Part shown: piece after piece, positions 1 to 64,000 of the stretch
How the letters are laid out: each line of letters begins with the position of its first letter
Position numbering within the stretch: the stretch's first letter is position 1
NCBI GenBank assembly: GCA_017442155.1
Contig: JAFSAU010000002.1
Location: 1 to 64,000 of the forward strand
DNA: 64,000 nucleotides
Direction of reading: 5' to 3'
From: Clostridia bacterium
GTDB lineage: Bacteria > Bacillota > Clostridia > UMGS1883 > UMGS1540
Notes under the pieces: model-generated
The model's database searches: none
Seen by the model: the letters and a program-made list of their open reading frames with translations, nothing else
What the model was told of the DNA's origin: nothing
Made by a program: the position numbers and the translations under genes

Positions 1-3000
1 AAAGCTGACATTGCTGATGGTGGCTTTTTCTATGGTGAAATCCAAACTTGCAGTCTTTTCGCCGTAGGTCAGATTTGCGGTATGAGTAGCGCAGTTCATG
101 CAGTCGCCGACATAAGTCACAGCAGGAATATCGCCGAACACGCCTGCGGGAGTCTGCGTGACAGTTACGTTCTTAGCATTACCGTCATAGGTCAGATTTT
201 CGGGAGCATTCAGCTTGATGGTTACGGTATTGTTTTCCACAGGGCAAGTGCCGATGGTGCCGGAGCAGGTTGCGGTGATTGTGTCGCCGCTTGCGGTGTA
301 ATTCCATACGTGCTCATGCACCACGATTTCAAAAGTCGTACTTCCGCTGACGGTATAGTTTCCGCCTGCCTTATCCGTAATAGTAATAGTAGCAGTACCC
401 ACTTCGGTATTGTTGCTGTAAGAGACTGTGTATTCCCTTGCGAGAATCTTCTTGTCTCCGTCCATCAGATTGAAGGTGGGCTTAATTTCCGCACCGTCCT
501 GATACAGATAACTTTCTTCTAAATCTGCAAAGGTAGGAGCCGTGACTTCCTTGGGTTCAATCCGGAAGCGGGCATAGAGAGTGGTATCATTTTCCGTGTA
601 GTAGTTGCCCATACCCTCTATGACTGCGTAATACATAATTCCTGCATCGGTGAAGGTAACGGGCACTATGTTCGGATCCATCCATTCTGTAGGCTTGTCG
701 CCGGTAAGTTTGAGGGGTACCCTGTAGGTCACCTGATAGTCAGTGCCCACGGTCAATGTCTTGCCATTCAGTTCAACGGTCACGCCGGGCTTGTGAGGCT
801 GACCGTCGTATGTAAAGGTATCCTCGTCAAGGGTGACGATGGCATCTGCCAGAGAGGCCGGGGCAATGGTCACAAGGGTGGAAACAGCGCCCACATCCTT
901 GTAGTTGCTATCGCCGACTACCTTGTAGTAAACGGTGTATTCACCTGCGTTGGTTGCCATTGGAAGTTCGGTGCTCCAAGAAGCGTTATCTAAACTGTAC
1001 TGAATCGTACCGCCGGTTGTGCTACCTGCGTTTATAAGCACTTGTTTTGAACCGTCATAAATCAGATCAGGAATTGCGGAAGGTGCGGTTATGGTGGGTG
1101 TTGCCTTATGAATGGTCTGCACCATTCTGATTTTTTCGCCTATATACACAGGATTCATATCCATATGGATGAAGAATTCCCATTCGCCTGCATCACGGTA
1201 GTAATTCGCATCGGGCCAAACCTGAACAGAATAATCCACGTTTCTCACAAGTGGCTGTCCGTTTACTATGATCGTCTCATTCGGAAGCTGTTGCTCACCG
1301 TTGTAGGTTTCTTCGTCAACGGTAATCATATCTGCTGTAATAACAATTTTCTGTGTCCATTGTGCATATATGGTTGTATCTGCATCGAAAACTGTTGAAA
1401 TTGTTATTTTGTTTCCGCCCTCTGCCGCATCAAACCAACCGTTGAAAACATATCCATCGTATGTAGGAGTGGGAAGTTCTGCGAGCTTTCCGTCAACCGT
1501 CTCGGCAGAAGTTGTTTCGCAAGTTCCGCCGTTTGCATTGAATGTAACGGTAAATATTTCTTTAACCGCCAGCGTGACAGCCTCGCTGGTAGCTGTTTTC
1601 GTGCCAGACATATTTGTAGCAACACACCGATACTGCCAACCGTTCATGTCCGTTGTCACATTATTGACGGTATAGGTGGCTGTTGTGCCAGACAGTGTAG
1701 AATCAGTCTGATTATAAACAACATTCTCCCACGTCGAGCCATCGTCTTTGCTGAACTGCCATTGATAAGTGATTGGTGAGTCGCCTGCTGCGGTGATGGA
1801 AAAAGTTGCAGATGAACCAACCATCACGCTCTGTGTGGTAGGTTGTGTAACGATTAACACCGGCACCGGTTGCACATGTGTCTGTGGACCGATGATTTCA
1901 GACCACTCACTGTCAGCGGTGGTATAATTATTTCCCTTCGCACGGACAGAGAAGTAAAACTCTGCGGAGTCTAAATCAGCATCATCAACGATTCCCGATA
2001 ATATGTTATAAAGATATGCGGAGACCTCGTTGCCCACAGATAACCTTTGCACCAAATGAGCTTCTGTAGTTCCTCCGGCATACAACTTCAGGGCGTAGCC
2101 GGTAGCTCCATCCACCGCATCCCAAAAGGCAGCAGAGGTATAGAGCCATCGTGGATTTTCAGGTGTTGCCACCCGTGGCACCATTGGCTGTAAAGACAAC
2201 ACGCCATCCGTAAGCTCCACCTCGTATGCATCAGAGTCAGAGGTGAATTTCGTTTTGTCGTCGTTTGTGACCGTGTAGGTTCCCGCAGTGGTAAAAATAT
2301 CGGGGATTTCCATTGACACGCCGATATGTGCTTCATTCTCTAATGCACCGGTCACACTCAACTGGAGTATGTTTTCTGTTCTTGCCAAATATAGGTTGCT
2401 TGCCGTGCTACCATCGGCGAGTGTGTTGTCGGTAATTTTTACTCTACCGGACAGTTGAACATCACCGCCGCCAATGGAATATGCTCCTCCACCGATTTCA
2501 GCCTTGTTTCCGGTAATGCTGCCGCCGCTTATACTTACTGTATTAAATGTATCAAGAATTACGCCGCCACCTTTTTTAGCTGTGATGTTTTCGCTTATTT
2601 CACCACCTGACAAAGAAAATGCAGCTCCCTGAATGAGTACGCCGCCACCGTCACGAGCAGCCGAGTTATTATGAATTTTGCCTCCGGTCATTGTGAAAAC
2701 ATTGCTTGCGTTACCATTAAAGAACACACCGCCGCCACCGTTAATTTTATTTGTTTCCGGTTCATAAGTGGATGTGTTTTTATAGATTTCACCACCGTAC
2801 ATATTAAAGGTAGTATAATTCGCAAGTATTCCTGCTCCGTTCTTCACAGTAACATTGTTATGAATCTTTCCGCCATAGAGGGTAAATTCGGTATAGTTGC
2901 AATCCACACCTCCATCAGCGTTTCCTACGATTTCACCAGCGTACATATTAAAGGTGCTGTTTATAGAGTTGTACCTGTTCAAAACACCTCGTTTTGATGC

Positions 3001-4962
3001 ACCGACGATACTGCCTCCATACATATTGAATGTACCTGAGTTATCGACACTTCCTCCTATAATCACGCCGCCTGAAATCTCTTGATTGCCACTCTCATCC
3101 ATTGTCCACTTTCCAGTATCATCTGCTGTAAATTTATGTATGTTATATGAACCGTTGCAGTCACACAGGTTAAGAGTAGATGCCGTACCACCTATAAGCA
3201 AGGCTACCTGCTGATAAATGCTTTCGGAAGCAGCACTTGCGTCCAAAGCAAAACCATTCAGACACAGATTCAAAGTCGTGTAAGCGGGAATATTTAATGG
3301 TTTTGACAATGCAATGTCCCCGTTCAAATACAGATTGTAGGTTTTTGGATTGCTTTCTTCACCGCCAACAAGGGTAACGGCAACTTTCCCGTCTGATACT
3401 GTTGCGGTGATGCCATCAGAAGTATCGCTATCCGTTGCCGTAGGAAATGCGGCATAGGTCACTTCTGCGCATCCAACGCTGTTATGGTCTCCGATTTCGG
3501 TATGCTCTTCACCGCAGATTGAGTGAATGTGACCAATTGCAACCTCCTTAAATGTCGCTGTTACCGTAACAGCCTTTGCGGGCATTGTGAATTTGTTATC
3601 GGTAACTGTAACATTGCCATTATCCGCATCTTTAACTGTAAGGGTGTCAAGCTTATAGCCGTCAGCCGGGGTGACGGTAAGTGTCACGGTGTCGCCCTCT
3701 GCTGCTTCGGACACATCCGCTACGACTGTGCCGTTCTCAATGCTGTCCGAAACAGTAACCGCGTAAGACACTTCGGCGGCAGAATCCGCAAAACTTACAA
3801 TATCAGCATCAAATGCACCGTCGGCATAAAGATCACTCAAATAGTATTTACCGAGCGTGTTTTCAAATTGTTTACAAACAAATTCCGTATTTTCACTGAT
3901 TTTAAGATCGGAATATGTCATGGTGTAATAATCGTGCTCACCCTTTTGAGCCCATTCGCCGTATGCAAAAGGATCTCCTTGTGCAGCAGAAATACTGTCA
4001 CATAGAACGGTACAGTTGCTTATTGTCATATCATATCCTATGCAATCACCGATAAGACCTGCCGCAACATCATCTGCGATAATTGTTCCGTCTACAATAC
4101 AATTATCATAGACTTGCACTATTGCTAATGAATCATCCAGGACAGAACATATCAGTCCGCTTGCCGCATCAACTCCGGGGGAATTTTTTGCTGTCACATC
4201 GGCATTAATTGTATTGTTCTTTACCTGAACGCCAAAATCGTAAGCTGCTTCGTCTGCCCAAAAGCCACCCGCAAGACCGCCTGCAAAGTTGCCATCCTCC
4301 GATTCACTGTCGTCCGTTACGGTACAACCCTCAACAGAACAGCCTGTGATTTTCAAGCCGTATGCCGTAAGACCTGCAAGGCTTCCCGCATAGCTGCAGC
4401 CGGATGCCATTCCGCTCTGAGTAACCGTACTGTCAACAAGAGAACAATTTTCAAATATACCGCCTATCGCCACGGGTGCAATAATCGCGGCATAAATATC
4501 TCTTCCTGAAGAAGTCTCCGAATTTATGACTGTCCGGCAATTTTTAAATGTTATATTTCTAACAGTTGCATCATAAGCATAAATCAATCCGGCATACTGC
4601 TCACCTTCTGCTTCTGTTGCGACAAATGTCAGGTTTGAAACAGTATGTTCATTGCCGTCTATTGTTCCGCCATAAACAATCATCGACCATTCTTTTCCGG
4701 TCATATCAATATCGTCCGTAAGCTCAATATTGATTGAATCGTTTCCGGCATTCACAAGATTTGCAAAAGCAACAAGCTTATCCGGAGTATCGACCTCATA
4801 ATAATCATCTCCGTCGCTGTCTGCCAATATAACGCCCGTTGTGCTGTCTGTCAGACTTTCCGCTGCACTCGCCGCCAGCGTAAAGCTCGGAATAAATGTC
4901 ATTAGCATAGCAAGCGTAAGCAGCCACGCAGTTAATTTGTGAAATTGTGTTTTTGTTTTCAT
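1..4962 (-). CDS. Giant secreted surface protein, partial (runs off left edge)
   Basis: The minus strand is open from an ATG at 4962 to the window edge (1,654 codons, no stop), so the C-terminus is outside. A GAAAGGAC ribosome site precedes the ATG. Residues 1-34 form a signal peptide (hydrophobic core LTLAMLMTFIPS, then AASAA). Next come GLUG/beta-helix-like segments (repeated 'GLIxx' and 'ENC' turns), then an InlB-type basic repeat ending in TFKE. A right-handed beta-helix follows with many 'FNMYGGxI' and 'GGGV' rungs (DNA about 3100-2450), then an Ig-like domain (SVMVGSSATFSI). An InlB B-repeat (GYVFNGWFDAA ... IYAQWTQ) and several MBG/Big-like domains with 'YDGxxK/H' motifs complete the visible part. 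The protein is an exported adhesin-like cargo protein of the ICE. Its anchor is not visible; a sortase signal, SLH or MBG tail outside the window is possible. It lies downstream of tetR on the same strand, which suggests TetR control. Ligand unknown. Confidence 0.85.
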   Translation of the reverse strand, partial: MKTKTQFHKLTAWLLTLAMLMTFIPSFTLAASAAESLTDSTTGVILADSDGDDYYEVDTPDKLVAFANLVNAGNDSINIELTDDIDMTGKEWSMIVYGGTIDGNEHTVSNLTFVATEAEGEQYAGLIYAYDATVRNITFKNCRTVINSETSSGRDIYAAIIAPVAIGGIFENCSLVDSTVTQSGMASGCSYAGSLAGLTAYGLKITGCSVEGCTVTDDSESEDGNFAGGLAGGFWADEAAYDFGVQVKNNTINADVTAKNSPGVDAASGLICSVLDDSLAIVQVYDNCIVDGTIIADDVAAGLIGDCIGYDMTISNCTVLCDSISAAQGDPFAYGEWAQKGEHDYYTMTYSDLKISENTEFVCKQFENTLGKYYLSDLYADGAFDADIVSFADSAAEVSYAVTVSDSIENGTVVADVSEAAEGDTVTLTVTPADGYKLDTLTVKDADNGNVTVTDNKFTMPAKAVTVTATFKEVAIGHIHSICGEEHTEIGDHNSVGCAEVTYAAFPTATDSDTSDGITATVSDGKVAVTLVGGEESNPKTYNLYLNGDIALSKPLNIPAYTTLNLCLNGFALDASAASESIYQQVALLIGGTASTLNLCDCNGSYNIHKFTADDTGKWTMDESGNQEISGGVIIGGSVDNSGTFNMYGGSIVGASKRGVLNRYNSINSTFNMYAGEIVGNADGGVDCNYTEFTLYGGKIHNNVTVKNGAGILANYTTFNMYGGEIYKNTSTYEPETNKINGGGGVFFNGNASNVFTMTGGKIHNNSAARDGGGVLIQGAAFSLSGGEISENITAKKGGGVILDTFNTVSISGGSITGNKAEIGGGAYSIGGGDVQLSGRVKITDNTLADGSTASNLYLARTENILQLSVTGALENEAHIGVSMEIPDIFTTAGTYTVTNDDKTKFTSDSDAYEVELTDGVLSLQPMVPRVATPENPRWLYTSAAFWDAVDGATGYALKLYAGGTTEAHLVQRLSVGNEVSAYLYNILSGIVDDADLDSAEFYFSVRAKGNNYTTADSEWSEIIGPQTHVQPVPVLIVTQPTTQSVMVGSSATFSITAAGDSPITYQWQFSKDDGSTWENVVYNQTDSTLSGTTATYTVNNVTTDMNGWQYRCVATNMSGTKTATSEAVTLAVKEIFTVTFNANGGTCETTSAETVDGKLAELPTPTYDGYVFNGWFDAAEGGNKITISTVFDADTTIYAQWTQKIVITADMITVDEETYNGEQQLPNETIIVNGQPLVRNVDYSVQVWPDANYYRDAGEWEFFIHMDMNPVYIGEKIRMVQTIHKATPTITAPSAIPDLIYDGSKQVLINAGSTTGGTIQYSLDNASWSTELPMATNAGEYTVYYKVVGDSNYKDVGAVSTLVTIAPASLADAIVTLDEDTFTYDGQPHKPGVTVELNGKTLTVGTDYQVTYRVPLKLTGDKPTEWMDPNIVPVTFTDAGIMYYAVIEGMGNYYTENDTTLYARFRIEPKEVTAPTFADLEESYLYQDGAEIKPTFNLMDGDKKILAREYTVSYSNNTEVGTATITITDKAGGNYTVSGSTTFEIVVHEHVWNYTASGDTITATCSGTIGTCPVENNTVTIKLNAPENLTYDGNAKNVTVTQTPAGVFGDIPAVTYVGDCMNCATHTANLTYGEKTASLDFTIEKATISNVSF

Positions 4963-5020
4963 AATTTCAGTCCTTTCAATATGTTTTTGTTATTGTTTTC
5001 AAAAGTAATTAAGATTCTTT

Positions 5021-5060
5021 ATGTTGTACTTACATACAACATAAAGGGATATATCCCTTT
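5021..5060. promoter_or_regulatory. Two adjacent palindromes upstream of the giant surface gene
   Basis: ATGTTGTA (5021-5028) is repeated inverted at 5035-5042, and next to it lies a perfect 18-bp palindrome AAAGGGATATATCCCTTT (5043-5060). On the minus strand the second palindrome fills the 17-bp spacer between a possible -35 TTGAGC (5066-5061) and -10 TATGTT (5043-5038). It could be an operator controlling the surface gene, or the two could act as mRNA stem-loops. The promoter match is weak, and the role is inference. Confidence 0.45.
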
Positions 5061-5071
5061 GCTCAAAATTT

Positions 5072-5758
5072 TTAATACTGTGCTTTTTCTGCGACTTTTT
5101 CAAGCATTTCTTGTACGAGTTTTTCAGCGATTTGCTTAAAGTCGAATTGTGAAACAAAGTCGATTGTTTCTTTTATCTTCTCGTCCGAAACACGGTAAAC
5201 AAGAAAGGTTGTTTCCAAAAACCGTTTGATTTTTCTCTCCATTGTGAAATACATATCACAGGGAATAGTCATAAATCCTCGCATTATTCCGCCGGATGCT
5301 ATTTCAAGCTCATAGAAATCTTTTGTTTCAAGGTGCGGTAAATGTTCCTTAAAAAGATTTTCCAATTTGCCTGTTATCGTCTGCTGAATAATCTGTGTTG
5401 TTGCAGGGAGAGAATAAGCCGCACAGTATAACTCTCGGATATGCTCATTACTTTCAACGATATGTAGCTGCAAGGTTGTTTCCGCTGCATAAAACAGGAT
5501 TTTATCGTTTGTTTTACCCTTTAACAATTCCTCCGTATAACCAAACTGTTCGTTAAGAACATATTTTACAAGAATTGCAAGGATATTTTCTTTGCTGCCG
5601 AATGTCCGCATAAGTACACCTGTATTTGTTCCTGCATCGGCTGCAAGCTCTTTGACCGTTGTCATTGAATATCCTTTTTGCAGAAACAGTTTAGCTGCTG
5701 AATACAAAAGTCTTTTACGGACTTGTTCGTATTTTTCGCCGTGTCCTATGTTTGCCAA
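5072..5758 (-). CDS. TetR/AcrR-family transcriptional regulator
   Basis: The product is a 228-residue DNA-binding repressor. The N-terminal helix-turn-helix is typical of TetR: AAKLFLQKGYSMTTVKEL, then AGTNTGVLMRTFGSKENI at about residues 18-55. The variable C-terminal helical domain would bind an unknown ligand. The start is a TTG at 5758 preceded by AAAAGGAGG with 9 bases spacing, so TTG is well supported over later ATGs. A strong minus-strand promoter and a 29-bp imperfect palindrome lie directly upstream, which argues for autoregulation. The next gene downstream on the same strand is the giant surface protein, the likely regulated target. Family assignment is firm; ligand and regulon are unknown. 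Confidence 0.9.
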   Translation of the reverse strand: MANIGHGEKYEQVRKRLLYSAAKLFLQKGYSMTTVKELAADAGTNTGVLMRTFGSKENILAILVKYVLNEQFGYTEELLKGKTNDKILFYAAETTLQLHIVESNEHIRELYCAAYSLPATTQIIQQTITGKLENLFKEHLPHLETKDFYELEIASGGIMRGFMTIPCDMYFTMERKIKRFLETTFLVYRVSDEKIKETIDFVSQFDFKQIAEKLVQEMLEKVAEKAQY

Positions 5759-5782
5759 GTCTATCCGCCTCCTTTTATGATG

Positions 5783-5811
5783 TTCGTCTTTGGTGTCGCA
5801 CCGAAAACGAA
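5783..5811. promoter_or_regulatory. Palindromic operator in the tetR leader
   Basis: TTCGTCTTTGGTG (5783-5795) and CACCGAAAACGAA (5799-5811) form two 13-bp half-sites separated by 3 bases, with 11 of 13 positions complementary. The site lies between the tetR promoter and its start codon, the usual place for TetR autorepression. Confidence 0.65.
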
Positions 5812-5832
5812 ACGCATTACATATTTGATAAT

Positions 5833-5861
5833 AGTATAGCAGATTTTTCTTGTAATGTCAA
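5833..5861 (-). promoter_or_regulatory. Sigma-A-type promoter of tetR
   Basis: On the minus strand a perfect -35 TTGACA (5861-5856) and -10 TATACT (5838-5833) are separated by 17 bp. It reads toward the tetR TTG start 75 bp downstream. Confidence 0.8.
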
Positions 5862-5914
5862 TGGGTTGAGGATATTTTCAGCGGTTTGCACTATTATTTT
5901 TTATCGACAAAAAA

Positions 5915-5950
5915 CTGTCGGAAAGTTGGACTTCCGACAGCATTTTTTTA
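5915..5950. terminator. Bidirectional intrinsic terminator
   Basis: CTGTCGGAA (5915-5923) pairs with TTCCGACAG (5932-5940) around an 8-base loop. A T-run follows on the plus strand (5943-5949) and an A-run precedes it (TTTTTT on the minus strand), so it can stop transcription from both sides. It separates the tetR unit from the 6.2-9.8 kb operon. Confidence 0.75.
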
Positions 5951-6000
5951 GATATTTTATTTTTCTATAAATTTTCGTATATACCGCCTACTATGTAGTC

Positions 6001-6146
6001 CTAATTTTGCAAATATAATTTTACAAGCTGCGGTTCGTACATTGTGCCTGCATTATCCCTGATTTTCTCACGATATTTTTCCTCCGGCAGTGCTTTTCTG
6101 TACGAAATCAAATACAGCAAGTAAAGTTTGTGGAACTTTGCATAAA
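6001..6146 (-). pseudogene. C-terminal remnant resembling an HD-GYP domain
   Basis: An open minus-strand stretch ends with a TAG at 6001-6003 and reads ...YRKALPEEKYREKI, then NAGTMYEPQLVKLYL. This resembles the last helix region of HD-GYP c-di-GMP phosphodiesterases, where 'NAGTQFDPELV' is characteristic. It has no start codon and no ribosome site, and it lies just downstream of the terminator of the neighbouring operon. It is therefore probably a gene remnant. The assignment rests on about 30 residues and is tentative. Confidence 0.3.
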
Positions 6147-6155
6147 AAATAAACG

Positions 6156-6176
6156 CCTTGAGCACGAAACTCAAGG
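6156..6176 (-). terminator. Terminator of the SLOG/methylase/DUF262 operon
   Basis: CCTTGAG (6156-6162) pairs with CTCAAGG (6170-6176). On the minus strand the hairpin is followed by CGTTTATTTTTTAT. It sits 11 bp after the stop codon of the last operon gene. Confidence 0.75.
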
Positions 6177-6186
6177 CTGTATATGG

Positions 6187-6702
6187 TTAGTCTATCAGAA
6201 GCGGTCTTTCAAATTTGCATATTTCAAAACAATCGTTTTCAAATAGTGTGATTTCCATAATATCTCCAACGGAAAGATTGAGTGTCTTTACGGCAGTAGC
6301 GGTAAAGTGTATGCTGTCGCCTTCCAAAACCGCTTTTGTGACTTCTACATTTTCCTGTTTGAAAAAATCAAGAGTTATGTCGTTTTCGCCGTCCGTAACG
6401 GGATATTCGTCAACATCGTATAAAATGTAGCTGTCTGTGAGAATGTAGTAAAAATCATTTTCCATTCTGCGAATGAAAGACAAGGCATTTGTCGGAAGCT
6501 TTATAACATATCCGTCAAGCACCTCGGCGAAAAAATGTCTGTCCATACCGTTTGTTGCAGCCAAGTCATCATAACGCATCATTTCATTGTAAATGTCCGC
6601 CATCTCATCAAAATTGCGTTCTTCCATAGCCTTATAAAAGTCTGGTCTGTTTATTTCAAAAGATTTTTTCCGTAGATCTACAAAATTTCTCAAATACTTC
6701 AA
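6187..6702 (-). CDS. Hypothetical protein, last gene of the putative defence operon
   Basis: This 171-residue soluble protein is not recognised. The N-terminal half is charged and helical (DLRKKSFEINRPDFYKAM ... EERNFDEMADIYNEM). The C-terminal half looks beta-rich and acidic (YVIKLP, YYILTDSYILYDV, ITLDFF). There is no signal peptide or membrane segment. It starts 8 bp after the stop of the zinc-ribbon gene and ends just before a terminator. It is therefore cotranscribed with the methyltransferase and DUF262-HNH genes and may be an accessory or immunity component; that role is inference from position only. Confidence 0.7.
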   Translation of the reverse strand: MKYLRNFVDLRKKSFEINRPDFYKAMEERNFDEMADIYNEMMRYDDLAATNGMDRHFFAEVLDGYVIKLPTNALSFIRRMENDFYYILTDSYILYDVDEYPVTDGENDITLDFFKQENVEVTKAVLEGDSIHFTATAVKTLNLSVGDIMEITLFENDCFEICKFERPLLID

Positions 6703-6710
6703 CTCCTATA

Positions 6711-6932
6711 TCAAACCATCAAATGAATATCGCAGGTAAAGCAATCAGTTCGGCCGTGAAGATTTCCCAAGCTGTCAAAGCGTACCCATTCGCCTTTACA
6801 TTCGGAGCCGCAGTTCGGGCAAGTAAAGGTATAAGAACCTATTTTGTTTTCAAGACCTGCTGCTTTTCTTGCTTCGCTATCTGCCTTGAAGAAAGCGGCA
6901 CACATTTCATCAGTTATCTTTTTTTCAAACAT
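6711..6932 (-). CDS. Small zinc-ribbon protein
   Basis: The product has 73 residues starting at MFEKKITDEM. The ATG at 6932 has a well-spaced AGGAG 8 bases upstream, whereas an upstream GTG at 6941 overlaps the ribosome site. Residues 30-68 carry CPNCGSEC and CFTCDIH, four or more cysteines arranged as a zinc knuckle. The N-terminal part is helical and contains AAFFKADSEARKAAG. It lies between the DUF262-HNH gene and an unknown gene with gaps of about 10 bp, so it belongs to the same transcript. Its function is unknown; nucleic-acid or protein binding is plausible. Confidence 0.75.
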   Translation of the reverse strand: MFEKKITDEMCAAFFKADSEARKAAGLENKIGSYTFTCPNCGSECKGEWVRFDSLGNLHGRTDCFTCDIHLMV

Positions 6933-6943
6933 TGTTATCACTC

Positions 6944-8107
6944 CTATTTATTGCCTTTTGCTCTGTTATGTGTTTTACAAAGCATCTGACAATTCTTTAT
7001 ATCCGTAGCTCCGCCTTTGCTCCAAGCGGTAACGTGGTCTGCATCCATTTCGGTTATTTTCCATACACGGGTTTTATTATTATCGCTGCCGATAGCGCAG
7101 AGAGGACAGTTTGACACATTCTTTGCTTTTGCCTTTTCGGTCTGCTGTGTATAAACCGTCTTTTTTGTCGGCTCGTCAAAGACACGGATGTTAAGGAGCT
7201 TATTGTCGGTGCAGCCACCGAGGATGTATTCATAAACGCCCTTTTTGTCTTTTACATAAAAGTCGGCATAAAGCTCACGGAGCTTTGCAGACACTTCATC
7301 GGGGTTATATGAGTTTGTGTGATACTGCTCGTAAAACTCGCCCCAAGGAAGTCCACGCATTTCACTTTCAACATCGGTGAACACACTTGATACCCAATCT
7401 ATAACACTTGTGAAATATGCCTTTAACTCGGTTATATTATCGTCATAGCGGTGCTTGCTCATATAATCGTCAATTTTACCTTTGCTTACCCATTCAAGAG
7501 CTGTGCGGAGATAATCTTGACGAAGAACACTACCGGAGATATAGGCACTCCATTTTTGGATATTGGCGTTCTGACTGTTTGAAAATTCCTCTTTTGCCTT
7601 TGTAACAAACGGGCCGGAATGAATGGCGTTAGACAATTCCTGCTCGTTTAATGGTATGCCTGCAATATTGATAGTTTTGAACCATTCTTTGATTTCGCTT
7701 TCCGTACCCTCGCAGATGTAAATGGTAAGCGGTGTTTCCATTATCTTTTTCTGCATATCTTCAGCAAGACCGGAAAAATAACGAGGTATGCCGTTGCTAT
7801 CGTTTATTGCAAATTTGCCCGTAACATATCGACCAAAGCTCGTTATACGCTGTTGACCGTCAAGAACCTCATACTTGTCCTCGGCAACCTTTGTGAAATA
7901 GATAAGACCAAGCGGATAGCCTTTGATAATGGAATCAATAACAGCAACGTCACGCTTGCCGTCTGCATATATGTAATTTCTTTGATATTCCGGCTGAATG
8001 ACAAGTTTGCCGGACAGTCCGAACAGACCTTTGCCCTCGTATTCGTTATATACAAAGCCTTTGCAAATGTCGGCTACGGTTATATCGGTTTTTAGGGTTG
8101 TAATCAT
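6944..8107 (-). CDS. DUF262 (ParB/Srx-like) - HNH endonuclease domain protein
   Basis: The 387-residue protein has two visible domains. The DUF262 domain (about residues 10-230) shows IQPEYQRNY, then VLDGQQRITSF near residue 82; this is the NTP-binding/hydrolysing fold of GmrS/GmrD-type restriction enzymes. The C-terminal HNH module (about 345-387) has CPLC, then DADHVTAWSKGG and MLCKTHNRAKG, with the metal/catalytic DH and H-N residues present. Proteins of this architecture include type IV nucleases such as GmrSD and SspE. The start ATG at 8107 overlaps the methyltransferase stop (ATGA, 4 bp), implying translational coupling. The pairing with an EcoRI-type methyltransferase suggests a modification-sensing nuclease, but cleavage activity and target are unproven. 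Confidence 0.85.
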   Translation of the reverse strand: MITTLKTDITVADICKGFVYNEYEGKGLFGLSGKLVIQPEYQRNYIYADGKRDVAVIDSIIKGYPLGLIYFTKVAEDKYEVLDGQQRITSFGRYVTGKFAINDSNGIPRYFSGLAEDMQKKIMETPLTIYICEGTESEIKEWFKTINIAGIPLNEQELSNAIHSGPFVTKAKEEFSNSQNANIQKWSAYISGSVLRQDYLRTALEWVSKGKIDDYMSKHRYDDNITELKAYFTSVIDWVSSVFTDVESEMRGLPWGEFYEQYHTNSYNPDEVSAKLRELYADFYVKDKKGVYEYILGGCTDNKLLNIRVFDEPTKKTVYTQQTEKAKAKNVSNCPLCAIGSDNNKTRVWKITEMDADHVTAWSKGGATDIKNCQMLCKTHNRAKGNK

Positions 8108-9249
8108 TTTGTTGCCCCCTTTGGTTTAATTAAAATACGCATATAAGGCACTACGGCTTTGCCGGTTTTATCGTAATAACAAAGATCGGGATGTCCTGCG
8201 GATATTTGTCCTGTATTACCTTGTGCATAATAGTCATCAACAAACTGTTGTGACATTCCTTGACCATCTTGTAAATATCTGCTTAATTCTATAATTTCAA
8301 ATTGTTCGGGACAGTATTTATCCAAAAAGCTGATAGGCACTCCCATAATTCCGTCAAAATCACTTGGTATAGCATCAGTATATGGAACTTCAATGGCATT
8401 GTAGTTGTCATATTCACAATATCCCATATTACGGATTTCTTTATGTTTGCTGAATTTTATATTATCATCAGCAGTCATTAGTGATAATGGTTGATGTCTG
8501 CGCCCGTGTTCAAAATTAGTAAACCAACAACAATTACGGAATTTTACAAGTCCCGTCTTATCGTCATATACCCCATTTGCATAATTAGCGAAATTTTCTC
8601 CAATAGGTCTAAAATATGCGTTTCCTCCGCTGAATCCATTACCAAGCCATATCTTGTTTTCTCTTATCAAGGGAAATACCTCTTTGTATGTAATGGCGTT
8701 CATATTGCCTATGATAATAAACTTCTTGTCAGCTTCGATTATCCAAGCCAAGAACTCTCGAAAGAGCGAGAATGGCGGATTTGTAACAATTATATCAGCT
8801 TCGTTTCTTAACTGTATAACTTCCTCACTTCTAAAATCTCCATCGCCTTCAAGATAGTGCCATTCTAAATCATCAATGTCTATACTGCCAGATTTGTTGC
8901 TATCACGGGTTAAGGTAAATATCTTTCCGTGCGTATTAGTTTTTGTTTCGTCAAATTGAGGGCTATTTTCTTCAAAGAATGAAAGCTGTTGAAATTTGAT
9001 TTTTTTACTCTCGGTAGCATAGCTTGTGCTTATCAATTTTTTCAAACCAAAGTTTTCAAAGTTCTGTGCAAAAAACTTTGTAAAGTTGCTCCATTCAGGA
9101 TCATCACAAGGGAGCAGAACTGTTTTGCCTTTGAAAACATCAGGGTTATATTCCAAGTAAGCATTTATTTCTCGCTGTATATCTTCATACTGAGTATAAA
9201 ACTCATCGTTTTTTGTGCTTTTCGCATCTTTAAGGTTTGAATGAGCCAT
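8104..9249 (-). CDS. EcoRI-family adenine-specific DNA methyltransferase
   Basis: The 381-residue protein would transfer a methyl group from S-adenosylmethionine to adenine N6 in DNA. The N-terminus KSTKNDEFYTQYEDIQREI and the block VLLPCDDPEWSNF are typical of EcoRI methylases. The catalytic motif IV is TNPPFSLFREFL near residue 158. Length is close to that of M.EcoRI-like proteins. AGGAG lies 10 bases before the ATG at 9249. It follows the SLOG gene by 5 bp and overlaps the DUF262-HNH gene by 4 bp. No classical EcoRI-like endonuclease gene is adjacent, so the nuclease partner would be DUF262-HNH, or this is a solitary protective methylase. The recognition sequence cannot be inferred. Confidence 0.88.
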   Translation of the reverse strand: MAHSNLKDAKSTKNDEFYTQYEDIQREINAYLEYNPDVFKGKTVLLPCDDPEWSNFTKFFAQNFENFGLKKLISTSYATESKKIKFQQLSFFEENSPQFDETKTNTHGKIFTLTRDSNKSGSIDIDDLEWHYLEGDGDFRSEEVIQLRNEADIIVTNPPFSLFREFLAWIIEADKKFIIIGNMNAITYKEVFPLIRENKIWLGNGFSGGNAYFRPIGENFANYANGVYDDKTGLVKFRNCCWFTNFEHGRRHQPLSLMTADDNIKFSKHKEIRNMGYCEYDNYNAIEVPYTDAIPSDFDGIMGVPISFLDKYCPEQFEIIELSRYLQDGQGMSQQFVDDYYAQGNTGQISAGHPDLCYYDKTGKAVVPYMRILIKPKGATK

Positions 9250-9254
9250 AATAT

Positions 9255-9785
9255 CTATTCTCCTACAAATACATTTACAATTTCCTTCTTCTTTCTTACG
9301 GCGTAGTCATAAGCGACCTTTGTACCGCTTTTAGGTTGATAGTCTGTCAAATCTCGACTGCTGTTTCTTCTTCTCGGCGGTGCATAGTTTTCGTCGTAGT
9401 ACACCACACAGAAATCAGATTTGTTTATCATTTCCTGATTCCGTTCTACATAGGATGCTTTTCCCGCTTTTCCCATATGTTCCGGGAAGTATGTTTCTTC
9501 ATAATGGTTCAGCAGACTATCCTCGTACCAATCGGGAATATGCTGAAAAGCCGACCTCACATAAACACGCTTTATGTGGGGATATTTTTCTTTCAACTCG
9601 GTTGCAACCTTATGGCATAAGTCATCAAATTCACTTTTGCTGCCGAAATAAAAAACATCAACCTCTTTTTCCGTGATTAAGACTTCCATCTCTTTTGTCA
9701 GTCTTTCTATCAATTCGGGTGTTTCGTTTATTTTTCTATGTCCGAAAAAGCAGCAGCTATGTGATGTATCAATTTCTTTATTCAC
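9255..9785 (-). CDS. SLOG-domain protein (YpsA/DUF1273-like)
   Basis: This 176-residue cytosolic protein begins with GTG at 9785; the nearest Shine-Dalgarno-like GGAG is about 16 bases upstream, so initiation may be weak. The N-terminal CCFFGHRKINET is the SLOG signature seen in YpsA-like proteins, followed by FYFGSKSEFD and a C-terminal GTKVAYDYAVRKKKEIVNVF. This is a Rossmann-like nucleotide-binding fold. SLOG proteins are often linked to nucleotide-derived signalling and defence. It is the first gene of the operon with the methyltransferase and DUF262-HNH protein, so a sensor or signal-binding role is a reasonable inference. Confidence 0.8.
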   Translation of the reverse strand: MNKEIDTSHSCCFFGHRKINETPELIERLTKEMEVLITEKEVDVFYFGSKSEFDDLCHKVATELKEKYPHIKRVYVRSAFQHIPDWYEDSLLNHYEETYFPEHMGKAGKASYVERNQEMINKSDFCVVYYDENYAPPRRRNSSRDLTDYQPKSGTKVAYDYAVRKKKEIVNVFVGE

Positions 9786-9822
9786 GATAACACTTCACTT
9801 TCTCCGTCAAATTGATTAAATA

Positions 9823-9898
9823 CTTGATTTAAGGGCAAAAATAAAAGTCGTTAAGTACAATACTTAATGACTAACCTTTAATTTTTGCCCTTATCAAG
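9823..9898. repeat. Long hairpin between the integrase and the putative defence operon
   Basis: CTTGAT-TT-AAGGGCAAAAAT (9823-9842) pairs with ATTTTTGCCCTTATCAAG (9881-9898). An inner stem AGTCGTTAAGTA / TACTTAATGACT (9846-9857 / 9861-9872) closes a 3-base loop. The 16-bp sequence AAGTACAATACTTAAT at its apex (9853-9868) recurs inverted upstream of the integrase at 11208-11223. The element may terminate integrase transcription or serve as a recombinase or DNA-structure site. Confidence 0.6.
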
Positions 9899-9922
9899 CA
9901 CTATTCAATTTAGTATGACGGA

Positions 9923-11023
9923 CTAATTTGACGGATTATAGAGCTTTCCGAGTCTGTCCATTTCCTTTTTCTTATGCTCCGGTAGTGAATGAGAATAGAG
10001 GTTGAGTGTTACCGTAGGCGATGAATGACCGAGTATTTCCGAAAGTGTTTTTATATCCATACCGATCTCCAAAGCTCTCGTTGCAAAGGTGTGTCGGGTG
10101 GAATGGAACTTACGGTACGGAATATCCAATTCCTCCAAAATCTTTTTATATCTCCGGGCATATACATTCGGCTCGATAAATTTCCCGTTTCTTTGAATAA
10201 GAAAACCACTTCCGTTTTTAATCGCAGATAGCTTTGCAATCAAAAATTTTGGAAGTGGTATATCTCTGATGGACGATTCACTTTTAGGAGTGGATATTCT
10301 CAATTCAGTTTTCTTTTTGCCTTTTTCGCTTTTTACTCTATACAGCGTTTGTACGATAGATATAACACCTCTTTTCAAGTCGATATAATCCAAGTCCAAT
10401 GCACATAATTCGCCAATTCTAATTCCCGTATAGAAGCAAATAAGAATACCAATGTCGTTGGGATTATTTGAATTATCTATATACTGCTCAATGGCTTTCT
10501 GTTCAGCCTTGTTAAAGACTTTTACCTCTTTTCTTTTAACCTTTGGGAGCTTCATCTTGCGGCATAGCTCAATGGTCAGCTTTTTCTCATAAGCATCCGT
10601 AAGACCTAACCGAAGAACCGAAAATACAGAACGGACACTCTTGGGTGCAAGCTCATTTGATATATTATCAACAAAGGTTTGGATGTGCTCATCGGTCAAT
10701 AGCTTCAGCTTGATTTTTCCGAGTCGCTTTTTAATATGCTTATTGATATTTGATGAATAGGTTGTATAGGAGGAACGCTTGATGCGCTTTTGTGATTCAA
10801 GCCATTTTTCAAACCACATTGCCACTGTCATATCAGAGGAAATAGGCTTTTGTGCCTTTTGAATATTGGCTTTTGCAAGCGTTAATTTTTCTTTTGCTTC
10901 CTTGTAGGTTTTCCCATAAATATATCCGGGAATAGCCTTGCCATCTACATCATATCCCTTGATATATCTGCCTTCCCATCGACCGTCTTTTCTCTTGTAA
11001 ATGTTTTCACCGTGACGTGCCAT
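9923..11023 (-). CDS. int: Tyrosine recombinase/integrase
   Basis: This 366-residue integrase of the ICE/phage family cuts and rejoins DNA at attachment sites. The N-terminal segment (1-60, IYKRKDGRWEGRYIKG) is the AP2-like arm-binding domain. A SAM-like core-binding domain follows (about 65-165). The catalytic domain shows TGIRIGELCAL (Arg near 200), HSTRHTFATRAL (His-x-x-Arg near 310), LGHSS and the nucleophile Tyr in NLYSHS near 343. All catalytic residues are present. The ATG is preceded by AGAGAGG. It lies 36 kb from the tRNA-Arg junction and is flanked by inverted 16-bp repeats. It may therefore be the ICE integrase or belong to a nested unit; no excisionase gene is visible next to it. 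Confidence 0.92.
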   Translation of the reverse strand: MARHGENIYKRKDGRWEGRYIKGYDVDGKAIPGYIYGKTYKEAKEKLTLAKANIQKAQKPISSDMTVAMWFEKWLESQKRIKRSSYTTYSSNINKHIKKRLGKIKLKLLTDEHIQTFVDNISNELAPKSVRSVFSVLRLGLTDAYEKKLTIELCRKMKLPKVKRKEVKVFNKAEQKAIEQYIDNSNNPNDIGILICFYTGIRIGELCALDLDYIDLKRGVISIVQTLYRVKSEKGKKKTELRISTPKSESSIRDIPLPKFLIAKLSAIKNGSGFLIQRNGKFIEPNVYARRYKKILEELDIPYRKFHSTRHTFATRALEIGMDIKTLSEILGHSSPTVTLNLYSHSLPEHKKKEMDRLGKLYNPSN

Positions 11024-11088
11024 AAAATTTAACCTCTCTTTCTGACTAACTTTTTGACGGAGAATTTACACAAAATACACTCAAATCA

Positions 11089-11272
11089 TTGATTTTTTAA
11101 TCATTATATGGTATAATGACTGTGTATATTTTATCATAGACTATTTCTGTAAAGAAGCTATGATCCCTTGATTTCAGGGCATTTGTGCAGTATTTCCATA
11201 CAGGATAATTAAGTATTGTACTTGATGAAAAAAATTACTCGGAGATGTTCAGGCGAACACCTCCGATTTTTT
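11089..11272 (+). ncRNA. Possible small RNA upstream of int
   Basis: On the plus strand, -35 TTGATT (11089-11094) and -10 TATAAT (11112-11117) are separated by 17 bp. A strong hairpin, CGGAGaTGTTC / GAACAcCTCCG, lies at about 11241-11266 and is followed by ATTTTTTT. This would produce an RNA of about 145 nt divergent from int and convergent with the NlpC/P60 gene, whose terminator the same hairpin also forms. The RNA contains a copy of the 16-bp repeat (11208-11223). No reading frame is evident. Confidence 0.35.
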
Positions 11273-13644
11273 TATGAATAGCAGTTCGGTCGTACAACAA
11301 AACCGAAGCCGCCTGTTGTGATTACAACATTGTTTGCTCCCGATGAGCAATGAATAACAAGTGTGTTTCCGCTGCTGTCTTTACCTGCGACAATGCCTAT
11401 ATGAGATTTATCATCATAGACCGCTAAATCTCCCGGTTGTGCAGAACTCCACGAAATACGGGTTCCTTTTGAAGCCTGAGTGCTTGCACCGTGACCAATG
11501 GCTGATTCCGTAAAACCTGCGTTATGAAATGCCCAGGTTACAAAGCCTGAGCAGTCAAGTCCGAAAGGTCGCATACATCCGGTAGAACGGCTACCCTCGG
11601 CGGTAACAAGTTTCATTTTGCCCCATTCGCTATCCCAACCGATAGCAGAGGATTTACCGCCCCAAAAGTAAGTTACTTTACCTACAAGAGAGCAAGCCTT
11701 TTTAACAACAGATTTTCGTTCTGCAGATAGACTATCAGGTAGAGCGTCAATAACATCTTGTGCCGTCGCATCGGATATTGCCAAGCTCTGCATAGATCCA
11801 ACATAAGCATCGCTGTTTTCAAGCAAGGTTTCGAGTGCTTCCTTTTGCTTTGCATTAAAGCTATATTGTGAAACCATTTGGTCTTTTGTCTTTGCCGTTA
11901 TGGTAATATACAAAACGGTTTCCGATGTTTCGCCGCTTGTTACGGTTTCTGTCCGTGATGAAATCGTGTGCATATCCCAAAATACTTCTTTGAGTTTTTG
12001 TTTCTTTGCATCGTCTATTACAACAACATCCTGCGCCGTGTCGTCACCCGTGCCGGCAACCTTAACCGAGAACAGAGAAAGAACCAAATTCCAATCCGCT
12101 TGTTCGCCCTCCATAACAATTCTGTCATGGGTGGTGTTATCCTCAATATCAGTCAGCTTTTGCGACAGTTCGATATTACATTCATTCACAATGGAGGAAA
12201 CGGGAATACTGTTTGCATCAGCCGCTTCATCGGATATGAATATACCAAAAGGACTTGCCGCTATTGCCGCAACGATTATGACGACAATAAGGATTACCAA
12301 AAGAACGACAACACCTATCCAACCAAAGGCGGCAAAAAACGCCGCAGCAGCTTTTGTGACAGCCGCTACAATAGCCTTACCGATAGCAACGGCGGCTTTT
12401 GCTGTTTTTATGGCGGCAGCCTTTGCTAATTGAGCTGCTTTTATAGCTGCTTGCTTTGCTTTGATAGCCGCTTGCTTTGCCGCTTTTTTTGCAACCTCTT
12501 TTTGAGTTTTAGCCGCTTTGTTTGCAGTTTTAACGGCGTTTCGTGTAGTCTTTTTTGCAGTGTGAGAATTTCCGCTTTTAATAACCGATTTTGATTTTCC
12601 AACTACATTTTCACGGGTTTTCAAGCCTTTTTTGACATTAGCCGTACTGCGTCTGACATTGGATGTTTTTTCCTTTGGCTGTCGAGATATAGTCTGCCGT
12701 GGTTCAACACGCTCTTGTTGCAGAGAACGCATATAGCTCTCTTTGGTTTTAATCTGCGACTTTTCTCTCGGAGCTTCAGTAGTGGGTACTTTACCATCAC
12801 GAAGTTCACTTGTCTTGTGTGCTTTTTCTCCACGAACATCGTTTGACTTTGGAGCATTACCGGAGCTTTCGCCCGTTTTAGGAGAATTACCACTTTGTAC
12901 TTCCTCGGCATCCGCTTTTCCTTTACGCTTCAGCTTTGATTCCACATATTCACGCCGGGCATCCTGTGCGGTTTTAGGTTCAACCTTGCCGTCGGCATAA
13001 TGAATACTATCTTTTGTTTTTGGTGTAGTAGAAGGTTTATGCTCTTTAACACCGCTACGCATATTATCACCATTATGCTCTTTGAGATAGTTTTCTTTTG
13101 TTTTAACTCCGTCGGCTTTACTTTGTTTTTCGCCTTGCGATTTCAGGTATTCCTCTTTGGTTTTAACACCGGAGCTTTTCTGCTCACCGCCTTTATCTGC
13201 GGTCGGCTCCTGACTATCCCTTGTTTTTGGTTGATTATCAGGCTCTTTTGGAGCTTCGGGATTATCGGGTGTTTCTTCGGGAGTATCAGGCGTGTCATTT
13301 TCTGCCTGTTCTCTTGTTTTAACCTTGTTCGCTCTGTATTCCCGGATGCGATTTTGAGTAAAGGTCTTTCCCTTGTGATATACCGTATCAGCCGTTGTAT
13401 ATGCGGCACTTTCTACGCTCTCGGCGGCTTCGGTATCTGCTTTCTGCGGTTGCTGTTCGCCACTTTCCGAACCGAGTTTTGTTTCGATAGCTTTTCGGAT
13501 CATAGCATCCTTTGCAACCGAGCCTGCGTCCTTTACGGTATTAACAACCGCATCTTTGCTTTTTACTGCAACTTTAGGTGTATTCTTCGCCGCTGCACCT
13601 TTGGGGGAATCCTTTGGTTTCATCTTAATATCTTTTTCGCTCAA
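11272..13644 (-). CDS. Conjugation-associated NlpC/P60 cell-wall hydrolase, membrane-anchored
   Basis: The 790-residue T4SS-associated peptidoglycan hydrolase would open the wall for the transfer channel. Residues 1-330 are hydrophilic, low-complexity and K/E/T-rich, with repeats of the form VKTKEEYLKS. An Ala/Lys-rich helix follows (about 370-440), then a transmembrane segment (GVVVLLVILIVVIIVAAIAA, about 450-470). The C-terminal 130 residues are an NlpC/P60 domain with the catalytic Cys in GLDCSGFVTWAF, His in SHIGIVAG and a third polar residue in IHCSSG. The start is TTG at 13644 behind GAGGTGATGACC, closely like the start of the VirB6 gene. It is the last backbone gene of the transfer operon and ends at the 11241-11266 hairpin. 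Confidence 0.85.
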   Translation of the reverse strand: MSEKDIKMKPKDSPKGAAAKNTPKVAVKSKDAVVNTVKDAGSVAKDAMIRKAIETKLGSESGEQQPQKADTEAAESVESAAYTTADTVYHKGKTFTQNRIREYRANKVKTREQAENDTPDTPEETPDNPEAPKEPDNQPKTRDSQEPTADKGGEQKSSGVKTKEEYLKSQGEKQSKADGVKTKENYLKEHNGDNMRSGVKEHKPSTTPKTKDSIHYADGKVEPKTAQDARREYVESKLKRKGKADAEEVQSGNSPKTGESSGNAPKSNDVRGEKAHKTSELRDGKVPTTEAPREKSQIKTKESYMRSLQQERVEPRQTISRQPKEKTSNVRRSTANVKKGLKTRENVVGKSKSVIKSGNSHTAKKTTRNAVKTANKAAKTQKEVAKKAAKQAAIKAKQAAIKAAQLAKAAAIKTAKAAVAIGKAIVAAVTKAAAAFFAAFGWIGVVVLLVILIVVIIVAAIAASPFGIFISDEAADANSIPVSSIVNECNIELSQKLTDIEDNTTHDRIVMEGEQADWNLVLSLFSVKVAGTGDDTAQDVVVIDDAKKQKLKEVFWDMHTISSRTETVTSGETSETVLYITITAKTKDQMVSQYSFNAKQKEALETLLENSDAYVGSMQSLAISDATAQDVIDALPDSLSAERKSVVKKACSLVGKVTYFWGGKSSAIGWDSEWGKMKLVTAEGSRSTGCMRPFGLDCSGFVTWAFHNAGFTESAIGHGASTQASKGTRISWSSAQPGDLAVYDDKSHIGIVAGKDSSGNTLVIHCSSGANNVVITTGGFGFVVRPNCYS

Positions 13645-13650
13645 AGGTCA

Positions 13651-14139
13651 TCACCTCGATTTTCTTTGCTTATCCTTTATCAGCTTTGTATCACAGAATT
13701 TCAGCAGGTCATCAATGGTGTCGTGTTTGCGGCCGTCAAATCTGCCGCTGCCAACCGCAACATTGATTTTGTTATATCTGTCCCGGTTCTCAAACTTCAT
13801 AAAGTCAATAAACTGTGAAATTTGGGAGCGTATATCCTTGTCGGATATGCAGATAAAGTCATCACCGTCAATGCGATAAATTTCCGCTTTGTCGCCGATA
13901 GTTCTTTTCAGCATATTGGCAACAGTCTTTATAGCTTCATCGCCCGTGTGGTGTCCGTAGGCTTTGTTAATGCGCTTTAAGTCGTTTATATCTACCACGA
14001 CTACCGTGAGATTATCTAATCTGCTACGGTCGTTTCTGAGCCTTTCAAGACATTCCTCGTAGGCGTTCCTGTTATGCAGTCCCGTCATAGCATCGCTATA
14101 TGCCAAGCGGAACAGCTTTTCCATAGCTTTGTTTTTCAT
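13651..14139 (-). CDS. GGDEF-like protein with degenerate signature motif
   Basis: The 162-residue protein starts at MKNKAMEKLF (ATG 14139), supported by AAGGAGG seven bases upstream; an earlier in-frame start lacks a site. The domain resembles diguanylate cyclases: DAMTGLHNRNAYEE, VVVDINDLKRINKAYGHHTG and the half-site RIDGDDFICIS. The GGDEF signature reads DGDDF, so the glycine pair needed for GTP binding is altered and catalysis is doubtful. It could instead bind c-di-GMP or GTP, or act in protein contacts. There is no membrane or sensor domain. It lies 6 bp upstream of the NlpC/P60 start within the transfer operon. Confidence 0.8.
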   Translation of the reverse strand: MKNKAMEKLFRLAYSDAMTGLHNRNAYEECLERLRNDRSRLDNLTVVVVDINDLKRINKAYGHHTGDEAIKTVANMLKRTIGDKAEIYRIDGDDFICISDKDIRSQISQFIDFMKFENRDRYNKINVAVGSGRFDGRKHDTIDDLLKFCDTKLIKDKQRKSR

Positions 14140-14196
14140 AGTGTCCTCCTTATAGAAAAATCGGGCGAAGCTGTAATGCTCCGCCCGTTGCATAGG

Positions 14197-14469
14197 TTAA
14201 ATCAAATTGACTGCCGAAAGTCTTATCATACCGCTGTTTGACCTTGTAAAAGTAACCTCGATTAAGCTGTCGGGTTCAATATCACGCAGACCGTAATAGT
14301 CATTGTCCTTGTATGCTGCGGCAATAACCTTTTCACCGTTATCAAGGGTGATATATGCAAGTATATTTTGCTTTTTCCCAAACATCTTGAAATCAAGCTT
14401 GCCGGAGAAGGTTCCTTCCTCGGTCGTAAAGCTGTATTCGTTAAAGTCAATTTTGTAGTCCTTTGCCAT
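14197..14469 (-). CDS. Conserved ICE hypothetical protein
   Basis: This 90-residue, probably beta-rich, soluble protein (YSFTTEEGTFSGKLDF, NILAYITLDNGEKVIAAAY) is not recognised. GGAGG lies 9 bases before the ATG, and the start overlaps the upstream zinc-finger-like gene by 23 bp, so translation is probably coupled. It sits between VirB4 and the GGDEF protein in the transfer operon, which suggests an accessory role in the conjugation module. No motif gives a function. Confidence 0.7.
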   Translation of the reverse strand: MAKDYKIDFNEYSFTTEEGTFSGKLDFKMFGKKQNILAYITLDNGEKVIAAAYKDNDYYGLRDIEPDSLIEVTFTRSNSGMIRLSAVNLI

Positions 14470-14632
14470 TGTGGTTTACCTCCATTTCGGTATTTTCTGT
14501 TTTGATAAATTTTATACAGCTCGTTCCGGTGTGCAGGTGCAAGTGAGAACAAAAGGGATTTTTATTCTCAAACAAATAACTATCCGCACTCTTTTTGCAA
14601 TTCGGGCAGAGCTGCGGACTGTATTTTTTCAT
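14447..14632 (-). CDS. Small Cys/His-rich protein
   Basis: The product has 61 residues, with CPNCKKS near the N-terminus and further Cys/His residues (CSHLHLHTGTSC), a likely zinc-binding pattern. GGAGGG lies 7 bases upstream of the ATG at 14632. The gene starts 15 bp after the VirB4 stop and overlaps the next gene by 23 bp, which supports it being real despite its size. Function unknown. Confidence 0.6.
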   Translation of the reverse strand: MKKYSPQLCPNCKKSADSYLFENKNPFCSHLHLHTGTSCIKFIKTENTEMEVNHNGKGLQN

Positions 14633-14647
14633 TGTATGCCCTCCGTA

Positions 14648-16984
14648 TTATCCTTCACCGGGCTTCGTGCTCATCAGCTTATAAAGCTCCGTATCGGTCG
14701 GAAAATCGTTTACAAATGGTACGATAGAGCCGCCAACCTTAATAAGTCCTCGTCCGGCTCCGGCGTTGGTGATATAGCTCATCTGCGTATCCGAGATATT
14801 GAGCAGATCTGCAAGGTCACGTCTGTCTGAAGGCGATTGATTGAGCATAAGCAAAAATTCGCTGTTTGAAAGCATACCTCGTGCGGTTTCATTCAAAAGG
14901 CAGTCGGAAATGTTCTGTGTGATAGCTGTCAAAAGACCGCCGTATTTTCTGAAACGCTTCCAAGCCTTCAGCAAGAACTCGGCGCTGTACTGATTCTTAA
15001 AGAATAAGTGAGCCTCGTCGATATACACTCTTGTGTATTTGCCTTTCTTTCTGTTCTCAATTACACGGTTCATAATGTTATCAAGCATAATGAGCAGCCC
15101 GATAGACTTCATCTGTTCGCCAAGCTCCAAAATGTCATAGCTTACAATTCGCTTGTTTACATTTACATTGCTTTGATGTGCAAAGGAGTTAAGACTACCC
15201 GTTGTAAACATTTCAAGACAGAGTGCGAGGTCGTGTGCTTCGGGTTCAGGCTGGTTTAGGAACTCGTCACGGAGCTGCATAAGTGTCGGTTCTTTGTCCG
15301 TTCTGCCGTTCATATAGTCGGCGTAAACTCTGATACAGCATCGGTCAATAATAGATTTGTCCTTTGCTCCGACACCGCCACCCATACGGGAATTACCGCT
15401 TTTCAAGAGTTCATCAAAGATAGATATAAGAAGCTCCGATTTCATAGATACCGGGTTTTCGTCCTCAACATCCTTATTGATAGACATAGCATTGATATGG
15501 TTTGACGATGTGGAGGATGCTGAGAGCCGTATGCTTTCGCCCAAAAGGTTCTCAACAAGTCGGCTGTATTCTCGCTCCGGATCAATGATGATAATATCGT
15601 CATTGGTGAAAATGGCTGCAAGGGCAATTTCAAGCTTTGTCGCAAAGCTCTTACCGGAACCGGAAACACCAAGTATGAACCCGTTACCGTTAAGGAGCAG
15701 TTTACGGTTACACATCAGAAGATTATGCGATATGGCGTTTATGCCGTAATACAGACCGCCTTTGTCAATAATCTCCTGCGTTTTATACGGCATTAAAACT
15801 GCGGTGCTTTCTGTTGTGAGAGTGCGCACCGCTTTTATTCTCATCAAACCATAAGGCAGAACCGTATTGAATCCGTCCTCTTGCTGATATTTGAGAATAC
15901 CAAAGTTACAAAGATGCTTTCTGCCGATAGAGAGCAGAGTTTCCGTATCATTGTTTAATTCGTCAAGTGTGTCAGCCACATGAACGAGAGTGACGGTTAC
16001 AAACATCATTCTTTGGTCACGGGTTGTAATGTCATCAAGGAACTCTTTGATTTCCTTTCGCATTTGCTCCATTTCATACGGTACATTTGCAGAAAAGTTA
16101 TTATTCATATTCTGTTTCTGCTGCCACTTGGTAATATCCGTTTCGATAGCAAGGAGCTTTTTCTGCACCTGCTTTACAGCATCATCAGTTGCGATAGGTT
16201 GAATGTCAACAGAGAGCATCATACTCCGTGAAAAGTCTGTCAGCTCCGAAAGCATACTGTCTTTCAAGAATGACGGATATTCCTTTAAGAACAGAACCCT
16301 TGCAAACTTATCTCCCATACGGATATGGTCGTTTTTGAACTCGATACTGTCAGGGCAAATTTTATCCTTAAAAGATTTACCCCTTGCCATTTCTTTTTTC
16401 ATATCAAACTCAAATCCGGTTTCATCGCCGTTACGGAAGAAGTCATAAAAAAGACGGAGCCTTTCTTTGTATCCAAGCTCCGTAGTTCGTGAGGACAGCT
16501 TTGCAAAATCTGCCGTGAGGTCGTTGCCAACACGGGTGAAGAAAGTGCGTGCTTCCTCGATATTTTTCTTTTCACTCGACACGGTAATGAATTTATCGTG
16601 TACGATGTTGTTACTGTCTGCCATTTTATCAGCGAATATTTCGCCAAGCTCCTTTGCGTAAATATTGTACTGTTCTTCGCCATTAGGTGTAGCAAGGCTC
16701 GACAGAACCTCTTTACTGAGCTGACGGTTGAATATACTGATTTTTGCCATTGCATCGGTTGGCAGACCGTTAATAAGTGCGGAATGTGCAAGAAACATTT
16801 GAAGCTGATCGTCATCGGAAGCAACAGCATAGTTTATATCCGAAAAACGCCAAGTCTTTGAGTAGATGTGACCGCACTTGAAAATTCCGTCCCTATACAG
16901 CTTATCTATCGGTATTGATTGCTGTACTGTCTTCGGAATTTTTCTTTTTTCCTTTTTTGGTTTCTTTTTTCCGAACAGAAACAT
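14648..16984 (-). CDS. VirB4-like type IV secretion ATPase
   Basis: The 778-residue cytoplasmic ATPase drives assembly and substrate transfer of the conjugation channel. The N-terminal region (1-400) is the VirB4/TraE-type domain. Walker A is GVSGSGKSFATKLE near residue 445, followed by IIIDPEREYSRL. Walker B is VYIDEAHLFF near residue 655, and a C-terminal ITQNISDCLL motif follows. The ATG at 16984 has AAGGAGG upstream and lies 83 bp inside the prgI gene in another frame, a known arrangement for this pair. All ATPase motifs are intact, so the element is probably transfer-competent at this step. Confidence 0.95.
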   Translation of the reverse strand: MFLFGKKKPKKEKRKIPKTVQQSIPIDKLYRDGIFKCGHIYSKTWRFSDINYAVASDDDQLQMFLAHSALINGLPTDAMAKISIFNRQLSKEVLSSLATPNGEEQYNIYAKELGEIFADKMADSNNIVHDKFITVSSEKKNIEEARTFFTRVGNDLTADFAKLSSRTTELGYKERLRLFYDFFRNGDETGFEFDMKKEMARGKSFKDKICPDSIEFKNDHIRMGDKFARVLFLKEYPSFLKDSMLSELTDFSRSMMLSVDIQPIATDDAVKQVQKKLLAIETDITKWQQKQNMNNNFSANVPYEMEQMRKEIKEFLDDITTRDQRMMFVTVTLVHVADTLDELNNDTETLLSIGRKHLCNFGILKYQQEDGFNTVLPYGLMRIKAVRTLTTESTAVLMPYKTQEIIDKGGLYYGINAISHNLLMCNRKLLLNGNGFILGVSGSGKSFATKLEIALAAIFTNDDIIIIDPEREYSRLVENLLGESIRLSASSTSSNHINAMSINKDVEDENPVSMKSELLISIFDELLKSGNSRMGGGVGAKDKSIIDRCCIRVYADYMNGRTDKEPTLMQLRDEFLNQPEPEAHDLALCLEMFTTGSLNSFAHQSNVNVNKRIVSYDILELGEQMKSIGLLIMLDNIMNRVIENRKKGKYTRVYIDEAHLFFKNQYSAEFLLKAWKRFRKYGGLLTAITQNISDCLLNETARGMLSNSEFLLMLNQSPSDRRDLADLLNISDTQMSYITNAGAGRGLIKVGGSIVPFVNDFPTDTELYKLMSTKPGEG

Positions 16985-17321
16985 CAGCTATTACCTCCTT
17001 ATATGCTTCTTGCAGGTAGTTCTCGCTTTGATAAGTCCGAACTCCGGCACAGAGAAATTCGCTGTAAACAAACGCCACAACAAACTGCTCAAAATTTAGT
17101 CCGTTGTATTTGAAAAAGCCTGCCGCCGCCAACGGAGCAGCGCAGACTATACACAGCCACGAAACCGTTTCTTTGTCAAGCACCTTGCTCAGTCCGAAAT
17201 AAATGCCGACTGCCGCACCGATAGCCGCAACCGAGCATACAAACTGTCGCATAGAAAGACCGAAGAAAAGGCTTTCGTGGTAATCCTTGATTTCTTTGTT
17301 GATTCTGATTTCCAAAGTCAA
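16902..17321 (-). CDS. PrgI-family membrane protein of the T4SS
   Basis: The 139-residue protein has the PrgI layout. It has a short cytoplasmic N-terminus (EIRINKEIKDYHESLFFGLS), two transmembrane helices (about 27-50 and 55-72) and a FKYNGLNFEQFVVAF segment. The C-terminus is charged, and its coding end overlaps virB4 by 83 bp. PrgI is VirB3-like and usually lies directly upstream of VirB4, as here. The overlap implies coupled translation. Confidence 0.88.
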   Translation of the reverse strand: MTLEIRINKEIKDYHESLFFGLSMRQFVCSVAAIGAAVGIYFGLSKVLDKETVSWLCIVCAAPLAAAGFFKYNGLNFEQFVVAFVYSEFLCAGVRTYQSENYLQEAYKEVIADVSVRKKETKKGKKKNSEDSTAINTDR

Positions 17322-17329
17322 AAACCTCC

Positions 17330-17905
17330 TTATCTCTCCGGCTCTGTGCGTTTAGGTGCTTTAGGTTGAAGTTCCGTAGGCTTTCTGCCATCAAGCGGTT
17401 TGATAAAGTCAATCTTATCTGCCGCAGACATAGCCTTATGTGTAAGCGGTCTTTGCCACGCCTTTGCAGTTCTTGCCCAATGAAAGCCGTGCTTTTTCAG
17501 CACACCTATCTGTTCTTCAGAGGGCTTTTCATCAAACATAAGCTGTAAGCGGTTATTTGCAAGATTTACAACAGCTTCGCCGCCTGCAAATTTCCAACCT
17601 TGAAACAGCGTTTCAGGCTTTTCATAAAGACGGTCAATCATAGCCGCAAGCCTGTCAATCTGTTCCTGATTCTCCTTAAAGAACTGTTCCGGGTATGGTC
17701 CCGACATACCATCTTTGACTCTTGAATTAAGGTTGTGTGCCGTGTCATTTTCGATACCGGGACAGCCGACAACCGTACCGTGTTCTGCATAGTAGTCATT
17801 TACATTCTGCATATATTCATTTCGCTGTTCAAAAAACTCTTTATTCTCCAAGAGCTTTGTCAGCTTCATTGAATCATCGCTTGCAATTACGTTGTTATAG
17901 CTCAT
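17330..17905 (-). CDS. Conserved ICE hypothetical protein (DUF3849-like)
   Basis: The 191-residue protein starts at MSYNNVIASDD, because the GGAGG is well spaced from the ATG at 17905. It has a charged helical N-terminal region, PGIENDTAHNLNSRVKDG, and a C-terminal part with LMFDEKPSEEQIGVLKKHGF then WARTAKAWQRPLT, which resembles domains seen in large ICE polyvalent proteins. It ends in TEPER, a tail shared by several proteins of this element. The gene is between virB6 and prgI in the transfer operon. Its molecular function is unknown. Confidence 0.75.
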   Translation of the reverse strand: MSYNNVIASDDSMKLTKLLENKEFFEQRNEYMQNVNDYYAEHGTVVGCPGIENDTAHNLNSRVKDGMSGPYPEQFFKENQEQIDRLAAMIDRLYEKPETLFQGWKFAGGEAVVNLANNRLQLMFDEKPSEEQIGVLKKHGFHWARTAKAWQRPLTHKAMSAADKIDFIKPLDGRKPTELQPKAPKRTEPER

Positions 17906-17919
17906 AAACAATACCTCCT

Positions 17920-18759
17920 TTAAGTTCCGAGCATTTCTTTGATAATACGGTCAGAACCTTTAATAAGTCCTACAAGCACAAGCATATTGAAAATAACCTC
18001 GCCGATATATTTCCATATCATCGTGACGGTTGTAATGCTCGTGTCAATCGACGGCGTACTTGTGCTTGCAAAAGCAGAGAATATGATACACGCAAGTACA
18101 ATTACTGCTCCCTCAAGACATACGCCTACATAAGATTTTACAAAGTGCTTACCCATTTCCGATGTGCCTTCTCCCGCAAAGGAAGAAAGAGGAACCGGGG
18201 CAAGTGCCGTGTACATATACAGACGGAAAAACCGCCCGTAAACGCTCATTATCATAATGAATGACATAATGGTTATAAAAAGGCTACCGAGAATTGTCAC
18301 AAGCCATAACGGGATAGATGCCCAAAAGCCTGCATCCTCAACCGCCGATTCAATAACCGACGGAAGTGTAACAGATGCCGCACCGATACCGCCAAGACTG
18401 CTTGCAATTTGTGTCACAACACCGCCACATATCGTGTAGATAGCTGTCATCAAGTCCATAGCATAGGTTATTGCCGCTTTTGCCGCAACAAAGCGTATAA
18501 AGTGCCTGAGTGCATATTCGGGGCGTTGGAAGTCACGGAAGGATGCCGTTGACTTAAACACCGACATAGCAAAAAAGAGGACTAACAAGCCATATCCGAT
18601 AGCCTGTAAGCCGCCGTTTATACCTTCAACGATAGACCATACAGCACCGCCACGAAAAGACTGTGGTGATGTGGTGATAAGGCTCCATATTTCCGCCATT
18701 TTGTCGTTCCAAGTATTAAAAGCGTTTTCAAGGTTTGCTACAATCCAATTATCGGACAA
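17920..18759 (-). CDS. VirB6/TrbL-like polytopic T4SS membrane protein
   Basis: The 279-residue protein is predicted to have about six membrane segments, including YGLLVLFFAMSVF, WLVTILGSLFITIMSFIMIM, AVIVLACIIFSAF and the C-terminal FNMLVLVGLIKGSDRIIKE. It has a long polar loop after the first helix and an ALAPVPLSSFAGE motif common to this family. It would form part of the inner channel. The start is TTG at 18759 behind GGAGG; the initiation region GAGGTGAATGACCTTTG nearly matches that of the NlpC/P60 gene. Upstream lies the toxin module that separates it from the pilin gene. Confidence 0.85.
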   Translation of the reverse strand: MSDNWIVANLENAFNTWNDKMAEIWSLITTSPQSFRGGAVWSIVEGINGGLQAIGYGLLVLFFAMSVFKSTASFRDFQRPEYALRHFIRFVAAKAAITYAMDLMTAIYTICGGVVTQIASSLGGIGAASVTLPSVIESAVEDAGFWASIPLWLVTILGSLFITIMSFIMIMSVYGRFFRLYMYTALAPVPLSSFAGEGTSEMGKHFVKSYVGVCLEGAVIVLACIIFSAFASTSTPSIDTSITTVTMIWKYIGEVIFNMLVLVGLIKGSDRIIKEMLGT

Positions 18760-18782
18760 AGGTCATTCACCTCCTTGAACGT

Positions 18783-18817
18783 AAAAAAGCCACCACTTTT
18801 TACGGTGATGGCTTAAA
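18783..18817 (-). terminator. Terminator of the toxin gene
   Basis: On the minus strand AAGCCATCAC pairs with GTGGTGGCTT around CGTAAAAA, followed by TTTTACG. It lies 20 bp after the toxN-like stop codon, upstream of virB6. Confidence 0.7.
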
Positions 18818-18836
18818 CGTATAAATTTTATTTAGT

Positions 18837-19322
18837 TTATTTGTAATCCTTGCAAAGTTTCTCCAGCAATGTAAAATCGTTACATCTTTTAGCAAGTCCT
18901 GTTGAATTACCTTTTTCCAACTTATGCTTGTATATAACCAAAGCATTTTTTCTGATTTTCTCTTGAATAGATTTTATGTAACGATATTCAGAAAGAAGCA
19001 ATGAACGATAACGCAAATCTTTTTCCTGAGCAATATCAACATAAGTACATTCCGATTGAGGAACCGGAAACATATTGTTCAGGTTGATAACTGCGTAGTT
19101 CTTAATCTTTATGAAATCAAGCATTTCATCCATTGTTTTATGCTTTGGCTTAAACGATGATAGCGGAGCAAAATAATCAACATTGTTTATGTGTAAGATT
19201 ATACCGATATATTTTCGCTCATTTCTTTGTCCCGGCTTTTTATTCAGGAACAGGTGCGGAGCATGGGGAGATAAGTAATCTATGTATTTGTTGCTTATCT
19301 CATAAAATTTAATATTGTCCAT
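18837..19322 (-). CDS. ToxN/AbiQ-family endoribonuclease toxin
   Basis: The 161-residue protein starts at MDNIKFYEIS (ATG 19322, AAGGAG 8 bases upstream); longer upstream frames cross the RNA terminator and lack a site. Family hallmarks are IDYLSPHAPHLFLNKKPGQR, YIGIILHINNVDYFAPLSS, KPKHKTM, and INLNNMFPVP. These match the type III toxin family ToxN/AbiQ/CptN, RNases whose RNA antitoxins are encoded just upstream. Here promoter, RNA and terminator precede the gene as in type III systems. The module interrupts the T4SS operon between the pilin and VirB6 genes and may give element stability or phage abortive infection. Confidence 0.88.
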   Translation of the reverse strand: MDNIKFYEISNKYIDYLSPHAPHLFLNKKPGQRNERKYIGIILHINNVDYFAPLSSFKPKHKTMDEMLDFIKIKNYAVINLNNMFPVPQSECTYVDIAQEKDLRYRSLLLSEYRYIKSIQEKIRKNALVIYKHKLEKGNSTGLAKRCNDFTLLEKLCKDYK

Positions 19323-19344
19323 AATTTTTTCTCCTTGCGTACAA

Positions 19345-19553
19345 CAAAAGGGCAAGCAAGCTTGCCCTCTGTTACGCTCGCTTTTAGAGTAGCGAAACAC
19401 TCACTCTTAACTTTCTTGATTAGAGCCAAGAGAAGCTCTCTAAATAAGTTTCTCATTTTGGGCTGAGATACACCCGCTGTTACAAATAGAACTTTCGTCC
19501 TACAGTATACATTGTATGCAGATTAAGAGCATTTGATACGCTCACATCTCTGC
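19345..19553 (-). ncRNA. Candidate type III antitoxin RNA without tandem repeats
   Basis: A minus-strand promoter (-35 TTGACT 19588-19583, 17 bp, -10 TACAAT 19565-19560) starts an RNA of about 205 nt. It ends at the hairpin GGGCAAG / CTTGCCC (19350-19367) followed by TTTTGTTG, 23 bp upstream of the toxin ATG. A first long hairpin is formed by GTATGCAGA (beginning near 19551) and TCTGCATAC; further stems include AGGACGAAAGTTCT and GAGAGCTTCTC. Type III antitoxins are usually tandem repeats of about 35-45 nt. None is visible here, so this would be a single-copy structured RNA. The layout is seen; antitoxin function is inferred. Confidence 0.65.
19350..19367 (-). terminator. Intrinsic terminator between antitoxin RNA and toxin
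   Basis: A perfect GGGCAAG / CTTGCCC stem has a 4-base loop and, on the minus strand, TTTTGTTG follows. This partial terminator is the standard way type III loci make excess RNA over toxin mRNA. Confidence 0.75.
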
Positions 19554-19706
19554 ATACATATTGTACTACATATTTAGCAAAAAGTCAAGAGTTGAGCGAA
19601 AATAATGCAATTTTCGTCACTTTGCATTAAATATTCTACTCCGATTACGGAATCACGTCAAGTGAAATTACACTTTTTCCACTTTTTACACTCCGGTAAG
19701 GTGTAA

Positions 19707-20027
19707 TTACATAATCATATCGAGAATATCTTTTGCAAAGGCGATAATTACGCCGCCGAAGAATGTTAAGAAGCCGTTAGCTCTCTGTGAAGCATCGTGA
19801 GATTTGAGGGATAGACCGATCTGCACGATACCAAAGCCGAGAAGAATAAGACCGATAGCTTTAATTGCAGAGAAGATAAAGTCGGAAAGGCTGTTGATGG
19901 TGTCAAGCGGAGATGCCGCTAAAACCGTATTTGTCATAAGCGACATCATAAGCACCATAGAAACAAGTGCCACCTTAACACGTCTTAAAACAAGGGTAAC
20001 TTTCTCAAGTTTGTTCTGCTTTTTCAT
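19707..20027 (-). CDS. Maff2-family pilin-like protein (VirB2/TrbC role)
   Basis: The 106-residue protein starts at MKKQNKLEKV (ATG 20027, GGAGG overlapping the VirD4 stop). It has a signal-like first hydrophobic segment (VALVSMVLMMSLMTNTVLAAS, about 19-39) and two helices (about 50-72 and 86-105), the usual small pilin layout. DTINSLSDFIFSAIKAIGLI and GLSLKSHDASQRANGF match the Maff2 family of ICE proteins next to VirD4. It would form the transfer pilus or a channel subunit. The longer upstream open frame is an artefact of reading through VirD4 in another frame. Confidence 0.85.
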   Translation of the reverse strand: MKKQNKLEKVTLVLRRVKVALVSMVLMMSLMTNTVLAASPLDTINSLSDFIFSAIKAIGLILLGFGIVQIGLSLKSHDASQRANGFLTFFGGVIIAFAKDILDMIM

Positions 20028-20034
20028 TTCGCAT

Positions 20035-21918
20035 TTACCTCCATAATTTAGATTTAATTGTTTTAAGAAGCGTTTTTGCACGCTCCTTTGCGGATAATTT
20101 CTCTTTCTTTTCCTCTTGCTCCGGCGCTGCTTCTTCGGGAGGTATATCCACAAATGCAATACCGGAGTTTTTAATGGTGTCCTCATTGATGGTAAAGGTG
20201 TCATCAATCTTGACAGAAAGGTTCTGCCTGATATATTTGCTCTGCTTGATATGAATATAAGGCTTTGCACCGCCGTCAGCAGTCAGCTTCACATTCGGAT
20301 GCGACATTATATCGAATTTCTTATCGACAATAGGCTTTTCGCCACGAATGAAAATAAGAGCATTACTGTTATCAAGCAAGCGAACCTCATCGAGCGTAAG
20401 AAGCTCACGCCCGGTATTTTGATAATTCGTATTGCTTGAACCGTGCTGACCTTTTGTTATACCTCTTGTACGGGTGTCGATAGTTTCCTTGCCGAGCATT
20501 TTGGATATATACTCGTGCGTGGACTGTTCGTTACCGCCAAGATAAAGCATCGTATCACAGTTGCCGACCAAGCTCTCCCAACTATCCTTAAAGAGTGCTT
20601 TAAGCTGCGCCATATTCTGAATGATAATACTTACGGAAATTCGTCTTGAACGCATAGTCGCAAGCAGCCTTTCAAAATTATCAGGAAGTGCCACGTTTGC
20701 AAATTCGTCCATTACAAAATGAACGGGTATTGGCAGTTCTCCGCCGTGTTCGTGGTCAGCTTTATAATAAAGCTCCTGAAACGCCTGCGTATAGAGCATA
20801 CCGACAAGATAGTTAAAGGAATTATCATTATCGGGAATAACACAGAAAATAGCTTTTTTCTTCTCGCCGAGCTGTCCGAGTTCGAGATTATCATACGAGG
20901 TCATCTTTGCAATTTCGGGCAAATTAAAAGCGGCAAGTCGAACTGCCGCTGAAATGAGTATTGATTTTGCAGTTTTGCCTGAAGCCTGCTTGAATACCTT
21001 GTATTGCTTTAACGCAATATGGTTCGGATTTTCGTCCTCCAATGCTTCAAAAAGCACATCCACCGGGGACTGATATTCTTCATCATCTTCCATAGTTGCG
21101 GCGTTCTCAATTAAGAACATCAGCATTTCAAAGGTCTGTTCTTCGGGTGGAGCTTCGTGCAAGAGATAAAGCATAAGTGCTGTATCAAGAGCGATTTCCG
21201 ACTTCTCCCAAAAAGGATCGTTCTGTGTAGCATTTTTAGGGGTTGTGTTCTGTATGAGGTTTGTAATCAGCTTTATAACATCTTCGTCATTTCGTACATA
21301 CATAAACGGGTTATATCCGTCCGAGTTCTGCGGAGTGATGAGATTAAAAACCTTTACATCATAACCGTTTTCGAGCAGAAGCGGCGCAACACTACGGAGC
21401 ATTTCACCCTTTGGATCTGCGATAATAAAAGAGGTGTTGCATTGCATAATGTTCGGCTTTGCATAAAAACGGGTTTTACCTGCACCTGAACCACCAACAA
21501 CAAGCACATTAAGATTTCTGCGATGCTTTTTTGCATCAAGTCCGACACGCATTATTTGAGATAAAATAAGATTTTTACTCTTGTCCTTATGGTCAGCGTA
21601 CCGTTTTGCAATTTGCGAAACGATACCCCATTTTGCCGAGCCATGTTCTTCACCCGGTCGGCGGTTTTCCCGTGATGAGAAATAGACACCGATACACATT
21701 AAATAGAGAAAAAGAGAAATGAGCACAGTTTTTAAGCTGTACTCATTAAGAGAAATATTTAAGGGATTGTTGAATAACAAAGTGAGCCTTTCCAAAAGCT
21801 CAAAAAGTTTGATGCCTTGCTCATAACAGCTTGCAAGCATAAGCGCAAGCCATATTACAAAAGGCGAAAGAACAGAAAATAAAATGATTAAAGTTTTTGT
21901 GTCATTCTGCCTATTCAA
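20035..21918 (-). CDS. VirD4-like type IV coupling protein
   Basis: This membrane-bound ATPase links the relaxosome to the T4SS channel. There are two N-terminal membrane helices (LIILFSVLSPFVIWLALMLA near 10-30, and VLISLFLYLMCIGVYF near 65). Walker A is VVGGSGAGKTRFYAKPN near residue 145. Walker B is VMDEFANVALPDNFERLL near 405, followed by SIIIQNMAQLKALF. The frame has no ATG near its 5' end. A TTG at 21918 overlaps the TGA of an 11-codon leader ORF (TTGA), whereas the TTG at 21930 has no ribosome site, so 21918 is chosen. The downstream pilin start is coupled through a GGAGG in the VirD4 stop region. Confidence 0.93.
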   Translation of the reverse strand: MNRQNDTKTLIILFSVLSPFVIWLALMLASCYEQGIKLFELLERLTLLFNNPLNISLNEYSLKTVLISLFLYLMCIGVYFSSRENRRPGEEHGSAKWGIVSQIAKRYADHKDKSKNLILSQIMRVGLDAKKHRRNLNVLVVGGSGAGKTRFYAKPNIMQCNTSFIIADPKGEMLRSVAPLLLENGYDVKVFNLITPQNSDGYNPFMYVRNDEDVIKLITNLIQNTTPKNATQNDPFWEKSEIALDTALMLYLLHEAPPEEQTFEMLMFLIENAATMEDDEEYQSPVDVLFEALEDENPNHIALKQYKVFKQASGKTAKSILISAAVRLAAFNLPEIAKMTSYDNLELGQLGEKKKAIFCVIPDNDNSFNYLVGMLYTQAFQELYYKADHEHGGELPIPVHFVMDEFANVALPDNFERLLATMRSRRISVSIIIQNMAQLKALFKDSWESLVGNCDTMLYLGGNEQSTHEYISKMLGKETIDTRTRGITKGQHGSSNTNYQNTGRELLTLDEVRLLDNSNALIFIRGEKPIVDKKFDIMSHPNVKLTADGGAKPYIHIKQSKYIRQNLSVKIDDTFTINEDTIKNSGIAFVDIPPEEAAPEQEEKKEKLSAKERAKTLLKTIKSKLWR

Positions 21919-21950
21919 CTTGAATCCCAACTAACCGATGTGTATTTCAT
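21915..21950 (-). CDS. Eleven-codon leader peptide upstream of virD4
   Basis: ATG at 21950 is preceded by AAGGTG with 9 bases spacing and encodes MKYTSVSWDSS, then TGA at 21917-21915. The TGA overlaps a TTG start of virD4 as TTGA. This suggests translational coupling rather than a functional peptide. Confidence 0.4.
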   Translation of the reverse strand: MKYTSVSWDSS

Positions 21951-21975
21951 ATTGGACACCTTCTTTCTATGCAAA

Positions 21976-22001
21976 AAGAGGACAGCGTGTGCCGTCCTCT
22001 T
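21976..22001 (-). terminator. Terminator after the small InlB-repeat gene
   Basis: AAGAGGAC (21976-21983) pairs with GTCCTCTT (21994-22001). On the minus strand it is followed by TTTGC. It lies between the secreted protein stop and virD4, so virD4 needs read-through or its own promoter. Confidence 0.65.
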
Positions 22002-22007
22002 ATTACA

Positions 22008-22517
22008 TTATTTATTGAATTTTGCATTATACTGTTCCATTAAGGCTTCAAGCCTTGTGTGTTGTTCTACCCATAAAGCCGTTACGGGTGCGCCGGTTTC
22101 TTTGTCGGTGTAATCTCCGTAAGCAAGGAGTTCTTCTTTTGTTGCAATATCCGGTGCTTCGGGTTCAGGCTTCGGGGTTCCGTCATCAAGCCATTTGGCA
22201 TAGACAACGGTGTTTTCGGTAAGTATGATTTCGTTTACTCGCTCTGTTTTGCTTCTCGGATCAGAATACCAACCGTCAAAGATATATCCGTCTTTTGTAG
22301 GAACATAGTCATTGACATTAACAACATCTCCACGGGGCAATTCCAATGTTTTGATAAATGAGCCTCCGTCTGTTGCGAATGTCAGATAACGGTTTGCGTA
22401 AACAATGTTCCAATATCCGATGGGATATTCAATGTCGGCGGCTGTTGCCGTAACAGCCGATGTGCAAACGAGCATCAACGCCACCATAAACAAACAAATA
22501 ACTTTTCTTAACTTCAT
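22008..22517 (-). CDS. Small secreted InlB B-repeat protein
   Basis: The 169-residue exported protein has a signal peptide (VICLFMVALMLVCTSAVTATAA, about 5-27). One InlB B-repeat (Listeria-Bacteroides repeat) follows: ATDGGSFIKTLELP ... VPTKDGYIFDGWYSDPRSKT ... NTVVYAKW, about residues 47-110. The C-terminal tail is acidic and proline-rich, then helical (PEPEAPDIATKEELLAYGDY). There is no anchor motif. It lies between the giant SLH adhesin and virD4 in the transfer region, so it may act at the cell surface during mating, which is inference. Confidence 0.75.
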   Translation of the reverse strand: MKLRKVICLFMVALMLVCTSAVTATAADIEYPIGYWNIVYANRYLTFATDGGSFIKTLELPRGDVVNVNDYVPTKDGYIFDGWYSDPRSKTERVNEIILTENTVVYAKWLDDGTPKPEPEAPDIATKEELLAYGDYTDKETGAPVTALWVEQHTRLEALMEQYNAKFNK

Positions 22518-22631
22518 AAATCTTCATCCTTCCACTTTTTTATTTATGGCTCTTGCCACATCTTTATTTTACAAGGAGAAGAAAATAAAATCAAAAAAAA
22601 CGGAGAATAAAAAAATTTTTTGTCAAAATAT

Positions 22632-22660
22632 GATAAGGCAGCCGCTTGGACTGCCTTATC
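22632..22660 (-). terminator. Hairpin downstream of the SLH adhesin gene
   Basis: GATAAGGCAG (22632-22641) pairs perfectly with CTGCCTTATC (22651-22660). It lies 12 bp after the adhesin stop. The following minus-strand bases are only moderately T-rich. Confidence 0.6.
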
Positions 22661-22671
22661 TGTGAAAGCTC

Positions 22672-25600
22672 TTATTTTACCCAATTCTCAGCATCTTTGT
22701 TTGCTACGCCGAGGTGAGTATTTGCAGCTTCCATAATGTCGTAGTATGCCCAATGAGAGTTATTCTTGAGGTCTGTGAACTTATTGAGAGTTGACACATT
22801 CTTATTGATATAATCCTCGTCAGGTGTTCTTTCGGTTGCGTGGTTTGTAACAGTTACAACCTCGGCACGGGTGATGTTGTTATCGCCCTTGAATGTGCCG
22901 TCTGCATATCCGTTGAGCCAACCGATGTGCTTTGCGTATGCAATATCAGAGTATGCCCAATAGGATTTTGTAAGGTCTGTATAGTTTACGGTATAGTCGC
23001 TCTTTTTAACCTCGTTAAAGAGTGCATAGTAGCGAACCGCCATTGTTACAAACTCTGCACGGGTTACGGGTGCGTCAGGTCTGAATGTTCCGTCAGAATA
23101 TCCCTTAATGATGTCGTACTTTTCAAGATAACCAACATAGCCGTAATACCAATCCTTTGAGGAAACGTCGGAGAATGTTGCTTTGCCGTTTACAGCTTCG
23201 CTTTTTGCTTCAGCAATAAGTCTTGCGAAAATTGCGGCAGCTTCAGCTCGGCTCATATCTGCATCGGCTCTGAATGTTCCGTCATCATAGCCAAAGATAT
23301 ATGCCTTGTGTTCCTTGCCGGGAAGAATAATAACACCGTTTTCATCTGTTGTTCCGGTTACTTCATTGCCTTTCTTATCTTTCAAGACAACGGGATAATC
23401 AGCTTTAGCTTTTGAGCCGGAAGTTACTGTGATTGTGTAGTAGTTATCATCTTCAAGGAGATTCTTGCCCGTAGGAAGTGTAAGAGTTGCTTTTGTGCTT
23501 GTTACAGACTTCGTTACAGATACGGTCTTTCCGTCTTTATCAACGATTTTAACGGAAGTAGATACATAAGAACCTCCGCCACCGCCACCGCCGGAGGAAG
23601 GTCTTGAAGAACCACCGCCACCACCGGATGATGTTTTAACCGGAAGTGTTACTTTACCGTTTGCATCTGTTGTGCCTGCCTTTGATGTGGTCTTATCTTT
23701 GATTGTTACAGATACACCCTTAACCGCTTTATCTTCGTTATCGGTTACAGTTACGGTAGTCTGATTTGAAGTTGTAAGAGTGTGAGTTTCAGGAAGTGTA
23801 ACAGTTACCTTTCCGTCCTTGATTTCAACCAATGCGTTTCCGATAATGCCTTTAGTGTCTGCCACAAGAACCTTGTAAGCAGTTTTTACATCTTCGGTAT
23901 TTTCGCCTTCGCCCGGTTTTGTTTCTTCAACACCGGAGTTACCTTCGTTGTCGGTTATATCCTCATTAAGCGGAGGGAATACTGCCTTGCCGTTAGCATC
24001 TGTAAGTGCTGTCAAAGTCTTTGCAACGGGTTCTTCGGTTGCATCTTCAGCTTTTACCGGAGCTTCAGTAATGATAACAGTCATATCCTTGACAGATGTT
24101 TTGTCAGCCTTGTTCTGAACTGTTACCGTGATGCGGTTTTCATAGTCAAACACATTGCCGTCAGGAAGAAGAATGGTAATGTTTTCAGCAGTCTTAACCG
24201 TGTCATCTTCATTCTTAACTTCTGCGTTGTGTGTAACAAGTGCTTTTTCGATTGCACCTTTTTCATTTACAACAGTTACGATAAATCCGTCAACCTCGGA
24301 ATATCCGTTTACATCTGTGTAATCCATATATACCGGAGGTACACTTGCTTTGCCGTTTTCGTCAGTAAGATTACTTTCGCTCTTATCTTCAGAATCGGTA
24401 AATGTAACGCTCATATCCTTAACGGGTTTTTCTTCTGCATCTGTTACTGTTGCAGTAATTCGATTTGTATAATCAAACATTATACCTTCAGGAAGTTTCA
24501 CATTGATTTTGCCTTCAACGATTTCGATAAAAGCATTGGCAATAGGAGCTTTTTCGTCCGCAAGAATTACCTTGTAGCCATTTACATTTGCTTCACCATT
24601 TACATCTGTCATATCTCTGTGAATCGGGGGAACGATAGCCTTGCCGTTTTCATCGGATACAACTGATTCAATGTTTTTGTTCTCATCTGTAAAGTTTACC
24701 TTAATATCCTTAACGGGATTACCGTCTGCATCTTTGATTTCTGCGGTAATTCTGTTATGGTAGTCGAATACAACACCTTCAGGAAGAACCACACTCATAA
24801 TACCGTCAACAATTTCAATGTAGGCATTTTCAATAGGCTTTGTTTCGTCATAGATTGCTACATCATATCCATTAACAACACCTTTACCTTCGGCATCTGT
24901 CATATCGGTATTTACCGGAGGAACTACAACCTTACCGTTTTCATCAGTAAGAGCAGTATATGTCTTTTCATTGATGTCCTGAACAGTTACACTCTTATCA
25001 CGAACTGCACCGCCGATAGAATCGGTTACTGTTACAGTAATACGGTTTGCGTATGTGATTGTCTTTTCATCAGGGAGAGTTACTGTAATTGTGTTATCGT
25101 CATTGTACTTAACATAAGCATCTGCGATAGCACCGAGTTCATCATTTACGAGAACATTAAGCTCATTCACATTTACATGACCTTCTTCATCGGTATATCC
25201 GTCAGCAGAGGTAGGAAGTGTGATTTTGCCGTAAATGTCGGTTTTGCCTTTTTCAATAAAGTCTGCATCACCGAGAGCAATAACGGTTACATCAGCCTGA
25301 GCTTCGCCGTTGTGGTCTGTGATAGTTACGATAACGGGATTTTCTCTTGTAGGCTTAATACCTTCAGGGAGATCTACAACTACATTGTTGCTTTCACCGA
25401 TATAGATTTCACAATCAGGGATAACAACATTTGCTTTATCGGTTACTGTGATTACGAAAGTTTCTTTTGTTTCGCCATCTTCTTTACCGATTGTGCCGTT
25501 GTCATCGTTGGTGTTTGTCTTGTTGTTCGGAACGATAAGCTGACCGTCTGCGTTTGTAAAGCCGATAGCCTTGTTTCCGTTTACATCTTCAATGTAAATC

Positions 25601-28428
25601 TTGAGATTTTCTTTAGGCTGCTGACTTTCGGTGTAGAAAGCAGTAATTGTGGTAGGCTTTGCATAATCTAAAAGTCTGCCGTTTGTCAGCTTAATAGAAA
25701 CATTGTCATTTACATCAATGGTAAGCTCTGAATTGAAGATAGGTTTTCCGTTTTCATCTGTGAGAATAATTGAGTAATCGCCAACTTCAGCTTTTCCATC
25801 TTCGTCAGAATTGTCCTTGTCAATTAACTGAGGAAGGTCTGCACTCTGCAATGTTTCACCACAGACAGTACACTCGATGTGCTTTGAACCTGCACCCTCG
25901 ATAGTTGCCGGAACATCTACAATCCATTCGGAAGGTGTATGTCCGAGAGGTTCTTTGTAATCTGCCTTGTAGGTTTCACCGCAATCACAAGTATAGGTTG
26001 TATAACCCATTGTCAAGCAAGTCGCATCAGTTACTACCGCTTCGTATTCGTGAGCCAACTTATCTGTGTAATCTGCAACAAATTCATCATCACAGTTTTT
26101 GCAAGAATAAGTTGTGTGACCGAACTCTGTGCAAGTAGGCTCTGTTACGGTCTTTTCGTAATCGTGAGCAATCTTGTCTGTATAATTGCCCTTATACTCG
26201 TCGTCGCAGTCGTTACATTTGAAAATGGTATATCCCATTTCCGTGCAGCTCGGAGCGATTACAGTTTCGGTGTAGGTGTGTTCCTTGTTTTCAGTATAAT
26301 CGCCGATATATGACTTTCCGCAGTCCGGGCAAGTATAAACAGCGTAGCCGTGTTCCTCGCAGGTAGGCTCTACGGTTTCTTTATTGTAGTTATGCTCTAA
26401 CATATCGGTATAGTCGCCGATATAGCTGTTATCGCAGTCCTCGCAGGTGTATGTGGTAAATCCCATAGACGTGCAAGTGGGCGCTGTTACATCCGCATTG
26501 TATGTGTGAGGTACAGCATCAACATAATCGCTTGCATATTCCTCGTCGCAGTTATCGCAGTTGTAGGTTGTAAAGCCGTGAGATGTGCAGGTAGGCTCTG
26601 TTACGGTTTCGCTGTATTCATGTTCAGCCTTGTCAGTATAATCTCCGATATAGCTGTCACCGCAATTATCGCAGGTATAAGTTGTATAACCCATAGCCGT
26701 GCAGGTGGGTTCTGTTACCTCTGCGGAATAGTCGTGTCCGATTGCACTTTCAAGAACTGTTCCGCATTCCTCACAAAGCTGCGGTTCGGTGCAGGTTGCT
26801 TCAGCTCCCGGAGTATGACCGTTAGCGGAGATTGCCTTAATCATCTTTTCGTCGCAGTTTTCACAGTTATATTCAATAACGCCCTCTGCTTCGCAGGTAG
26901 ATGATGTTACGGCGTGTCCTTCGTCCCATTCGTGTCCGGTAGGCTCTGTGTAGTCGGAAACATTGTTAAGACCGCACATCGTACAAGTAGAGGTTGTATA
27001 TCCTTTTTCGGTGCAGGTAGGTTCTTTTGTCACTCTCTCGTAAGAATGGGATACAAGCGGAGTAAGATTTGTGATGTAATTATCTCCGCACAGCTCGCAG
27101 GTATGCTCTGTATATCCCATACTCTGACAAGTTGCGTTATGCTTTACGGAATTATACTTGTGTTCGCCCGTTGCTGTTGTAGTTTGGTAGAAGTCACCGC
27201 AGTCAGCACAAAGAGTTAAAACAAGACCGCCTTGCTTGCAGGTAGCTTCACGGATCACAACATCGTCATAGTCGTGTCCGAGTGCCGGAGTGTAGTTTCT
27301 CTTTTCAAGTTCACCGCAAGTTAAGCACTGAAAGCGCTCATAACCGAGTTCGTCACAGCTTGGCTTCACGGTTTCAAGATAGTGATATTCGTGCTCGTGA
27401 ACGGTAGGCAGTACAATAATTGTTCCGTTTGCATTGTTGTTTTCTTCCTCGTCATCTGCAACAATCCAAATATACGATACGCCGTTTTCTGTCATTACTT
27501 CGCCTGCATAGGCGTAGTCAATTTCATAATAGACAGTATAATATCCCGGCTGTGTGTAATTCGGAGCAGAGGTTCTTGTGCAGCTATCGGCAGAACTACC
27601 GTAACGGATAGAAGTTCTCACACCGGAATCAGAAAGGTCATTTACCGTAAGCGTATGAGCTTCGCCGTCCTCGGTGCCGTAGTAAGATGTGATAACCGAT
27701 TTTGCCGTAATATATTCGGCTGTTTCATAATCGCAGGTATCACAGATTTCCGTTACATAAAAACGGTTATTACCGAGCTGTGCATCAACACTTTCTGTAA
27801 AGTCGTGATATTCAAGTCCTTGTGTTGCTCTTGCAAAAGTACCTTTACAGAACTTGCAATATTCTCCACGCTTGAGAGTGGTAAGGTGATAGTCCTCGCT
27901 ATACGGCTCATAGGTGGAGCTGTCGAAGTCCACAAAAAAGTTGTGGTCGCAGGAATACAAGCCATAGACATTGTTATTAAAGCTGTAAACGTCGGGACCG
28001 CTTACGGTGTTAATCGTTCCGCAGGTCTGACACACAGCCTTTGTCCAATGGTAGCCTGTATAGTACGCATCAACGCCCGGAGTTCCATCGTCAAGGTTGC
28101 CCTTGCTCTCGCCGTCAATACAAGTACCGTCGGAATACATTACGCCACGGTTAAGTGCCGTTTCTCCCGTCTTGGTATATTCGGGCACACGGTAGGTCAC
28201 TACCATTGTCTGCTTACGGCAGACACTACAATACTGTGTTTCGTAGGTAGTGGTAGCGTTAACGTCAAGCTCGTTTGTTCTGTTATTGGATGAAAGCCAA
28301 CTGTCTGCCGGATCGACATACTCATTACTCTGCGCCGCAAACACATTGGGAATAAAGGTTGCCATCATACAGATGGTAAGAATGATAGATACGATAGATC
28401 TGAATTTACGATTAGTCTTTTTTGACAT
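22672..28428 (-). CDS. Giant SLH-anchored surface adhesin with Cys-ribbon and Ig-like repeats
   Basis: The 1,918-residue surface protein has a signal peptide (SIVSIILTICMMATFIPNVFA). Residues about 340-870 hold 14 tandem ribbon-like repeats of the type EPTCTxxGYTTYTCDNCG followed by DYTD and a His, each with a TC...CxxC pattern. About six Ig-like repeats of roughly 95 residues follow, with 'VVLPEGVVFDYHNRITAEI' and 'DENGKA.VPP' motifs (about 950-1590), then a Gly/Ser linker (near 1600-1620). Three C-terminal SLH motifs (GYDDGTFRADADMSRAE, GYSDGTFRPDAPVTRAE, GYADGTFKGDNNITRAE; about 1705-1918) would bind secondary cell-wall polymer. GGAGG precedes the ATG. It sits inside the transfer operon, so it may promote mating contact or host adhesion. 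Confidence 0.9.
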   Translation of the reverse strand: MSKKTNRKFRSIVSIILTICMMATFIPNVFAAQSNEYVDPADSWLSSNNRTNELDVNATTTYETQYCSVCRKQTMVVTYRVPEYTKTGETALNRGVMYSDGTCIDGESKGNLDDGTPGVDAYYTGYHWTKAVCQTCGTINTVSGPDVYSFNNNVYGLYSCDHNFFVDFDSSTYEPYSEDYHLTTLKRGEYCKFCKGTFARATQGLEYHDFTESVDAQLGNNRFYVTEICDTCDYETAEYITAKSVITSYYGTEDGEAHTLTVNDLSDSGVRTSIRYGSSADSCTRTSAPNYTQPGYYTVYYEIDYAYAGEVMTENGVSYIWIVADDEEENNNANGTIIVLPTVHEHEYHYLETVKPSCDELGYERFQCLTCGELEKRNYTPALGHDYDDVVIREATCKQGGLVLTLCADCGDFYQTTTATGEHKYNSVKHNATCQSMGYTEHTCELCGDNYITNLTPLVSHSYERVTKEPTCTEKGYTTSTCTMCGLNNVSDYTEPTGHEWDEGHAVTSSTCEAEGVIEYNCENCDEKMIKAISANGHTPGAEATCTEPQLCEECGTVLESAIGHDYSAEVTEPTCTAMGYTTYTCDNCGDSYIGDYTDKAEHEYSETVTEPTCTSHGFTTYNCDNCDEEYASDYVDAVPHTYNADVTAPTCTSMGFTTYTCEDCDNSYIGDYTDMLEHNYNKETVEPTCEEHGYAVYTCPDCGKSYIGDYTENKEHTYTETVIAPSCTEMGYTIFKCNDCDDEYKGNYTDKIAHDYEKTVTEPTCTEFGHTTYSCKNCDDEFVADYTDKLAHEYEAVVTDATCLTMGYTTYTCDCGETYKADYKEPLGHTPSEWIVDVPATIEGAGSKHIECTVCGETLQSADLPQLIDKDNSDEDGKAEVGDYSIILTDENGKPIFNSELTIDVNDNVSIKLTNGRLLDYAKPTTITAFYTESQQPKENLKIYIEDVNGNKAIGFTNADGQLIVPNNKTNTNDDNGTIGKEDGETKETFVITVTDKANVVIPDCEIYIGESNNVVVDLPEGIKPTRENPVIVTITDHNGEAQADVTVIALGDADFIEKGKTDIYGKITLPTSADGYTDEEGHVNVNELNVLVNDELGAIADAYVKYNDDNTITVTLPDEKTITYANRITVTVTDSIGGAVRDKSVTVQDINEKTYTALTDENGKVVVPPVNTDMTDAEGKGVVNGYDVAIYDETKPIENAYIEIVDGIMSVVLPEGVVFDYHNRITAEIKDADGNPVKDIKVNFTDENKNIESVVSDENGKAIVPPIHRDMTDVNGEANVNGYKVILADEKAPIANAFIEIVEGKINVKLPEGIMFDYTNRITATVTDAEEKPVKDMSVTFTDSEDKSESNLTDENGKASVPPVYMDYTDVNGYSEVDGFIVTVVNEKGAIEKALVTHNAEVKNEDDTVKTAENITILLPDGNVFDYENRITVTVQNKADKTSVKDMTVIITEAPVKAEDATEEPVAKTLTALTDANGKAVFPPLNEDITDNEGNSGVEETKPGEGENTEDVKTAYKVLVADTKGIIGNALVEIKDGKVTVTLPETHTLTTSNQTTVTVTDNEDKAVKGVSVTIKDKTTSKAGTTDANGKVTLPVKTSSGGGGGSSRPSSGGGGGGGSYVSTSVKIVDKDGKTVSVTKSVTSTKATLTLPTGKNLLEDDNYYTITVTSGSKAKADYPVVLKDKKGNEVTGTTDENGVIILPGKEHKAYIFGYDDGTFRADADMSRAEAAAIFARLIAEAKSEAVNGKATFSDVSSKDWYYGYVGYLEKYDIIKGYSDGTFRPDAPVTRAEFVTMAVRYYALFNEVKKSDYTVNYTDLTKSYWAYSDIAYAKHIGWLNGYADGTFKGDNNITRAEVVTVTNHATERTPDEDYINKNVSTLNKFTDLKNNSHWAYYDIMEAANTHLGVANKDAENWVK

Positions 28429-28482
28429 TTTTCAATCCTCCATAATTAGAATTTAGTTTGTATGGTTTTGTGGTATGAGAAA

Positions 28483-28506
28483 AGCCGCCCTATGTTTAAG
28501 GCGGCT
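28483..28506 (-). terminator. Terminator after pcfB
   Basis: AGCCGCC (28483-28489) pairs with GGCGGCT (28500-28506). On the minus strand it is followed by TTTTC. It lies between the PcfB gene and the SLH adhesin gene. Confidence 0.7.
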
Positions 28507-28533
28507 CTCTGTACCGGTTAGGCTGATATTTTA

Positions 28534-29235
28534 TCATCTGCCTTTTCCTTTCTTTTTGGATTTACTCTTTTTCTTGCCCGATTGGGTGTGAGGATGTTCA
28601 CGCTTATGTTCAGGGGCTTTCTTTGCTTTGTCTTTTGCCTGTTCAGCTTTGATTTCCTCAACCTTTTTCTTTACCGACTTTTTCCCGTTAGTAGGACTGA
28701 CCTCTTTTTCCGTATCCCCGCATTTCGAGGATTCTTTCTCGTGCGGATTTCCTCTCTTGCGGGGGTGGGGGTTTTTTGAGTGTTCCTCCGGTTTCTTTTC
28801 GGGAGAATCCTTTTCGGGTACATCCTTTTCGGTAGGTTCCTTTTCGGGTTCCGGCTCAATTTCGGGAGCAGTATATCCCATTTTCTCCATAATGTAATTG
28901 AGCTTTGTCACATCGTCCTGCTTTGCGATAATATCGCACAGTCCGCTATTGTTGGTGTTATCCTTTACAGCGGTAAAGAGAACGCCGTATTTTTTTGCTT
29001 CGCTGTTGAATTTGTTTATATCGCTTTCCTTGATTTGCAAGATGCAAAGTGGTTTATCAGATTTCAGGAGCTTTTTAAGATTGGTTTTGCCTTGCAGCTT
29101 GTTGTCCTCTTTCAAAAGGGCAATAATAATTGCCGCAAGGTTCTTTGCTCCAAGTCCGGTAAGTTTTACAACTTCCTCGGTAATCTGTAAGCCTTCTTTT
29201 ACCATAAGGTCAGCGACTTCGCCGCTTGTGTTCAT
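28534..29235 (-). CDS. PcfB-like (DUF3801) conjugation protein
   Basis: The 233-residue protein has an N-terminal folded domain (1-125) with VVKLTGLGAKNLAAIIIALLKE and ILQIKESDINKFNSEAKKYG, the pattern of PcfB/DUF3801 relaxosome accessory proteins. The rest is a highly charged Pro/Glu/Lys tail ending in a Lys-rich stretch, probably disordered and DNA-binding. It overlaps the relaxase gene by 26 bp and has GGAGG upstream of the ATG. PcfB-type proteins help the relaxase engage the coupling protein; that role is from family knowledge. Confidence 0.82.
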   Translation of the reverse strand: MNTSGEVADLMVKEGLQITEEVVKLTGLGAKNLAAIIIALLKEDNKLQGKTNLKKLLKSDKPLCILQIKESDINKFNSEAKKYGVLFTAVKDNTNNSGLCDIIAKQDDVTKLNYIMEKMGYTAPEIEPEPEKEPTEKDVPEKDSPEKKPEEHSKNPHPRKRGNPHEKESSKCGDTEKEVSPTNGKKSVKKKVEEIKAEQAKDKAKKAPEHKREHPHTQSGKKKSKSKKKGKGR

Positions 29236-30544
29236 TCTGCATTACCTCCTTGTCTGCCTGCTGCTGAAGCTCATCGGCGTGTTTTTTCTTTTCGGTAATG
29301 CGTTCTGCATCGTGGTAGATGTTTTCACATAACCGCATTTCGCTTCGGAGAATACGAAGCTCGGCATTGATTTTCTTTGCCTTGTCCTTAACCTCGTCAG
29401 CGTTTTCCTCTGTTCGCTCGGTATAAAGTCGTTTACGCTCTGCGACAAGCTCGTCGATCTTAACCTTTGTTTTTGCGTGGTAGTCTGTAAGGTCAGCAAC
29501 GCTCTCTATGTTGTTTTCGTAGAGGAACTTAAACTGCTTCTGATAACGGTCAAGCTTTATAAGCTCGTCACGCATAAAAAATGACACCCTTTGCGGTGTC
29601 TGCTTCTTCTTTATTTTCCCGAACAGATACAGATAATGATAATAGAGGGCAACAAAGCCTTTGAGCTTTGTCGGCTCTATGTGCTTATATGCCTTATCAA
29701 AATCAAAGCCGTTTTTGGAAAGCTCGGAAGGCGATGCTGTCTTGATTCCGTTTCGTGCTGCTATGATACGTTCCTGTATTTCGTCAAGAGAATATCCCTT
29801 GCCGAGTCCGTCAAATCTTACGGGGTATTTCCCGAAAGGCGGCAGAACGGATGGGTGCGCACTTTTACCCGGCTTGCGTTTTATGATATATCCACGCTGT
29901 TCCAAGTTTCTCCAAAAGTCCTTCATCGTGTAGGAGCATTTTATGATTTCGTCAAATTCCTCACGCATCTGTCCTCGGATGGTAGGCTTGCCTTCTTTTT
30001 CAGCTTTCCATTCAGCATAGTGTTTTCCTTTGCCCTTTGGCTCGATAACCGACAGATTGTTTTCTCTGCACATACGGTCTGATACGGCACGGATTTTGTT
30101 GTAGTAGCTCGCCGGGGAGGAATGGTATTTCTCACCGTCCACACAAGACACAGAGTTTATTACGATATGATTATGGTAATGGTCTTTGTCAAGATGTGTG
30201 CCGATTACAACCTCAAATCTGTCACCGAAACATTCCTTTGCAAACTGTCTGCCGATTTCGTGAACCTGCTCCGGTGTTATCTCACCGGGTTTGAAAGCCT
30301 GTATAAAGTGGTAGCCTAAAACGCCGTCCGTTTTGCCCCACATAGCTTTTGTTTCGCACATTTCAGAATATGCGTTACTAAGGCTTGAACAGTTAAGGCA
30401 AGATTGCAATAATCTTTGCTCGGACTTATTTGGGTTGATTACATAATCAACAACACCGTTCAGTCCTGTCTTTTTTGCATTGGCAGCATAGGTCACGCTG
30501 TACCATAAATTGATTGTTATAGGTAAAACTTTTGTGATAGCCAT
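29210..30544 (-). CDS. MOB-P-type relaxase
   Basis: The 444-residue relaxase nicks oriT and pilots the transferred strand. The N-terminal domain (about 1-270) carries the three-histidine metal motif GTHLDKDHYHNHIVINS near residue 115. A likely nucleophile tyrosine lies in the first 60 residues (VDYVINP), and a MRE-FDEII region follows. The C-terminal third is charged coiled coil (ERKRLYTERTEENADEV). Its ATG overlaps the MobC stop (TAATG), and pcfB overlaps its 3' end, so the three are translationally coupled. The metal motif is intact. Confidence 0.93.
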   Translation of the reverse strand: MAITKVLPITINLWYSVTYAANAKKTGLNGVVDYVINPNKSEQRLLQSCLNCSSLSNAYSEMCETKAMWGKTDGVLGYHFIQAFKPGEITPEQVHEIGRQFAKECFGDRFEVVIGTHLDKDHYHNHIVINSVSCVDGEKYHSSPASYYNKIRAVSDRMCRENNLSVIEPKGKGKHYAEWKAEKEGKPTIRGQMREEFDEIIKCSYTMKDFWRNLEQRGYIIKRKPGKSAHPSVLPPFGKYPVRFDGLGKGYSLDEIQERIIAARNGIKTASPSELSKNGFDFDKAYKHIEPTKLKGFVALYYHYLYLFGKIKKKQTPQRVSFFMRDELIKLDRYQKQFKFLYENNIESVADLTDYHAKTKVKIDELVAERKRLYTERTEENADEVKDKAKKINAELRILRSEMRLCENIYHDAERITEKKKHADELQQQADKEVMQNEHKRRSR

Positions 30545-30846
30545 TATCTTTTCACCTCCTTGTATAGTTTTTCAAATGCCTCACGCATTGCTCTGACTTC
30601 TTCAATGCAGATTTCTCCAAGTCCGTTTGCTTTATATGCCATTTGGTTTATGTTATTGCCGATGGCAGACAGCTCTCGGAGAAGCTGTGCATATTCGTCG
30701 GGCGGTCGTGGGCGTATCTCTGTTTCCAAGATAAATTTGCGTAAAAGCTGACAAGCTGTTAAGCCTGATTTTTGCATAAGGCTTTGGAGCTTTTTATCTT
30801 CCTTTTCGTTGAGTGTTATTTCTCGGCGGATGCTTCGCTTTCGCAC
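30544..30846 (-). CDS. MobC-like relaxosome protein
   Basis: The 100-residue protein starts with GTG at 30846 (GGAGG 8 bases upstream; an earlier GTG overlaps the ribosome site). The basic N-terminus RKRSIRREITLNEKEDKKL followed by LTACQLLRKFIL resembles ribbon-helix-helix MobC proteins. The C-terminal part (ELSAIGNNINQMAYKAN) is the conserved MobC helix. It would bind oriT and aid relaxase loading. It directly follows the oriT-like repeats and overlaps the relaxase start. Confidence 0.85.
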   Translation of the reverse strand: MRKRSIRREITLNEKEDKKLQSLMQKSGLTACQLLRKFILETEIRPRPPDEYAQLLRELSAIGNNINQMAYKANGLGEICIEEVRAMREAFEKLYKEVKR

Positions 30847-30888
30847 AGAAATCACCTCCTTTGATAGAGCCGCAAGGCAGGGGTTTCA

Positions 30889-30970
30889 GGGGCAACGCCC
30901 CAGACAAGCTGCATTTGTACGGACAAATGCTATGCTTGCCACATATCAAAACTACCTACGGCAGTTTTGA
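30889..30970. other. Candidate origin of transfer (oriT)
   Basis: Three inverted repeats lie in a row upstream of mobC: GGGGC/GCCCC (30889-30901), GCATTTGT/ACAAATGC (30911-30930) and TCAAAACT/AGTTTTGA (30946-30970). Position next to MobC and relaxase genes and the stacked hairpins are typical of MOB-P oriT regions. The nic site cannot be assigned by eye. Confidence 0.6.
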
Positions 30971-30992
30971 TTTACCACGACCGCCCATAGCC

Positions 30993-31532
30993 TTAAATAT
31001 GGTTTCTTGTAACAAAAATCATTGTTTCGATTTTGTTCAGGAAGTCCTCGACTTCCATATCGTAGAAGTGTTTATACCCGTCTTTTACCGGGTAGCGATA
31101 GGTAACATATTCGCTCGTTTTGCCGTTATCCGTTACCCACATTTTGCAGGAGAACACAACCTGAAGTGTCATATCTTCAAGCAGCCACAGCTCGTAGGCT
31201 TCCATAACCTCACTTAAAATAGAGGTATATTTACCGCCCTTGCTTTCAAGCAAAAGTGCGTTCTTGCCAAACAGTCGGTTGTGTCTGAGCCTGTGTGCAA
31301 GCTCGTGAGAGCCGCCTGCTTCAAAGGTACATACAGGGCAAAATCTCCAATACATAATCGGATCAACTTCTTCATCCCAATGCACCTTGCAAAGTGCAGC
31401 TTCGGCTTCGTCCTCATACTCGGCGATAGCCATACAGAACTTTGTAATGCTCTTTTTGAGCAGTTCCATATTGCTCGGCGTTGCTGCATCATCAGCGGTT
31501 TTGTTGTTTGTAAAGAATTTGTTTTTCATCAT
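30993..31532 (-). CDS. Conserved ICE hypothetical protein
   Basis: The 179-residue soluble protein is not recognised. It has MELLKKSITKFCMAIAEYED, a central segment with CPVCTFEAGGSHELAHRLRH that could bind a metal through two Cys and two His, and a C-terminal acidic region VEDFLNKIETM. GAGG lies upstream of tandem ATGs at 31532/31529. It is between the DUF3848-like gene and oriT. A terminator upstream (31570-31597) suggests it may have its own promoter. Confidence 0.7.
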   Translation of the reverse strand: MMKNKFFTNNKTADDAATPSNMELLKKSITKFCMAIAEYEDEAEAALCKVHWDEEVDPIMYWRFCPVCTFEAGGSHELAHRLRHNRLFGKNALLLESKGGKYTSILSEVMEAYELWLLEDMTLQVVFSCKMWVTDNGKTSEYVTYRYPVKDGYKHFYDMEVEDFLNKIETMIFVTRNHI

Positions 31533-31569
31533 TTTTTACCTCGACTTTCATAATTTTTTATATAGAAAA

Positions 31570-31597
31570 AGCCTGCCGTATTATTTAACAGCAGGCT
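31570..31597 (-). terminator. Terminator after the DUF3848-like gene
   Basis: AGCCTGC (31570-31576) pairs with GCAGGCT (31591-31597), followed on the minus strand by TTTTTCTAT. Confidence 0.75.
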
Positions 31598-31613
31598 CAT
31601 TTCTCGGTTTGCC

Positions 31614-31967
31614 TTATCTTTCAGGCTCGTGTTTTTTCTTTTGTTTTTGCTTTTCAGCTTCGCTTTCTTTTACAAGGTCATCGGCGTAATCATCGACAAC
31701 CTCAAAAAGTCTGTCCATATAGGTCACATCTGTATCTTGCCATTTTTCATAACAAGCTGCGATTGGGTAATCCAATTTTACAAGTGCTTCTACCTGCTTA
31801 TCGGATAGTCTGTTATCTTCAAAGGTAATCAGAATATCATCACGCATTGTTTTCTCGTAGGCTTTGTCAATAATCTGCTCCGGGGGAAGGCGTTTAAGTT
31901 CTTCAACATATTCGCTTTGCTCCTTTTGAGCTTTTTCCCACAGTTGCAGTCTTAATGCTTGGTTCAT
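31614..31967 (-). CDS. DUF3848-like ICE protein
   Basis: The 117-residue acidic helical protein has LWEKAQKEQSEYVEELKRLP, ITFEDNRLSDKQVEALVKL and YPIAACYEKWQD, which fit the DUF3848 family found in Tn1549-like elements. It ends with KKKHEPER, the recurrent tail. Its ATG lies 3 bp after the stop of the giant helicase, in whose last codons the ribosome site is embedded. Function unknown. Confidence 0.75.
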   Translation of the reverse strand: MNQALRLQLWEKAQKEQSEYVEELKRLPPEQIIDKAYEKTMRDDILITFEDNRLSDKQVEALVKLDYPIAACYEKWQDTDVTYMDRLFEVVDDYADDLVKESEAEKQKQKKKHEPER

Positions 31968-31969
31968 TG

Positions 31970-34900
31970 CTATCTCTCCATTTCTTTTTTAGATTTGTCT
32001 GGAACTTCCATATCCTCGTCAGGCTCTCCGAGGTCTGCACCCTCACGCTCGTGCTTATCCATATTAAGAAGTGCATCCACAATAGCAAGTCGTTCCAACT
32101 TTGCCTGAAGCTCTGCTTCCTGCGGAAACTCTTTTTGAGATTCCACCTTTGCCATTTCAAACTGCCTTTTTGTTTCTTCAAGGTTTTCTCTTGTAGCTTC
32201 AAGACGTTTCGGTAGTCCTTCAAGTGCGTTGTCAAGTCGTTGTATGTTACCGAACACATCGGCACCAAGCTCCACCTTATGACTGAGCGTACCTTTCAGG
32301 GTTACATAGAATTTACTGTATTCAAAGGACAGCTCCATTGAAAAACCTCTGTAATCACCGATAGGTGTCGGTTCAGGTGTTTTCTGTAAGCGGCATCTTT
32401 CAATCAAGGCTTCGCCGGCTTTGTCCTTTTCGTAATAAGCAAGACCGTCTATTGTCATCGGATAGAATTTATCCTCTTGCTTTGGATGCTGTGCTACGAC
32501 TGCAATATCCGATTCAAAGCCTTTTATATGCTCTGTTAGCTCGGCTATTTTCTTCGGATAATACTTTATAACCTTATCCTCAAGCTCGTATTTCTGCGAC
32601 ATAAAGCTCGCTTTTATAAGCTTCAGCTTTGCTACTTGCGTATCCAAGTCCATCTTTTCCTTAATATGCGGATTGCCTGTTGCAAGAGCTTTTATCTCTG
32701 CATAGGAAAGTGCAGTTTCGTCTATATCCTCGGCACTACGAACCGGAGATTTGCTTGTCATAATCTGTGATATGAATTTCTGCTTATTCTCTACAAGCTG
32801 CCACATATAGCTGTCAAAGGTGTCTTTGGTTACATACCTGCGGATATGAACATCGGGGTTCGTGTTACCTTGTCTTATAATACGACCTGCACGCTGTTCA
32901 AGGTCAGCAGGTCGCCACGGGCAGTCAAGGTCATGGGATGCGTAAAGCAGTCTTTGCACATTCGTTCCGGCTCCCATTTTAGCAGTAGAACCAAGAAGCA
33001 CACGCACATCGCCTTTGCGAACTCTTGAAAACAGTTCCTTTTTCTTAACCTCGGTGTCTGCGTCGTGTATAAACTCGATTTCGCTCTCAGGCACACCGCT
33101 TGCTATCAGCTTTTCCCGTATATCGGTGTAAACATTAAATGTGCCGTCGTTCTTCGGAGTAGAAAGGTCACAGAAAACAAGCTGTGTTCCTCGTCTGTCG
33201 GTGGTTTCTTGCCAAATCTCAAAGACCTCTCTTGCACACGCCGATACCTTTGAGCTTTCATCATCGGGCAAGAGTGGGTTTATAAGCCTTTGGTCAAGTG
33301 CTAATTTTCTGCCATCGTTTGTAATTTTCAGCATATTGTCAACGGTCGGATCAACCATTTTATTACGCACTCTCTCGGCTCGGTCTGCAAGGTCAGAAAC
33401 CATTTCCTTTTGTATATCGGTAGGTTCTACGGCGATTGTCTTATAGTGCGGTGTAGGTGTCGGAAGATTAAGCATATCTGCCGTTTGTATATCCGCAACC
33501 TCTTTGAACATTGCCATAAGCTCAGGCAGGTTAAAGAACTTTGCAAACCTTGTCTTTGCACGGTAGCCGCTGCCCTCCGGGGCAAGCTCTATTGCGGTTA
33601 TGGTTTCACCGAAGGTAGATGCCCACGCATCAAAGTGTTGCAGGTGGTTTTTGCAAAGAGTGTCATACTGCAAATATCTCTGCATTGTGTAAAGCTCCAC
33701 CATACTGTTTGATACGGGTGTACCCGTTGCAAATATAACGCCTTTACCGCCTGTAAGCTCGTCAAGATACTGTGTTTTCATAAAAAGGTCAGAGGACTTC
33801 TGTGCTTCAGTCTGTGCGATACCGCCGACATTTCGCATTTTGGTATATAAAAAAAGGTTTTTGTAGTAATGTGCTTCATCTACAAAAACCCTATCTACAC
33901 CAAGCTCCTCAAAGGTAACAACATCATCTTTTCGGCTTTGGTCGTTTAGTTTGGCAAGTTTCGCTTCAAGTGAGCGCTGTGTTTTCACAAGCTGTTTTAC
34001 GGTATAGCGTTCTGCGTTGTTTTCCTTTGCTTCGATGATACCGTCAAGCACTTCATCAAGCTGCCGTTGCAGTATTGCTTTCTGTCGTTCTGCTGACATC
34101 GGTATTTTCTCAAATTGGCTATGCCCGATGATAACCGCATCATAATCTCCGGTTGCAATTCTGCCGCAGAACTTTTTACGATTTTTGGTTTCAAAGTCCT
34201 TTTTGGTAGCAACAAGGATATTTGCCGCCGGATAGAGTTGTAAGAACTCAGCCGCCCATTGTTCGGTCAGGTGGTTCGGCACAACAAATAAGGATTTATT
34301 GCAAAGCCCTAAGCGTTTGCCCTCCATTGCTGCCGCAACCATAGTCCAAGTCTTTCCGGCTCCGACAACATGACCTAAAAGCGAATTACCGCCGTACATT
34401 ATTCTTGCAACGGCGTTCTTTTGGTGCTGTCTTAATGCTATTTCGGGGTTCATACCGGAGAATGTTATATGACTGCCGTCGTATTCACGGGGGCGTGTGG
34501 AGTTAAACCGTTCATTATACATTCTTGTCAGAACCTCACGGCGTTCAGGGCTTTTCCATATCCAATCATCGAAAGCCGCTTTTATAAGGTCTTGCTTTTG
34601 CTGTGCAATAGTCGTTTCTTTTTTGTTGAGCACAGGTTTCTTTCTGCCTTCTTCATCTTCAACATAGTCGAATATACGGACATCCTTCAGATTCAGCGTT
34701 TCCTCGATAATCTTATATGCACTAATACGCTTTGTGCCGTAGGTGTTGACTGCTTTGACACCTTTATCAACGCTCTTGCCCGAAATCATCCATTCGCCCG
34801 ATAAATCGGAGTATTTAACATCAATTCTGCTTCTTGCATAGTATGATGTTTCAAGAAGCTCAAAGGTAAACTGCTTTATATATTCCGGCGGAATCCAAGT

Positions 34901-37900
34901 AGAACCAAGACGCACCGTAATTTCACTTGCTGTCAAATCCTGCGGCTGAACCCTTGTAAGTGCTTCAACATTCGGGGCAAATTCGGGGTGTTCTTCCGCT
35001 TTTTCCTTTGCTATGCGGAGCTTGTTTCTCACATTGCCCGAAAGGTATTCATCGGCGGTAAGATATTTTTCGTGTCCTACGCTGTAATCGTCATATAACG
35101 GGTTAAGGAATATAACACCTTGCAATTCCTCGCACAGTTCTTCTTCAGACTTGCCGGAAAGAGAGGACATAAACTCAATATCAATCCTTGCTTTTTCTCC
35201 GAGTGATACCGCAAGAGCTTCAGATGCCGTATCAACATTAGTAATCTCGGTTTTTGCTCCGATTGTTCTCTTTGTAAACATATCGGCTTTGTGTTCAAGC
35301 TCGCCGTTTTCGTCAAGAACCTCAAGGGAGCACAAGAGGAAATATGAGCTGTCATCCGAGAACGCCATAGCATTTCCACGGGAGTTTATAAGACCGTATT
35401 TTTTTGTGTAGTCGTCATAAAGCGTATTGAGCTTTTCTTGCTGTGCCTTAATATCTGCGTCGGAATATCCCTCTGTCTGATACTCTATCAGTTCACGGAC
35501 ACAATCACGAATGCCAATCATACCCTTAATGCGGTTTTCGGCGGTGGAGTTCATTTCCACTTTACGCATTATACTGTTTTCACGGAAATAAATATTGCCG
35601 TCAACAACTGTATAACTGAAATTCTTTACATTCGGATCAGCGGGGATAGATAAATCCTCATCATTTGAAATATCCTCATATTCATATTCCGTGATGGTAG
35701 CGTGAATATTTTGGATAGCATCATCAAGTTGCTCGGCAAGGGTTGTTTCCGTGTCCGGCTCACACGTCGGAGTGGGACCAAAAGGACCGCTTACCATTTG
35801 CATTTCGCCGAGAATCATATCGGGGTTATCCACAAAATACTGATTTACGGTTATGCCATTTTCAAGCGTTCCTAAGTGTACCCAATCCGGCATAATATCT
35901 GTCATCTTATCTCTTTTCTGTAAAAAGAGTATATCTGCCGTAACCTCTGTGCCTGCATTTGCCTTAAAAGCATTGTTCGGAAGTCGTATTGCTCCAACAA
36001 GGTCAGCTCTCTGTGCGATATACTTTCTTATGTTGGAGTTTTGCTTATCCATAGTGCCGCTTGAAGTAATAAAAGCAACAATACCGCCGGGGCGAACCTT
36101 ATCCAAGGTCTTTGCGAAAAAGTAGTCGTGAATAAGGAAATTATGCTTGTTGTATTTCTTATCAAGCACCTTGTAATCACCGAAAGGCACATTTCCGATA
36201 GCTACATCAAAGAAGCTGTCGGGAAGTGTTGTATCCTCAAAGCCTTGTATTGCAACAGAGTTTTTCTGATAAAGCTGCTGTGCAATTCGTCCGGTTATGG
36301 AATCTATTTCGATACCGTAGATTTTACTCAGGCTCATACTGTCGGGGACAAGTCCCATAAAGTTACCGATACCGCACGAAGGCTCCAAGATATTACCTTG
36401 CTCAAAACCCATATTACCCAGTGCTTTATACATAGCCTTGATTATTACGGGTGATGTGTAGTGAGCATTAAGTGTTGAAGCTCTTGCTTGTGTGTATTCT
36501 TCGGGGGTAAGTGCTGCATAAAGCTCCTGAAATTCATTTGCCCAATTCGGTTTACTTTCATCAAAGGCATCTGCAAGACCGCCCCAACCGACATATTCCG
36601 AGAGTATAGCTTGTTCTTCGGGTGTTGCAAGTCGTCTTTCAGATTCACATTCTTTCAGAACCCGTATTGCTTCCATATTCTTGCGGAACTTTTCTTTCGG
36701 GCCGCCGTAGCCGAGTTCGTCATTATCAATGGCGAAGTTACGGCGCTCCGACATCGGTATTTCAGGATATACAACCGTATTTGCAACCTTTGACGGTTTA
36801 GGCATTTCAAAGGCAGGTGTTATAACCTCGTCGGCTTTTTCTATGCTTTCAAGGTGTGCCTTTACAAACTCAATACTTTCTCTGCGAAATATAGGAAAGC
36901 CTGTGCTGTTTTCAAAGATTATATCTTTAAGGCTTGCACTACCTGATACATCGTCAACGCTGTCAACAATGAATTTACGGTCATCAATGGTAAGTTCTCT
37001 GCCGACTAAATCATTTACCTCCGCAGGCTTTTGTTCTTCTTCTGCTTCTGTTGTTGCCAATACCTTTTCAGCGGACAATATCTTATATGCTTTTCTATCC
37101 TCATCGGTAAGAATAACATCAAATCCGCCGTAAGTCAGCTTATCAACATAAGATTCAAGAATGTGCTTTGGAAATCCGCACATAGCATATCCGTAACCGT
37201 CAATGGTCTTTGCTGTGAGCGTAAGTTCAAGTGCGCTCGATGCCTTTTCTGCATCTACGCCGTATATCTCATAGAAGTCACCGACAGGAAATAGTACGAT
37301 GGTTTCGCCGTCATCGTCCTTATGAAGCTCGTTATAAAACTCCATTATCGGCTGTTCTTTTGGCTCGTAGAACGGTGTAAGCTGTTCATCGGTAAGATAT
37401 ACCAAGTCATCAAAGCTCATTCCCTCAAGCTCGTTTGTTATAAGCTCGGAAAGGCTGTCATACTTGATTTCTTCCACTAATGTTTTATCAACATATTTGA
37501 GTATGGAAAACTCAATCAGATTTACATTGACTTCGATATTATGTTCGCCGTCCTCAGTAGAGGTAAAAGCAAGGCTCACGGCTCGTAAGTTCTCATAATC
37601 GGCACTTTCCGAATCAAATTCTTCTTTGACATATTCGTTGATAACACGCATAGCTTCGTCAAGCTCACTTTGCTGTGCAGGTTTAGGTCTTTCGATACCG
37701 GGGAACAGATTATATGTTCCGTTCACATAGCTTTCAAGTGCGTTTGCAGCTTCTTCACGGTATTTATAATATCTGTCATCGCTCGGTGTTTCCATTAAAA
37801 GAGCTTTCAGTTCCGTCAGCATTTCTGCTGTTTTGTCTGCATCGTCAAGTGTTTTTCTCACGATGGGTACAGCATCAGAATAGTCAAACCCATTAGGAAA

Positions 37901-40231
37901 CGGACTGTATCTTTCAATAGGAACATTGCTAAAAGCGGTGTAAACGCTTCTTGCAACCTGATTTTTCTCATATTCAGTCATATATGCAATATCTTCATTT
38001 GTTGCATACCTGCCGTTTCTTACAAGAAAATCAATCCTTTTTTCTACCTGCGACCACGACAACGTAACCTTTGAATACGGTTTTGAAAGGTCGCCACGGG
38101 ATATTTCTAAACCTTTGGAGTCGTGACTTTGCCAACCGTCATCGACAGAGTAAAGAGAACCGCCGCCGATGCCGTATTCGCTTTTGAGGAAATCTGCTCG
38201 CTTTTTGTGGTCAGCTTCACGGAGGAAGTATGAGAGAATACGCATCTTGCCCTCGGATATTCCACTACCGTGTGCAAGAACGGTGTCAACCTCGTTTTGA
38301 GTTATAAATCGTGTACTCTCAAACGGTGCATATTCTGCCGCAGTAAAGATTTTACGGGGGATGTTCAGTTCTTCAAGTGCGGTTATTGCTTCCTCGACAG
38401 GTTTGATATAATACCTCGGAAACTCTTTCCCGGAAGCGTAGGTTTTATGGACTATATCAATGATTTCGTTTCTTCTGTCCACATTAGCTAATGCCGCAGT
38501 CATACGCTCCATATCTGCCGGGTGTCCGCCCGGTCCCTCAAACTCGTCAAGCTCACCGTTATTGAAATAGTCCCACAGCCAATATGCAATCTCGTATCTC
38601 TCGTTTTCGGATACCTTATCAAGCTCTGTCTGCGGCATATATCGTCCGAGATCTAAAAGCTCACCGATACGCTTTGCGGCATCTTCCCAAGAGAGTGTGT
38701 AGCTTACATTTGTGTTTTCATTGCCGTATTGAATTTTAACGCCGCCGTCATCAAACCACGCAGAAACATTACTGCCGTTTATTATGAAGCCTTTACCGCC
38801 TGTGCCGTATTCCTTTTTAAGAAAGGTAACATTTTCTTCAAGCGGTCTTTGCTTTTCGTACTGCGTACATATTCGCAGCTTACTGTTCTTACGGTTTCCA
38901 CCGTCAGCGAGTACAACGTCAATAACTTCTTGGGGAATAGAAAAAGCAGGGCGAAACCTTAATCGCTCTGCTTCTCTTGCCATACTGTCGGCAACATCTT
39001 CATTTTCAATAAGGTCAAATAAACTTAGCTGTGAATCAAGTGTCTGACGACTACCTCTTCGGCGGAATGTTTGAGGTTGTTCATAAGACCAACCCACAGT
39101 TGCGGGTTCTCCGCTTTGAACTGTTCCGTCAGTCCCTCGGCTTTCGCCATCTGTGAAGTCATCTGCTCGACTTGTTCCTTCGCTGTCTTGTCTATCTCCG
39201 ACAGATGCTCCAGGAGGGTTCCCTGTATCATCATTGCCGAGTATAGGCTGCGTCTGTTCTGTTTCAGGAACTGCCTGCGCATCTGTCCGTATTTGCCTAT
39301 CGGCTCGGTCGTCATCTTCGGCACTTCCAAGTTCGGAATCTGTATTCCGTTCTCCGTTCTGTAACTGATTTCCGTCATAGGTCTCATTCCTTTCCGTATC
39401 ATTATCTGTGTATTGTACCTCTTTGGTTTCATTATACTGTGCTTTTTCGGTTTCCGCAAAAATTTTTGCCTGATTTTTTTCTTTTTTGATTTCTGCACTT
39501 ATCGTTGCGGAGATTTCCCGTAGTGCCTGCTCGGATATTGAGCTGACTGCATTACCAAGAACCGAGATTGTTTCGGGTGTGCTGAAATCTACAATATGAC
39601 GAAACTCTCCGTCATCAAAAACCTCTGCCGGGGACAGTCCCAAACGCTCCATAACCATATATGCAACAGAGCTTTCAACAGTCCTTTGGAACTCCACATC
39701 AATATTGAGTTCGTCCAAGTCCTCCAAAAAGCTCCCGTACTTTGCATATTTCAGTTCGGAAAGATAGTCGGTTTTATTATCCTCGACAGCGTTATGTGCT
39801 GCACAGATAATGGCATCAGTTAAGGTTGCTGTTACACGCAATTCACCGAAAGTGTTTTCAAGCGTTTCAATGATTGCATCGTCAAATCGGTCATTGTACT
39901 GCCAAAGGTTTATGTCAATGCCGTTTATGTGACGGTTTGTGTCTGAAACATCAAACACATAGTCAAGGTAATATCCTCGGTTGCCTTCACGCAAGAGGGC
40001 AATACCTTTTGCACCTCGATTTATTCTGCGGTGCAGTTTTTCATTCCAAGTGTCAAAATCAGCACACGCCCTTGCATCAGGTCGCTGTGCAAATATTAAA
40101 AGCTGATCTTCAAAGGGGTATTTGTACTGCCAAGCGGCAGAACGTAAAAAAGCTGTCCAATCACTATAATTAGACAACTGCTTTGAAGTGCTTTTGGATA
40201 GCTCGGAAATGAGTTGCAATTTCGTCGCCAC
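31970..40231 (-). CDS. Giant N6-adenine methylase / SNF2-type helicase polyvalent protein
   Basis: The 2,753-residue multidomain protein starts with GTG at 40231 (GAGGTG upstream). The N-terminal 100 residues resemble ArdC-like ssDNA-binding regions. A MutS-domain-I-like module is near 965-1040 (VLFPVGDFYEIYGVDAEKAS, YAMCGFP). An N6-methylase is at about 1210-1450 (YVGWGGLADAF, LEPSCGIGNFMG, catalytic IGNVPFGDY instead of NPPY). A helicase is at about 1950-2470 with VGAGKTW, VDEAHYYKN and RAGRIIRQGN. A coiled-coil tail ends in KKEMER. Such proteins are conserved in Tn1549-type ICEs and are thought to protect or process element DNA on entry; that role is inference. Confidence 0.88.
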   Translation of the reverse strand: MATKLQLISELSKSTSKQLSNYSDWTAFLRSAAWQYKYPFEDQLLIFAQRPDARACADFDTWNEKLHRRINRGAKGIALLREGNRGYYLDYVFDVSDTNRHINGIDINLWQYNDRFDDAIIETLENTFGELRVTATLTDAIICAAHNAVEDNKTDYLSELKYAKYGSFLEDLDELNIDVEFQRTVESSVAYMVMERLGLSPAEVFDDGEFRHIVDFSTPETISVLGNAVSSISEQALREISATISAEIKKEKNQAKIFAETEKAQYNETKEVQYTDNDTERNETYDGNQLQNGERNTDSELGSAEDDDRADRQIRTDAQAVPETEQTQPILGNDDTGNPPGASVGDRQDSEGTSRADDFTDGESRGTDGTVQSGEPATVGWSYEQPQTFRRRGSRQTLDSQLSLFDLIENEDVADSMAREAERLRFRPAFSIPQEVIDVVLADGGNRKNSKLRICTQYEKQRPLEENVTFLKKEYGTGGKGFIINGSNVSAWFDDGGVKIQYGNENTNVSYTLSWEDAAKRIGELLDLGRYMPQTELDKVSENERYEIAYWLWDYFNNGELDEFEGPGGHPADMERMTAALANVDRRNEIIDIVHKTYASGKEFPRYYIKPVEEAITALEELNIPRKIFTAAEYAPFESTRFITQNEVDTVLAHGSGISEGKMRILSYFLREADHKKRADFLKSEYGIGGGSLYSVDDGWQSHDSKGLEISRGDLSKPYSKVTLSWSQVEKRIDFLVRNGRYATNEDIAYMTEYEKNQVARSVYTAFSNVPIERYSPFPNGFDYSDAVPIVRKTLDDADKTAEMLTELKALLMETPSDDRYYKYREEAANALESYVNGTYNLFPGIERPKPAQQSELDEAMRVINEYVKEEFDSESADYENLRAVSLAFTSTEDGEHNIEVNVNLIEFSILKYVDKTLVEEIKYDSLSELITNELEGMSFDDLVYLTDEQLTPFYEPKEQPIMEFYNELHKDDDGETIVLFPVGDFYEIYGVDAEKASSALELTLTAKTIDGYGYAMCGFPKHILESYVDKLTYGGFDVILTDEDRKAYKILSAEKVLATTEAEEEQKPAEVNDLVGRELTIDDRKFIVDSVDDVSGSASLKDIIFENSTGFPIFRRESIEFVKAHLESIEKADEVITPAFEMPKPSKVANTVVYPEIPMSERRNFAIDNDELGYGGPKEKFRKNMEAIRVLKECESERRLATPEEQAILSEYVGWGGLADAFDESKPNWANEFQELYAALTPEEYTQARASTLNAHYTSPVIIKAMYKALGNMGFEQGNILEPSCGIGNFMGLVPDSMSLSKIYGIEIDSITGRIAQQLYQKNSVAIQGFEDTTLPDSFFDVAIGNVPFGDYKVLDKKYNKHNFLIHDYFFAKTLDKVRPGGIVAFITSSGTMDKQNSNIRKYIAQRADLVGAIRLPNNAFKANAGTEVTADILFLQKRDKMTDIMPDWVHLGTLENGITVNQYFVDNPDMILGEMQMVSGPFGPTPTCEPDTETTLAEQLDDAIQNIHATITEYEYEDISNDEDLSIPADPNVKNFSYTVVDGNIYFRENSIMRKVEMNSTAENRIKGMIGIRDCVRELIEYQTEGYSDADIKAQQEKLNTLYDDYTKKYGLINSRGNAMAFSDDSSYFLLCSLEVLDENGELEHKADMFTKRTIGAKTEITNVDTASEALAVSLGEKARIDIEFMSSLSGKSEEELCEELQGVIFLNPLYDDYSVGHEKYLTADEYLSGNVRNKLRIAKEKAEEHPEFAPNVEALTRVQPQDLTASEITVRLGSTWIPPEYIKQFTFELLETSYYARSRIDVKYSDLSGEWMISGKSVDKGVKAVNTYGTKRISAYKIIEETLNLKDVRIFDYVEDEEGRKKPVLNKKETTIAQQKQDLIKAAFDDWIWKSPERREVLTRMYNERFNSTRPREYDGSHITFSGMNPEIALRQHQKNAVARIMYGGNSLLGHVVGAGKTWTMVAAAMEGKRLGLCNKSLFVVPNHLTEQWAAEFLQLYPAANILVATKKDFETKNRKKFCGRIATGDYDAVIIGHSQFEKIPMSAERQKAILQRQLDEVLDGIIEAKENNAERYTVKQLVKTQRSLEAKLAKLNDQSRKDDVVTFEELGVDRVFVDEAHYYKNLFLYTKMRNVGGIAQTEAQKSSDLFMKTQYLDELTGGKGVIFATGTPVSNSMVELYTMQRYLQYDTLCKNHLQHFDAWASTFGETITAIELAPEGSGYRAKTRFAKFFNLPELMAMFKEVADIQTADMLNLPTPTPHYKTIAVEPTDIQKEMVSDLADRAERVRNKMVDPTVDNMLKITNDGRKLALDQRLINPLLPDDESSKVSACAREVFEIWQETTDRRGTQLVFCDLSTPKNDGTFNVYTDIREKLIASGVPESEIEFIHDADTEVKKKELFSRVRKGDVRVLLGSTAKMGAGTNVQRLLYASHDLDCPWRPADLEQRAGRIIRQGNTNPDVHIRRYVTKDTFDSYMWQLVENKQKFISQIMTSKSPVRSAEDIDETALSYAEIKALATGNPHIKEKMDLDTQVAKLKLIKASFMSQKYELEDKVIKYYPKKIAELTEHIKGFESDIAVVAQHPKQEDKFYPMTIDGLAYYEKDKAGEALIERCRLQKTPEPTPIGDYRGFSMELSFEYSKFYVTLKGTLSHKVELGADVFGNIQRLDNALEGLPKRLEATRENLEETKRQFEMAKVESQKEFPQEAELQAKLERLAIVDALLNMDKHEREGADLGEPDEDMEVPDKSKKEMER

Positions 40232-40244
40232 TTGTTTTCACCTC

Positions 40245-40619
40245 TTATCTGCTTATATTTTTCTGCTCCCGCATTTTTTCAGCGAGTTTTATGCCTTGCT
40301 GTACTGTCTTAATTTCGCCGTTTGCAATTCGTTCCAAGAAAGCCGCCTTGTTTTGGTCGTTCATACAGTACACATACCTGCAAAGCCTTTGAACATTTCC
40401 AAGCGTGTCCTTTTTACTATTTACAATGGAGCATATAAGCTCTCCGGCTTCATCATCGGGGACAAGATGTATTTGCAAAGTTCTTGCATTATCCAATGTA
40501 ATGATGTTAGGTGGTGTTAGTATGCCAATTTCTTGCAGGTTATTATAAAGCTCACTGTTTTTACAGGTTAGGTCTGCCATAAGGCGATTTGCTAAAAACC
40601 GTATATTCGCCGTTACCAC
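40245..40619 (-). CDS. Conserved ICE hypothetical protein
   Basis: About 124 residues, starting at the GTG at 40619, which has AGGAG 10 bases upstream; a GTG three codons earlier is too close to it. The sequence has ANIRFLANRLMADLTCKN, LDNARTLQIHLVPDDEAGEL and a C-terminal helix LERIANGEIKTVQQGIKLAEK. It is probably soluble. It lies just upstream of the giant helicase (13 bp) and follows the EPER-tailed gene. No known function recognised. Confidence 0.65.
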   Translation of the reverse strand: MVTANIRFLANRLMADLTCKNSELYNNLQEIGILTPPNIITLDNARTLQIHLVPDDEAGELICSIVNSKKDTLGNVQRLCRYVYCMNDQNKAAFLERIANGEIKTVQQGIKLAEKMREQKNISR

Positions 40620-40655
40620 TATAATCACGCTCCTTTCGGTCGGAGGTTATACGGC

Positions 40656-41684
40656 TTATCTTTCAGGCTCCTTTTTCTTCGGTGCTTTCTCCGGTTCAAC
40701 ACCTGCAAACTTTTTTAATACTTTTGCGGTTTTATCGTTATAGTCCTCAAAATCAGCCTTTCTCTGCATAAAGCTCTCAAGATTCCCTCTGAACTCAGGT
40801 GTATCAATATCCATAAGGTACTGACGGCAGTTCTCTTGTAGATAGTTAAAAAAATCCTTTGTGTTGCTTGTAACCTTTGCTGCTTCTGCAATAAGGTCTT
40901 TGGAAATCTCATTATATACAAGCTGACCTCCGGCAGTAGAGTCGGGGTTAAAATATACCTCTGTAACTCCGTTATCGGTTATGAAAAACTTATCCTTATT
41001 AACCTCGTCAAAGTTCTGCTCGACAAAGCGTGTGTTCTTGAACTTATCAAGCTCGCTTGTTTTGTAGCAGTATGCGTAAAGGTTATATTCACCAAGCCGA
41101 GGATTGCAACGGAGGTAATATGTGTAATTATCCGTTTGTACCTTAAAGCCTTTTATTTCTTTGTTGCCCTCGTATGCCGTAGGTCTTAAACGATAGCAGA
41201 CATTATACATATCGGAACGGCTTTTGAGAAGCGGTGTAGAGGACTTTTTGCGGAAGTATTCTATAACCTTGTCAAACTCTGCTTTGAACTCCGGTGTTTT
41301 TAGACTGTCATTTTCTGCCCACCAAGTATGAAAGAAGGATTTGCCCGTGTCAAAGTCTGCCCGAAGGTGTCCGATGCAACCTCTTTCAATGCTTTCGTCC
41401 TCTTTTCGATACATAAACTCAAACTCGGACTGTTCAATCTGTTCAAGTGTATATTCGGGTTTATCTGCCGGGGCACAAACATTTCCGTTTTGTTCCATAA
41501 GCTCCGCCCATTGGCAGATATGATAACAAACACCGTCAATATAGGTGTGGTATTCATCAATGTATTTACAGAATTTATCCTCGGTATGTCCGTCGGGGTA
41601 AGTTACTGTAATACTGCTGTTGTCGGGTATTCTGAACAGCTCATTGTAATGGCTGTCTATAAAGCGTATTTCTTTATTTTCCAT
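40656..41684 (-). CDS. Conserved ICE protein with LPD28-like N-terminus
   Basis: The 342-residue protein has an N-terminal segment VTYPDGHTEDKFCKYIDEYH ... YHICQWAELMEQNG resembling the large-polyvalent-protein-associated domain LPD28 (tentative). A YRLRPTAYEGNKEIKGFKV region and a C-terminal helical part follow, ending KKKEPER. Its ATG overlaps the stop of the next upstream gene (ATGG at 41684), so translation is coupled. No enzymatic motif is visible; a DNA-entry accessory role is a guess from family context. Confidence 0.7.
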   Translation of the reverse strand: MENKEIRFIDSHYNELFRIPDNSSITVTYPDGHTEDKFCKYIDEYHTYIDGVCYHICQWAELMEQNGNVCAPADKPEYTLEQIEQSEFEFMYRKEDESIERGCIGHLRADFDTGKSFFHTWWAENDSLKTPEFKAEFDKVIEYFRKKSSTPLLKSRSDMYNVCYRLRPTAYEGNKEIKGFKVQTDNYTYYLRCNPRLGEYNLYAYCYKTSELDKFKNTRFVEQNFDEVNKDKFFITDNGVTEVYFNPDSTAGGQLVYNEISKDLIAEAAKVTSNTKDFFNYLQENCRQYLMDIDTPEFRGNLESFMQRKADFEDYNDKTAKVLKKFAGVEPEKAPKKKEPER

Positions 41685-42223
41685 CAGCGTTCAACCTCCT
41701 TGTGTGTTCTTTGCGGAAACTGCCAACCGTAAACAGCTCCTATGTCATCGCCGAGCCTTCTTGTTACACGGGTTATATCCCGTCTTGTTGCAGTTCCGTC
41801 ATAAATCTTTTCTTGCAGGCGTTCAATTTGACTACTTGTAACACCGTCTTTGAAAGTGCGGTATAAGTAATGATTCCAACCGTCGTGATGAACGGCTGTG
41901 CATCGTAAATCTCCGTTTTTATCTACATACCACTCATTCATATCACAGTCGGAATATAGGCAGTCTTTGATATTGCCGCTGTCAATCATTTTATATCCGT
42001 GTACTCGTCCGTGCCAAAGACCTAAATCACCGACAACAATAATGCTTTGCGGTGGTTGAATGTTCAGATTAGTTCTTTCATCATCCAAGTAGTCATTATT
42101 TATTTCATACATTTTCGTTATCAGCTCATCTTCGGATGCAGTCGGATATTGCTCTTGCAGGTCATCACGCCAATCTTCAAAGTCCAAGTTAATATCAGAC
42201 CAAACAACGTGCTTTGTTGCCAT
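41684..42223 (-). CDS. Conserved ICE hypothetical protein
   Basis: The 179-residue protein has an acidic helical N-terminus (DFEDWRDDLQEQYPTASEDE), a beta-rich middle (SIIVVGDLGLWHGRVHGYK, CTAVHHDGWNHYLYRTF) and a basic C-terminus (TATRRDITRVTRRLG) ending HKEVER. The last codons AAG GAG GTT GAA CGC TGA contain the ribosome site of the following gene. Similar proteins appear in Tn1549-like elements. Function unknown. Confidence 0.72.
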   Translation of the reverse strand: MATKHVVWSDINLDFEDWRDDLQEQYPTASEDELITKMYEINNDYLDDERTNLNIQPPQSIIVVGDLGLWHGRVHGYKMIDSGNIKDCLYSDCDMNEWYVDKNGDLRCTAVHHDGWNHYLYRTFKDGVTSSQIERLQEKIYDGTATRRDITRVTRRLGDDIGAVYGWQFPQRTHKEVER

Positions 42224-42828
42224 CAGCGTTCAACCTCCTTTGCTTTTTTTACTTTCAGCAAAGATGGATCGTCTTTGAGTTTATCCTTTAACCATTGGGG
42301 ATAGTGTTCCGGTTTAAGTTCGCCGATAACATCGTATCTGCGTGTCAAGCCGTCCTCGCCGGAAAACAGCTTCTTGCAATAAACCTTTGTACCTCGTGAA
42401 TTTGCTTCAGCTCCGAAGCCGTGTGTTGCTAATGCGATTTGGTACAGCTCGTTTGCATATTCAGGTTTTAGTGCCTGCGGCTTTATGACAATTACTTTTC
42501 CGACAATGCTTTTTTTGTAATCATCCGGGATACACATATCGGGTGTAATAACACCGACATCAATGCCTTTTCTATCTACTTTGATTTGCTCGATTTCAGC
42601 ATTTAATCTTTTTGAAAAGAGTTCAACAATACCAAGAAAATCATCGCTGACCATAACATTGTCATATCGTCCTACAACACCGAAAAGTTCTTCGTAATTT
42701 GCGACCATATAAAAAAGACCTTCCTTGTTGGAAAAGTCCTCTCCTAAAACAAGCTCTTTGTCGCCGATTTTTATGCTTTGCGTAATCGTATATTCACCGG
42801 CTTTTCTGATTTCTTCATTTTCCATCAT
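42223..42828 (-). CDS. Conserved ICE hypothetical protein
   Basis: The 201-residue soluble protein has GDKELVLGEDFSNKEGLFYM, VANYEELFGVVGRYDN and VIVIKPQALKPEYANELYQ. It starts with a GEYTITQSIKIGDKELVLG motif resembling the start of the small protein at 43220-43477 (AGYIITNSITIGESEIVLG), so the two appear to share a domain. It ends KKAKEVER with the next ribosome site embedded. Function unknown. Confidence 0.72.
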   Translation of the reverse strand: MMENEEIRKAGEYTITQSIKIGDKELVLGEDFSNKEGLFYMVANYEELFGVVGRYDNVMVSDDFLGIVELFSKRLNAEIEQIKVDRKGIDVGVITPDMCIPDDYKKSIVGKVIVIKPQALKPEYANELYQIALATHGFGAEANSRGTKVYCKKLFSGEDGLTRRYDVIGELKPEHYPQWLKDKLKDDPSLLKVKKAKEVER

Positions 42829-43022
42829 TCGTCACCTCGCTTATAATAAACTTTCTGTCCTGTTTCCTTATACAGCTTATAGTCAAAGGGCGGGTATTTT
42901 TTCAAGTTCTCTTTGATTTGAGCACGGGTTTTATAAAAACTGCACTTTTTGTTATCGCAAATACGCTCGGTTAAAATACGGCAGCTCATTGGACTATAAG
43001 CAAAACAGTCTTTGTTAGCCAT
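42825..43022 (-). CDS. Small Cys-rich ICE protein
   Basis: The 65-residue protein starts MANKDCFAYS (ATG 43022, GAGAG upstream). It contains six cysteines in its first half (CFAYSPMSCRILTERIC, NKKCSFYKT), a likely zinc site, and a basic C-terminus. The start overlaps the previous gene by 8 bp and the end overlaps the next start by 4 bp. Function unknown. Confidence 0.68.
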   Translation of the reverse strand: MANKDCFAYSPMSCRILTERICDNKKCSFYKTRAQIKENLKKYPPFDYKLYKETGQKVYYKRGDE

Positions 43023-43215
43023 CTGAATCACTCTCAATCTCTTTTAGTTGAATTGTACTTACAATGCGGTATCCGTATTTATTCGCAAGTGCTTTCAATT
43101 CATATATAAGCTGTCTGCGTTCCTCACGCCGCACATTGTTTAATGCTTCAAACGCCGTAAGGTCAGAATATCCGCTGTCATTGTACCTGAAATCGGGTTG
43201 TCTTGAATTTGCCAT
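43015..43215 (-). CDS. Small ICE hypothetical protein
   Basis: The 66-residue protein starts MANSRQPDFRYN (ATG 43215, GAGAGG within the preceding EPER codons). The C-terminal two-thirds are helical (LNNVRREERRQLIYELKALA). Longer upstream frames overlap the neighbour and lack a site. It is embedded in the tightly overlapping gene run. Function unknown. Confidence 0.65.
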   Translation of the reverse strand: MANSRQPDFRYNDSGYSDLTAFEALNNVRREERRQLIYELKALANKYGYRIVSTIQLKEIESDSDG

Positions 43216-43219
43216 AACG

Positions 43220-43477
43220 TCACCTCTCAGGCTCCGGCGGTTTCTTCGGCTTGTGATGCTCATAGAAACGCACCTTATCAAGCCCACGCTCACAAAAATC
43301 TCTTTGAGCTGCAAGCAGGCCTGTAAAATAATGCCCCCAATAATAATCGGTCTTGTTGTTACATTCCCAAGTGACGAACATATCGGGTTTAGTTTCGTGT
43401 ACGCCGAGGACAATTTCGGATTCGCCGATTGTAATTGAATTTGTGATAATATATCCTGCGTTTTTTCTCCAATCCAT
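43220..43477 (-). CDS. Small ICE protein, paralogue-like to the 42.2 kb gene
   Basis: The 85-residue protein starts MDWRKNAGYI (ATG 43477 with GGAGG upstream). ITNSITIGESEIVLGVHETK matches the opening of the larger protein at 42223-42828, and CERGLDKVRFYEHHKPKK leads to the EPER tail. Probably a short, duplicated version of the same domain. Function unknown. Confidence 0.68.
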   Translation of the reverse strand: MDWRKNAGYIITNSITIGESEIVLGVHETKPDMFVTWECNNKTDYYWGHYFTGLLAAQRDFCERGLDKVRFYEHHKPKKPPEPER

Positions 43478-43512
43478 TGTATCTACCTCCATAAAAATAG
43501 CCGACACGCTTC

Positions 43513-43650
43513 TTATTCGCTGTCGGCATCGTCTGTATTGAGTTTTTCAAGTCTTTTATCCTCCTCATTTGCCACTATAAAGCAGCACATCATTACTACA
43601 CCGAAAGTACCTCCGGTAATAAAGGCAAGTAAAACCCATAACCAAGTCAT
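43513..43650 (-). CDS. Short membrane protein, DUF3789-like
   Basis: The 45-residue protein starts MTWLWVLLAFITGG (ATG 43650, two bases after the parB stop). One transmembrane helix runs from about 3 to 25 (LLAFITGGTFGVVMMCCFIV), followed by a charged tail NEEDKRLEKLNTDD. The ribosome site GGAGAG lies in the last parB codons. It matches the small DUF3789 proteins of Tn1549-like ICEs. A hairpin GCCGACA/TGTCGGC overlaps its end (43499-43528). Confidence 0.7.
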   Translation of the reverse strand: MTWLWVLLAFITGGTFGVVMMCCFIVANEEDKRLEKLNTDDADSE

Positions 43651-43652
43651 AT

Positions 43653-44579
43653 TTATCTCTCCATTCCGTGTTGCTTTTTACGGTATGCGTTTTCAAGCAA
43701 CCTTAATATTTCAGCTTCAATCTGCTGTTTGGTATATCCTTTCGGAAAATACTTTTTCAGCTTATCTTCGCCAAGGGTTATTTTTATCTTTTCCGGCTTT
43801 TCTTCCTGCATAATTGAAAGAATAACATCGGGGTTGAGCTTGCCGTCATCAAAGAAACGGCGTATCTTTTTCGCTTGCTCAATAGAGGGTGCGCCGTCCT
43901 CGCTTTCAATGGCTTTGTGAACCTCAACCTGTTCCTTTGTTCCGAGGTATGAGATTTCAACCGCCGCATTAAGTGCGATTTGTTTGTTATCAACCATTTC
44001 AAGTATAGGATCAATGAGATTTGTCAGTCGGATATAACGGAAGATTTGATTTTTGCTTTCTCCAACCTCTTTTGCGAATTGGTCGCTTGAAGTGGCTTCG
44101 GAAAAATTATTCCCAATTTGGGAATAGTTTTCTTGGCTCGGTCTGCCTGCCTTTCTTTTCATAGCTTCAAGCTTCATTTGATAAGCAAATGCTTTTTCGC
44201 TCGGCAGTATGTTTTCACGCTGAAGATTACTGTCAACAAGCAGAATCGTCGCTGTATCATCGTCAAGGTCTTTGATTACTGTGGGAACTTCTGTAATTCC
44301 GGCAATCTCACACGCCTTAACTCTACGATGACCGGAGAGTATTTCATAGCCGCCGTCTTTATGCGGTCTTACTACAACAGGAGAGAGAACACCGCTTTGT
44401 TTTATGCTTTCCACAAGTTCGTCCATACTCTCATCAAGCAGAACCTTAAACGGCTGTTGCTCAAAGGGCTTCAGCTCACCAATGGCAATAGGCTTTATTT
44501 CTTCGGTTTTTCTGCCTTCGTCTGTTTTGAAAAGGTCATCGTATGATTTCAGACCTATGTTTATTCCGTTGTTTGCCAC
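43653..44579 (-). CDS. parB: ParB-family partition protein
   Basis: The product is 308 residues from GTG 44579, where AAGGAGG precedes at 9 bases; longer upstream frames lie inside parA. The ParB/Spo0J nuclease-like domain shows LLDESMDELVESIKQSGVLSP, ILSGHRRVKACEIAG and LVDSNLQRENILPSEKAFAY. A helix-turn-helix follows (DQFAKEVGESKNQIFRYI). It pairs with ParA, overlapping by 44 bp. Together they would segregate the circular form of the element or stabilise it. It ends HGMER. Confidence 0.92.
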   Translation of the reverse strand: MANNGINIGLKSYDDLFKTDEGRKTEEIKPIAIGELKPFEQQPFKVLLDESMDELVESIKQSGVLSPVVVRPHKDGGYEILSGHRRVKACEIAGITEVPTVIKDLDDDTATILLVDSNLQRENILPSEKAFAYQMKLEAMKRKAGRPSQENYSQIGNNFSEATSSDQFAKEVGESKNQIFRYIRLTNLIDPILEMVDNKQIALNAAVEISYLGTKEQVEVHKAIESEDGAPSIEQAKKIRRFFDDGKLNPDVILSIMQEEKPEKIKITLGEDKLKKYFPKGYTKQQIEAEILRLLENAYRKKQHGMER

Positions 44580-45354
44580 CGTCAAGCACCTCCTTTGTAA
44601 AGTCCTTATATGCGTCTGCTGCTTTGCCGTTGCCATCGTAGGTATAAATGCTCTTACCGACAGCAGAGGTTTCAGCCGCTTTTACTGATAACGGAATTTC
44701 CGTTTTATAGATTGTCAGGTGCTTTCCGTAGTTAAATCTTATCTGTCCGGAAACATCCTTTGCGAAATTGGTTCGCTTATCTACCATAGTCAGAAGTATG
44801 CCACCGATTTTCAAGTCGGGGTTTATCTGCCGTTTTACTTTGCCGACAGTTGTTATTAACTGCTCCAAGCCTTTTGCCGGAAGGTAATGTGCCTGAACGG
44901 GAATAATTACCTCATCTGCTGCCGCAAGTGAATTTATTGTCAGCATACCGAGAGAAGGGGTACAGTCTATCAACACATAATCGTAATTGTCCTTTACCTT
45001 GTCAATATAGGTTTTCAAGGCTCTTTCACGATTCATAATGTTGACAAGTGCTGTTTCCATACCCGACAGCTCTATATTCGCCGGAACTAAATCAACACCC
45101 TCATTGTGATGTATGATGCCCTCATCCTTTGCAAAGGTTTCTTCGTTTATGGCTTTCTGCATCATAGTAGATAATGTTATTTTCAGATCGTCGGGATTTT
45201 GAAATCCCAAGCTCTCCGTCAAGCTGCCCTGAGCATCGCAGTCAATGAGCAGAACCTTTTTACCCTCATTTACAAGACCAATGCCCAAGTTGACGGTTGT
45301 TGTGGTTTTGCCAACGCCGCCTTTCTGATTTGCTATTGCTATAACCTTGCTCAT
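44536..45354 (-). CDS. parA: ParA-family ATPase
   Basis: The product is 272 residues from MSKVIAIANQ (AAAGG upstream). The deviant Walker A is KGGVGKTTTTVNLG near residue 12; the Walker A' region is VLLIDCDAQGSLTESLG, and Walker B is YDYVLIDCTPSLGMLT. It has the length of plasmid ParA/Soj proteins without an N-terminal DNA-binding domain. It follows repA by 17 bp and precedes parB. The triad rep-parA-parB marks the replicative and segregation module of Tn1549-type ICEs. Confidence 0.94.
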   Translation of the reverse strand: MSKVIAIANQKGGVGKTTTTVNLGIGLVNEGKKVLLIDCDAQGSLTESLGFQNPDDLKITLSTMMQKAINEETFAKDEGIIHHNEGVDLVPANIELSGMETALVNIMNRERALKTYIDKVKDNYDYVLIDCTPSLGMLTINSLAAADEVIIPVQAHYLPAKGLEQLITTVGKVKRQINPDLKIGGILLTMVDKRTNFAKDVSGQIRFNYGKHLTIYKTEIPLSVKAAETSAVGKSIYTYDGNGKAADAYKDFTKEVLDGGKQRNKHRSEIIR

Positions 45355-45371
45355 CTTGACCAACCTTTCCA

Positions 45372-46352
45372 TTACATAGTTTTCATATCGTGCCTTACCT
45401 TTGCGGAGTACCAATTATCCGTAGTTTCAAAGGCACGGTATATTGTTGTAATTAAAAATGCCCGTATATTACGGACATTAGATGCGTTTTCTTTTAACGC
45501 AAAATTAATGTATTCAATGTGCTCGCTGTTTATCTTCAAGAATCTGCTTTTAACCACCTCCTGCGGATATTCTTGTTTATTGATTCTGATATACGACTCC
45601 TTACTGCAAACAACATCAACCATAAGCATTACGATTTCATCAAGCCACGTTTTGCCGTATTGCTCAACTATAATGTCATAGTCGATATTGTTTTTAATAA
45701 TTCTTTCGTAGCAGTTTCTTTCTTCCATCCATCTTATCGTATCGGGTATTTCGCCGGAAAGAGAGGAAGAACCACCGTGATGTGATATGATAGGATCAGT
45801 TTCACTCAAATCAGTATAACTCTTTTCAGTATCACTAATCTCAGTATTATTACATTTCGGTTCTCGAAAGTCTGCACTTTTGCTTTCCGAAACTCTTGAA
45901 TTTTGATTGTCAAAAGTCTTGTTTTTCGATTTCCCGAAGTCTTGACTTTCGGTTTCCGAAAGTCTGCACTTTCGACCTGAACTATCGTCAAAACCGTAGA
46001 ACTTTTTAAGATACACAATAGCAGGCTTTCCTTGTCCTTGCTTTCTGCGTTCTATAAGACCAATGCCTTTTTCGCTGTCAAGCTCGGCAATAATCTTTGT
46101 AGCCTTTTCGGTTCCGCAACACATAAGCTCCATAACATCATTTGTTGTGAAAAAAATATATGCTCGATTATGCTCATCAACCCATCCGTTTTTTACTGAT
46201 AGGCACATACGGTCAAGCATCAGTCCGTATAGTAGCTTTGCTCCATCGGACAGCCGCTTGAATATCGGGGAAGTAATGAGCAGCTTCGGTATTCTGTAAA
46301 AAGCAAATTGTTCAGCTTCGTCACCGTAGTAATAGTCAAACTGTGATGACAT
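45372..46352 (-). CDS. repA: RepA_N-type replication initiator
   Basis: The product is 326 residues from MSSQFDYYYG (GGAGG 8 bases upstream). The N-terminal RepA_N domain (1-120) is FAFYRIPKLLITSPIFKRLS, AKLLYGLMLDRMCLS, NGWVDEHNRAYIFFT and LIERRKQGQGKPAIVYLKKF. A low-complexity linker (about 120-190) contains repeated 'SESKSADF' units. The C-terminal helical DUF6017-like part (RYIINRIN... EYPQEVVKSRFLKI) completes it. It would initiate replication of the excised circle. The leader carries a hairpin that may attenuate expression. Confidence 0.9.
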   Translation of the reverse strand: MSSQFDYYYGDEAEQFAFYRIPKLLITSPIFKRLSDGAKLLYGLMLDRMCLSVKNGWVDEHNRAYIFFTTNDVMELMCCGTEKATKIIAELDSEKGIGLIERRKQGQGKPAIVYLKKFYGFDDSSGRKCRLSETESQDFGKSKNKTFDNQNSRVSESKSADFREPKCNNTEISDTEKSYTDLSETDPIISHHGGSSSLSGEIPDTIRWMEERNCYERIIKNNIDYDIIVEQYGKTWLDEIVMLMVDVVCSKESYIRINKQEYPQEVVKSRFLKINSEHIEYINFALKENASNVRNIRAFLITTIYRAFETTDNWYSAKVRHDMKTM

Positions 46353-46386
46353 CGTTTTCACCTCCTTGAAACTTACTTATATATAA

Positions 46387-46421
46387 AAAGAACGCTGCTT
46401 GTATGTAAGCAACGCTCTTTT
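46387..46421 (-). promoter_or_regulatory. Hairpin in the repA leader, attenuator-like
   Basis: On the minus strand AAAGAGCGTTGCTT pairs imperfectly (two G-T pairs) with AAGCAGCGTTCTTT and is followed by TTTATATATAAG, 35 bp before the repA start. It could terminate or regulate repA transcription. Confidence 0.45.
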
Positions 46422-46537
46422 GATGACAAATTCAAAATAATTTACTGTGATTTTGGCAAAAGGTATTCACTTTTCGTAATTTTTGTGATAAAATAGGTAT
46501 ATAGACGACAGGTGCGATGTGCATTTGTCAGCTATGT

Positions 46538-46558
46538 GTTTGCTAATAGTTTGCTAAT
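46538..46558. repeat. Tandem 10-bp repeats near the ICE end
   Basis: GTTTGCTAAT occurs at 46538-46547 and 46549-46558, an 11-bp period. Direct repeats near the attachment core resemble integrase arm-binding sites. The 46,362-46,700 stretch has no gene; otherwise it is AT-rich with scattered short repeats. Confidence 0.4.
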
Positions 46559-46700
46559 TTGAGCTTTCAAAACGGGGTAAAACGAGATGAAACGCCATAG
46601 CACGCTATAACACATAAAACCCTCACAAAGCCCGTAGTTATGCGGATTTTGCGGAATTTACGAACACGGAGTAACACTGTGAAATATACGGTACAGTTAG

Positions 46701-46745
46701 CTCCTAAGCGGAACGCCCCCGGTTCGACTCCGGGCAGGGACGCCA
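46701..46745 (+). other. attR-like site: 3' part of a tRNA-Arg(CCU) gene
   Basis: The sequence reads as the 3' half of a tRNA: anticodon loop CTCCTAA (46701-46707, anticodon CCT), 3' anticodon strand GCGGA, T arm CCCGG-TTCGACT-CCGGG (46718-46734), acceptor strand CAGGGAC, discriminator G and CCA (46743-46745). Upstream bases (GTACAGTTAG) cannot pair with GCGGA, so the 5' half is absent. This is the displaced 3' end typical of ICE insertion into a tRNA gene. GC-richer DNA begins shortly after. Confidence 0.8.
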
Positions 46746-46781
46746 AAAATCGACAAGGTTTATGATAATCTTGTCGATTTT
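46746..46781 (+). terminator. Terminator following the tRNA fragment
   Basis: AAAATCGACAAG (46746-46757) pairs perfectly with CTTGTCGATTTT (46770-46781). It would have terminated tRNA-Arg transcription before ICE insertion. Confidence 0.75.
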
Positions 46782-46885
46782 ACTTATTACCTATTCACTC
46801 TTCACTATTCCCTAAAACACTTGTCGATTTTTGGAAAGTAATAAGTAATAGGGAATAAGTTTAGGTGGCTTTGCTCGCGCAAAGC
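46782..46885. repeat. AT-rich imperfect inverted repeats and a small hairpin
   Basis: TATTCCCTAAAAC and the inverted GTAATAGGGAATA-type sequence lie around 46,805-46,865, with another CTTGTCGATTTTT copy between. GCTTTGC/GCAAAGC forms a perfect hairpin at 46868-46885. The segment looks like an intergenic repeat, not a gene. Confidence 0.45.
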
Positions 46886-46921
46886 TTATTTTCAAAAATC
46901 TATTTATGAAAGGAAATAAAA

Positions 46922-47107
46922 ATGCCGGAATTTCTGAAAAAGAATTTATTTAAACTGATTTCGCTTGTCATTATTTTACTTCTGCTGGCGGTGATGCACT
47001 TTGGGCAGGGGAACGAAGTGAACGCACCTGAGGAGACTGTTTCGCCCACACCGCTCCCGGCCGCTGAATTTCAGGCCGCACCGCGGACTGCGGAAGAATC
47101 AGAATAA
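46922..47107 (+). CDS. Small single-pass membrane protein
   Basis: The 61-residue protein has GAAAGGAAATAAAA before the ATG. One hydrophobic helix (LFKLISLVIILLLLAVMHF, about 9-27) is followed by an acidic, Pro-rich extracytoplasmic tail (EETVSPTPLPAAEFQ). The layout could also be an uncleaved signal anchor. It ends 9 bp inside the convergent deoR-type gene. It is the first chromosomal gene after the ICE junction. Function unknown. Confidence 0.6.
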   Translation: MPEFLKKNLFKLISLVIILLLLAVMHFGQGNEVNAPEETVSPTPLPAAEFQAAPRTAEESE

Positions 47108-47866
47108 ACGGTCCGCTGTGGACACATACAGTTTTTCCACCGCACCTTCCGGCATGGAGTCGCTTTCCGCGGCATCGGTAATCAGCCCGTCCACCGCAGA
47201 AAGGGATGCCACGTTGCAGGGCGCGGAGAGGAAAAACTTTGTCTTATCGCATAAAAAAACGGTTTTTTTCGATTGGGCCATCACAGCCTGCCGCAAAGCC
47301 GTTTCGGGGACGGAGGGATCCACAATCATCCCGTCTGCCCGAAGACCATAGCTGGAAAACAGCATTACATCGAAATTGAAATGCCGGATGCAGTCCCGGG
47401 CAAAATCCCCTGTACAGCACTGGGAGCTTTCCTGCATTTCTCCGCCCGTGCAGTACGTGTGGATGCCCTTTTCCCGCAGAAGCAGGGCCTGGGGCAATCC
47501 GTTTGTGACCACGGAAATCGCCTTTTTTCCGGCCAGAAACCCGGCCAGATGCAGTGCTGTGGTGGATGCGTCAATAAAAACCGTGTCTCCGTCCCGTACC
47601 CATTCGGCGGCCGCCCGGCAGATACCCCGTTTTGCGGCAGAATGAAGGGCTTTCCGGAAATCCAGCGGGGCAACCGTTTGCTCCGACTGTATTTTTTTTG
47701 CGCCGCCGTGGCTGCGTACAATCCGGTTTTGCTGCTGTAGATGCGCCAGGTCCCGGCGAATTGTGGGCAGGCTGACGTAAAGCCGCCGGGCAAGCTCTGC
47801 CGCAGTGCTGTATTTTTCTTCCTCCAAAATGTTTAGAATTTCTTCGTATCGTTCTTCCTTCAGCAT
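47099..47866 (-). CDS. DeoR-family sugar-metabolism repressor
   Basis: The product is 255 residues from MLKEERYEEILN (GGAGGG 7 bases upstream). The N-terminal winged helix is typical: LEEEKYSTAAELARRLYVSL, TIRRDLAHLQQQNRIVRSHGGA. The C-terminal DeoR sensor domain shows FIDASTTALHLAGFL, VVTNGLPQALLL and VFLCDKTKF and binds a sugar phosphate. It is divergent from the glycerol-1-phosphate dehydrogenase gene, with repeat operators in between, so it most likely represses that operon and itself. The inducer is unknown. Confidence 0.9.
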   Translation of the reverse strand: MLKEERYEEILNILEEEKYSTAAELARRLYVSLPTIRRDLAHLQQQNRIVRSHGGAKKIQSEQTVAPLDFRKALHSAAKRGICRAAAEWVRDGDTVFIDASTTALHLAGFLAGKKAISVVTNGLPQALLLREKGIHTYCTGGEMQESSQCCTGDFARDCIRHFNFDVMLFSSYGLRADGMIVDPSVPETALRQAVMAQSKKTVFLCDKTKFFLSAPCNVASLSAVDGLITDAAESDSMPEGAVEKLYVSTADRLF

Positions 47867-47880
47867 TTTTTCACCCTCCA

Positions 47881-47949
47881 GTGAGCGTTTTTGAGCGTTT
47901 ATCAATGTTTTAGCCAGCTGTTGACAAACGTTTTTGATTGTTTTATTAT
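47881..47949 (+). promoter_or_regulatory. Promoter and DeoR-type operator repeats
   Basis: -35 TTGACA (47921-47926), 17 bp and -10 TATTAT (47944-47949) drive the rightward operon. Repeats of the form CGTTTTTGA (AGCGTTTTTGAGCGTTTAT at 47884 onward and ACGTTTTTGATTGTTTTAT at 47928 onward) span both start regions, as expected for DeoR operators. Confidence 0.65.
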
Positions 47950-47991
47950 ATATGCATAGGTTTATTTTGTCAAGAAAAAGGAGAAAAAAGT

Positions 47992-49248
47992 ATGGACTTT
48001 AAGGCATTGCTTATTCCGCAAAGGGACTGTGCATGTGGCAAAGAACATAACTGTCCCATTGATTTTGTTCACATCGGTTCCGGTGCTCTGGACACCCTGC
48101 CCTCCCTTTGCGGTGAATACAAACACATTCTGCTTGTGGCAGACGAAACCACCTACGCCGTATGCGGAGAGGCCGTAGGGCAGGCACTGGGCGGTAAGGT
48201 ACAGCCGCTGGTGCTGACGGCAGAAGGCCCGGTGCTCATTCCCGATGAGGCGGCACTTGCGGCAGTGGAGTCTGCTGTCGGCAGTGAAACCGATTTGATT
48301 CTCGGCGTAGGCTCCGGCGTGATTAACGATATCTGTAAATACGTAAGCTTTCAGCGCGGGTTGCCCTACTTTATTGTGGCTACCGCTCCCTCCATGGACG
48401 GGTATGCCTCGGTGGGGGCCGCTCTGATTCTGAAGGGAATGAAGGTTACACTCAATGCCCGGCCGCCGAAAGGAATTATCGCAGATACGGATGTGCTCTG
48501 CCACGCACCGATGGAAATGTTGCAGGCAGGCTATGGCGATATCATCGGAAAATATTCCTGTCTTTGTGACTGGAAGCTCAGTCACCTTTTGTACGGCGAA
48601 TACTTCTGCCAGACCGTGTATGACCGCACCCTTGTTGCCGCAAAGCAGGTGGAATCCCTGGCAGAAGGAATTCTGCGCCGGGAGGAAGCGGCTGTTGCGG
48701 CCCTCATGGAGGCACTGGTGGCCGTGGGGATTGCCATGAGTCATGTCGGCTCGTCCCGTCCCGCCTCCGGCAGTGAGCATCATTTGTCCCATTTCTTTGA
48801 AATCACGGGTATTTTAGAAAACAAGCCCTATTTCTCCCATGGAGTGGACGTGGCCTTTTCCTCCGTGGTAACGGCCGGACTGCGGGAAAAAATACAGTCG
48901 CTTCGACCCCAGAGACGACCCTTCGACCGGACAATATGGGAAGAAGAAATCCGCAGGGTTTACTCTACTTCGGCCGACGAGGTTATCGTCCTGCAGGATA
49001 AAATGGGCTGGTACACCCGGGAGGACAGCCGCACGGTGGAAGAAAACTGGCCGGCGGTTTGTGAGATTTTACGCGAAAGCCCTTCGGCGGCAGAATTTAC
49101 GGCAATGCTGGAAAAGGTGGGACTGCACTTTGCGGAGTTTGAAGCTATGTACGGCAAAGAGAAAATCGAAGATGCCGTGCGGTATGCCAAGGATTTAAAG
49201 GACCGGTATTCCGTTCTTTGGCTGTATGATTTGTATTGCCGGAGGTAA
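47992..49248 (+). CDS. sn-Glycerol-1-phosphate dehydrogenase family protein (AraM/EgsA-like)
   Basis: The 418-residue cytosolic enzyme of the iron-alcohol-dehydrogenase superfamily would reduce dihydroxyacetone phosphate to sn-glycerol-1-phosphate with NAD(P)H. The family features are LGVGSGVINDICKYVSF (nucleotide binding), TAPSMDGYASVGAAL, GYGDIIGKYSCLCDWKL (metal Asp) and SEHHLSHFFE (metal His). The start at MDFKALLIPQ is chosen for AAGGAG spacing. The gene heads an operon with an HAD phosphatase 9 bp downstream, controlled by the divergent DeoR gene. Specificity (glycerol-1-P versus another polyol phosphate) is uncertain. Confidence 0.88.
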   Translation: MDFKALLIPQRDCACGKEHNCPIDFVHIGSGALDTLPSLCGEYKHILLVADETTYAVCGEAVGQALGGKVQPLVLTAEGPVLIPDEAALAAVESAVGSETDLILGVGSGVINDICKYVSFQRGLPYFIVATAPSMDGYASVGAALILKGMKVTLNARPPKGIIADTDVLCHAPMEMLQAGYGDIIGKYSCLCDWKLSHLLYGEYFCQTVYDRTLVAAKQVESLAEGILRREEAAVAALMEALVAVGIAMSHVGSSRPASGSEHHLSHFFEITGILENKPYFSHGVDVAFSSVVTAGLREKIQSLRPQRRPFDRTIWEEEIRRVYSTSADEVIVLQDKMGWYTREDSRTVEENWPAVCEILRESPSAAEFTAMLEKVGLHFAEFEAMYGKEKIEDAVRYAKDLKDRYSVLWLYDLYCRR

Positions 49249-49257
49249 GCAGTAGAT

Positions 49258-49980
49258 ATGGATAAAGCAAAAATCAAACTGATAGCCTTTGATCTGGACG
49301 GCACGCTCACGCAGCATAAGTCACCGCTCAGCGATGAAATGCGAAAAACGCTGGATGCGCTGGGAAAAAAATATAAGCTTTTAATGGTAGGCGCAGGGAC
49401 CTGCCGCCGGATTTTTAACCAGATGGACGGATATCCCATTGATATCGTGGGCAATTACGGGATGCAGTTTGCTGTCTATAATGCAGAAAAAAAGGAACTG
49501 GACCTGGTGCGGGATGCTTCCGTCCCTGCAGACCGTGAAAAAATAGAAAAAGCCATAACGGCCCTCCGGGGAAAATACGGCTTTACAGCGTTTGACGGCG
49601 ATACGGCAGAGTACCATCCTTCGGGGTGTGTTACCTTTCCTCTTCTGGGAACAAAGGCTGCCTCCGCTGATAAGCTGGCCTTTGACCCTACCCGGGAAAA
49701 ACGCCGAAAAATCCTCGGGGATGTACAATCCTGTTTTAAAGGGTATACGGTGTTCGTGGGAGGTTCGTCCTCCTTCGATATGGCTCCCGCTCCTTATAAT
49801 AAGGCGTATGCGCTGGAGCTGTACTGCCGGGAAAACGGTCTTTGTCATGATGAAGTGGTGTATGTGGGGGACGATTACGGCCCCGGGGGCAACGATGAAT
49901 CGGTGTATCTGGCAGATTTCCACTTTATTGAAATCGACGATTATCGTAGTACGCCGGAAAAACTACGGTTTTTACTGTGA
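49258..49980 (+). CDS. HAD-IIB phosphatase (phosphomannomutase-like fold)
   Basis: The 240-residue protein shows HAD motif I FDLDGTLTQHKSPLS, motif II MVGAGTCRRI, a cap region and motif IV VYVGDDYGPGGNDESV. Overall it resembles the HAD-IIB/PMM group acting on phosphosugars. It is cotranscribed with the glycerol-1-phosphate dehydrogenase, so dephosphorylation of a polyol or sugar phosphate in the same route is likely. The exact substrate is unknown. Confidence 0.83.
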   Translation: MDKAKIKLIAFDLDGTLTQHKSPLSDEMRKTLDALGKKYKLLMVGAGTCRRIFNQMDGYPIDIVGNYGMQFAVYNAEKKELDLVRDASVPADREKIEKAITALRGKYGFTAFDGDTAEYHPSGCVTFPLLGTKAASADKLAFDPTREKRRKILGDVQSCFKGYTVFVGGSSSFDMAPAPYNKAYALELYCRENGLCHDEVVYVGDDYGPGGNDESVYLADFHFIEIDDYRSTPEKLRFLL

Positions 49981-50071
49981 AGCAGGGAACCGGATATGCA
50001 GGGTTTTTAGCGTATCCGATTTTACGGCGCATATAAATTGTGAGCAGCTTTCATAGCCGACAAAGCGGAAC

Positions 50072-50121
50072 CACCTTCTTTTTTTCTGCATATACTGGGA
50101 AAAAAGGAAGGTGATTTTTTG
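50072..50121 (+). promoter_or_regulatory. Terminator-like hairpin holding the ribosome site of the SleL gene
   Basis: CACCTTC plus a T-run (50072-50086) pairs over 15 positions with GAAAAAAGGAAGGTG (50099-50113). ATTTTTTG follows. The 3' arm contains the AAGGAAGGTG ribosome site and the T-run ends in the TTG start codon. The same hairpin can end the upstream operon and block translation of the downstream gene. Confidence 0.6.
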
Positions 50122-51411
50122 CAAATTTATGTAGTACAGCGGGGGGACACGGTGCGGCGCATCGCAAGCCGTTACGGCGTTTCTTATCAGAGAATTCTGT
50201 CTGACAACGGACTTTCCGCCACAGAACCGCTGGTGGTGGGGCAGGCACTTCTGATACTGTTTCCGGAGGAGGTGTATACTGTGCGACAGGGGGACACCCT
50301 TTCTGCCATTGCCCGAAGCTTTGGTACCACCACCGGGGAGCTCAGGCGGAATAATCCCGAGCTGATTTTAAATCCCACGATTTATCCGGGACAACAGCTG
50401 ACGATTTCCTTTACAGAGGAAAAACGCCGCACACTTTTGGCCGGCGGCTATGCCTATCCCAACATTAACCGGACGACCCTACGCACCACATTGCCGTATC
50501 TGTCCCGTCTGACTGTATTCGGGTACGGTTTTACGGAGGACGGGAATCTCATTGCTATAAACGACCTGCCCCTCATTGAAGCGGCACTTTCGGAAAATGT
50601 GGCACCCTTTATGCTTTTGTCGTCCATCACAGAGAATGGTAATTTCAGCGGCGAACGGGCGTCCCTGCTGTTCCGGAATACAGATCTGCAGAACCGGGTG
50701 CTGGCCTCCGTGATTCAAACGATGCAGAGAAAGGGCTACCAGGGGCTGGATATTGATTTTGAGTACATCCCGAGAGAGGACAGCGAGGGCTTTCTGCGGT
50801 TTCTGGAAAATGCCACCGCGCAGCTGCATGCTGCCGGGTATCCGACGCACGTGGACCTGGCACCGAAAACATATGCCGACCAGCCGGGACTTCTCTATGA
50901 GGCCCACAACTACGGCGCGATAGGCAGTATTGTGGACACAGTGCTTCTGATGACCTACGAATGGGGGTATGCCTACGGTCCGCCCCTGGCCGTAGCACCG
51001 CTGGACCAGGTACGGCAGGTGGTGGAATATGCCGTAACGGAAATTCCCCGGGAAAAAATTCTCATGGGGATCCCCAACTACGGGTACGACTGGACAATAC
51101 CGTACGAGAAGGGGGACCGGGCCGTAAATATCGGAAGTCAGGCTGCTGTACGGCGGGCAGCGCGGTACGGCGCGGAAATTCAGTTTGACGAGGTGGCCGC
51201 ATCGCCCTACTTCTACTACCGGGACGAAAACGGGCGGCGTCATGTGGTCTGGTTTGAAGATATCCGAAGTATTGCGGCGAAATACGACCTTCTGGATGAA
51301 TTCGGACTTTTAGGGAGTGGTTACTGGACAATTATGCGCCCCTTCCGCCAGAACTGGGCGTTTTTGGGAGCGGCCTATAATATCCGGAAGGGCCGTCCTG
51401 CGATAGGCTGA
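50119..51411 (+). CDS. LysM-GH18 spore-lytic enzyme, SleL/YaaH-like
   Basis: The 430-residue enzyme has two LysM domains (YVVQRGDTVRRIASRYGV at 4-47; YTVRQGDTLSAIARSFGTT at 53-97) and a GH18 catalytic domain (about 105-425). The catalytic DxDxE motif is GLDIDFEYIP near residue 210, with MTYEWGY and GIPNYGYDW downstream. There is no signal peptide, typical of spore coat/cortex enzymes deposited from the mother cell. It would act on cortex fragments as N-acetylglucosaminidase. The start is TTG at 50119 with AAGGAAGGTG upstream. This gene indicates a sporulating lineage. Confidence 0.9.
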   Translation: MQIYVVQRGDTVRRIASRYGVSYQRILSDNGLSATEPLVVGQALLILFPEEVYTVRQGDTLSAIARSFGTTTGELRRNNPELILNPTIYPGQQLTISFTEEKRRTLLAGGYAYPNINRTTLRTTLPYLSRLTVFGYGFTEDGNLIAINDLPLIEAALSENVAPFMLLSSITENGNFSGERASLLFRNTDLQNRVLASVIQTMQRKGYQGLDIDFEYIPREDSEGFLRFLENATAQLHAAGYPTHVDLAPKTYADQPGLLYEAHNYGAIGSIVDTVLLMTYEWGYAYGPPLAVAPLDQVRQVVEYAVTEIPREKILMGIPNYGYDWTIPYEKGDRAVNIGSQAAVRRAARYGAEIQFDEVAASPYFYYRDENGRRHVVWFEDIRSIAAKYDLLDEFGLLGSGYWTIMRPFRQNWAFLGAAYNIRKGRPAIG

Positions 51412-51429
51412 AAAATTTTTGAAAAAATC

Positions 51430-51459
51430 TTGACAAAGGGCAGCAGGCGGTGGTATACT
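51430..51459 (+). promoter_or_regulatory. Promoter of the trpB2 leader
   Basis: TTGACA (51430-51435) and TATACT (51454-51459) are separated by 18 bp. The stretch GTGGTATACTAAATTAAA is repeated exactly before the truncated sigma-G gene. Confidence 0.7.
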
Positions 51460-51465
51460 AAATTA

Positions 51466-51564
51466 AATCGGTAAGGAAGAGTAAGTAGGTCCTGCCCCTT
51501 TTCCGGGAGAGAGCCGAAGAAGATTTGCTCCTGTCCCAGCAATGCGTGGGACAGGAGTTTTTGT
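51466..51564 (+). promoter_or_regulatory. Leader resembling a truncated T-box riboswitch with terminator
   Basis: The leader has AAGAGTAAGTAGG (near 51476-51488) and GGGAGAGAGCCG (51505-51516), the conserved AGUA and AGAGAGC elements of T-box Stem I. The usual GGUUGGUGU hairpin, specifier loop and GGGUGGNACCGCG antiterminator are missing. An 11-bp terminator, CTCCTGTCCCA/TGGGACAGGAG (51528-51557), then TTTTTGTTTTT, follows directly. Trp T-boxes often control trpB-type genes, which fits the position. It may be a remnant or a minimised leader. Confidence 0.42.
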
Positions 51565-51618
51565 TTTTGTCTTGTGGAAAAAGCCGTTTTACGCAAAACA
51601 AAGAAAGGAGAAAGAAAA

Positions 51619-52986
51619 ATGGAAAAAATCCCCTATAAAATCTATCTGGAAGAAAAGGAGATGCCGAAGGCCTGGTATAACGTGCGGGCCGATATGAAAA
51701 ATAAACCCGCACCGCTCTTAAATCCTGCGACACTCCAGCCAATGACGGCGGAAGAGCTTTCCGGCGTATTCTGTGAAGAGCTGGTGCGGCAGGAGCTGGA
51801 TGACAGTACAGCCTATATTCCGATTCCTGACGAAATCCGGGATTTTTATAAAATGTACCGTCCTTCTCCTCTCGTCCGGGCATATTGCCTGGAGAAGAAG
51901 CTGGACACACCTGCCAGAATCTATTATAAATTTGAAGGGAATAACACCAGCGGCAGTCATAAGCTGAATTCCGCGATTGCACAGGCCTACTATGCAAAAA
52001 AGCAGGGGCTTCGCGGTGTGACAACGGAAACGGGTGCCGGGCAGTGGGGGACAGCACTTTCCATGGCCTGCTCCTATTTTGACCTGGATTGCCGGGTATA
52101 TATGGTAAAGGTTTCCTACGAGCAAAAGCCGTTCCGCCGGGAGGTCATGCGTACCTACGGCGCATCCGTAACCCCCTCACCGTCCATGGAAACCGAAGTG
52201 GGCAAGCGGATTTTAGCGGCCCATCCGGGTACAACCGGAAGCCTGGGCTGTGCCATTTCCGAAGCCGTGGAAGCGGCCTCGGTACGGGAAGGATACCGGT
52301 ATGTGCTGGGCAGTGTTTTAAATCAGGTGCTTCTGCATCAGTCTGTTATCGGTCTGGAAACAAAGGCGGCACTGGATAAATATGATATCCGGCCCGATAT
52401 GATTATCGGCTGTGCCGGCGGCGGCTCGAACCTGGGCGGTCTGATTTCTCCCTTCGTGGGCGAAAAGCTCCGGGGGGAAGCGGACTACCGCCTTATCGCG
52501 GTTGAGCCTGCATCCTGCCCCACGCTGACGCGAGGCAAGTATGCCTATGATTTCTGCGATACGGGCATGGTCTGCCCGCTGGCGAAGATGTACACCTTAG
52601 GCAGTGGATTTATCCCGTCCTCCAGTCATGCCGGAGGGCTTCGGTATCACGGCATGAACTCCACGCTTTCCCAGCTGTATGCCGACGGGGTGATGGAAGC
52701 GGTTTCTGTGGAGCAGACGTCCGTATTTGAAGCGGCACAGCAGTTTGCCCGCATTGAAGGGATTCTGCCTGCGCCCGAGAGCAGCCATGCAATTCGTGTG
52801 GCCATTGACGAGGCACTCCGGTGCAAGGAAACGGGAGAGGAAAAAACCATCGTGTTCGGTCTTACCGGAACGGGCTACTTTGATATGGTGGCATATGCGA
52901 AATATAATGACGGTGAAATGCAGGATTTTATTCCCTCCGATGCCGATATTGCGGCCGCACTTTCCAAACTTCCGGAGGTGGAATAA
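51619..52986 (+). CDS. trpB2: Tryptophan synthase beta-like protein, TrpB2 type
   Basis: The 455-residue PLP enzyme would condense indole with serine to tryptophan. The longer N-terminus and internal sequence match the TrpB2 class, not classical TrpB. Visible are YKFEGNNTSGSHKLNSAIAQ with the PLP-binding Lys, TETGAGQWGTALSMAC, the phosphate-binding GCAGGGSNLGG and a C-terminal FGLTGTGYFDM. No trpA is adjacent, so it probably salvages free indole. The ATG at 51619 has GAAAGGAG upstream. The leader suggests past or present tryptophan control. Confidence 0.9.
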   Translation: MEKIPYKIYLEEKEMPKAWYNVRADMKNKPAPLLNPATLQPMTAEELSGVFCEELVRQELDDSTAYIPIPDEIRDFYKMYRPSPLVRAYCLEKKLDTPARIYYKFEGNNTSGSHKLNSAIAQAYYAKKQGLRGVTTETGAGQWGTALSMACSYFDLDCRVYMVKVSYEQKPFRREVMRTYGASVTPSPSMETEVGKRILAAHPGTTGSLGCAISEAVEAASVREGYRYVLGSVLNQVLLHQSVIGLETKAALDKYDIRPDMIIGCAGGGSNLGGLISPFVGEKLRGEADYRLIAVEPASCPTLTRGKYAYDFCDTGMVCPLAKMYTLGSGFIPSSSHAGGLRYHGMNSTLSQLYADGVMEAVSVEQTSVFEAAQQFARIEGILPAPESSHAIRVAIDEALRCKETGEEKTIVFGLTGTGYFDMVAYAKYNDGEMQDFIPSDADIAAALSKLPEVE

Positions 52987-52993
52987 AAAAAGC

Positions 52994-53022
52994 TTTACTT
53001 TTATGGGAAAGTTTAGTATAAT
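52994..53022 (+). promoter_or_regulatory. Promoter of uxaC
   Basis: -35 TTTACT (52994-52999), 17 bp, -10 TATAAT (53017-53022), 30 bp upstream of the uxaC ATG. Confidence 0.6.
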
Positions 53023-53051
53023 ATAAGAAAAGATTTTTAGGAGGAAACGAT

Positions 53052-54446
53052 ATGAAACCGTTTATGGACAAGGATTTTCTGCTGGAAACGGAAGTGGCGC
53101 AGAAGCTGTACCATGAATATGCGGCCAAGATGCCCATTATCGACTATCACTGCCACTTAAATCCCAAGGAAATCTGCGAGGACAGACATTTTAAGAACAT
53201 TACTGAAATTATGCTGGGCGGCGACCATTATAAGTGGCGCGCCATGCGCTCCAACGGCATTGATGAATCCTACATGACAGGAGACAAGCCGGATTTTGAA
53301 AAGTTCGAGGCCTTTGCTTCCACTTTAAAATATGCCATCGGCAATCCGCTTTTTCACTGGACACATCTGGAACTCCAGCGTTTCTTTGGCATCGAAGAGA
53401 TTTTAAGCGAAAAGTCCGCAAAGGATATTTACGAAAAAGCAAACAAAATGATTGCTTCCGACGGTTTTTCCGCAAGAGGCTTAATCAAGCAGTCCAACGT
53501 TGAAATTATCTGTACAACAGATGATCCTCTCGATACGCTGGAATACCATATCGAGCTGAAAAAGCAGAATGATTTCAAGGTTCTGCCCACCTTCCGTCCC
53601 GATAAGGCGGTCAACTGCGAGCTGGAAACCTTTATTCCTTATATTCGCGACCTTGCAGAGCTTTGCAATACGAAAATTGAGGATGTGGATGCACTATGCG
53701 CCGCTCTCCTTGAAAGAATCAACTTCTTTGACAGCGTAGGTTGCCGCCTTTCCGACCATGCGCTTGCAGGCGTGCCCTTCCGCAAGCCCAATAAGGATGA
53801 AGCCAATGCCGCCTTTAAGAAAGCTATGGCAGGGGATGCGCTCACAGAAGATGAAATCAACGCATATAAAACCTATATGCTCCTCTTCTTTGCAGAAGAA
53901 TATCACAGCCGTGATTGGACCATGCAACTCCATATCGGTGCACTCCGCAATAATAACACACGGATGTACAAAAAGCTCGGCCCCGACACAGGCTTTGACT
54001 CCATCGACGACAAGAACATTGCGGCACCCTTGGCGGCTCTTCTTGATGTATGTAACGGTAACGGCAAACTGCCGAAGACTATTTTGTACACACTCAATCC
54101 CAAGGACAATTATGTTCTCGGCACAATGCTGGGTAATTTCCAGGGTACGGAAGCCCCGTCGAAGATTCAGTTCGGCTCCGGCTGGTGGTTCAATGACCAG
54201 CGGGACGGCATGGTACAGCAGATGCGCGCTCTGGCAAACCTGGGACTGCTCGGCCGCTTCGTCGGTATGCTGACGGATTCAAGAAGCTTTATGTCCTATC
54301 CGCGGCATGAGTACTTCCGCCGCATTATGTGTAACCTTATCGGCGGCTGGGTCGAAAACGGCGAATATCCTGCCGATTTCGATGCACTGGGCGAAATTGT
54401 TACCGGTATCAGCTATTATAACGCAAAGAATTTCTTTAAGTTTTAA
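53052..54446 (+). CDS. uxaC: Glucuronate (uronate) isomerase
   Basis: The 464-residue amidohydrolase-fold enzyme interconverts D-glucuronate and D-fructuronate, and galacturonate and tagaturonate, at the start of hexuronate catabolism. The N-terminal KMPIIDYHCHLNPKEIC gives metal-binding HCH; HTHLELQRFFGI, CTTDDPLDTLEYH, WTMQLHIGALRNNN and LTDSRSFMSYPRHEYFRR are diagnostic. Length is normal. GAGGAAACG precedes the ATG. No other uronate genes are next to it; it appears monocistronic with its own promoter and a downstream hairpin. Confidence 0.95.
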   Translation: MKPFMDKDFLLETEVAQKLYHEYAAKMPIIDYHCHLNPKEICEDRHFKNITEIMLGGDHYKWRAMRSNGIDESYMTGDKPDFEKFEAFASTLKYAIGNPLFHWTHLELQRFFGIEEILSEKSAKDIYEKANKMIASDGFSARGLIKQSNVEIICTTDDPLDTLEYHIELKKQNDFKVLPTFRPDKAVNCELETFIPYIRDLAELCNTKIEDVDALCAALLERINFFDSVGCRLSDHALAGVPFRKPNKDEANAAFKKAMAGDALTEDEINAYKTYMLLFFAEEYHSRDWTMQLHIGALRNNNTRMYKKLGPDTGFDSIDDKNIAAPLAALLDVCNGNGKLPKTILYTLNPKDNYVLGTMLGNFQGTEAPSKIQFGSGWWFNDQRDGMVQQMRALANLGLLGRFVGMLTDSRSFMSYPRHEYFRRIMCNLIGGWVENGEYPADFDALGEIVTGISYYNAKNFFKF

Positions 54447-54479
54447 AAACAGCGCAGAGAAGCGCGAAATCTTGTTTTA

Positions 54480-54528
54480 AACCGACCCCCCAATTGATAG
54501 ATTTTTGGTCTGACTTTTGGGGGTCGGT
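54480..54528 (+). terminator. Hairpin after uxaC
   Basis: ACCGACCCCCCAA pairs with TTGGGGGTCGGT across about 20 bases; TCATTATA follows. A similar ACCGACCTCC/GGAGGTCGGT hairpin occurs after ddh at 56.3 kb. Confidence 0.55.
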
Positions 54529-54639
54529 TCATTATACGGGGGTTTATTTTTGTAGTAGTCAGTACCATTGATAAAACCGGCGGCTTCAACGCATAATTTC
54601 TCAAATTTTCAAAATTTTTCCATTTTTTTGAAAAAAGTA

Positions 54640-54668
54640 TTGCTTTTTTTTCCAATATATGGTATTAT
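54640..54668 (+). promoter_or_regulatory. Promoter of the structured RNA/abrB unit
   Basis: -35 TTGCTT (54640-54645), 17 bp, -10 TATTAT (54663-54668). The expected start falls at the first base of the structured element. Confidence 0.6.
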
Positions 54669-54671
54669 AGT

Positions 54672-54857
54672 GTTGTCACATTCACGTGGGCGTATTTTTA
54701 CGTCCTTTATACAAAGAAACAGTGTACGCTTAGGCAAAAGCGTACGCTCTGATTTCTTATACTGTTTCTTTGTAACAAATAAGTGAGTGTGACAACTTTC
54801 AATCAGAGATGCTACGTTTTTCGGTGTGTCTCTGCATTGCAAGGGACACACTTTTTT
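54672..54857 (+). ncRNA. Structured leader RNA or small RNA upstream of abrB
   Basis: A closing stem GTTGTCACATTCAC / GTGAGTGTGACAAC (54672-54685 / 54783-54796) encloses two hairpins. One is a short GGCGTA/TACG stem (about 54688-54705). The other is a long arm ACAAAGAAACAGT / ACTGTTTCTTTGT (54711-54723 / 54761-54773) continuing into GTACGCTT/AAGCGTAC (54724-54731 / 54738-54745). An intrinsic terminator GTGTGTC/GACACAC (54824-54851) with six Ts follows, 24 bp before the abrB start. Layout fits a regulatory leader or a free small RNA. No known riboswitch class was recognised. Confidence 0.6.
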
Positions 54858-54880
54858 ATTTACGGAAAGGAGCAAGAGGT

Positions 54881-55123
54881 ATGCAGGAATTGGGAATAAT
54901 TCGCAAAATGGAGGATAACGGTCGGGTGGTGATTCCCGCCGAAGTCCGGAGGGAGATGAAATGGGATCATTATACCCCGCTGGAGCTTTTTTACGACCGG
55001 GGCGGTGTTCTTCTGCGGACATACGAAAAGTCTTGTACTTTCTGCGACAGCAAGGACACCGTGCAGCTTTTTGAAAATAAACCCATTTGCCAAAGCTGTA
55101 TCGATCGCCTGAAAAAAATATAA
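54881..55123 (+). CDS. AbrB/SpoVT-family transcriptional regulator with zinc ribbon
   Basis: The 80-residue protein starts MQELGIIRKM (AAAGGAGCAAGAGGT upstream). The N-terminal SpoVT-AbrB swapped-hairpin domain shows NGRVVIPAEVRREMKW and LELFYDRGGVLLRTYE. A C-terminal ribbon with CTFCDSKD and CQSCIDRL adds a metal site. It is likely a transition-state type DNA-binding regulator, probably dimeric. Expression is likely affected by the terminator in the leader. Confidence 0.88.
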   Translation: MQELGIIRKMEDNGRVVIPAEVRREMKWDHYTPLELFYDRGGVLLRTYEKSCTFCDSKDTVQLFENKPICQSCIDRLKKI

Positions 55124-55130
55124 CATGACC

Positions 55131-55150
55131 TGCAGGGCTGACGCCCTGCA
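55131..55150. terminator. Hairpin between abrB and the convergent dehydratase gene
   Basis: GCAGGGC and GCCCTGC pair around TGAC. There is no clear T-run, so termination strength is uncertain. Confidence 0.4.
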
Positions 55151-55217
55151 AAACCGACAAATCAAAAGGATTGAAATTTGGCAAGTTTATGGCATATTGT
55201 GTTCGAGACTTACTGCA

Positions 55218-56237
55218 CTATCTCATTTGCTCCCGGATAAAATGCGTGGAGCGGAGCTTTTCCATGAGTGCATCGGCAGAGAGCTGACGGGCAGAATCGG
55301 AATTGAATTCTGCGGCGGGGCCGGAGGGAATACCGCCGTCGCCGTTATCGTAATTGAGATTCCGCAAATCGGCAGGAACCCGGTAAAAATCCCCTACATC
55401 GACAGCCCGCGCGCTTTCCTCCTCTGTCAGAAGCGTTTCGTACCGTTTTTCCCCGTGCCGCCGGCCGATAACGCGGATTTTCGTGCTGTCGCCGCCGAAC
55501 AGACGGCATAACGCCTCCGCATGGGTCCCCACGGATGCGGCCGGGGCCTTCTGCACCAGAATATCACCGCTTTCCCCTTTTTCAAAGGCGAATAAAACCA
55601 AATCCACGGCTTCTTCCAGCGTCATAACAAACCGGGTCATGGCCGGGTCTGTAACGGTCAGGGCTTCGCCGGACCGCATTTGCCGGAGCCACAGCGGAAT
55701 CACCGAGCCGTCCGAGCACAGCACGTTTCCGTATCGGGTACAGCAAATGGCTGTTTTTTCGGGTGAAACCGTCCGCGCGAGGCTCACCGCCACCTTTTCC
55801 ATCAGCACCTTTGTGGCACCCATGGCACTAACCGGATAGGCCGCCTTATCAGTGGAGAGACAGATAACCTTCCGCACACCGCTCTCGATGGCGGCCGTAA
55901 GTACATTCTCCGTGCCCATTACGTTGGTTTTTACCGCCTCTATGGGGAAAAACTCGCAGGAGGGTACCTGCTTCAGTGCCGCCGCATGAAAAACATAGTC
56001 TACGCCATGCATGGCATGCTTCACGCTCTGTACATCCCGGACGTCACCGATATAAAACCGGAGTTTGTCTGCGTGCGCAGATGTCGCCTGGTATTCGTGG
56101 CGCATCGCGTCCTGCTTTTTCTCATCTCTGGAAAACACGCGGATTTCGCCGATATCCGTTTCAAGAAGCCGCCGCAATACCGCATTGCCGAAAGAACCGG
56201 TGCCGCCGGTAATCAGCAGGGTTTTATTTTTGAACAT
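55218..56237 (-). CDS. CapD/FlaA1-like UDP-sugar 4,6-dehydratase
   Basis: The 339-residue short-chain dehydrogenase uses NAD(P) to dehydrate UDP-N-acetylhexosamine. Visible are the Rossmann motif ITGGTGSFGNAVLRRLL, IGDVRDVQSVKHAM, HAAALKQVPSCEFFP and STDKAAYPVSAMGATK, where the usual Tyr of YxxxK is Met as in this subfamily. CTRYGNVLCSDGSVIPLW is diagnostic. There is no membrane domain, so it is the short soluble type. It would feed surface polysaccharide or flagellar glycan synthesis. Exact product stereochemistry cannot be read. Confidence 0.87.
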   Translation of the reverse strand: MFKNKTLLITGGTGSFGNAVLRRLLETDIGEIRVFSRDEKKQDAMRHEYQATSAHADKLRFYIGDVRDVQSVKHAMHGVDYVFHAAALKQVPSCEFFPIEAVKTNVMGTENVLTAAIESGVRKVICLSTDKAAYPVSAMGATKVLMEKVAVSLARTVSPEKTAICCTRYGNVLCSDGSVIPLWLRQMRSGEALTVTDPAMTRFVMTLEEAVDLVLFAFEKGESGDILVQKAPAASVGTHAEALCRLFGGDSTKIRVIGRRHGEKRYETLLTEEESARAVDVGDFYRVPADLRNLNYDNGDGGIPSGPAAEFNSDSARQLSADALMEKLRSTHFIREQMR

Positions 56238-56280
56238 ACTTGTTTCTCTCCTATGCTTTTTCTGAATTTTATACCGAAAA

Positions 56281-56322
56281 ACCGACCTCCTGAATGGTAG
56301 AAGTGCCGTTTGGGAGGTCGGT
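56281..56322 (-). terminator. Hairpin after ddh
   Basis: ACCGACCTCC pairs with GGAGGTCGGT over about 20 loop bases; minus-strand TTTTTCGG follows. It separates the ddh operon from the dehydratase gene. Confidence 0.6.
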
Positions 56323-56370
56323 CCGTTTCAGGCCTGTACTTTGTTCCGGTAAGGTATAAGTCTTACTGCA

Positions 56371-57339
56371 CTACAGAAGCTGTTTCCGCAATGCGGCACC
56401 GTCCATCGGGCTGAGATATGCCGGCGGCACATCGAATACGGTTTTACAGCCTGTCGTTCCTTCCTGCTGCATCCGGTATGCCGCGCGGGCATAGGCGCAA
56501 AGGACGGACGAGGTAAAGGCAGGATTGGATTCCAGCCGCAGGGAATATTCCACGGTATGCTTTGTGCCGTCCCCGGCTGTGCCGGTGCGGATAACCACGC
56601 CGCCGTGGGGCAGACCGCTGTGGTTTGCTGCCAGCTCTTCGGCGGAAATGAAATGCACGGTGGTGTCGTAATCGGCAAAATAGTTGGGCATTTCCACAAT
56701 TTCCTTTTCAATACGGGCAAGGTCCGCGCCTTCTTTTGCTACCACGAAGCATTCACGGGTATGCTTTTCACGGGTGGAAAGCTCCGGGCTTTTGCCGCTT
56801 CGCACGGCTTTTAGTGCGGCTTCCACAGGAACAGTGTACTGCCGTGCGTCCAGAACGCCGTCAATTCTCCGGATAGCGTCGGAGTGTCCCTGGCTTACAC
56901 CCTTCCCCCAGAAGGTGTAGTCGGTTCCGTCGGGCAGTACGGCACCGGCATACAGCCGGTTTAAAGAAAACAACCCCGGATCCCAGCCTACAGAAATAAT
57001 ACCCACATGGCCGCTTTCTCCGGCCGCTTTATCTACGTTTTCAAAATGTACGGGAATTTTAGCATGGGTGTCAAAGCTGTCCACCACGTTAAAGTGTGCG
57101 GCCAGGGCCGGCGTTTGCTCCGGCAAATCTGTTGCACTGCCGCCGCAGAGAATCATCACATCAATTTTATCCTGCATGGAGAGCGCATCTTCTGCGCGAT
57201 ATACAGGTGCTTTCGCCTGTACCGTTTTGGGGTCCCGCCGGGTGAATACACCCACAAGCTCCATGTCCGGGCACTGGGTTACAGCGTTTTCTACGCCACG
57301 GCCCAGGTTGCCGTAGCCGTAAATACCGATTTTAATCAT
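56371..57339 (-). CDS. ddh: meso-Diaminopimelate D-dehydrogenase
   Basis: The 322-residue NADPH enzyme makes meso-DAP directly from tetrahydrodipicolinate for lysine and peptidoglycan. The N-terminal GIYGYGNLGRGVENAV binds NADPH. LCGGSATDLPEQTPALAAHFN, VVDSFDTHAKIPVHF, GWDPGLFSLNRLYA and WGKGVSQGHSDAIRRIDGV are diagnostic. Length is standard. It lies 6 bp after the DMT transporter gene and is the last gene of a three-gene operon. Confidence 0.95.
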   Translation of the reverse strand: MIKIGIYGYGNLGRGVENAVTQCPDMELVGVFTRRDPKTVQAKAPVYRAEDALSMQDKIDVMILCGGSATDLPEQTPALAAHFNVVDSFDTHAKIPVHFENVDKAAGESGHVGIISVGWDPGLFSLNRLYAGAVLPDGTDYTFWGKGVSQGHSDAIRRIDGVLDARQYTVPVEAALKAVRSGKSPELSTREKHTRECFVVAKEGADLARIEKEIVEMPNYFADYDTTVHFISAEELAANHSGLPHGGVVIRTGTAGDGTKHTVEYSLRLESNPAFTSSVLCAYARAAYRMQQEGTTGCKTVFDVPPAYLSPMDGAALRKQLL

Positions 57340-57345
57340 TGCACA

Positions 57346-58233
57346 TCAAACCTTTCTGTTTTGTAATATGGGTAACTGAGATAATAAAATTGCACCAAAG
57401 GTAATCAGACAGCCCCACAGCTCCCGCGCGGTGAAGCTTTCTCCCATAAGAAGCCAGCCGCCGAGAAGTGCGAAAACGGATTCGAGACTGCAAATCAGTG
57501 CCGCGGAGGTGGGGTCGGTATCCTTTTGCGCCAGAATCTGCAGTGTGTAGGCCACGCCGCTGGACAGAATACCGGTGTATAAAATGGGGACCAGTGATGC
57601 CGTAATATAGGACAGACGAATCTCTTCCGTCAGGAATGCTGCCACGAGCGCACAGAAACCAGTTACGAAAAATTGCAGGCAGGACATACGCACGCAGTCC
57701 ACCTGCGGCGCAAAACGGTCAATAACGATAATATGTACGGTAAAGAGAATGGCACAGCCCAGAAGCAGAGCATCCCCCTTTGAAACGGAGAAAGAAGTAC
57801 TGTCCATGCACAGAAGGTACATTCCGAAAAGAGCCAGTACCACGCTGAGCCATGTGACAATGCTGGTTTTCTTTCTGAAAAAGAGACCGAAAACCGGTAC
57901 CAGTACCACATAAAGGGCTGTAATAAAACCTGCCTTTCCTGCTCCGGAGCCCACAATCCCCAGCTGCTGGAGAGAGGACGCCGCAAACAGGACAAGCCCG
58001 CAGCAGATGCCGCCGGCAAGGGGCCATTTACACTCCTCCCTAGATTTGCCGCTTTTTTTATCCATCAGGGAAATCACGGGCAGGAGCACCAGCCCGCCTA
58101 TGAGCATACGCACCCCGTTAAAAAGAAACGGGCCGCAGGTTTCCATGCCGCTGCTCTGGGCCACAAAGGCCATGCCCCAGATAAACGCCGCGAGCAGAAG
58201 CAGGAGGTTGGCCCGCATTTTTTTATTTTGCAT
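57346..58233 (-). CDS. EamA/DMT-family transporter
   Basis: The 295-residue membrane protein has about ten transmembrane helices in two EamA halves (LLLLLAAFIWGMAFVAQSSG at the start, ISYITASLVPILYTGILSSG and LICSLESVFALLGGWLL in the second half). Such proteins export or import amino acids or other small metabolites. The gene overlaps the synthase gene upstream by 11 bp and precedes ddh, so the substrate may be an amino acid linked to the synthase or to DAP/lysine metabolism; this is inference. Confidence 0.88.
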   Translation of the reverse strand: MQNKKMRANLLLLLAAFIWGMAFVAQSSGMETCGPFLFNGVRMLIGGLVLLPVISLMDKKSGKSREECKWPLAGGICCGLVLFAASSLQQLGIVGSGAGKAGFITALYVVLVPVFGLFFRKKTSIVTWLSVVLALFGMYLLCMDSTSFSVSKGDALLLGCAILFTVHIIVIDRFAPQVDCVRMSCLQFFVTGFCALVAAFLTEEIRLSYITASLVPILYTGILSSGVAYTLQILAQKDTDPTSAALICSLESVFALLGGWLLMGESFTARELWGCLITFGAILLSQLPILQNRKV

Positions 58234-59401
58234 GGGAAAGAACCACTTCCTTAATGATGTCCATTGCCTCGTCTAAAAGCTCTTCCGTGTGGGTGGCCAT
58301 CAGGCTGGTCCGCAGGAGGCATTCTCCCGGCGGTGTGGCCGGTGGCAGAACGGGGTTAACAAAGACCCCGGCCTCATACAGAGCCTTGTTAATGACAAGC
58401 GTATCTTCCATTTCGTATGTATAAATCGGCACAATGGGCGTTTCCGCCTCTTTGATTTTCAGACCGCGTGCCAAAAGCCCCTGACGCATATACGCACCGA
58501 GAGCAGAAAGCCGCTCCACCCGCTCCGGCTCACGGCGGATAACCGATAAAGCCGCCCGGGCCGCGGCACACTGGGCCGGGGGAATGGAGGCACTGAAAAT
58601 GAAGGGACGGGAATTGTGCCGGGTAAAGTCCACAATCTTTTCACTGGCAACCATGTAGCCGCCAAGGCTTGCCAGAGATTTGGAAAAGGTGCCCATAATT
58701 ACGTCTACGCGGTCCGTCAGCCCGAAATGATCCGCCGTGCCGCGTCCGCCCCGGCCTAAAACGCCGAAGCCGTGGGCATCGTCTACCATGGTAGCGGCAT
58801 CATATTTTTCTGCAAGCCGTACAATCTCCGGCAGATTACAAATATCACCGCTCATACTGAAAACGCCGTCCGTTACGATCAGCTTGCCTGCATCAGCCGG
58901 TATGGCGGCCAGCTGCTTTTCCAGGTCCTCCATATCATTGTGCTTATACCGCACAAGATTGGCGTAGCTGAGACGGCACGCGTCGTAGATGCTGGCGTGA
59001 TTTTCCCGGTCACAGAGGATGTAGTCGTTTCTGCCGGCGATGGCACTGATAATGCCAAGATTAGACTGAAAGCCGGTGGAAAAGGTCATAGCAGCTTCCT
59101 TACCAATGTATGCGGCCAGCTCCTCCTCCAGCTCCAGATGCATTTTCAGTGTACCGTTTAAAAAACGGGAGCCGGAGCATCCGGTGCCGTAGGTTTTGAC
59201 GGCCTCTGCCGCTGCGGCCTTGACCTCCGGGTGCACTGTCAGCCCCAAATAGTTGTTGGAGCCAAGCATAATCCGCCGTTTTCCTTCCATAATAACGGTG
59301 GTATCCTGCCTGGATTCCAGATAATGAAAATAGGGATAAATTCCTTTTTCGCGAAAGTCCTGCGCAAGCTTGAAAGCTTCACATTTATCAAATAATGCCA
59401 T
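58223..59401 (-). CDS. PLP-dependent alpha-oxoamine synthase (BioF/KBL-like)
   Basis: The product is 392 residues from MALFDKCEAF (GAGGAG upstream; the longer frame has no site). The enzyme condenses an amino acid with an acyl-CoA or acyl-ACP. SNNYLGLTVHPEVKAAA, GTGCSGSRFLNGTLKMH, VDDAHGFGVLGRGGRG and the PLP Lys in MGTFSKSLASLGG are conserved. It could be 8-amino-7-oxononanoate synthase, glycine C-acetyltransferase or serine palmitoyltransferase-like. No other biotin genes are adjacent, so biotin synthesis is not supported by context. Confidence 0.85.
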   Translation of the reverse strand: MALFDKCEAFKLAQDFREKGIYPYFHYLESRQDTTVIMEGKRRIMLGSNNYLGLTVHPEVKAAAAEAVKTYGTGCSGSRFLNGTLKMHLELEEELAAYIGKEAAMTFSTGFQSNLGIISAIAGRNDYILCDRENHASIYDACRLSYANLVRYKHNDMEDLEKQLAAIPADAGKLIVTDGVFSMSGDICNLPEIVRLAEKYDAATMVDDAHGFGVLGRGGRGTADHFGLTDRVDVIMGTFSKSLASLGGYMVASEKIVDFTRHNSRPFIFSASIPPAQCAAARAALSVIRREPERVERLSALGAYMRQGLLARGLKIKEAETPIVPIYTYEMEDTLVINKALYEAGVFVNPVLPPATPPGECLLRTSLMATHTEELLDEAMDIIKEVVLSHAK

Positions 59402-59548
59402 ATCTTTTTCACTCCTCAATTTGGTATTATATCATTTGTCGGTGGGCATAGTCAATTTTTTTTGAAGAAAAATACATTTTTTTGCCGTCAGGAAAGAGAA
59501 TATAGCAGAAAAAACCGGGCTTGCTGGTGCAAACCCGGTTTTTGAAGG

Positions 59549-60820
59549 TTATTGTGCCAGTGTTGGCTTTTCTTCTGTCAGCGTTACGGTAAGGGTAAGG
59601 ATTTCGCCGTCACGGTTGACAGTAAGGGTAATGGAATCACCCGCTTTGAACCGGTCGCGGATGGCGTTAATTTCTTCGGAGGATTTCACATCCTCGCCAT
59701 TACATTTGAGAATAACGTCACCCTTCTGCACACCGGCGGCGGCTGCACCGCTTCCCGCGGAAACATCGCTTACAAAGAGACCGGAAGCCGGAATATTATA
59801 GTAGCGGGCCTCCTGCTCCGTGACATAAATCAGCGTAACGCCAATCTGCGGACGGCCCTTCACGTAGCCGAAATTGATTAAATCCTCAATAACGGGCTTG
59901 GCGTTATTGGAAGGGATGGCAAAGCCAAGACCCTCCACCTCGGAGGAGCCGATTTTCACGGTATTGATGCCGATAACCTCGCCGTACACATTCACCAGCG
60001 CACCGCCGGAGTTGCCGGGGTTAATGGCCGCATCGGTCTGAATCAGCGTGTAGGTTACGTTATCCACGGTAAGGGTACGGTTTAAGGCACTGATGATGCC
60101 CTGGGTAAGCGAGCCGGCAAGTTCCTGCCCCAGAGGGTTCCCGATGGCCACGCATCGCTCGCCGGCTTCCAGTGCGGCAGAATCGCCGAGTACGGCATAA
60201 GGGAGGGAGTCCGTGCTCTCGATTTTAAGAACGGCCAGGTCCGTCTTGGAATCCGCACCAACCAGTGTGGCGTCAAACTCTTTGCTGTTATTCAGTATAA
60301 TCTTGATTTTTTTTGCCCCTTCAATCACGTGATTGTTGGTCACAATATAGCCGTCGGCTGAAATGAGAATACCACTGCCGCTGCTTTCACTTTCAAAGGG
60401 AGTGGCCTGGCCGAAGAAGGAATAGCTCTGGGTTTCCACGACAGAGGAAATGCCCACAACAGCCGGCCCGACCATCTTGCCGATGTCTACCGTTGTCAGC
60501 TCCGTGCGGTTTTCCGGATTGTACGTAATCTGGGTAACCGTAGACGTTGAGGCGGTTGTTTCCGGGAACCGGAAGCTGCCACCCTGGGTCAAAGCGTGTC
60601 CTTCGCGCACATTTCCGGAAATGAGACCGGATACCAGCGGCATAGCGGCAGAGGCAATAATTGCTCCGGCCATGGCACTTGCAAAAGCAATGAGCCAGGT
60701 GCGGTTCTTTTTCTTTTTTGCCTTTGTTTCAATGTGTACCGGGCTGTCCGGCGCGGGTGCAGTGATGATATCCCGGTTTTCCGGGTCGCTGTGAAATTCA
60801 AAATGGTTAAATTCCTGCAT
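59549..60820 (-). CDS. htrA: HtrA/DegP-type serine protease
   Basis: The 423-residue membrane-anchored protease has a cytoplasmic N-terminus and a signal anchor (TWLIAFASAMAGAIIASAAM, about 41-60). The trypsin-like domain has catalytic His in NNHVIEGA (near 162), Asp in SKTDLAVLK (near 192) and Ser in NPGNSGGALVN (near 270). One PDZ domain is at about 325-415 (IPASGLFVSDVSAGSGAAAA, VILKCNGEDVKSSEEI). It degrades or refolds misfolded exported proteins. A two-component system lies just upstream in the same orientation, with shared candidate binding boxes, similar to CssRS control of htrA in Bacillus. Confidence 0.93.
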   Translation of the reverse strand: MQEFNHFEFHSDPENRDIITAPAPDSPVHIETKAKKKKNRTWLIAFASAMAGAIIASAAMPLVSGLISGNVREGHALTQGGSFRFPETTASTSTVTQITYNPENRTELTTVDIGKMVGPAVVGISSVVETQSYSFFGQATPFESESSGSGILISADGYIVTNNHVIEGAKKIKIILNNSKEFDATLVGADSKTDLAVLKIESTDSLPYAVLGDSAALEAGERCVAIGNPLGQELAGSLTQGIISALNRTLTVDNVTYTLIQTDAAINPGNSGGALVNVYGEVIGINTVKIGSSEVEGLGFAIPSNNAKPVIEDLINFGYVKGRPQIGVTLIYVTEQEARYYNIPASGLFVSDVSAGSGAAAAGVQKGDVILKCNGEDVKSSEEINAIRDRFKAGDSITLTVNRDGEILTLTVTLTEEKPTLAQ

Positions 60821-60853
60821 AAATAATCAACTCCTATTTTGTAGTATATCATC

Positions 60854-60895
60854 AGTATACAATAAATTTATTAGCAAATTGTGACCGAATTGTGA
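60854..60895 (-). promoter_or_regulatory. htrA promoter with response-regulator boxes
   Basis: On the minus strand a -10 TATACT (60859-60854) lies downstream of two TCACAATT boxes (60895-60888 and 60884-60877) with an 11-bp period overlapping the -35 region. A similar repeat lies upstream of the response regulator gene. Confidence 0.5.
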
Positions 60896-60908
60896 AAAGT
60901 TCGGAAAA

Positions 60909-62315
60909 TCATTTTTTACGGAGCGTAAATATAAACCGTGTGTATTCGCCCGGCACGCTTTCCGCATGGATTTTTCCGCCGTGGGCCGCAATGATATTTT
61001 TTACAAGATACAGCCCCAGACCTACGCCGGTTTTATCGCGGCTGCGGCTGCGGTCCGTCTTGTAAAATTTATCCCATATCATTTTTAAATCCTCTTCGGA
61101 GATGCCTTCGCCGCTGTTTTCCACCGTGACGGTGACGGCAGTGTCGGTCTGCGCCACATTCACGCGTACATAGCCATCCTCCCGGTTAAATTTCAGCGCG
61201 TTGTCAAAAAGGTTAATAAGCACCCGGTCAATGGCATCCCGGTCGGCATATACCGGGCAGGTTTCGTCGTCAAACGAAATGTCGGCGCGTATGTTTTTTT
61301 CCGTGAATACGGATTCAAACCGTAAAATGGCAATCCGTACCACCTCATTCATATCAAAGTCCCCGCATTTCAGCTGCAGACCTCCCTCCATACGGGCCAC
61401 CATAAGAAGCTCGTTTACAAGCCTTGCCAGCCGTTTGGTTTCGGCCAGAACGATGCGCAGATATTCTGTCTGCCGCTCCGGCGGAATGGTTTCGTCCAGA
61501 ATGCCTTCGATAAAGCCGGAAATTGTCGTCATGGGCGTCCGCAGCTCGTGGGAGACGCCGGAGATAAAGCCGTTTCGCATATCCTCCAGCTTTTTCAGCG
61601 AATAGGTCATCTGGTTGAACGTTTCGCTCAGTGCGGCAATTTCGTTGTCACCGTGGACGGGAACCTCCATGGAAAAATCGCCCTTGGCAATTTTTTTGGC
61701 CGCCACGCTGATGTTTTTCAGCGGACGGGAGATGCGGAGGGAAATAAAATAGGAAACTATGCCGGTCAGAAGGATGGTCACCAGAATGGAAAGGAGCACC
61801 GTACTGAAAATGTCGTTCCGGTACCGGGTGATACTGGGCATCGGCACCGCCACACAGCTGACAGCCGGAACGGCCCCGTGATAGGAGATTGGCTCCGATA
61901 CAATCAGATACGTATCGGAAAGGATGCCGCCTAAATTCCCCAGCTCCACATAGTCTCCCGTTATCAGCCGCTTCGCAAGCGAATCGGGCAGGGTCGGGGG
62001 CAGATGCTCCCGGTAATTTGCGGACCCGGTCAGTATTTCACCGGAATCATCCACCAGAAAAACAATGCCGCCCACCCGGCGGGCCATTTCATTGAGGCCC
62101 ATCTCAAACATATACCGGGTACCGGGGGAGGGGTTGTCCTGGTAATAAACCGTAAGCTCCGAAATGTAGTCGGTTGCTTCCTGCAGGGTTGTCCGTTTTT
62201 CACCGATGGTGTAATCATGGAAAAAGGTAAAAAGCAACGTCCCCAGTGCCATCAGGCAAAAGGAAATAATTAAGATGTTCGAGAAAAAAATACGGCCGAA
62301 AATGGTTTTACGCAA
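60909..62315 (-). CDS. Sensor histidine kinase
   Basis: The 468-residue membrane kinase has helix 1 (about 10-32), an extracytoplasmic sensor (about 33-165), helix 2 (VLLSILVTILLTGIVSYFIS, about 168-190) and a HAMP linker (SLRISRPLKNISVAAKKI). The phosphoacceptor is His in GVSHELRTPMTTISG (near 254), and the ATPase domain shows NLFDNALKFN, KTGVGLGLYLVKNII and AHGGKI. Its ATG overlaps the response regulator by 8 bp. It probably senses envelope stress, given the adjacent htrA. Confidence 0.93.
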   Translation of the reverse strand: MRKTIFGRIFFSNILIISFCLMALGTLLFTFFHDYTIGEKRTTLQEATDYISELTVYYQDNPSPGTRYMFEMGLNEMARRVGGIVFLVDDSGEILTGSANYREHLPPTLPDSLAKRLITGDYVELGNLGGILSDTYLIVSEPISYHGAVPAVSCVAVPMPSITRYRNDIFSTVLLSILVTILLTGIVSYFISLRISRPLKNISVAAKKIAKGDFSMEVPVHGDNEIAALSETFNQMTYSLKKLEDMRNGFISGVSHELRTPMTTISGFIEGILDETIPPERQTEYLRIVLAETKRLARLVNELLMVARMEGGLQLKCGDFDMNEVVRIAILRFESVFTEKNIRADISFDDETCPVYADRDAIDRVLINLFDNALKFNREDGYVRVNVAQTDTAVTVTVENSGEGISEEDLKMIWDKFYKTDRSRSRDKTGVGLGLYLVKNIIAAHGGKIHAESVPGEYTRFIFTLRKK

Positions 62316-63000
62316 GCGTTTTCACCTCAAATTTGTAGCCGACGCCCCAGACGGTCTTCAGCTGCCAGCCATCCTCTGCCCCTTCCAGCTTTTCGCGAAG
62401 CCGTTTCACATGCACGTCCACAGTGCGGGAATCGCCGAAATAGTCAAATCCCCATACCTCTTCTAAAAGCTGTTCGCGGGTGTATACGCGGTTCGGATGG
62501 GATGCCAGATGGTGCAGAAGCTCCAGCTCCTTGGGGGGCACCGGAATGGTCTGGTCTCCTACGGTAAGTTCATAGTTTACAAGGCTGATGCGAAGCCCCG
62601 GATAGGAGACAACCTGTTCCTCCGCTTCCGGTGCGGCCTGGGTGCGGCGAAGCACTGCTTTTACCCGGGCTACCAGCTCCTTTGGCTCGAAGGGTTTGAC
62701 GAGATAATCGTCCGCGCCCATTTCCAGCCCCAGAATTTTATCCAGTGTTTCACCCTTGGCTGTCAGCATGATAATAGGAACGGAGGATGTTTTACGGATT
62801 TCGCGGCAGACATCCATACCGTCAATATTCGGCAGCATCAGGTCCAGCACCACCAGGTCCGGGCGGTTGGTTTTGAAAAGGGAAAGGGCCGTTTCGCCGT
62901 CGTGGGCACCCTGTACGGTGTAGCCCTCTTTTTCCAGATATAACCGGACCAGCTCAAAAATATTTACATCGTCGTCAACCACTAAAACCTTAGCCTGCAT
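62308..63000 (-). CDS. OmpR-family response regulator
   Basis: The product is 230 residues from MQAKVLVVDDD; the GGGAGG is correctly spaced from the ATG at 63000 rather than the one at 63006. The receiver domain has acidic DDD, the phosphorylated Asp in VVLDLMLPNIDG (residue 53) and Lys in DDYLVKPFEP. The C-terminal winged helix has LELLHHLASHPNRVYTREQL and WGFDYFGDSRTVDVHVKRLR. It is cotranscribed with the sensor kinase. Confidence 0.95.
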   Translation of the reverse strand: MQAKVLVVDDDVNIFELVRLYLEKEGYTVQGAHDGETALSLFKTNRPDLVVLDLMLPNIDGMDVCREIRKTSSVPIIMLTAKGETLDKILGLEMGADDYLVKPFEPKELVARVKAVLRRTQAAPEAEEQVVSYPGLRISLVNYELTVGDQTIPVPPKELELLHHLASHPNRVYTREQLLEEVWGFDYFGDSRTVDVHVKRLREKLEGAEDGWQLKTVWGVGYKFEVKTLA

Positions 63001-63023
63001 TCTCATTCCTCCCTTTTTTCTTT

Positions 63024-63074
63024 AGTATACCACAATTTTCCCGGGAGTGCAATTTTTTATGAACACATTGTGAA
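63024..63074 (-). promoter_or_regulatory. Promoter and direct-repeat box of the response regulator
   Basis: -35 TTGCAC (63052-63047), 17 bp, -10 TATACT (63029-63024) on the minus strand. TTCACAATGTG-TTCATAA (63074-63057) just upstream has an 11-bp period like the boxes before htrA, suggesting autoregulation. Confidence 0.6.
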
Positions 63075-63109
63075 TATAAAAAATATAGGGACTTTTCCGA
63101 CACTGCGAA

Positions 63110-63138
63110 TTGACAAGAATTTCTTTTTGTGGTATACT
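63110..63138 (+). promoter_or_regulatory. Promoter upstream of the truncated sigG
   Basis: TTGACA (63110-63115), 17 bp, TATACT (63133-63138). This is a vegetative-type promoter and not a sigma-G-type one. Confidence 0.7.
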
Positions 63139-63187
63139 AAATTAAACAAAGGGAAAATGCCGCGTGTAGTTTCGTCCGGCTACGCTC

Positions 63188-63673
63188 ATGCCAATGATAA
63201 TAGGTGAAATCCGGCGGTATCTCCGGGACAACAATGCCATTCGTGTCAGCCGGTCTCTCCGGGACACGGCCTACCGTGCGCTGGCTATAAAAGAGAGGCT
63301 TTCAGCGGATAAGGAGCCAACGGTGGAGGATATTGCAAAGGAAATGGGACTTCCCAAGGAGGACGTGGTTTTCGCTCTGGACGCAATTCTCGACCCGGTA
63401 TCTCTGTTTGAACCGGTGTACCATGACGGCGGAGACGCTCTCTACGTCATGGACCAGGTCAGCGATACCCGCAGTACGGATGAAAACTGGATTGAAACCA
63501 TTGCTTTGAAAGAAGCGATGCGCCGTCTGTCGGACCGGGAAAAGCTGATTCTGAATCTCCGCTTTTTTCAGGGGCGTACCCAGATGGAGGTGGCAGACGA
63601 AATCGGCATTTCACAGGCCCAGGTTTCCCGTCTGGAAAAAGGGGCCCTGGAGAGTATGCGGCGGCACATATAA
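63188..63673 (+). pseudogene. sigG: 5'-truncated sporulation sigma factor sigma-G
   Basis: The 161 residues correspond to the C-terminal two-thirds of sigma-G: MIIGEIRRYLRDNNAIRVSR, PVSLFEPVYHDGGDALYVMD, ALKEAMRRLSDREKLILNLR and the region 4.2 motif QMEVADEIGISQAQVSRLEK. Full-length sigma-G is about 257-260 residues. The first roughly 95 residues, including most of region 2 for -10 recognition, are absent. The homology begins near TACGCT/ATGCCAATG and no N-terminal coding sequence is found upstream, where a sigma-A-type promoter lies instead. There is also no good ribosome site before the ATG at 63188. It is either a pseudogene, a regulatory fragment or an assembly or deletion junction. Confidence 0.8.
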
Positions 63674-63729
63674 CGCATATCATAAAAATTTGCGCATATA
63701 TACAAAAGAAGAAAGGAGCATAAAATTTT

Positions 63730-64000
63730 ATGCAGAAAATACAGGCGGTGCTTCTGGCGGCTTTGCTTCTTTGCACGGCAGGATGCACCCGGCAGACAGC
63801 AACGGAAACGTACGTCGTACCGACCGCGGAGGCACAAACACCTGCACCCACAGAGCCGGTGGTACGGAAGGATATATTGGGGAATGTGATTCAGACCTCC
63901 TACGCCGAGGGTACTTTTTCGGAAATGGTGGATGGAAAGCTGGTGATTGAAGACGCCGGCAAAACCCGTGTATTTCTTTTGACCGAGCGGGCAGCAAGAG
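63730..64000 (+). CDS. Lipoprotein, partial (runs off right edge)
   Basis: The ATG at 63730 has AAAGGAG 11 bases upstream, and the frame is open to the end of the window (90 codons). Residues 1-20 form a lipoprotein signal (VLLAALLLCTAGC) with Cys as the lipidation site. A Thr/Pro-rich linker (PTAEAQTPAPTEPVV) precedes a domain with GTFSEMVDGKLVIEDAGK. Family not recognisable from this part. It follows the truncated sigG by 56 bp. Confidence 0.75.
   Translation, partial: MQKIQAVLLAALLLCTAGCTRQTATETYVVPTAEAQTPAPTEPVVRKDILGNVIQTSYAEGTFSEMVDGKLVIEDAGKTRVFLLTERAAR

Follow-up and report, generated by a model that had tools for sequence, protein, structure and literature searches.

A structured leader at positions 54640-54880 of the window, by which we mean the whole 64,000-nucleotide stretch of the Clostridia bacterium contig JAFSAU010000002.1 analysed here, is probably (a chance of about 80 %) a cis-acting transcription attenuator of an undescribed RNA family. 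A preliminary description of the window, made from its letters alone, had seen the layout of a riboswitch or attenuator in this region, and this view is strengthened by three features of that functional kind, namely a structure supported by compensatory changes (29 of 36 base pairs), a conserved choice between terminator and antiterminator, which are mutually exclusive by prediction only, and a position that is mostly that of a sense 5' leader, 79 of the 112 matches being closely followed by a gene on the same strand (~70 %, by a simple gene call). If true, many uncultured Clostridia from gut and rumen have much of their cell-surface output under the control of a single RNA family, one for which the reference RNA library has no name. 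Hundreds of leaders now read as intergenic DNA would gain an annotation, and the family provides a defined regulon, a switch whose anatomy is clear and a direct way of searching for the signal.

Anatomy of the leader in the window

All features described here lie on the forward strand. The promoter (54640..54668) consists of the -35 element TTGCTT (54640-54645) and, after a spacer of 17 nt, an extended -10 element, TGG-TATTAT (TGGTATTAT, with the -10 at 54663-54668); the -35 element is weak, with three matches out of six, and hence the promoter is missing from the list of a simple promoter scan. The 14-bp closing stem P1 begins 4 nt past the -10, and its 5' strand GTTGTCACATTCAC (54672-54685), the predicted transcript start, forms an inverted repeat with the 3' strand GTGAGTGTGACAAC (54783-54796). 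Folding places a short hairpin, P2 (GGGCGTATTTTTACGTCC, 54688-54705), and a long two-part arm (54711-54773) inside this stem. P2 is lineage-specific, being shared with the close relatives C50, C34 and G001 C51 described below and not part of the family model, and outside P2 the architecture is conserved family-wide.

Four further strands were assigned from folds, from covariation (A' with B) and from a comparison of pairing energies described below. Strand A (54711..54731) can pair with strand C (54758..54773), the 3' strand of the long arm P3, or, via GTACGCTT, with strand A' (AAAAGCGTACGCTCTGATT, 54736..54754) in the hairpin P4. A' can instead pair with strand B (AATCAGAGATGCTACGTTTTTCGG, 54801..54824) as a long-range pseudoknot, in the window through CTCTGATT (54747-54754) and AATCAGAG (54801-54808). 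B is in turn a possible antiterminator partner of T, the 5' strand of the terminator, through CAGAGA (54804-54809) and TCTCTG (54829-54834). The intrinsic terminator, detected by a terminator scan (GGTGTGTCTCT...AGGGACACACTTTTTT with a U tract, 54823-54857), is followed by the ribosome binding site AAGGAG (54867-54872), directly ahead of the ATG of the presumed regulated gene (54881-55123), which encodes an AbrB/MazE-type DNA-binding protein of 80 residues (PF04014, E 1e-5) bearing a C-terminal CxxC...CxxC zinc ribbon. A protein-pattern scan of the genome contigs for the AbrB gene gave no match. The start of transcription at the closing stem, the hairpin and two-part arm enclosed by it, and the clean terminator followed by the abrB ribosome site had all been proposed in the preliminary description and were found as proposed; the pseudoknot and antiterminator pairings are additions to it.

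The predicted fold of the element (-86.8 kcal/mol) is far more stable than that of shuffled sequences (mean -51.5, sd 4.3; z -8.3), none of 200 being as good. An A/T-rich block, TTTTCAAAATTTTTCCATTTTTTTGAAAAAA, which lies 5' of the promoter (54600-54637) and is kept before the leaders of the AbrB paralogues, may serve as an UP element or in autoregulation by AbrB.

A family of structured leaders in Clostridia

Searched at the DNA level, the window's own genome (G000) shows the leader again before two AbrB paralogues, on C50 (84 % protein identity), where a remnant of the leader also lies in tandem ahead, and on C34 (59 %). The C34 copy carries CCTTGGTT/AACCAGGG in place of CTCTGATT/AATCAGAG, that is, compensated changes across the pseudoknot. 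The congeneric AbrB homologues G001 C53, G001 C51 and G002 C19 also carry the leader, the G001 proteins being 57-58 % identical to that of the window, so that three species of the genus have related leaders ahead of genes of the AbrB type; more ordinary AbrB genes of the same genomes (G000 C4, G001 C3 and G002 C2) are without it. Two further copies in the own genome are imperfect. One (L041, C25:4244-4421, minus strand), with promoter and closing structure present, is broken off before the terminator and adjoins a small HPr-like ORF and a gene whose product is LysM-like at its C-terminus; it appears to be a decayed or repurposed copy. The other (L070, C28:13369-13513) is degenerate, has no recognisable promoter and directly follows a mazG-like gene.

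The most conserved part of the element, the tail CGTTTTTCGGTG, led to remoter loci ahead of other genes. A gapped pattern recovered about 65 real members in 391 genomes of the class Clostridia, with few matches for a reversed control, and 37 pattern-derived members were aligned (alignment A2). The window reached 60.6 bits (E 1.4e-10) with a covariance model built from relatives (R1), in which the pseudoknot was not modelled; the E-values of R1 are rough, owing to short calibration, and the pattern search is independent of it. With at most seven matches scored per genome, R1 found the element in 99 of the 391 genomes and 57 of 223 genera. Eight genomes scored more fully contain 5-24 copies each, with 16 in the own genome and 14 in G013, which is 96 % complete. 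The named matches are metagenome-assembled genomes of Clostridia (Oscillospiraceae, Ruminococcaceae), most of them sampled from gut and rumen.

The preliminary description had suggested covariation analysis as a check and had allowed that homologues might show no compensatory mutations; on the contrary, such changes are extensive. In A2, the closing stem, the terminator and the A':B helix all came out of an unsupervised column scan. Amongst 111 distinct members (alignment A3, in which copies related by descent are counted separately), 95.6 % of cells are paired against 81.9 % after shuffling, the 29 pairs changed on both sides were equalled in none of 500 shuffles, and the covariation score is 0.479 against 0.220 when shuffled and at most 0.09 when slid. 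The closing stem, the pseudoknot and the terminator are each about 90-98 % paired in these members: P1 is 97.6 % paired, with eight of nine main pairs changed on both sides; the A':B helices are 90-99 % paired, with 9 of 14 pairs so changed; and the main terminator helix is 98.2 % paired. The A':B helix emerged although the alignment had been made without modelling it, and the frequent G-U pairs of the pseudoknot indicate that the constraint acts on RNA. Besides these helices, certain unpaired stretches, AAUA after P1, CAACAA and the UUUUUCGG loop, have the same sequence in most copies.

Of 111 members, 85 have a -10 element with at least five of six matches ahead of the stem, mostly 4-6 nt upstream, as compared to 24.7 % in shuffles. 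Most sense genes downstream lie within 50 nt and have a ribosome site, the median distance from terminator to start codon being 28 nt (83 copies with a called start), while about 15 copies, notably in G374, have no same-strand gene downstream, facing a convergent gene or none. By a crude hydropathy rule, 36 of 67 distinct downstream proteins look exported, as against 10 of 47 control ORFs. Pfam domains found in these proteins include BspA-type leucine-rich repeats repeatedly, as well as copper amine oxidase N-terminal, SLH, cohesin/dockerin, M23, NlpC/P60 with C-type lectin, PBP5 and LiaF. AbrB/MazE-type regulators are met in two distant families, recurring in that of G076 (L343, L353 and L356, two of the three just under the Pfam cut-off), and the leaders of these genes do not group with that of the window, so that the link between leader and AbrB/MazE either arose more than once or is old. 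A homology search for the element upstream of abrB-like genes, suggested as a check in the preliminary description, is answered by the paralogues, the congeneric homologues and G076. Most targets are other genes, and those of the AbrB type form one component of a broader target set.

No Rfam 15 family reached its gathering threshold anywhere in the window. Scans at permissive thresholds, run on the window element and on 11 member-bearing loci, gave only below-gathering, chance-level matches at the element, and none to the T-box, in agreement with the earlier remark that the fold matched no recognised class. The absence from Rfam may reflect the fact that the named carriers are metagenome-assembled Clostridia, largely of gut and rumen. 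A literature search, confined largely to the main texts of open papers, returned no description of the motif, and the family is apparently unnamed. A survey of structured RNA candidates from gut microbiomes lists 3161 candidates, many predicted with terminators (PMC8040213); it concerns the same kind of habitat and may already include the element. A different comparison is offered by large orphan RNAs of Clostridia. The raiA motif and others like it are structured and widespread, with their function open, and the element shares these properties, yet it has no Rfam match to any such family.

A proposed four-strand switch and its mechanism

Pairing energies of strands with their own partners were compared with those obtained with partners swapped in from other copies, using 66 members. 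All four pairings, A:A', A:C, A':B and B:T, are stronger with the own partner (p 1e-11 to 1e-37; A:C 1e-37, B:T 7e-20, A:A' 1e-11), while the control pairings C:B, A:T and C:T showed no difference between own and swapped partners in the same members. For the B:T helix alone column-wise covariation is weak, perhaps because T also pairs with T', and its support comes from this comparison. Read in this way, the sequences suggest two mutually exclusive sets of pairings, one made up of A:C, A':B and the terminator, the other of A:A' and the antiterminator B:T.

In the window, the antiterminator fold (-73.7 kcal/mol) lies 2.2 kcal/mol above the terminator fold (-75.9 kcal/mol), the antiterminator is the best nested fold when the chain has grown to 54834-54840, and the free CUCUGAUU:AAUCAGAG pairing has an energy of -8.5 kcal/mol. 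On these grounds we propose the pseudoknot as the OFF signal. RNA polymerase would start at the closing stem. A would pair with C in the OFF state, and A' with B across the closing stem; with B thus occupied, the terminator would form and a leader of ~165-190 nt would be released. In the ON state, A' would be held by A or simply be unengaged, B would capture the 5' strand of the terminator, and transcription would proceed past this antiterminator into the gene. We infer that a signal, which may be a ligand, an ion or a protein, shifts the balance between pseudoknot and antiterminator, and that expression would follow, the genes under control being those for many secreted or surface proteins and for small AbrB-type regulators. 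A leader-peptide attenuator is not supported by a conserved short ORF, since the codon in strand A' that looks like an AUG reads ACG in many members.

A similar contest between pseudoknot and antiterminator for one strand before an intrinsic terminator is known for transcription-terminating riboswitches with pseudoknotted aptamers (such as c-di-GMP-II, preQ1 and fluoride). The element differs from these in its consensus, in having its closing stem at the transcript start, in the four-strand A/A'/B/C exchange and in its lack of an Rfam match, and several of its carriers are without GGDEF. With the T-box and with attenuators governed by BglG/LicT, ANTAR or CsrA the element shares the choice between terminator and antiterminator in a leader; however, as detailed below, the proteins concerned are each missing from six or all of ten carriers, and the T-box gives no match.

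Candidate signals and alternative readings

Considering what the attenuator might sense, a tentative reading, to which we would give slightly less than an even chance, is that gut Clostridia have here a new class of orphan riboswitch. Such a class would read a small molecule or ion and set surface-protein secretion together with AbrB-type regulators, a surface regulon without c-di-GMP in around a quarter of the sampled Clostridia genomes. It is more doubtful that an RNA-binding antitermination or termination protein operates the switch in place of a small ligand, although the conserved unpaired stretches could be protein contacts and one protein would suit many co-regulated leaders. Of ten motif-rich genomes, none contains the BglG-type domain CAT_RBD or CsrA, and six, including G000 and G086, lack ANTAR; none of these usual proteins can therefore serve all carriers. 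No GGDEF match was found in the motif-positive genomes G007, G008, G010, G011, G012, G013, G018 and G043. Since these are drafts of varying completeness, such absences argue against a general role and not against every single case; as general signals, c-di-GMP, CsrA, BglG-type proteins and ANTAR are unsupported by the gene content of the carriers. In Clostridia, the c-di-GMP classes occur in many copies and have surface-protein targets, and the resemblance of the present targets and copy numbers to those regulons could point to a known class missed by the Rfam models. This is extremely unlikely given the lack of a match even at permissive thresholds and the lack of GGDEF in G013 and in G043 (97 % complete).

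Most copies have their own promoter and terminator and about 15 precede no sense gene, as would suit a mainly stand-alone, trans-acting small RNA with incidental read-through; this is improbable, however, considering the close sense genes with ribosome sites behind most matches, the preserved antiterminator alternative and the coherent set of target genes. The preliminary description had also raised inverted repeats at many unrelated sites as the mark of a mobile repeat. The many sites are literally real, with 16 copies in the own genome, and the copy numbers, tandem copies and occasional copies on viral contigs might suggest a mobile or selfish element, but the copies do not look recently mobile. 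Near-identical dispersed copies are not seen: median identity within a genome is 0.57-0.70 against 0.58 overall, a few pairs being closer, so that copies have diverged about as much within genomes as between them. With compensatory changes and with the orientation and spacing relative to start codons, this makes a mobile repeat very unlikely. It is hardly credible, finally, that the inverted repeats are DNA operators for AbrB. AbrB-type proteins do lie downstream in several cases, and TTTTTCCA (reverse complement TGGAAAAA) occurs upstream of the promoter; nevertheless the helices contain many G-U pairs and most targets are not AbrB genes.

Tandem pairs of elements, spaced ~200-330 nt and many with a -10 and a terminator per unit, were seen at L243, L261, L336, L344, L352, L356, L360, L361, L325, L230, L093 and L039. 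A first scan of viral sequences gave a single match (L074), a chance one inside a coding gene, and a broad scan gave mostly chance matches, apart from seven IMG/VR contigs classed as viral that carry real members by R1 (L120, L125, L126, L130, L157, L167 and L205). A partial match was also found in one faecal phage record (MT835845.1). Some of these precede small exported proteins; together they would be either prophage cargo or misassigned host DNA. Similar leaders in two genera (L235 in G320 C47 and L237 in G036 C60) precede SPFH/Band_7 plus zinc-ribbon genes, at some 270-380 nt from terminator to gene.
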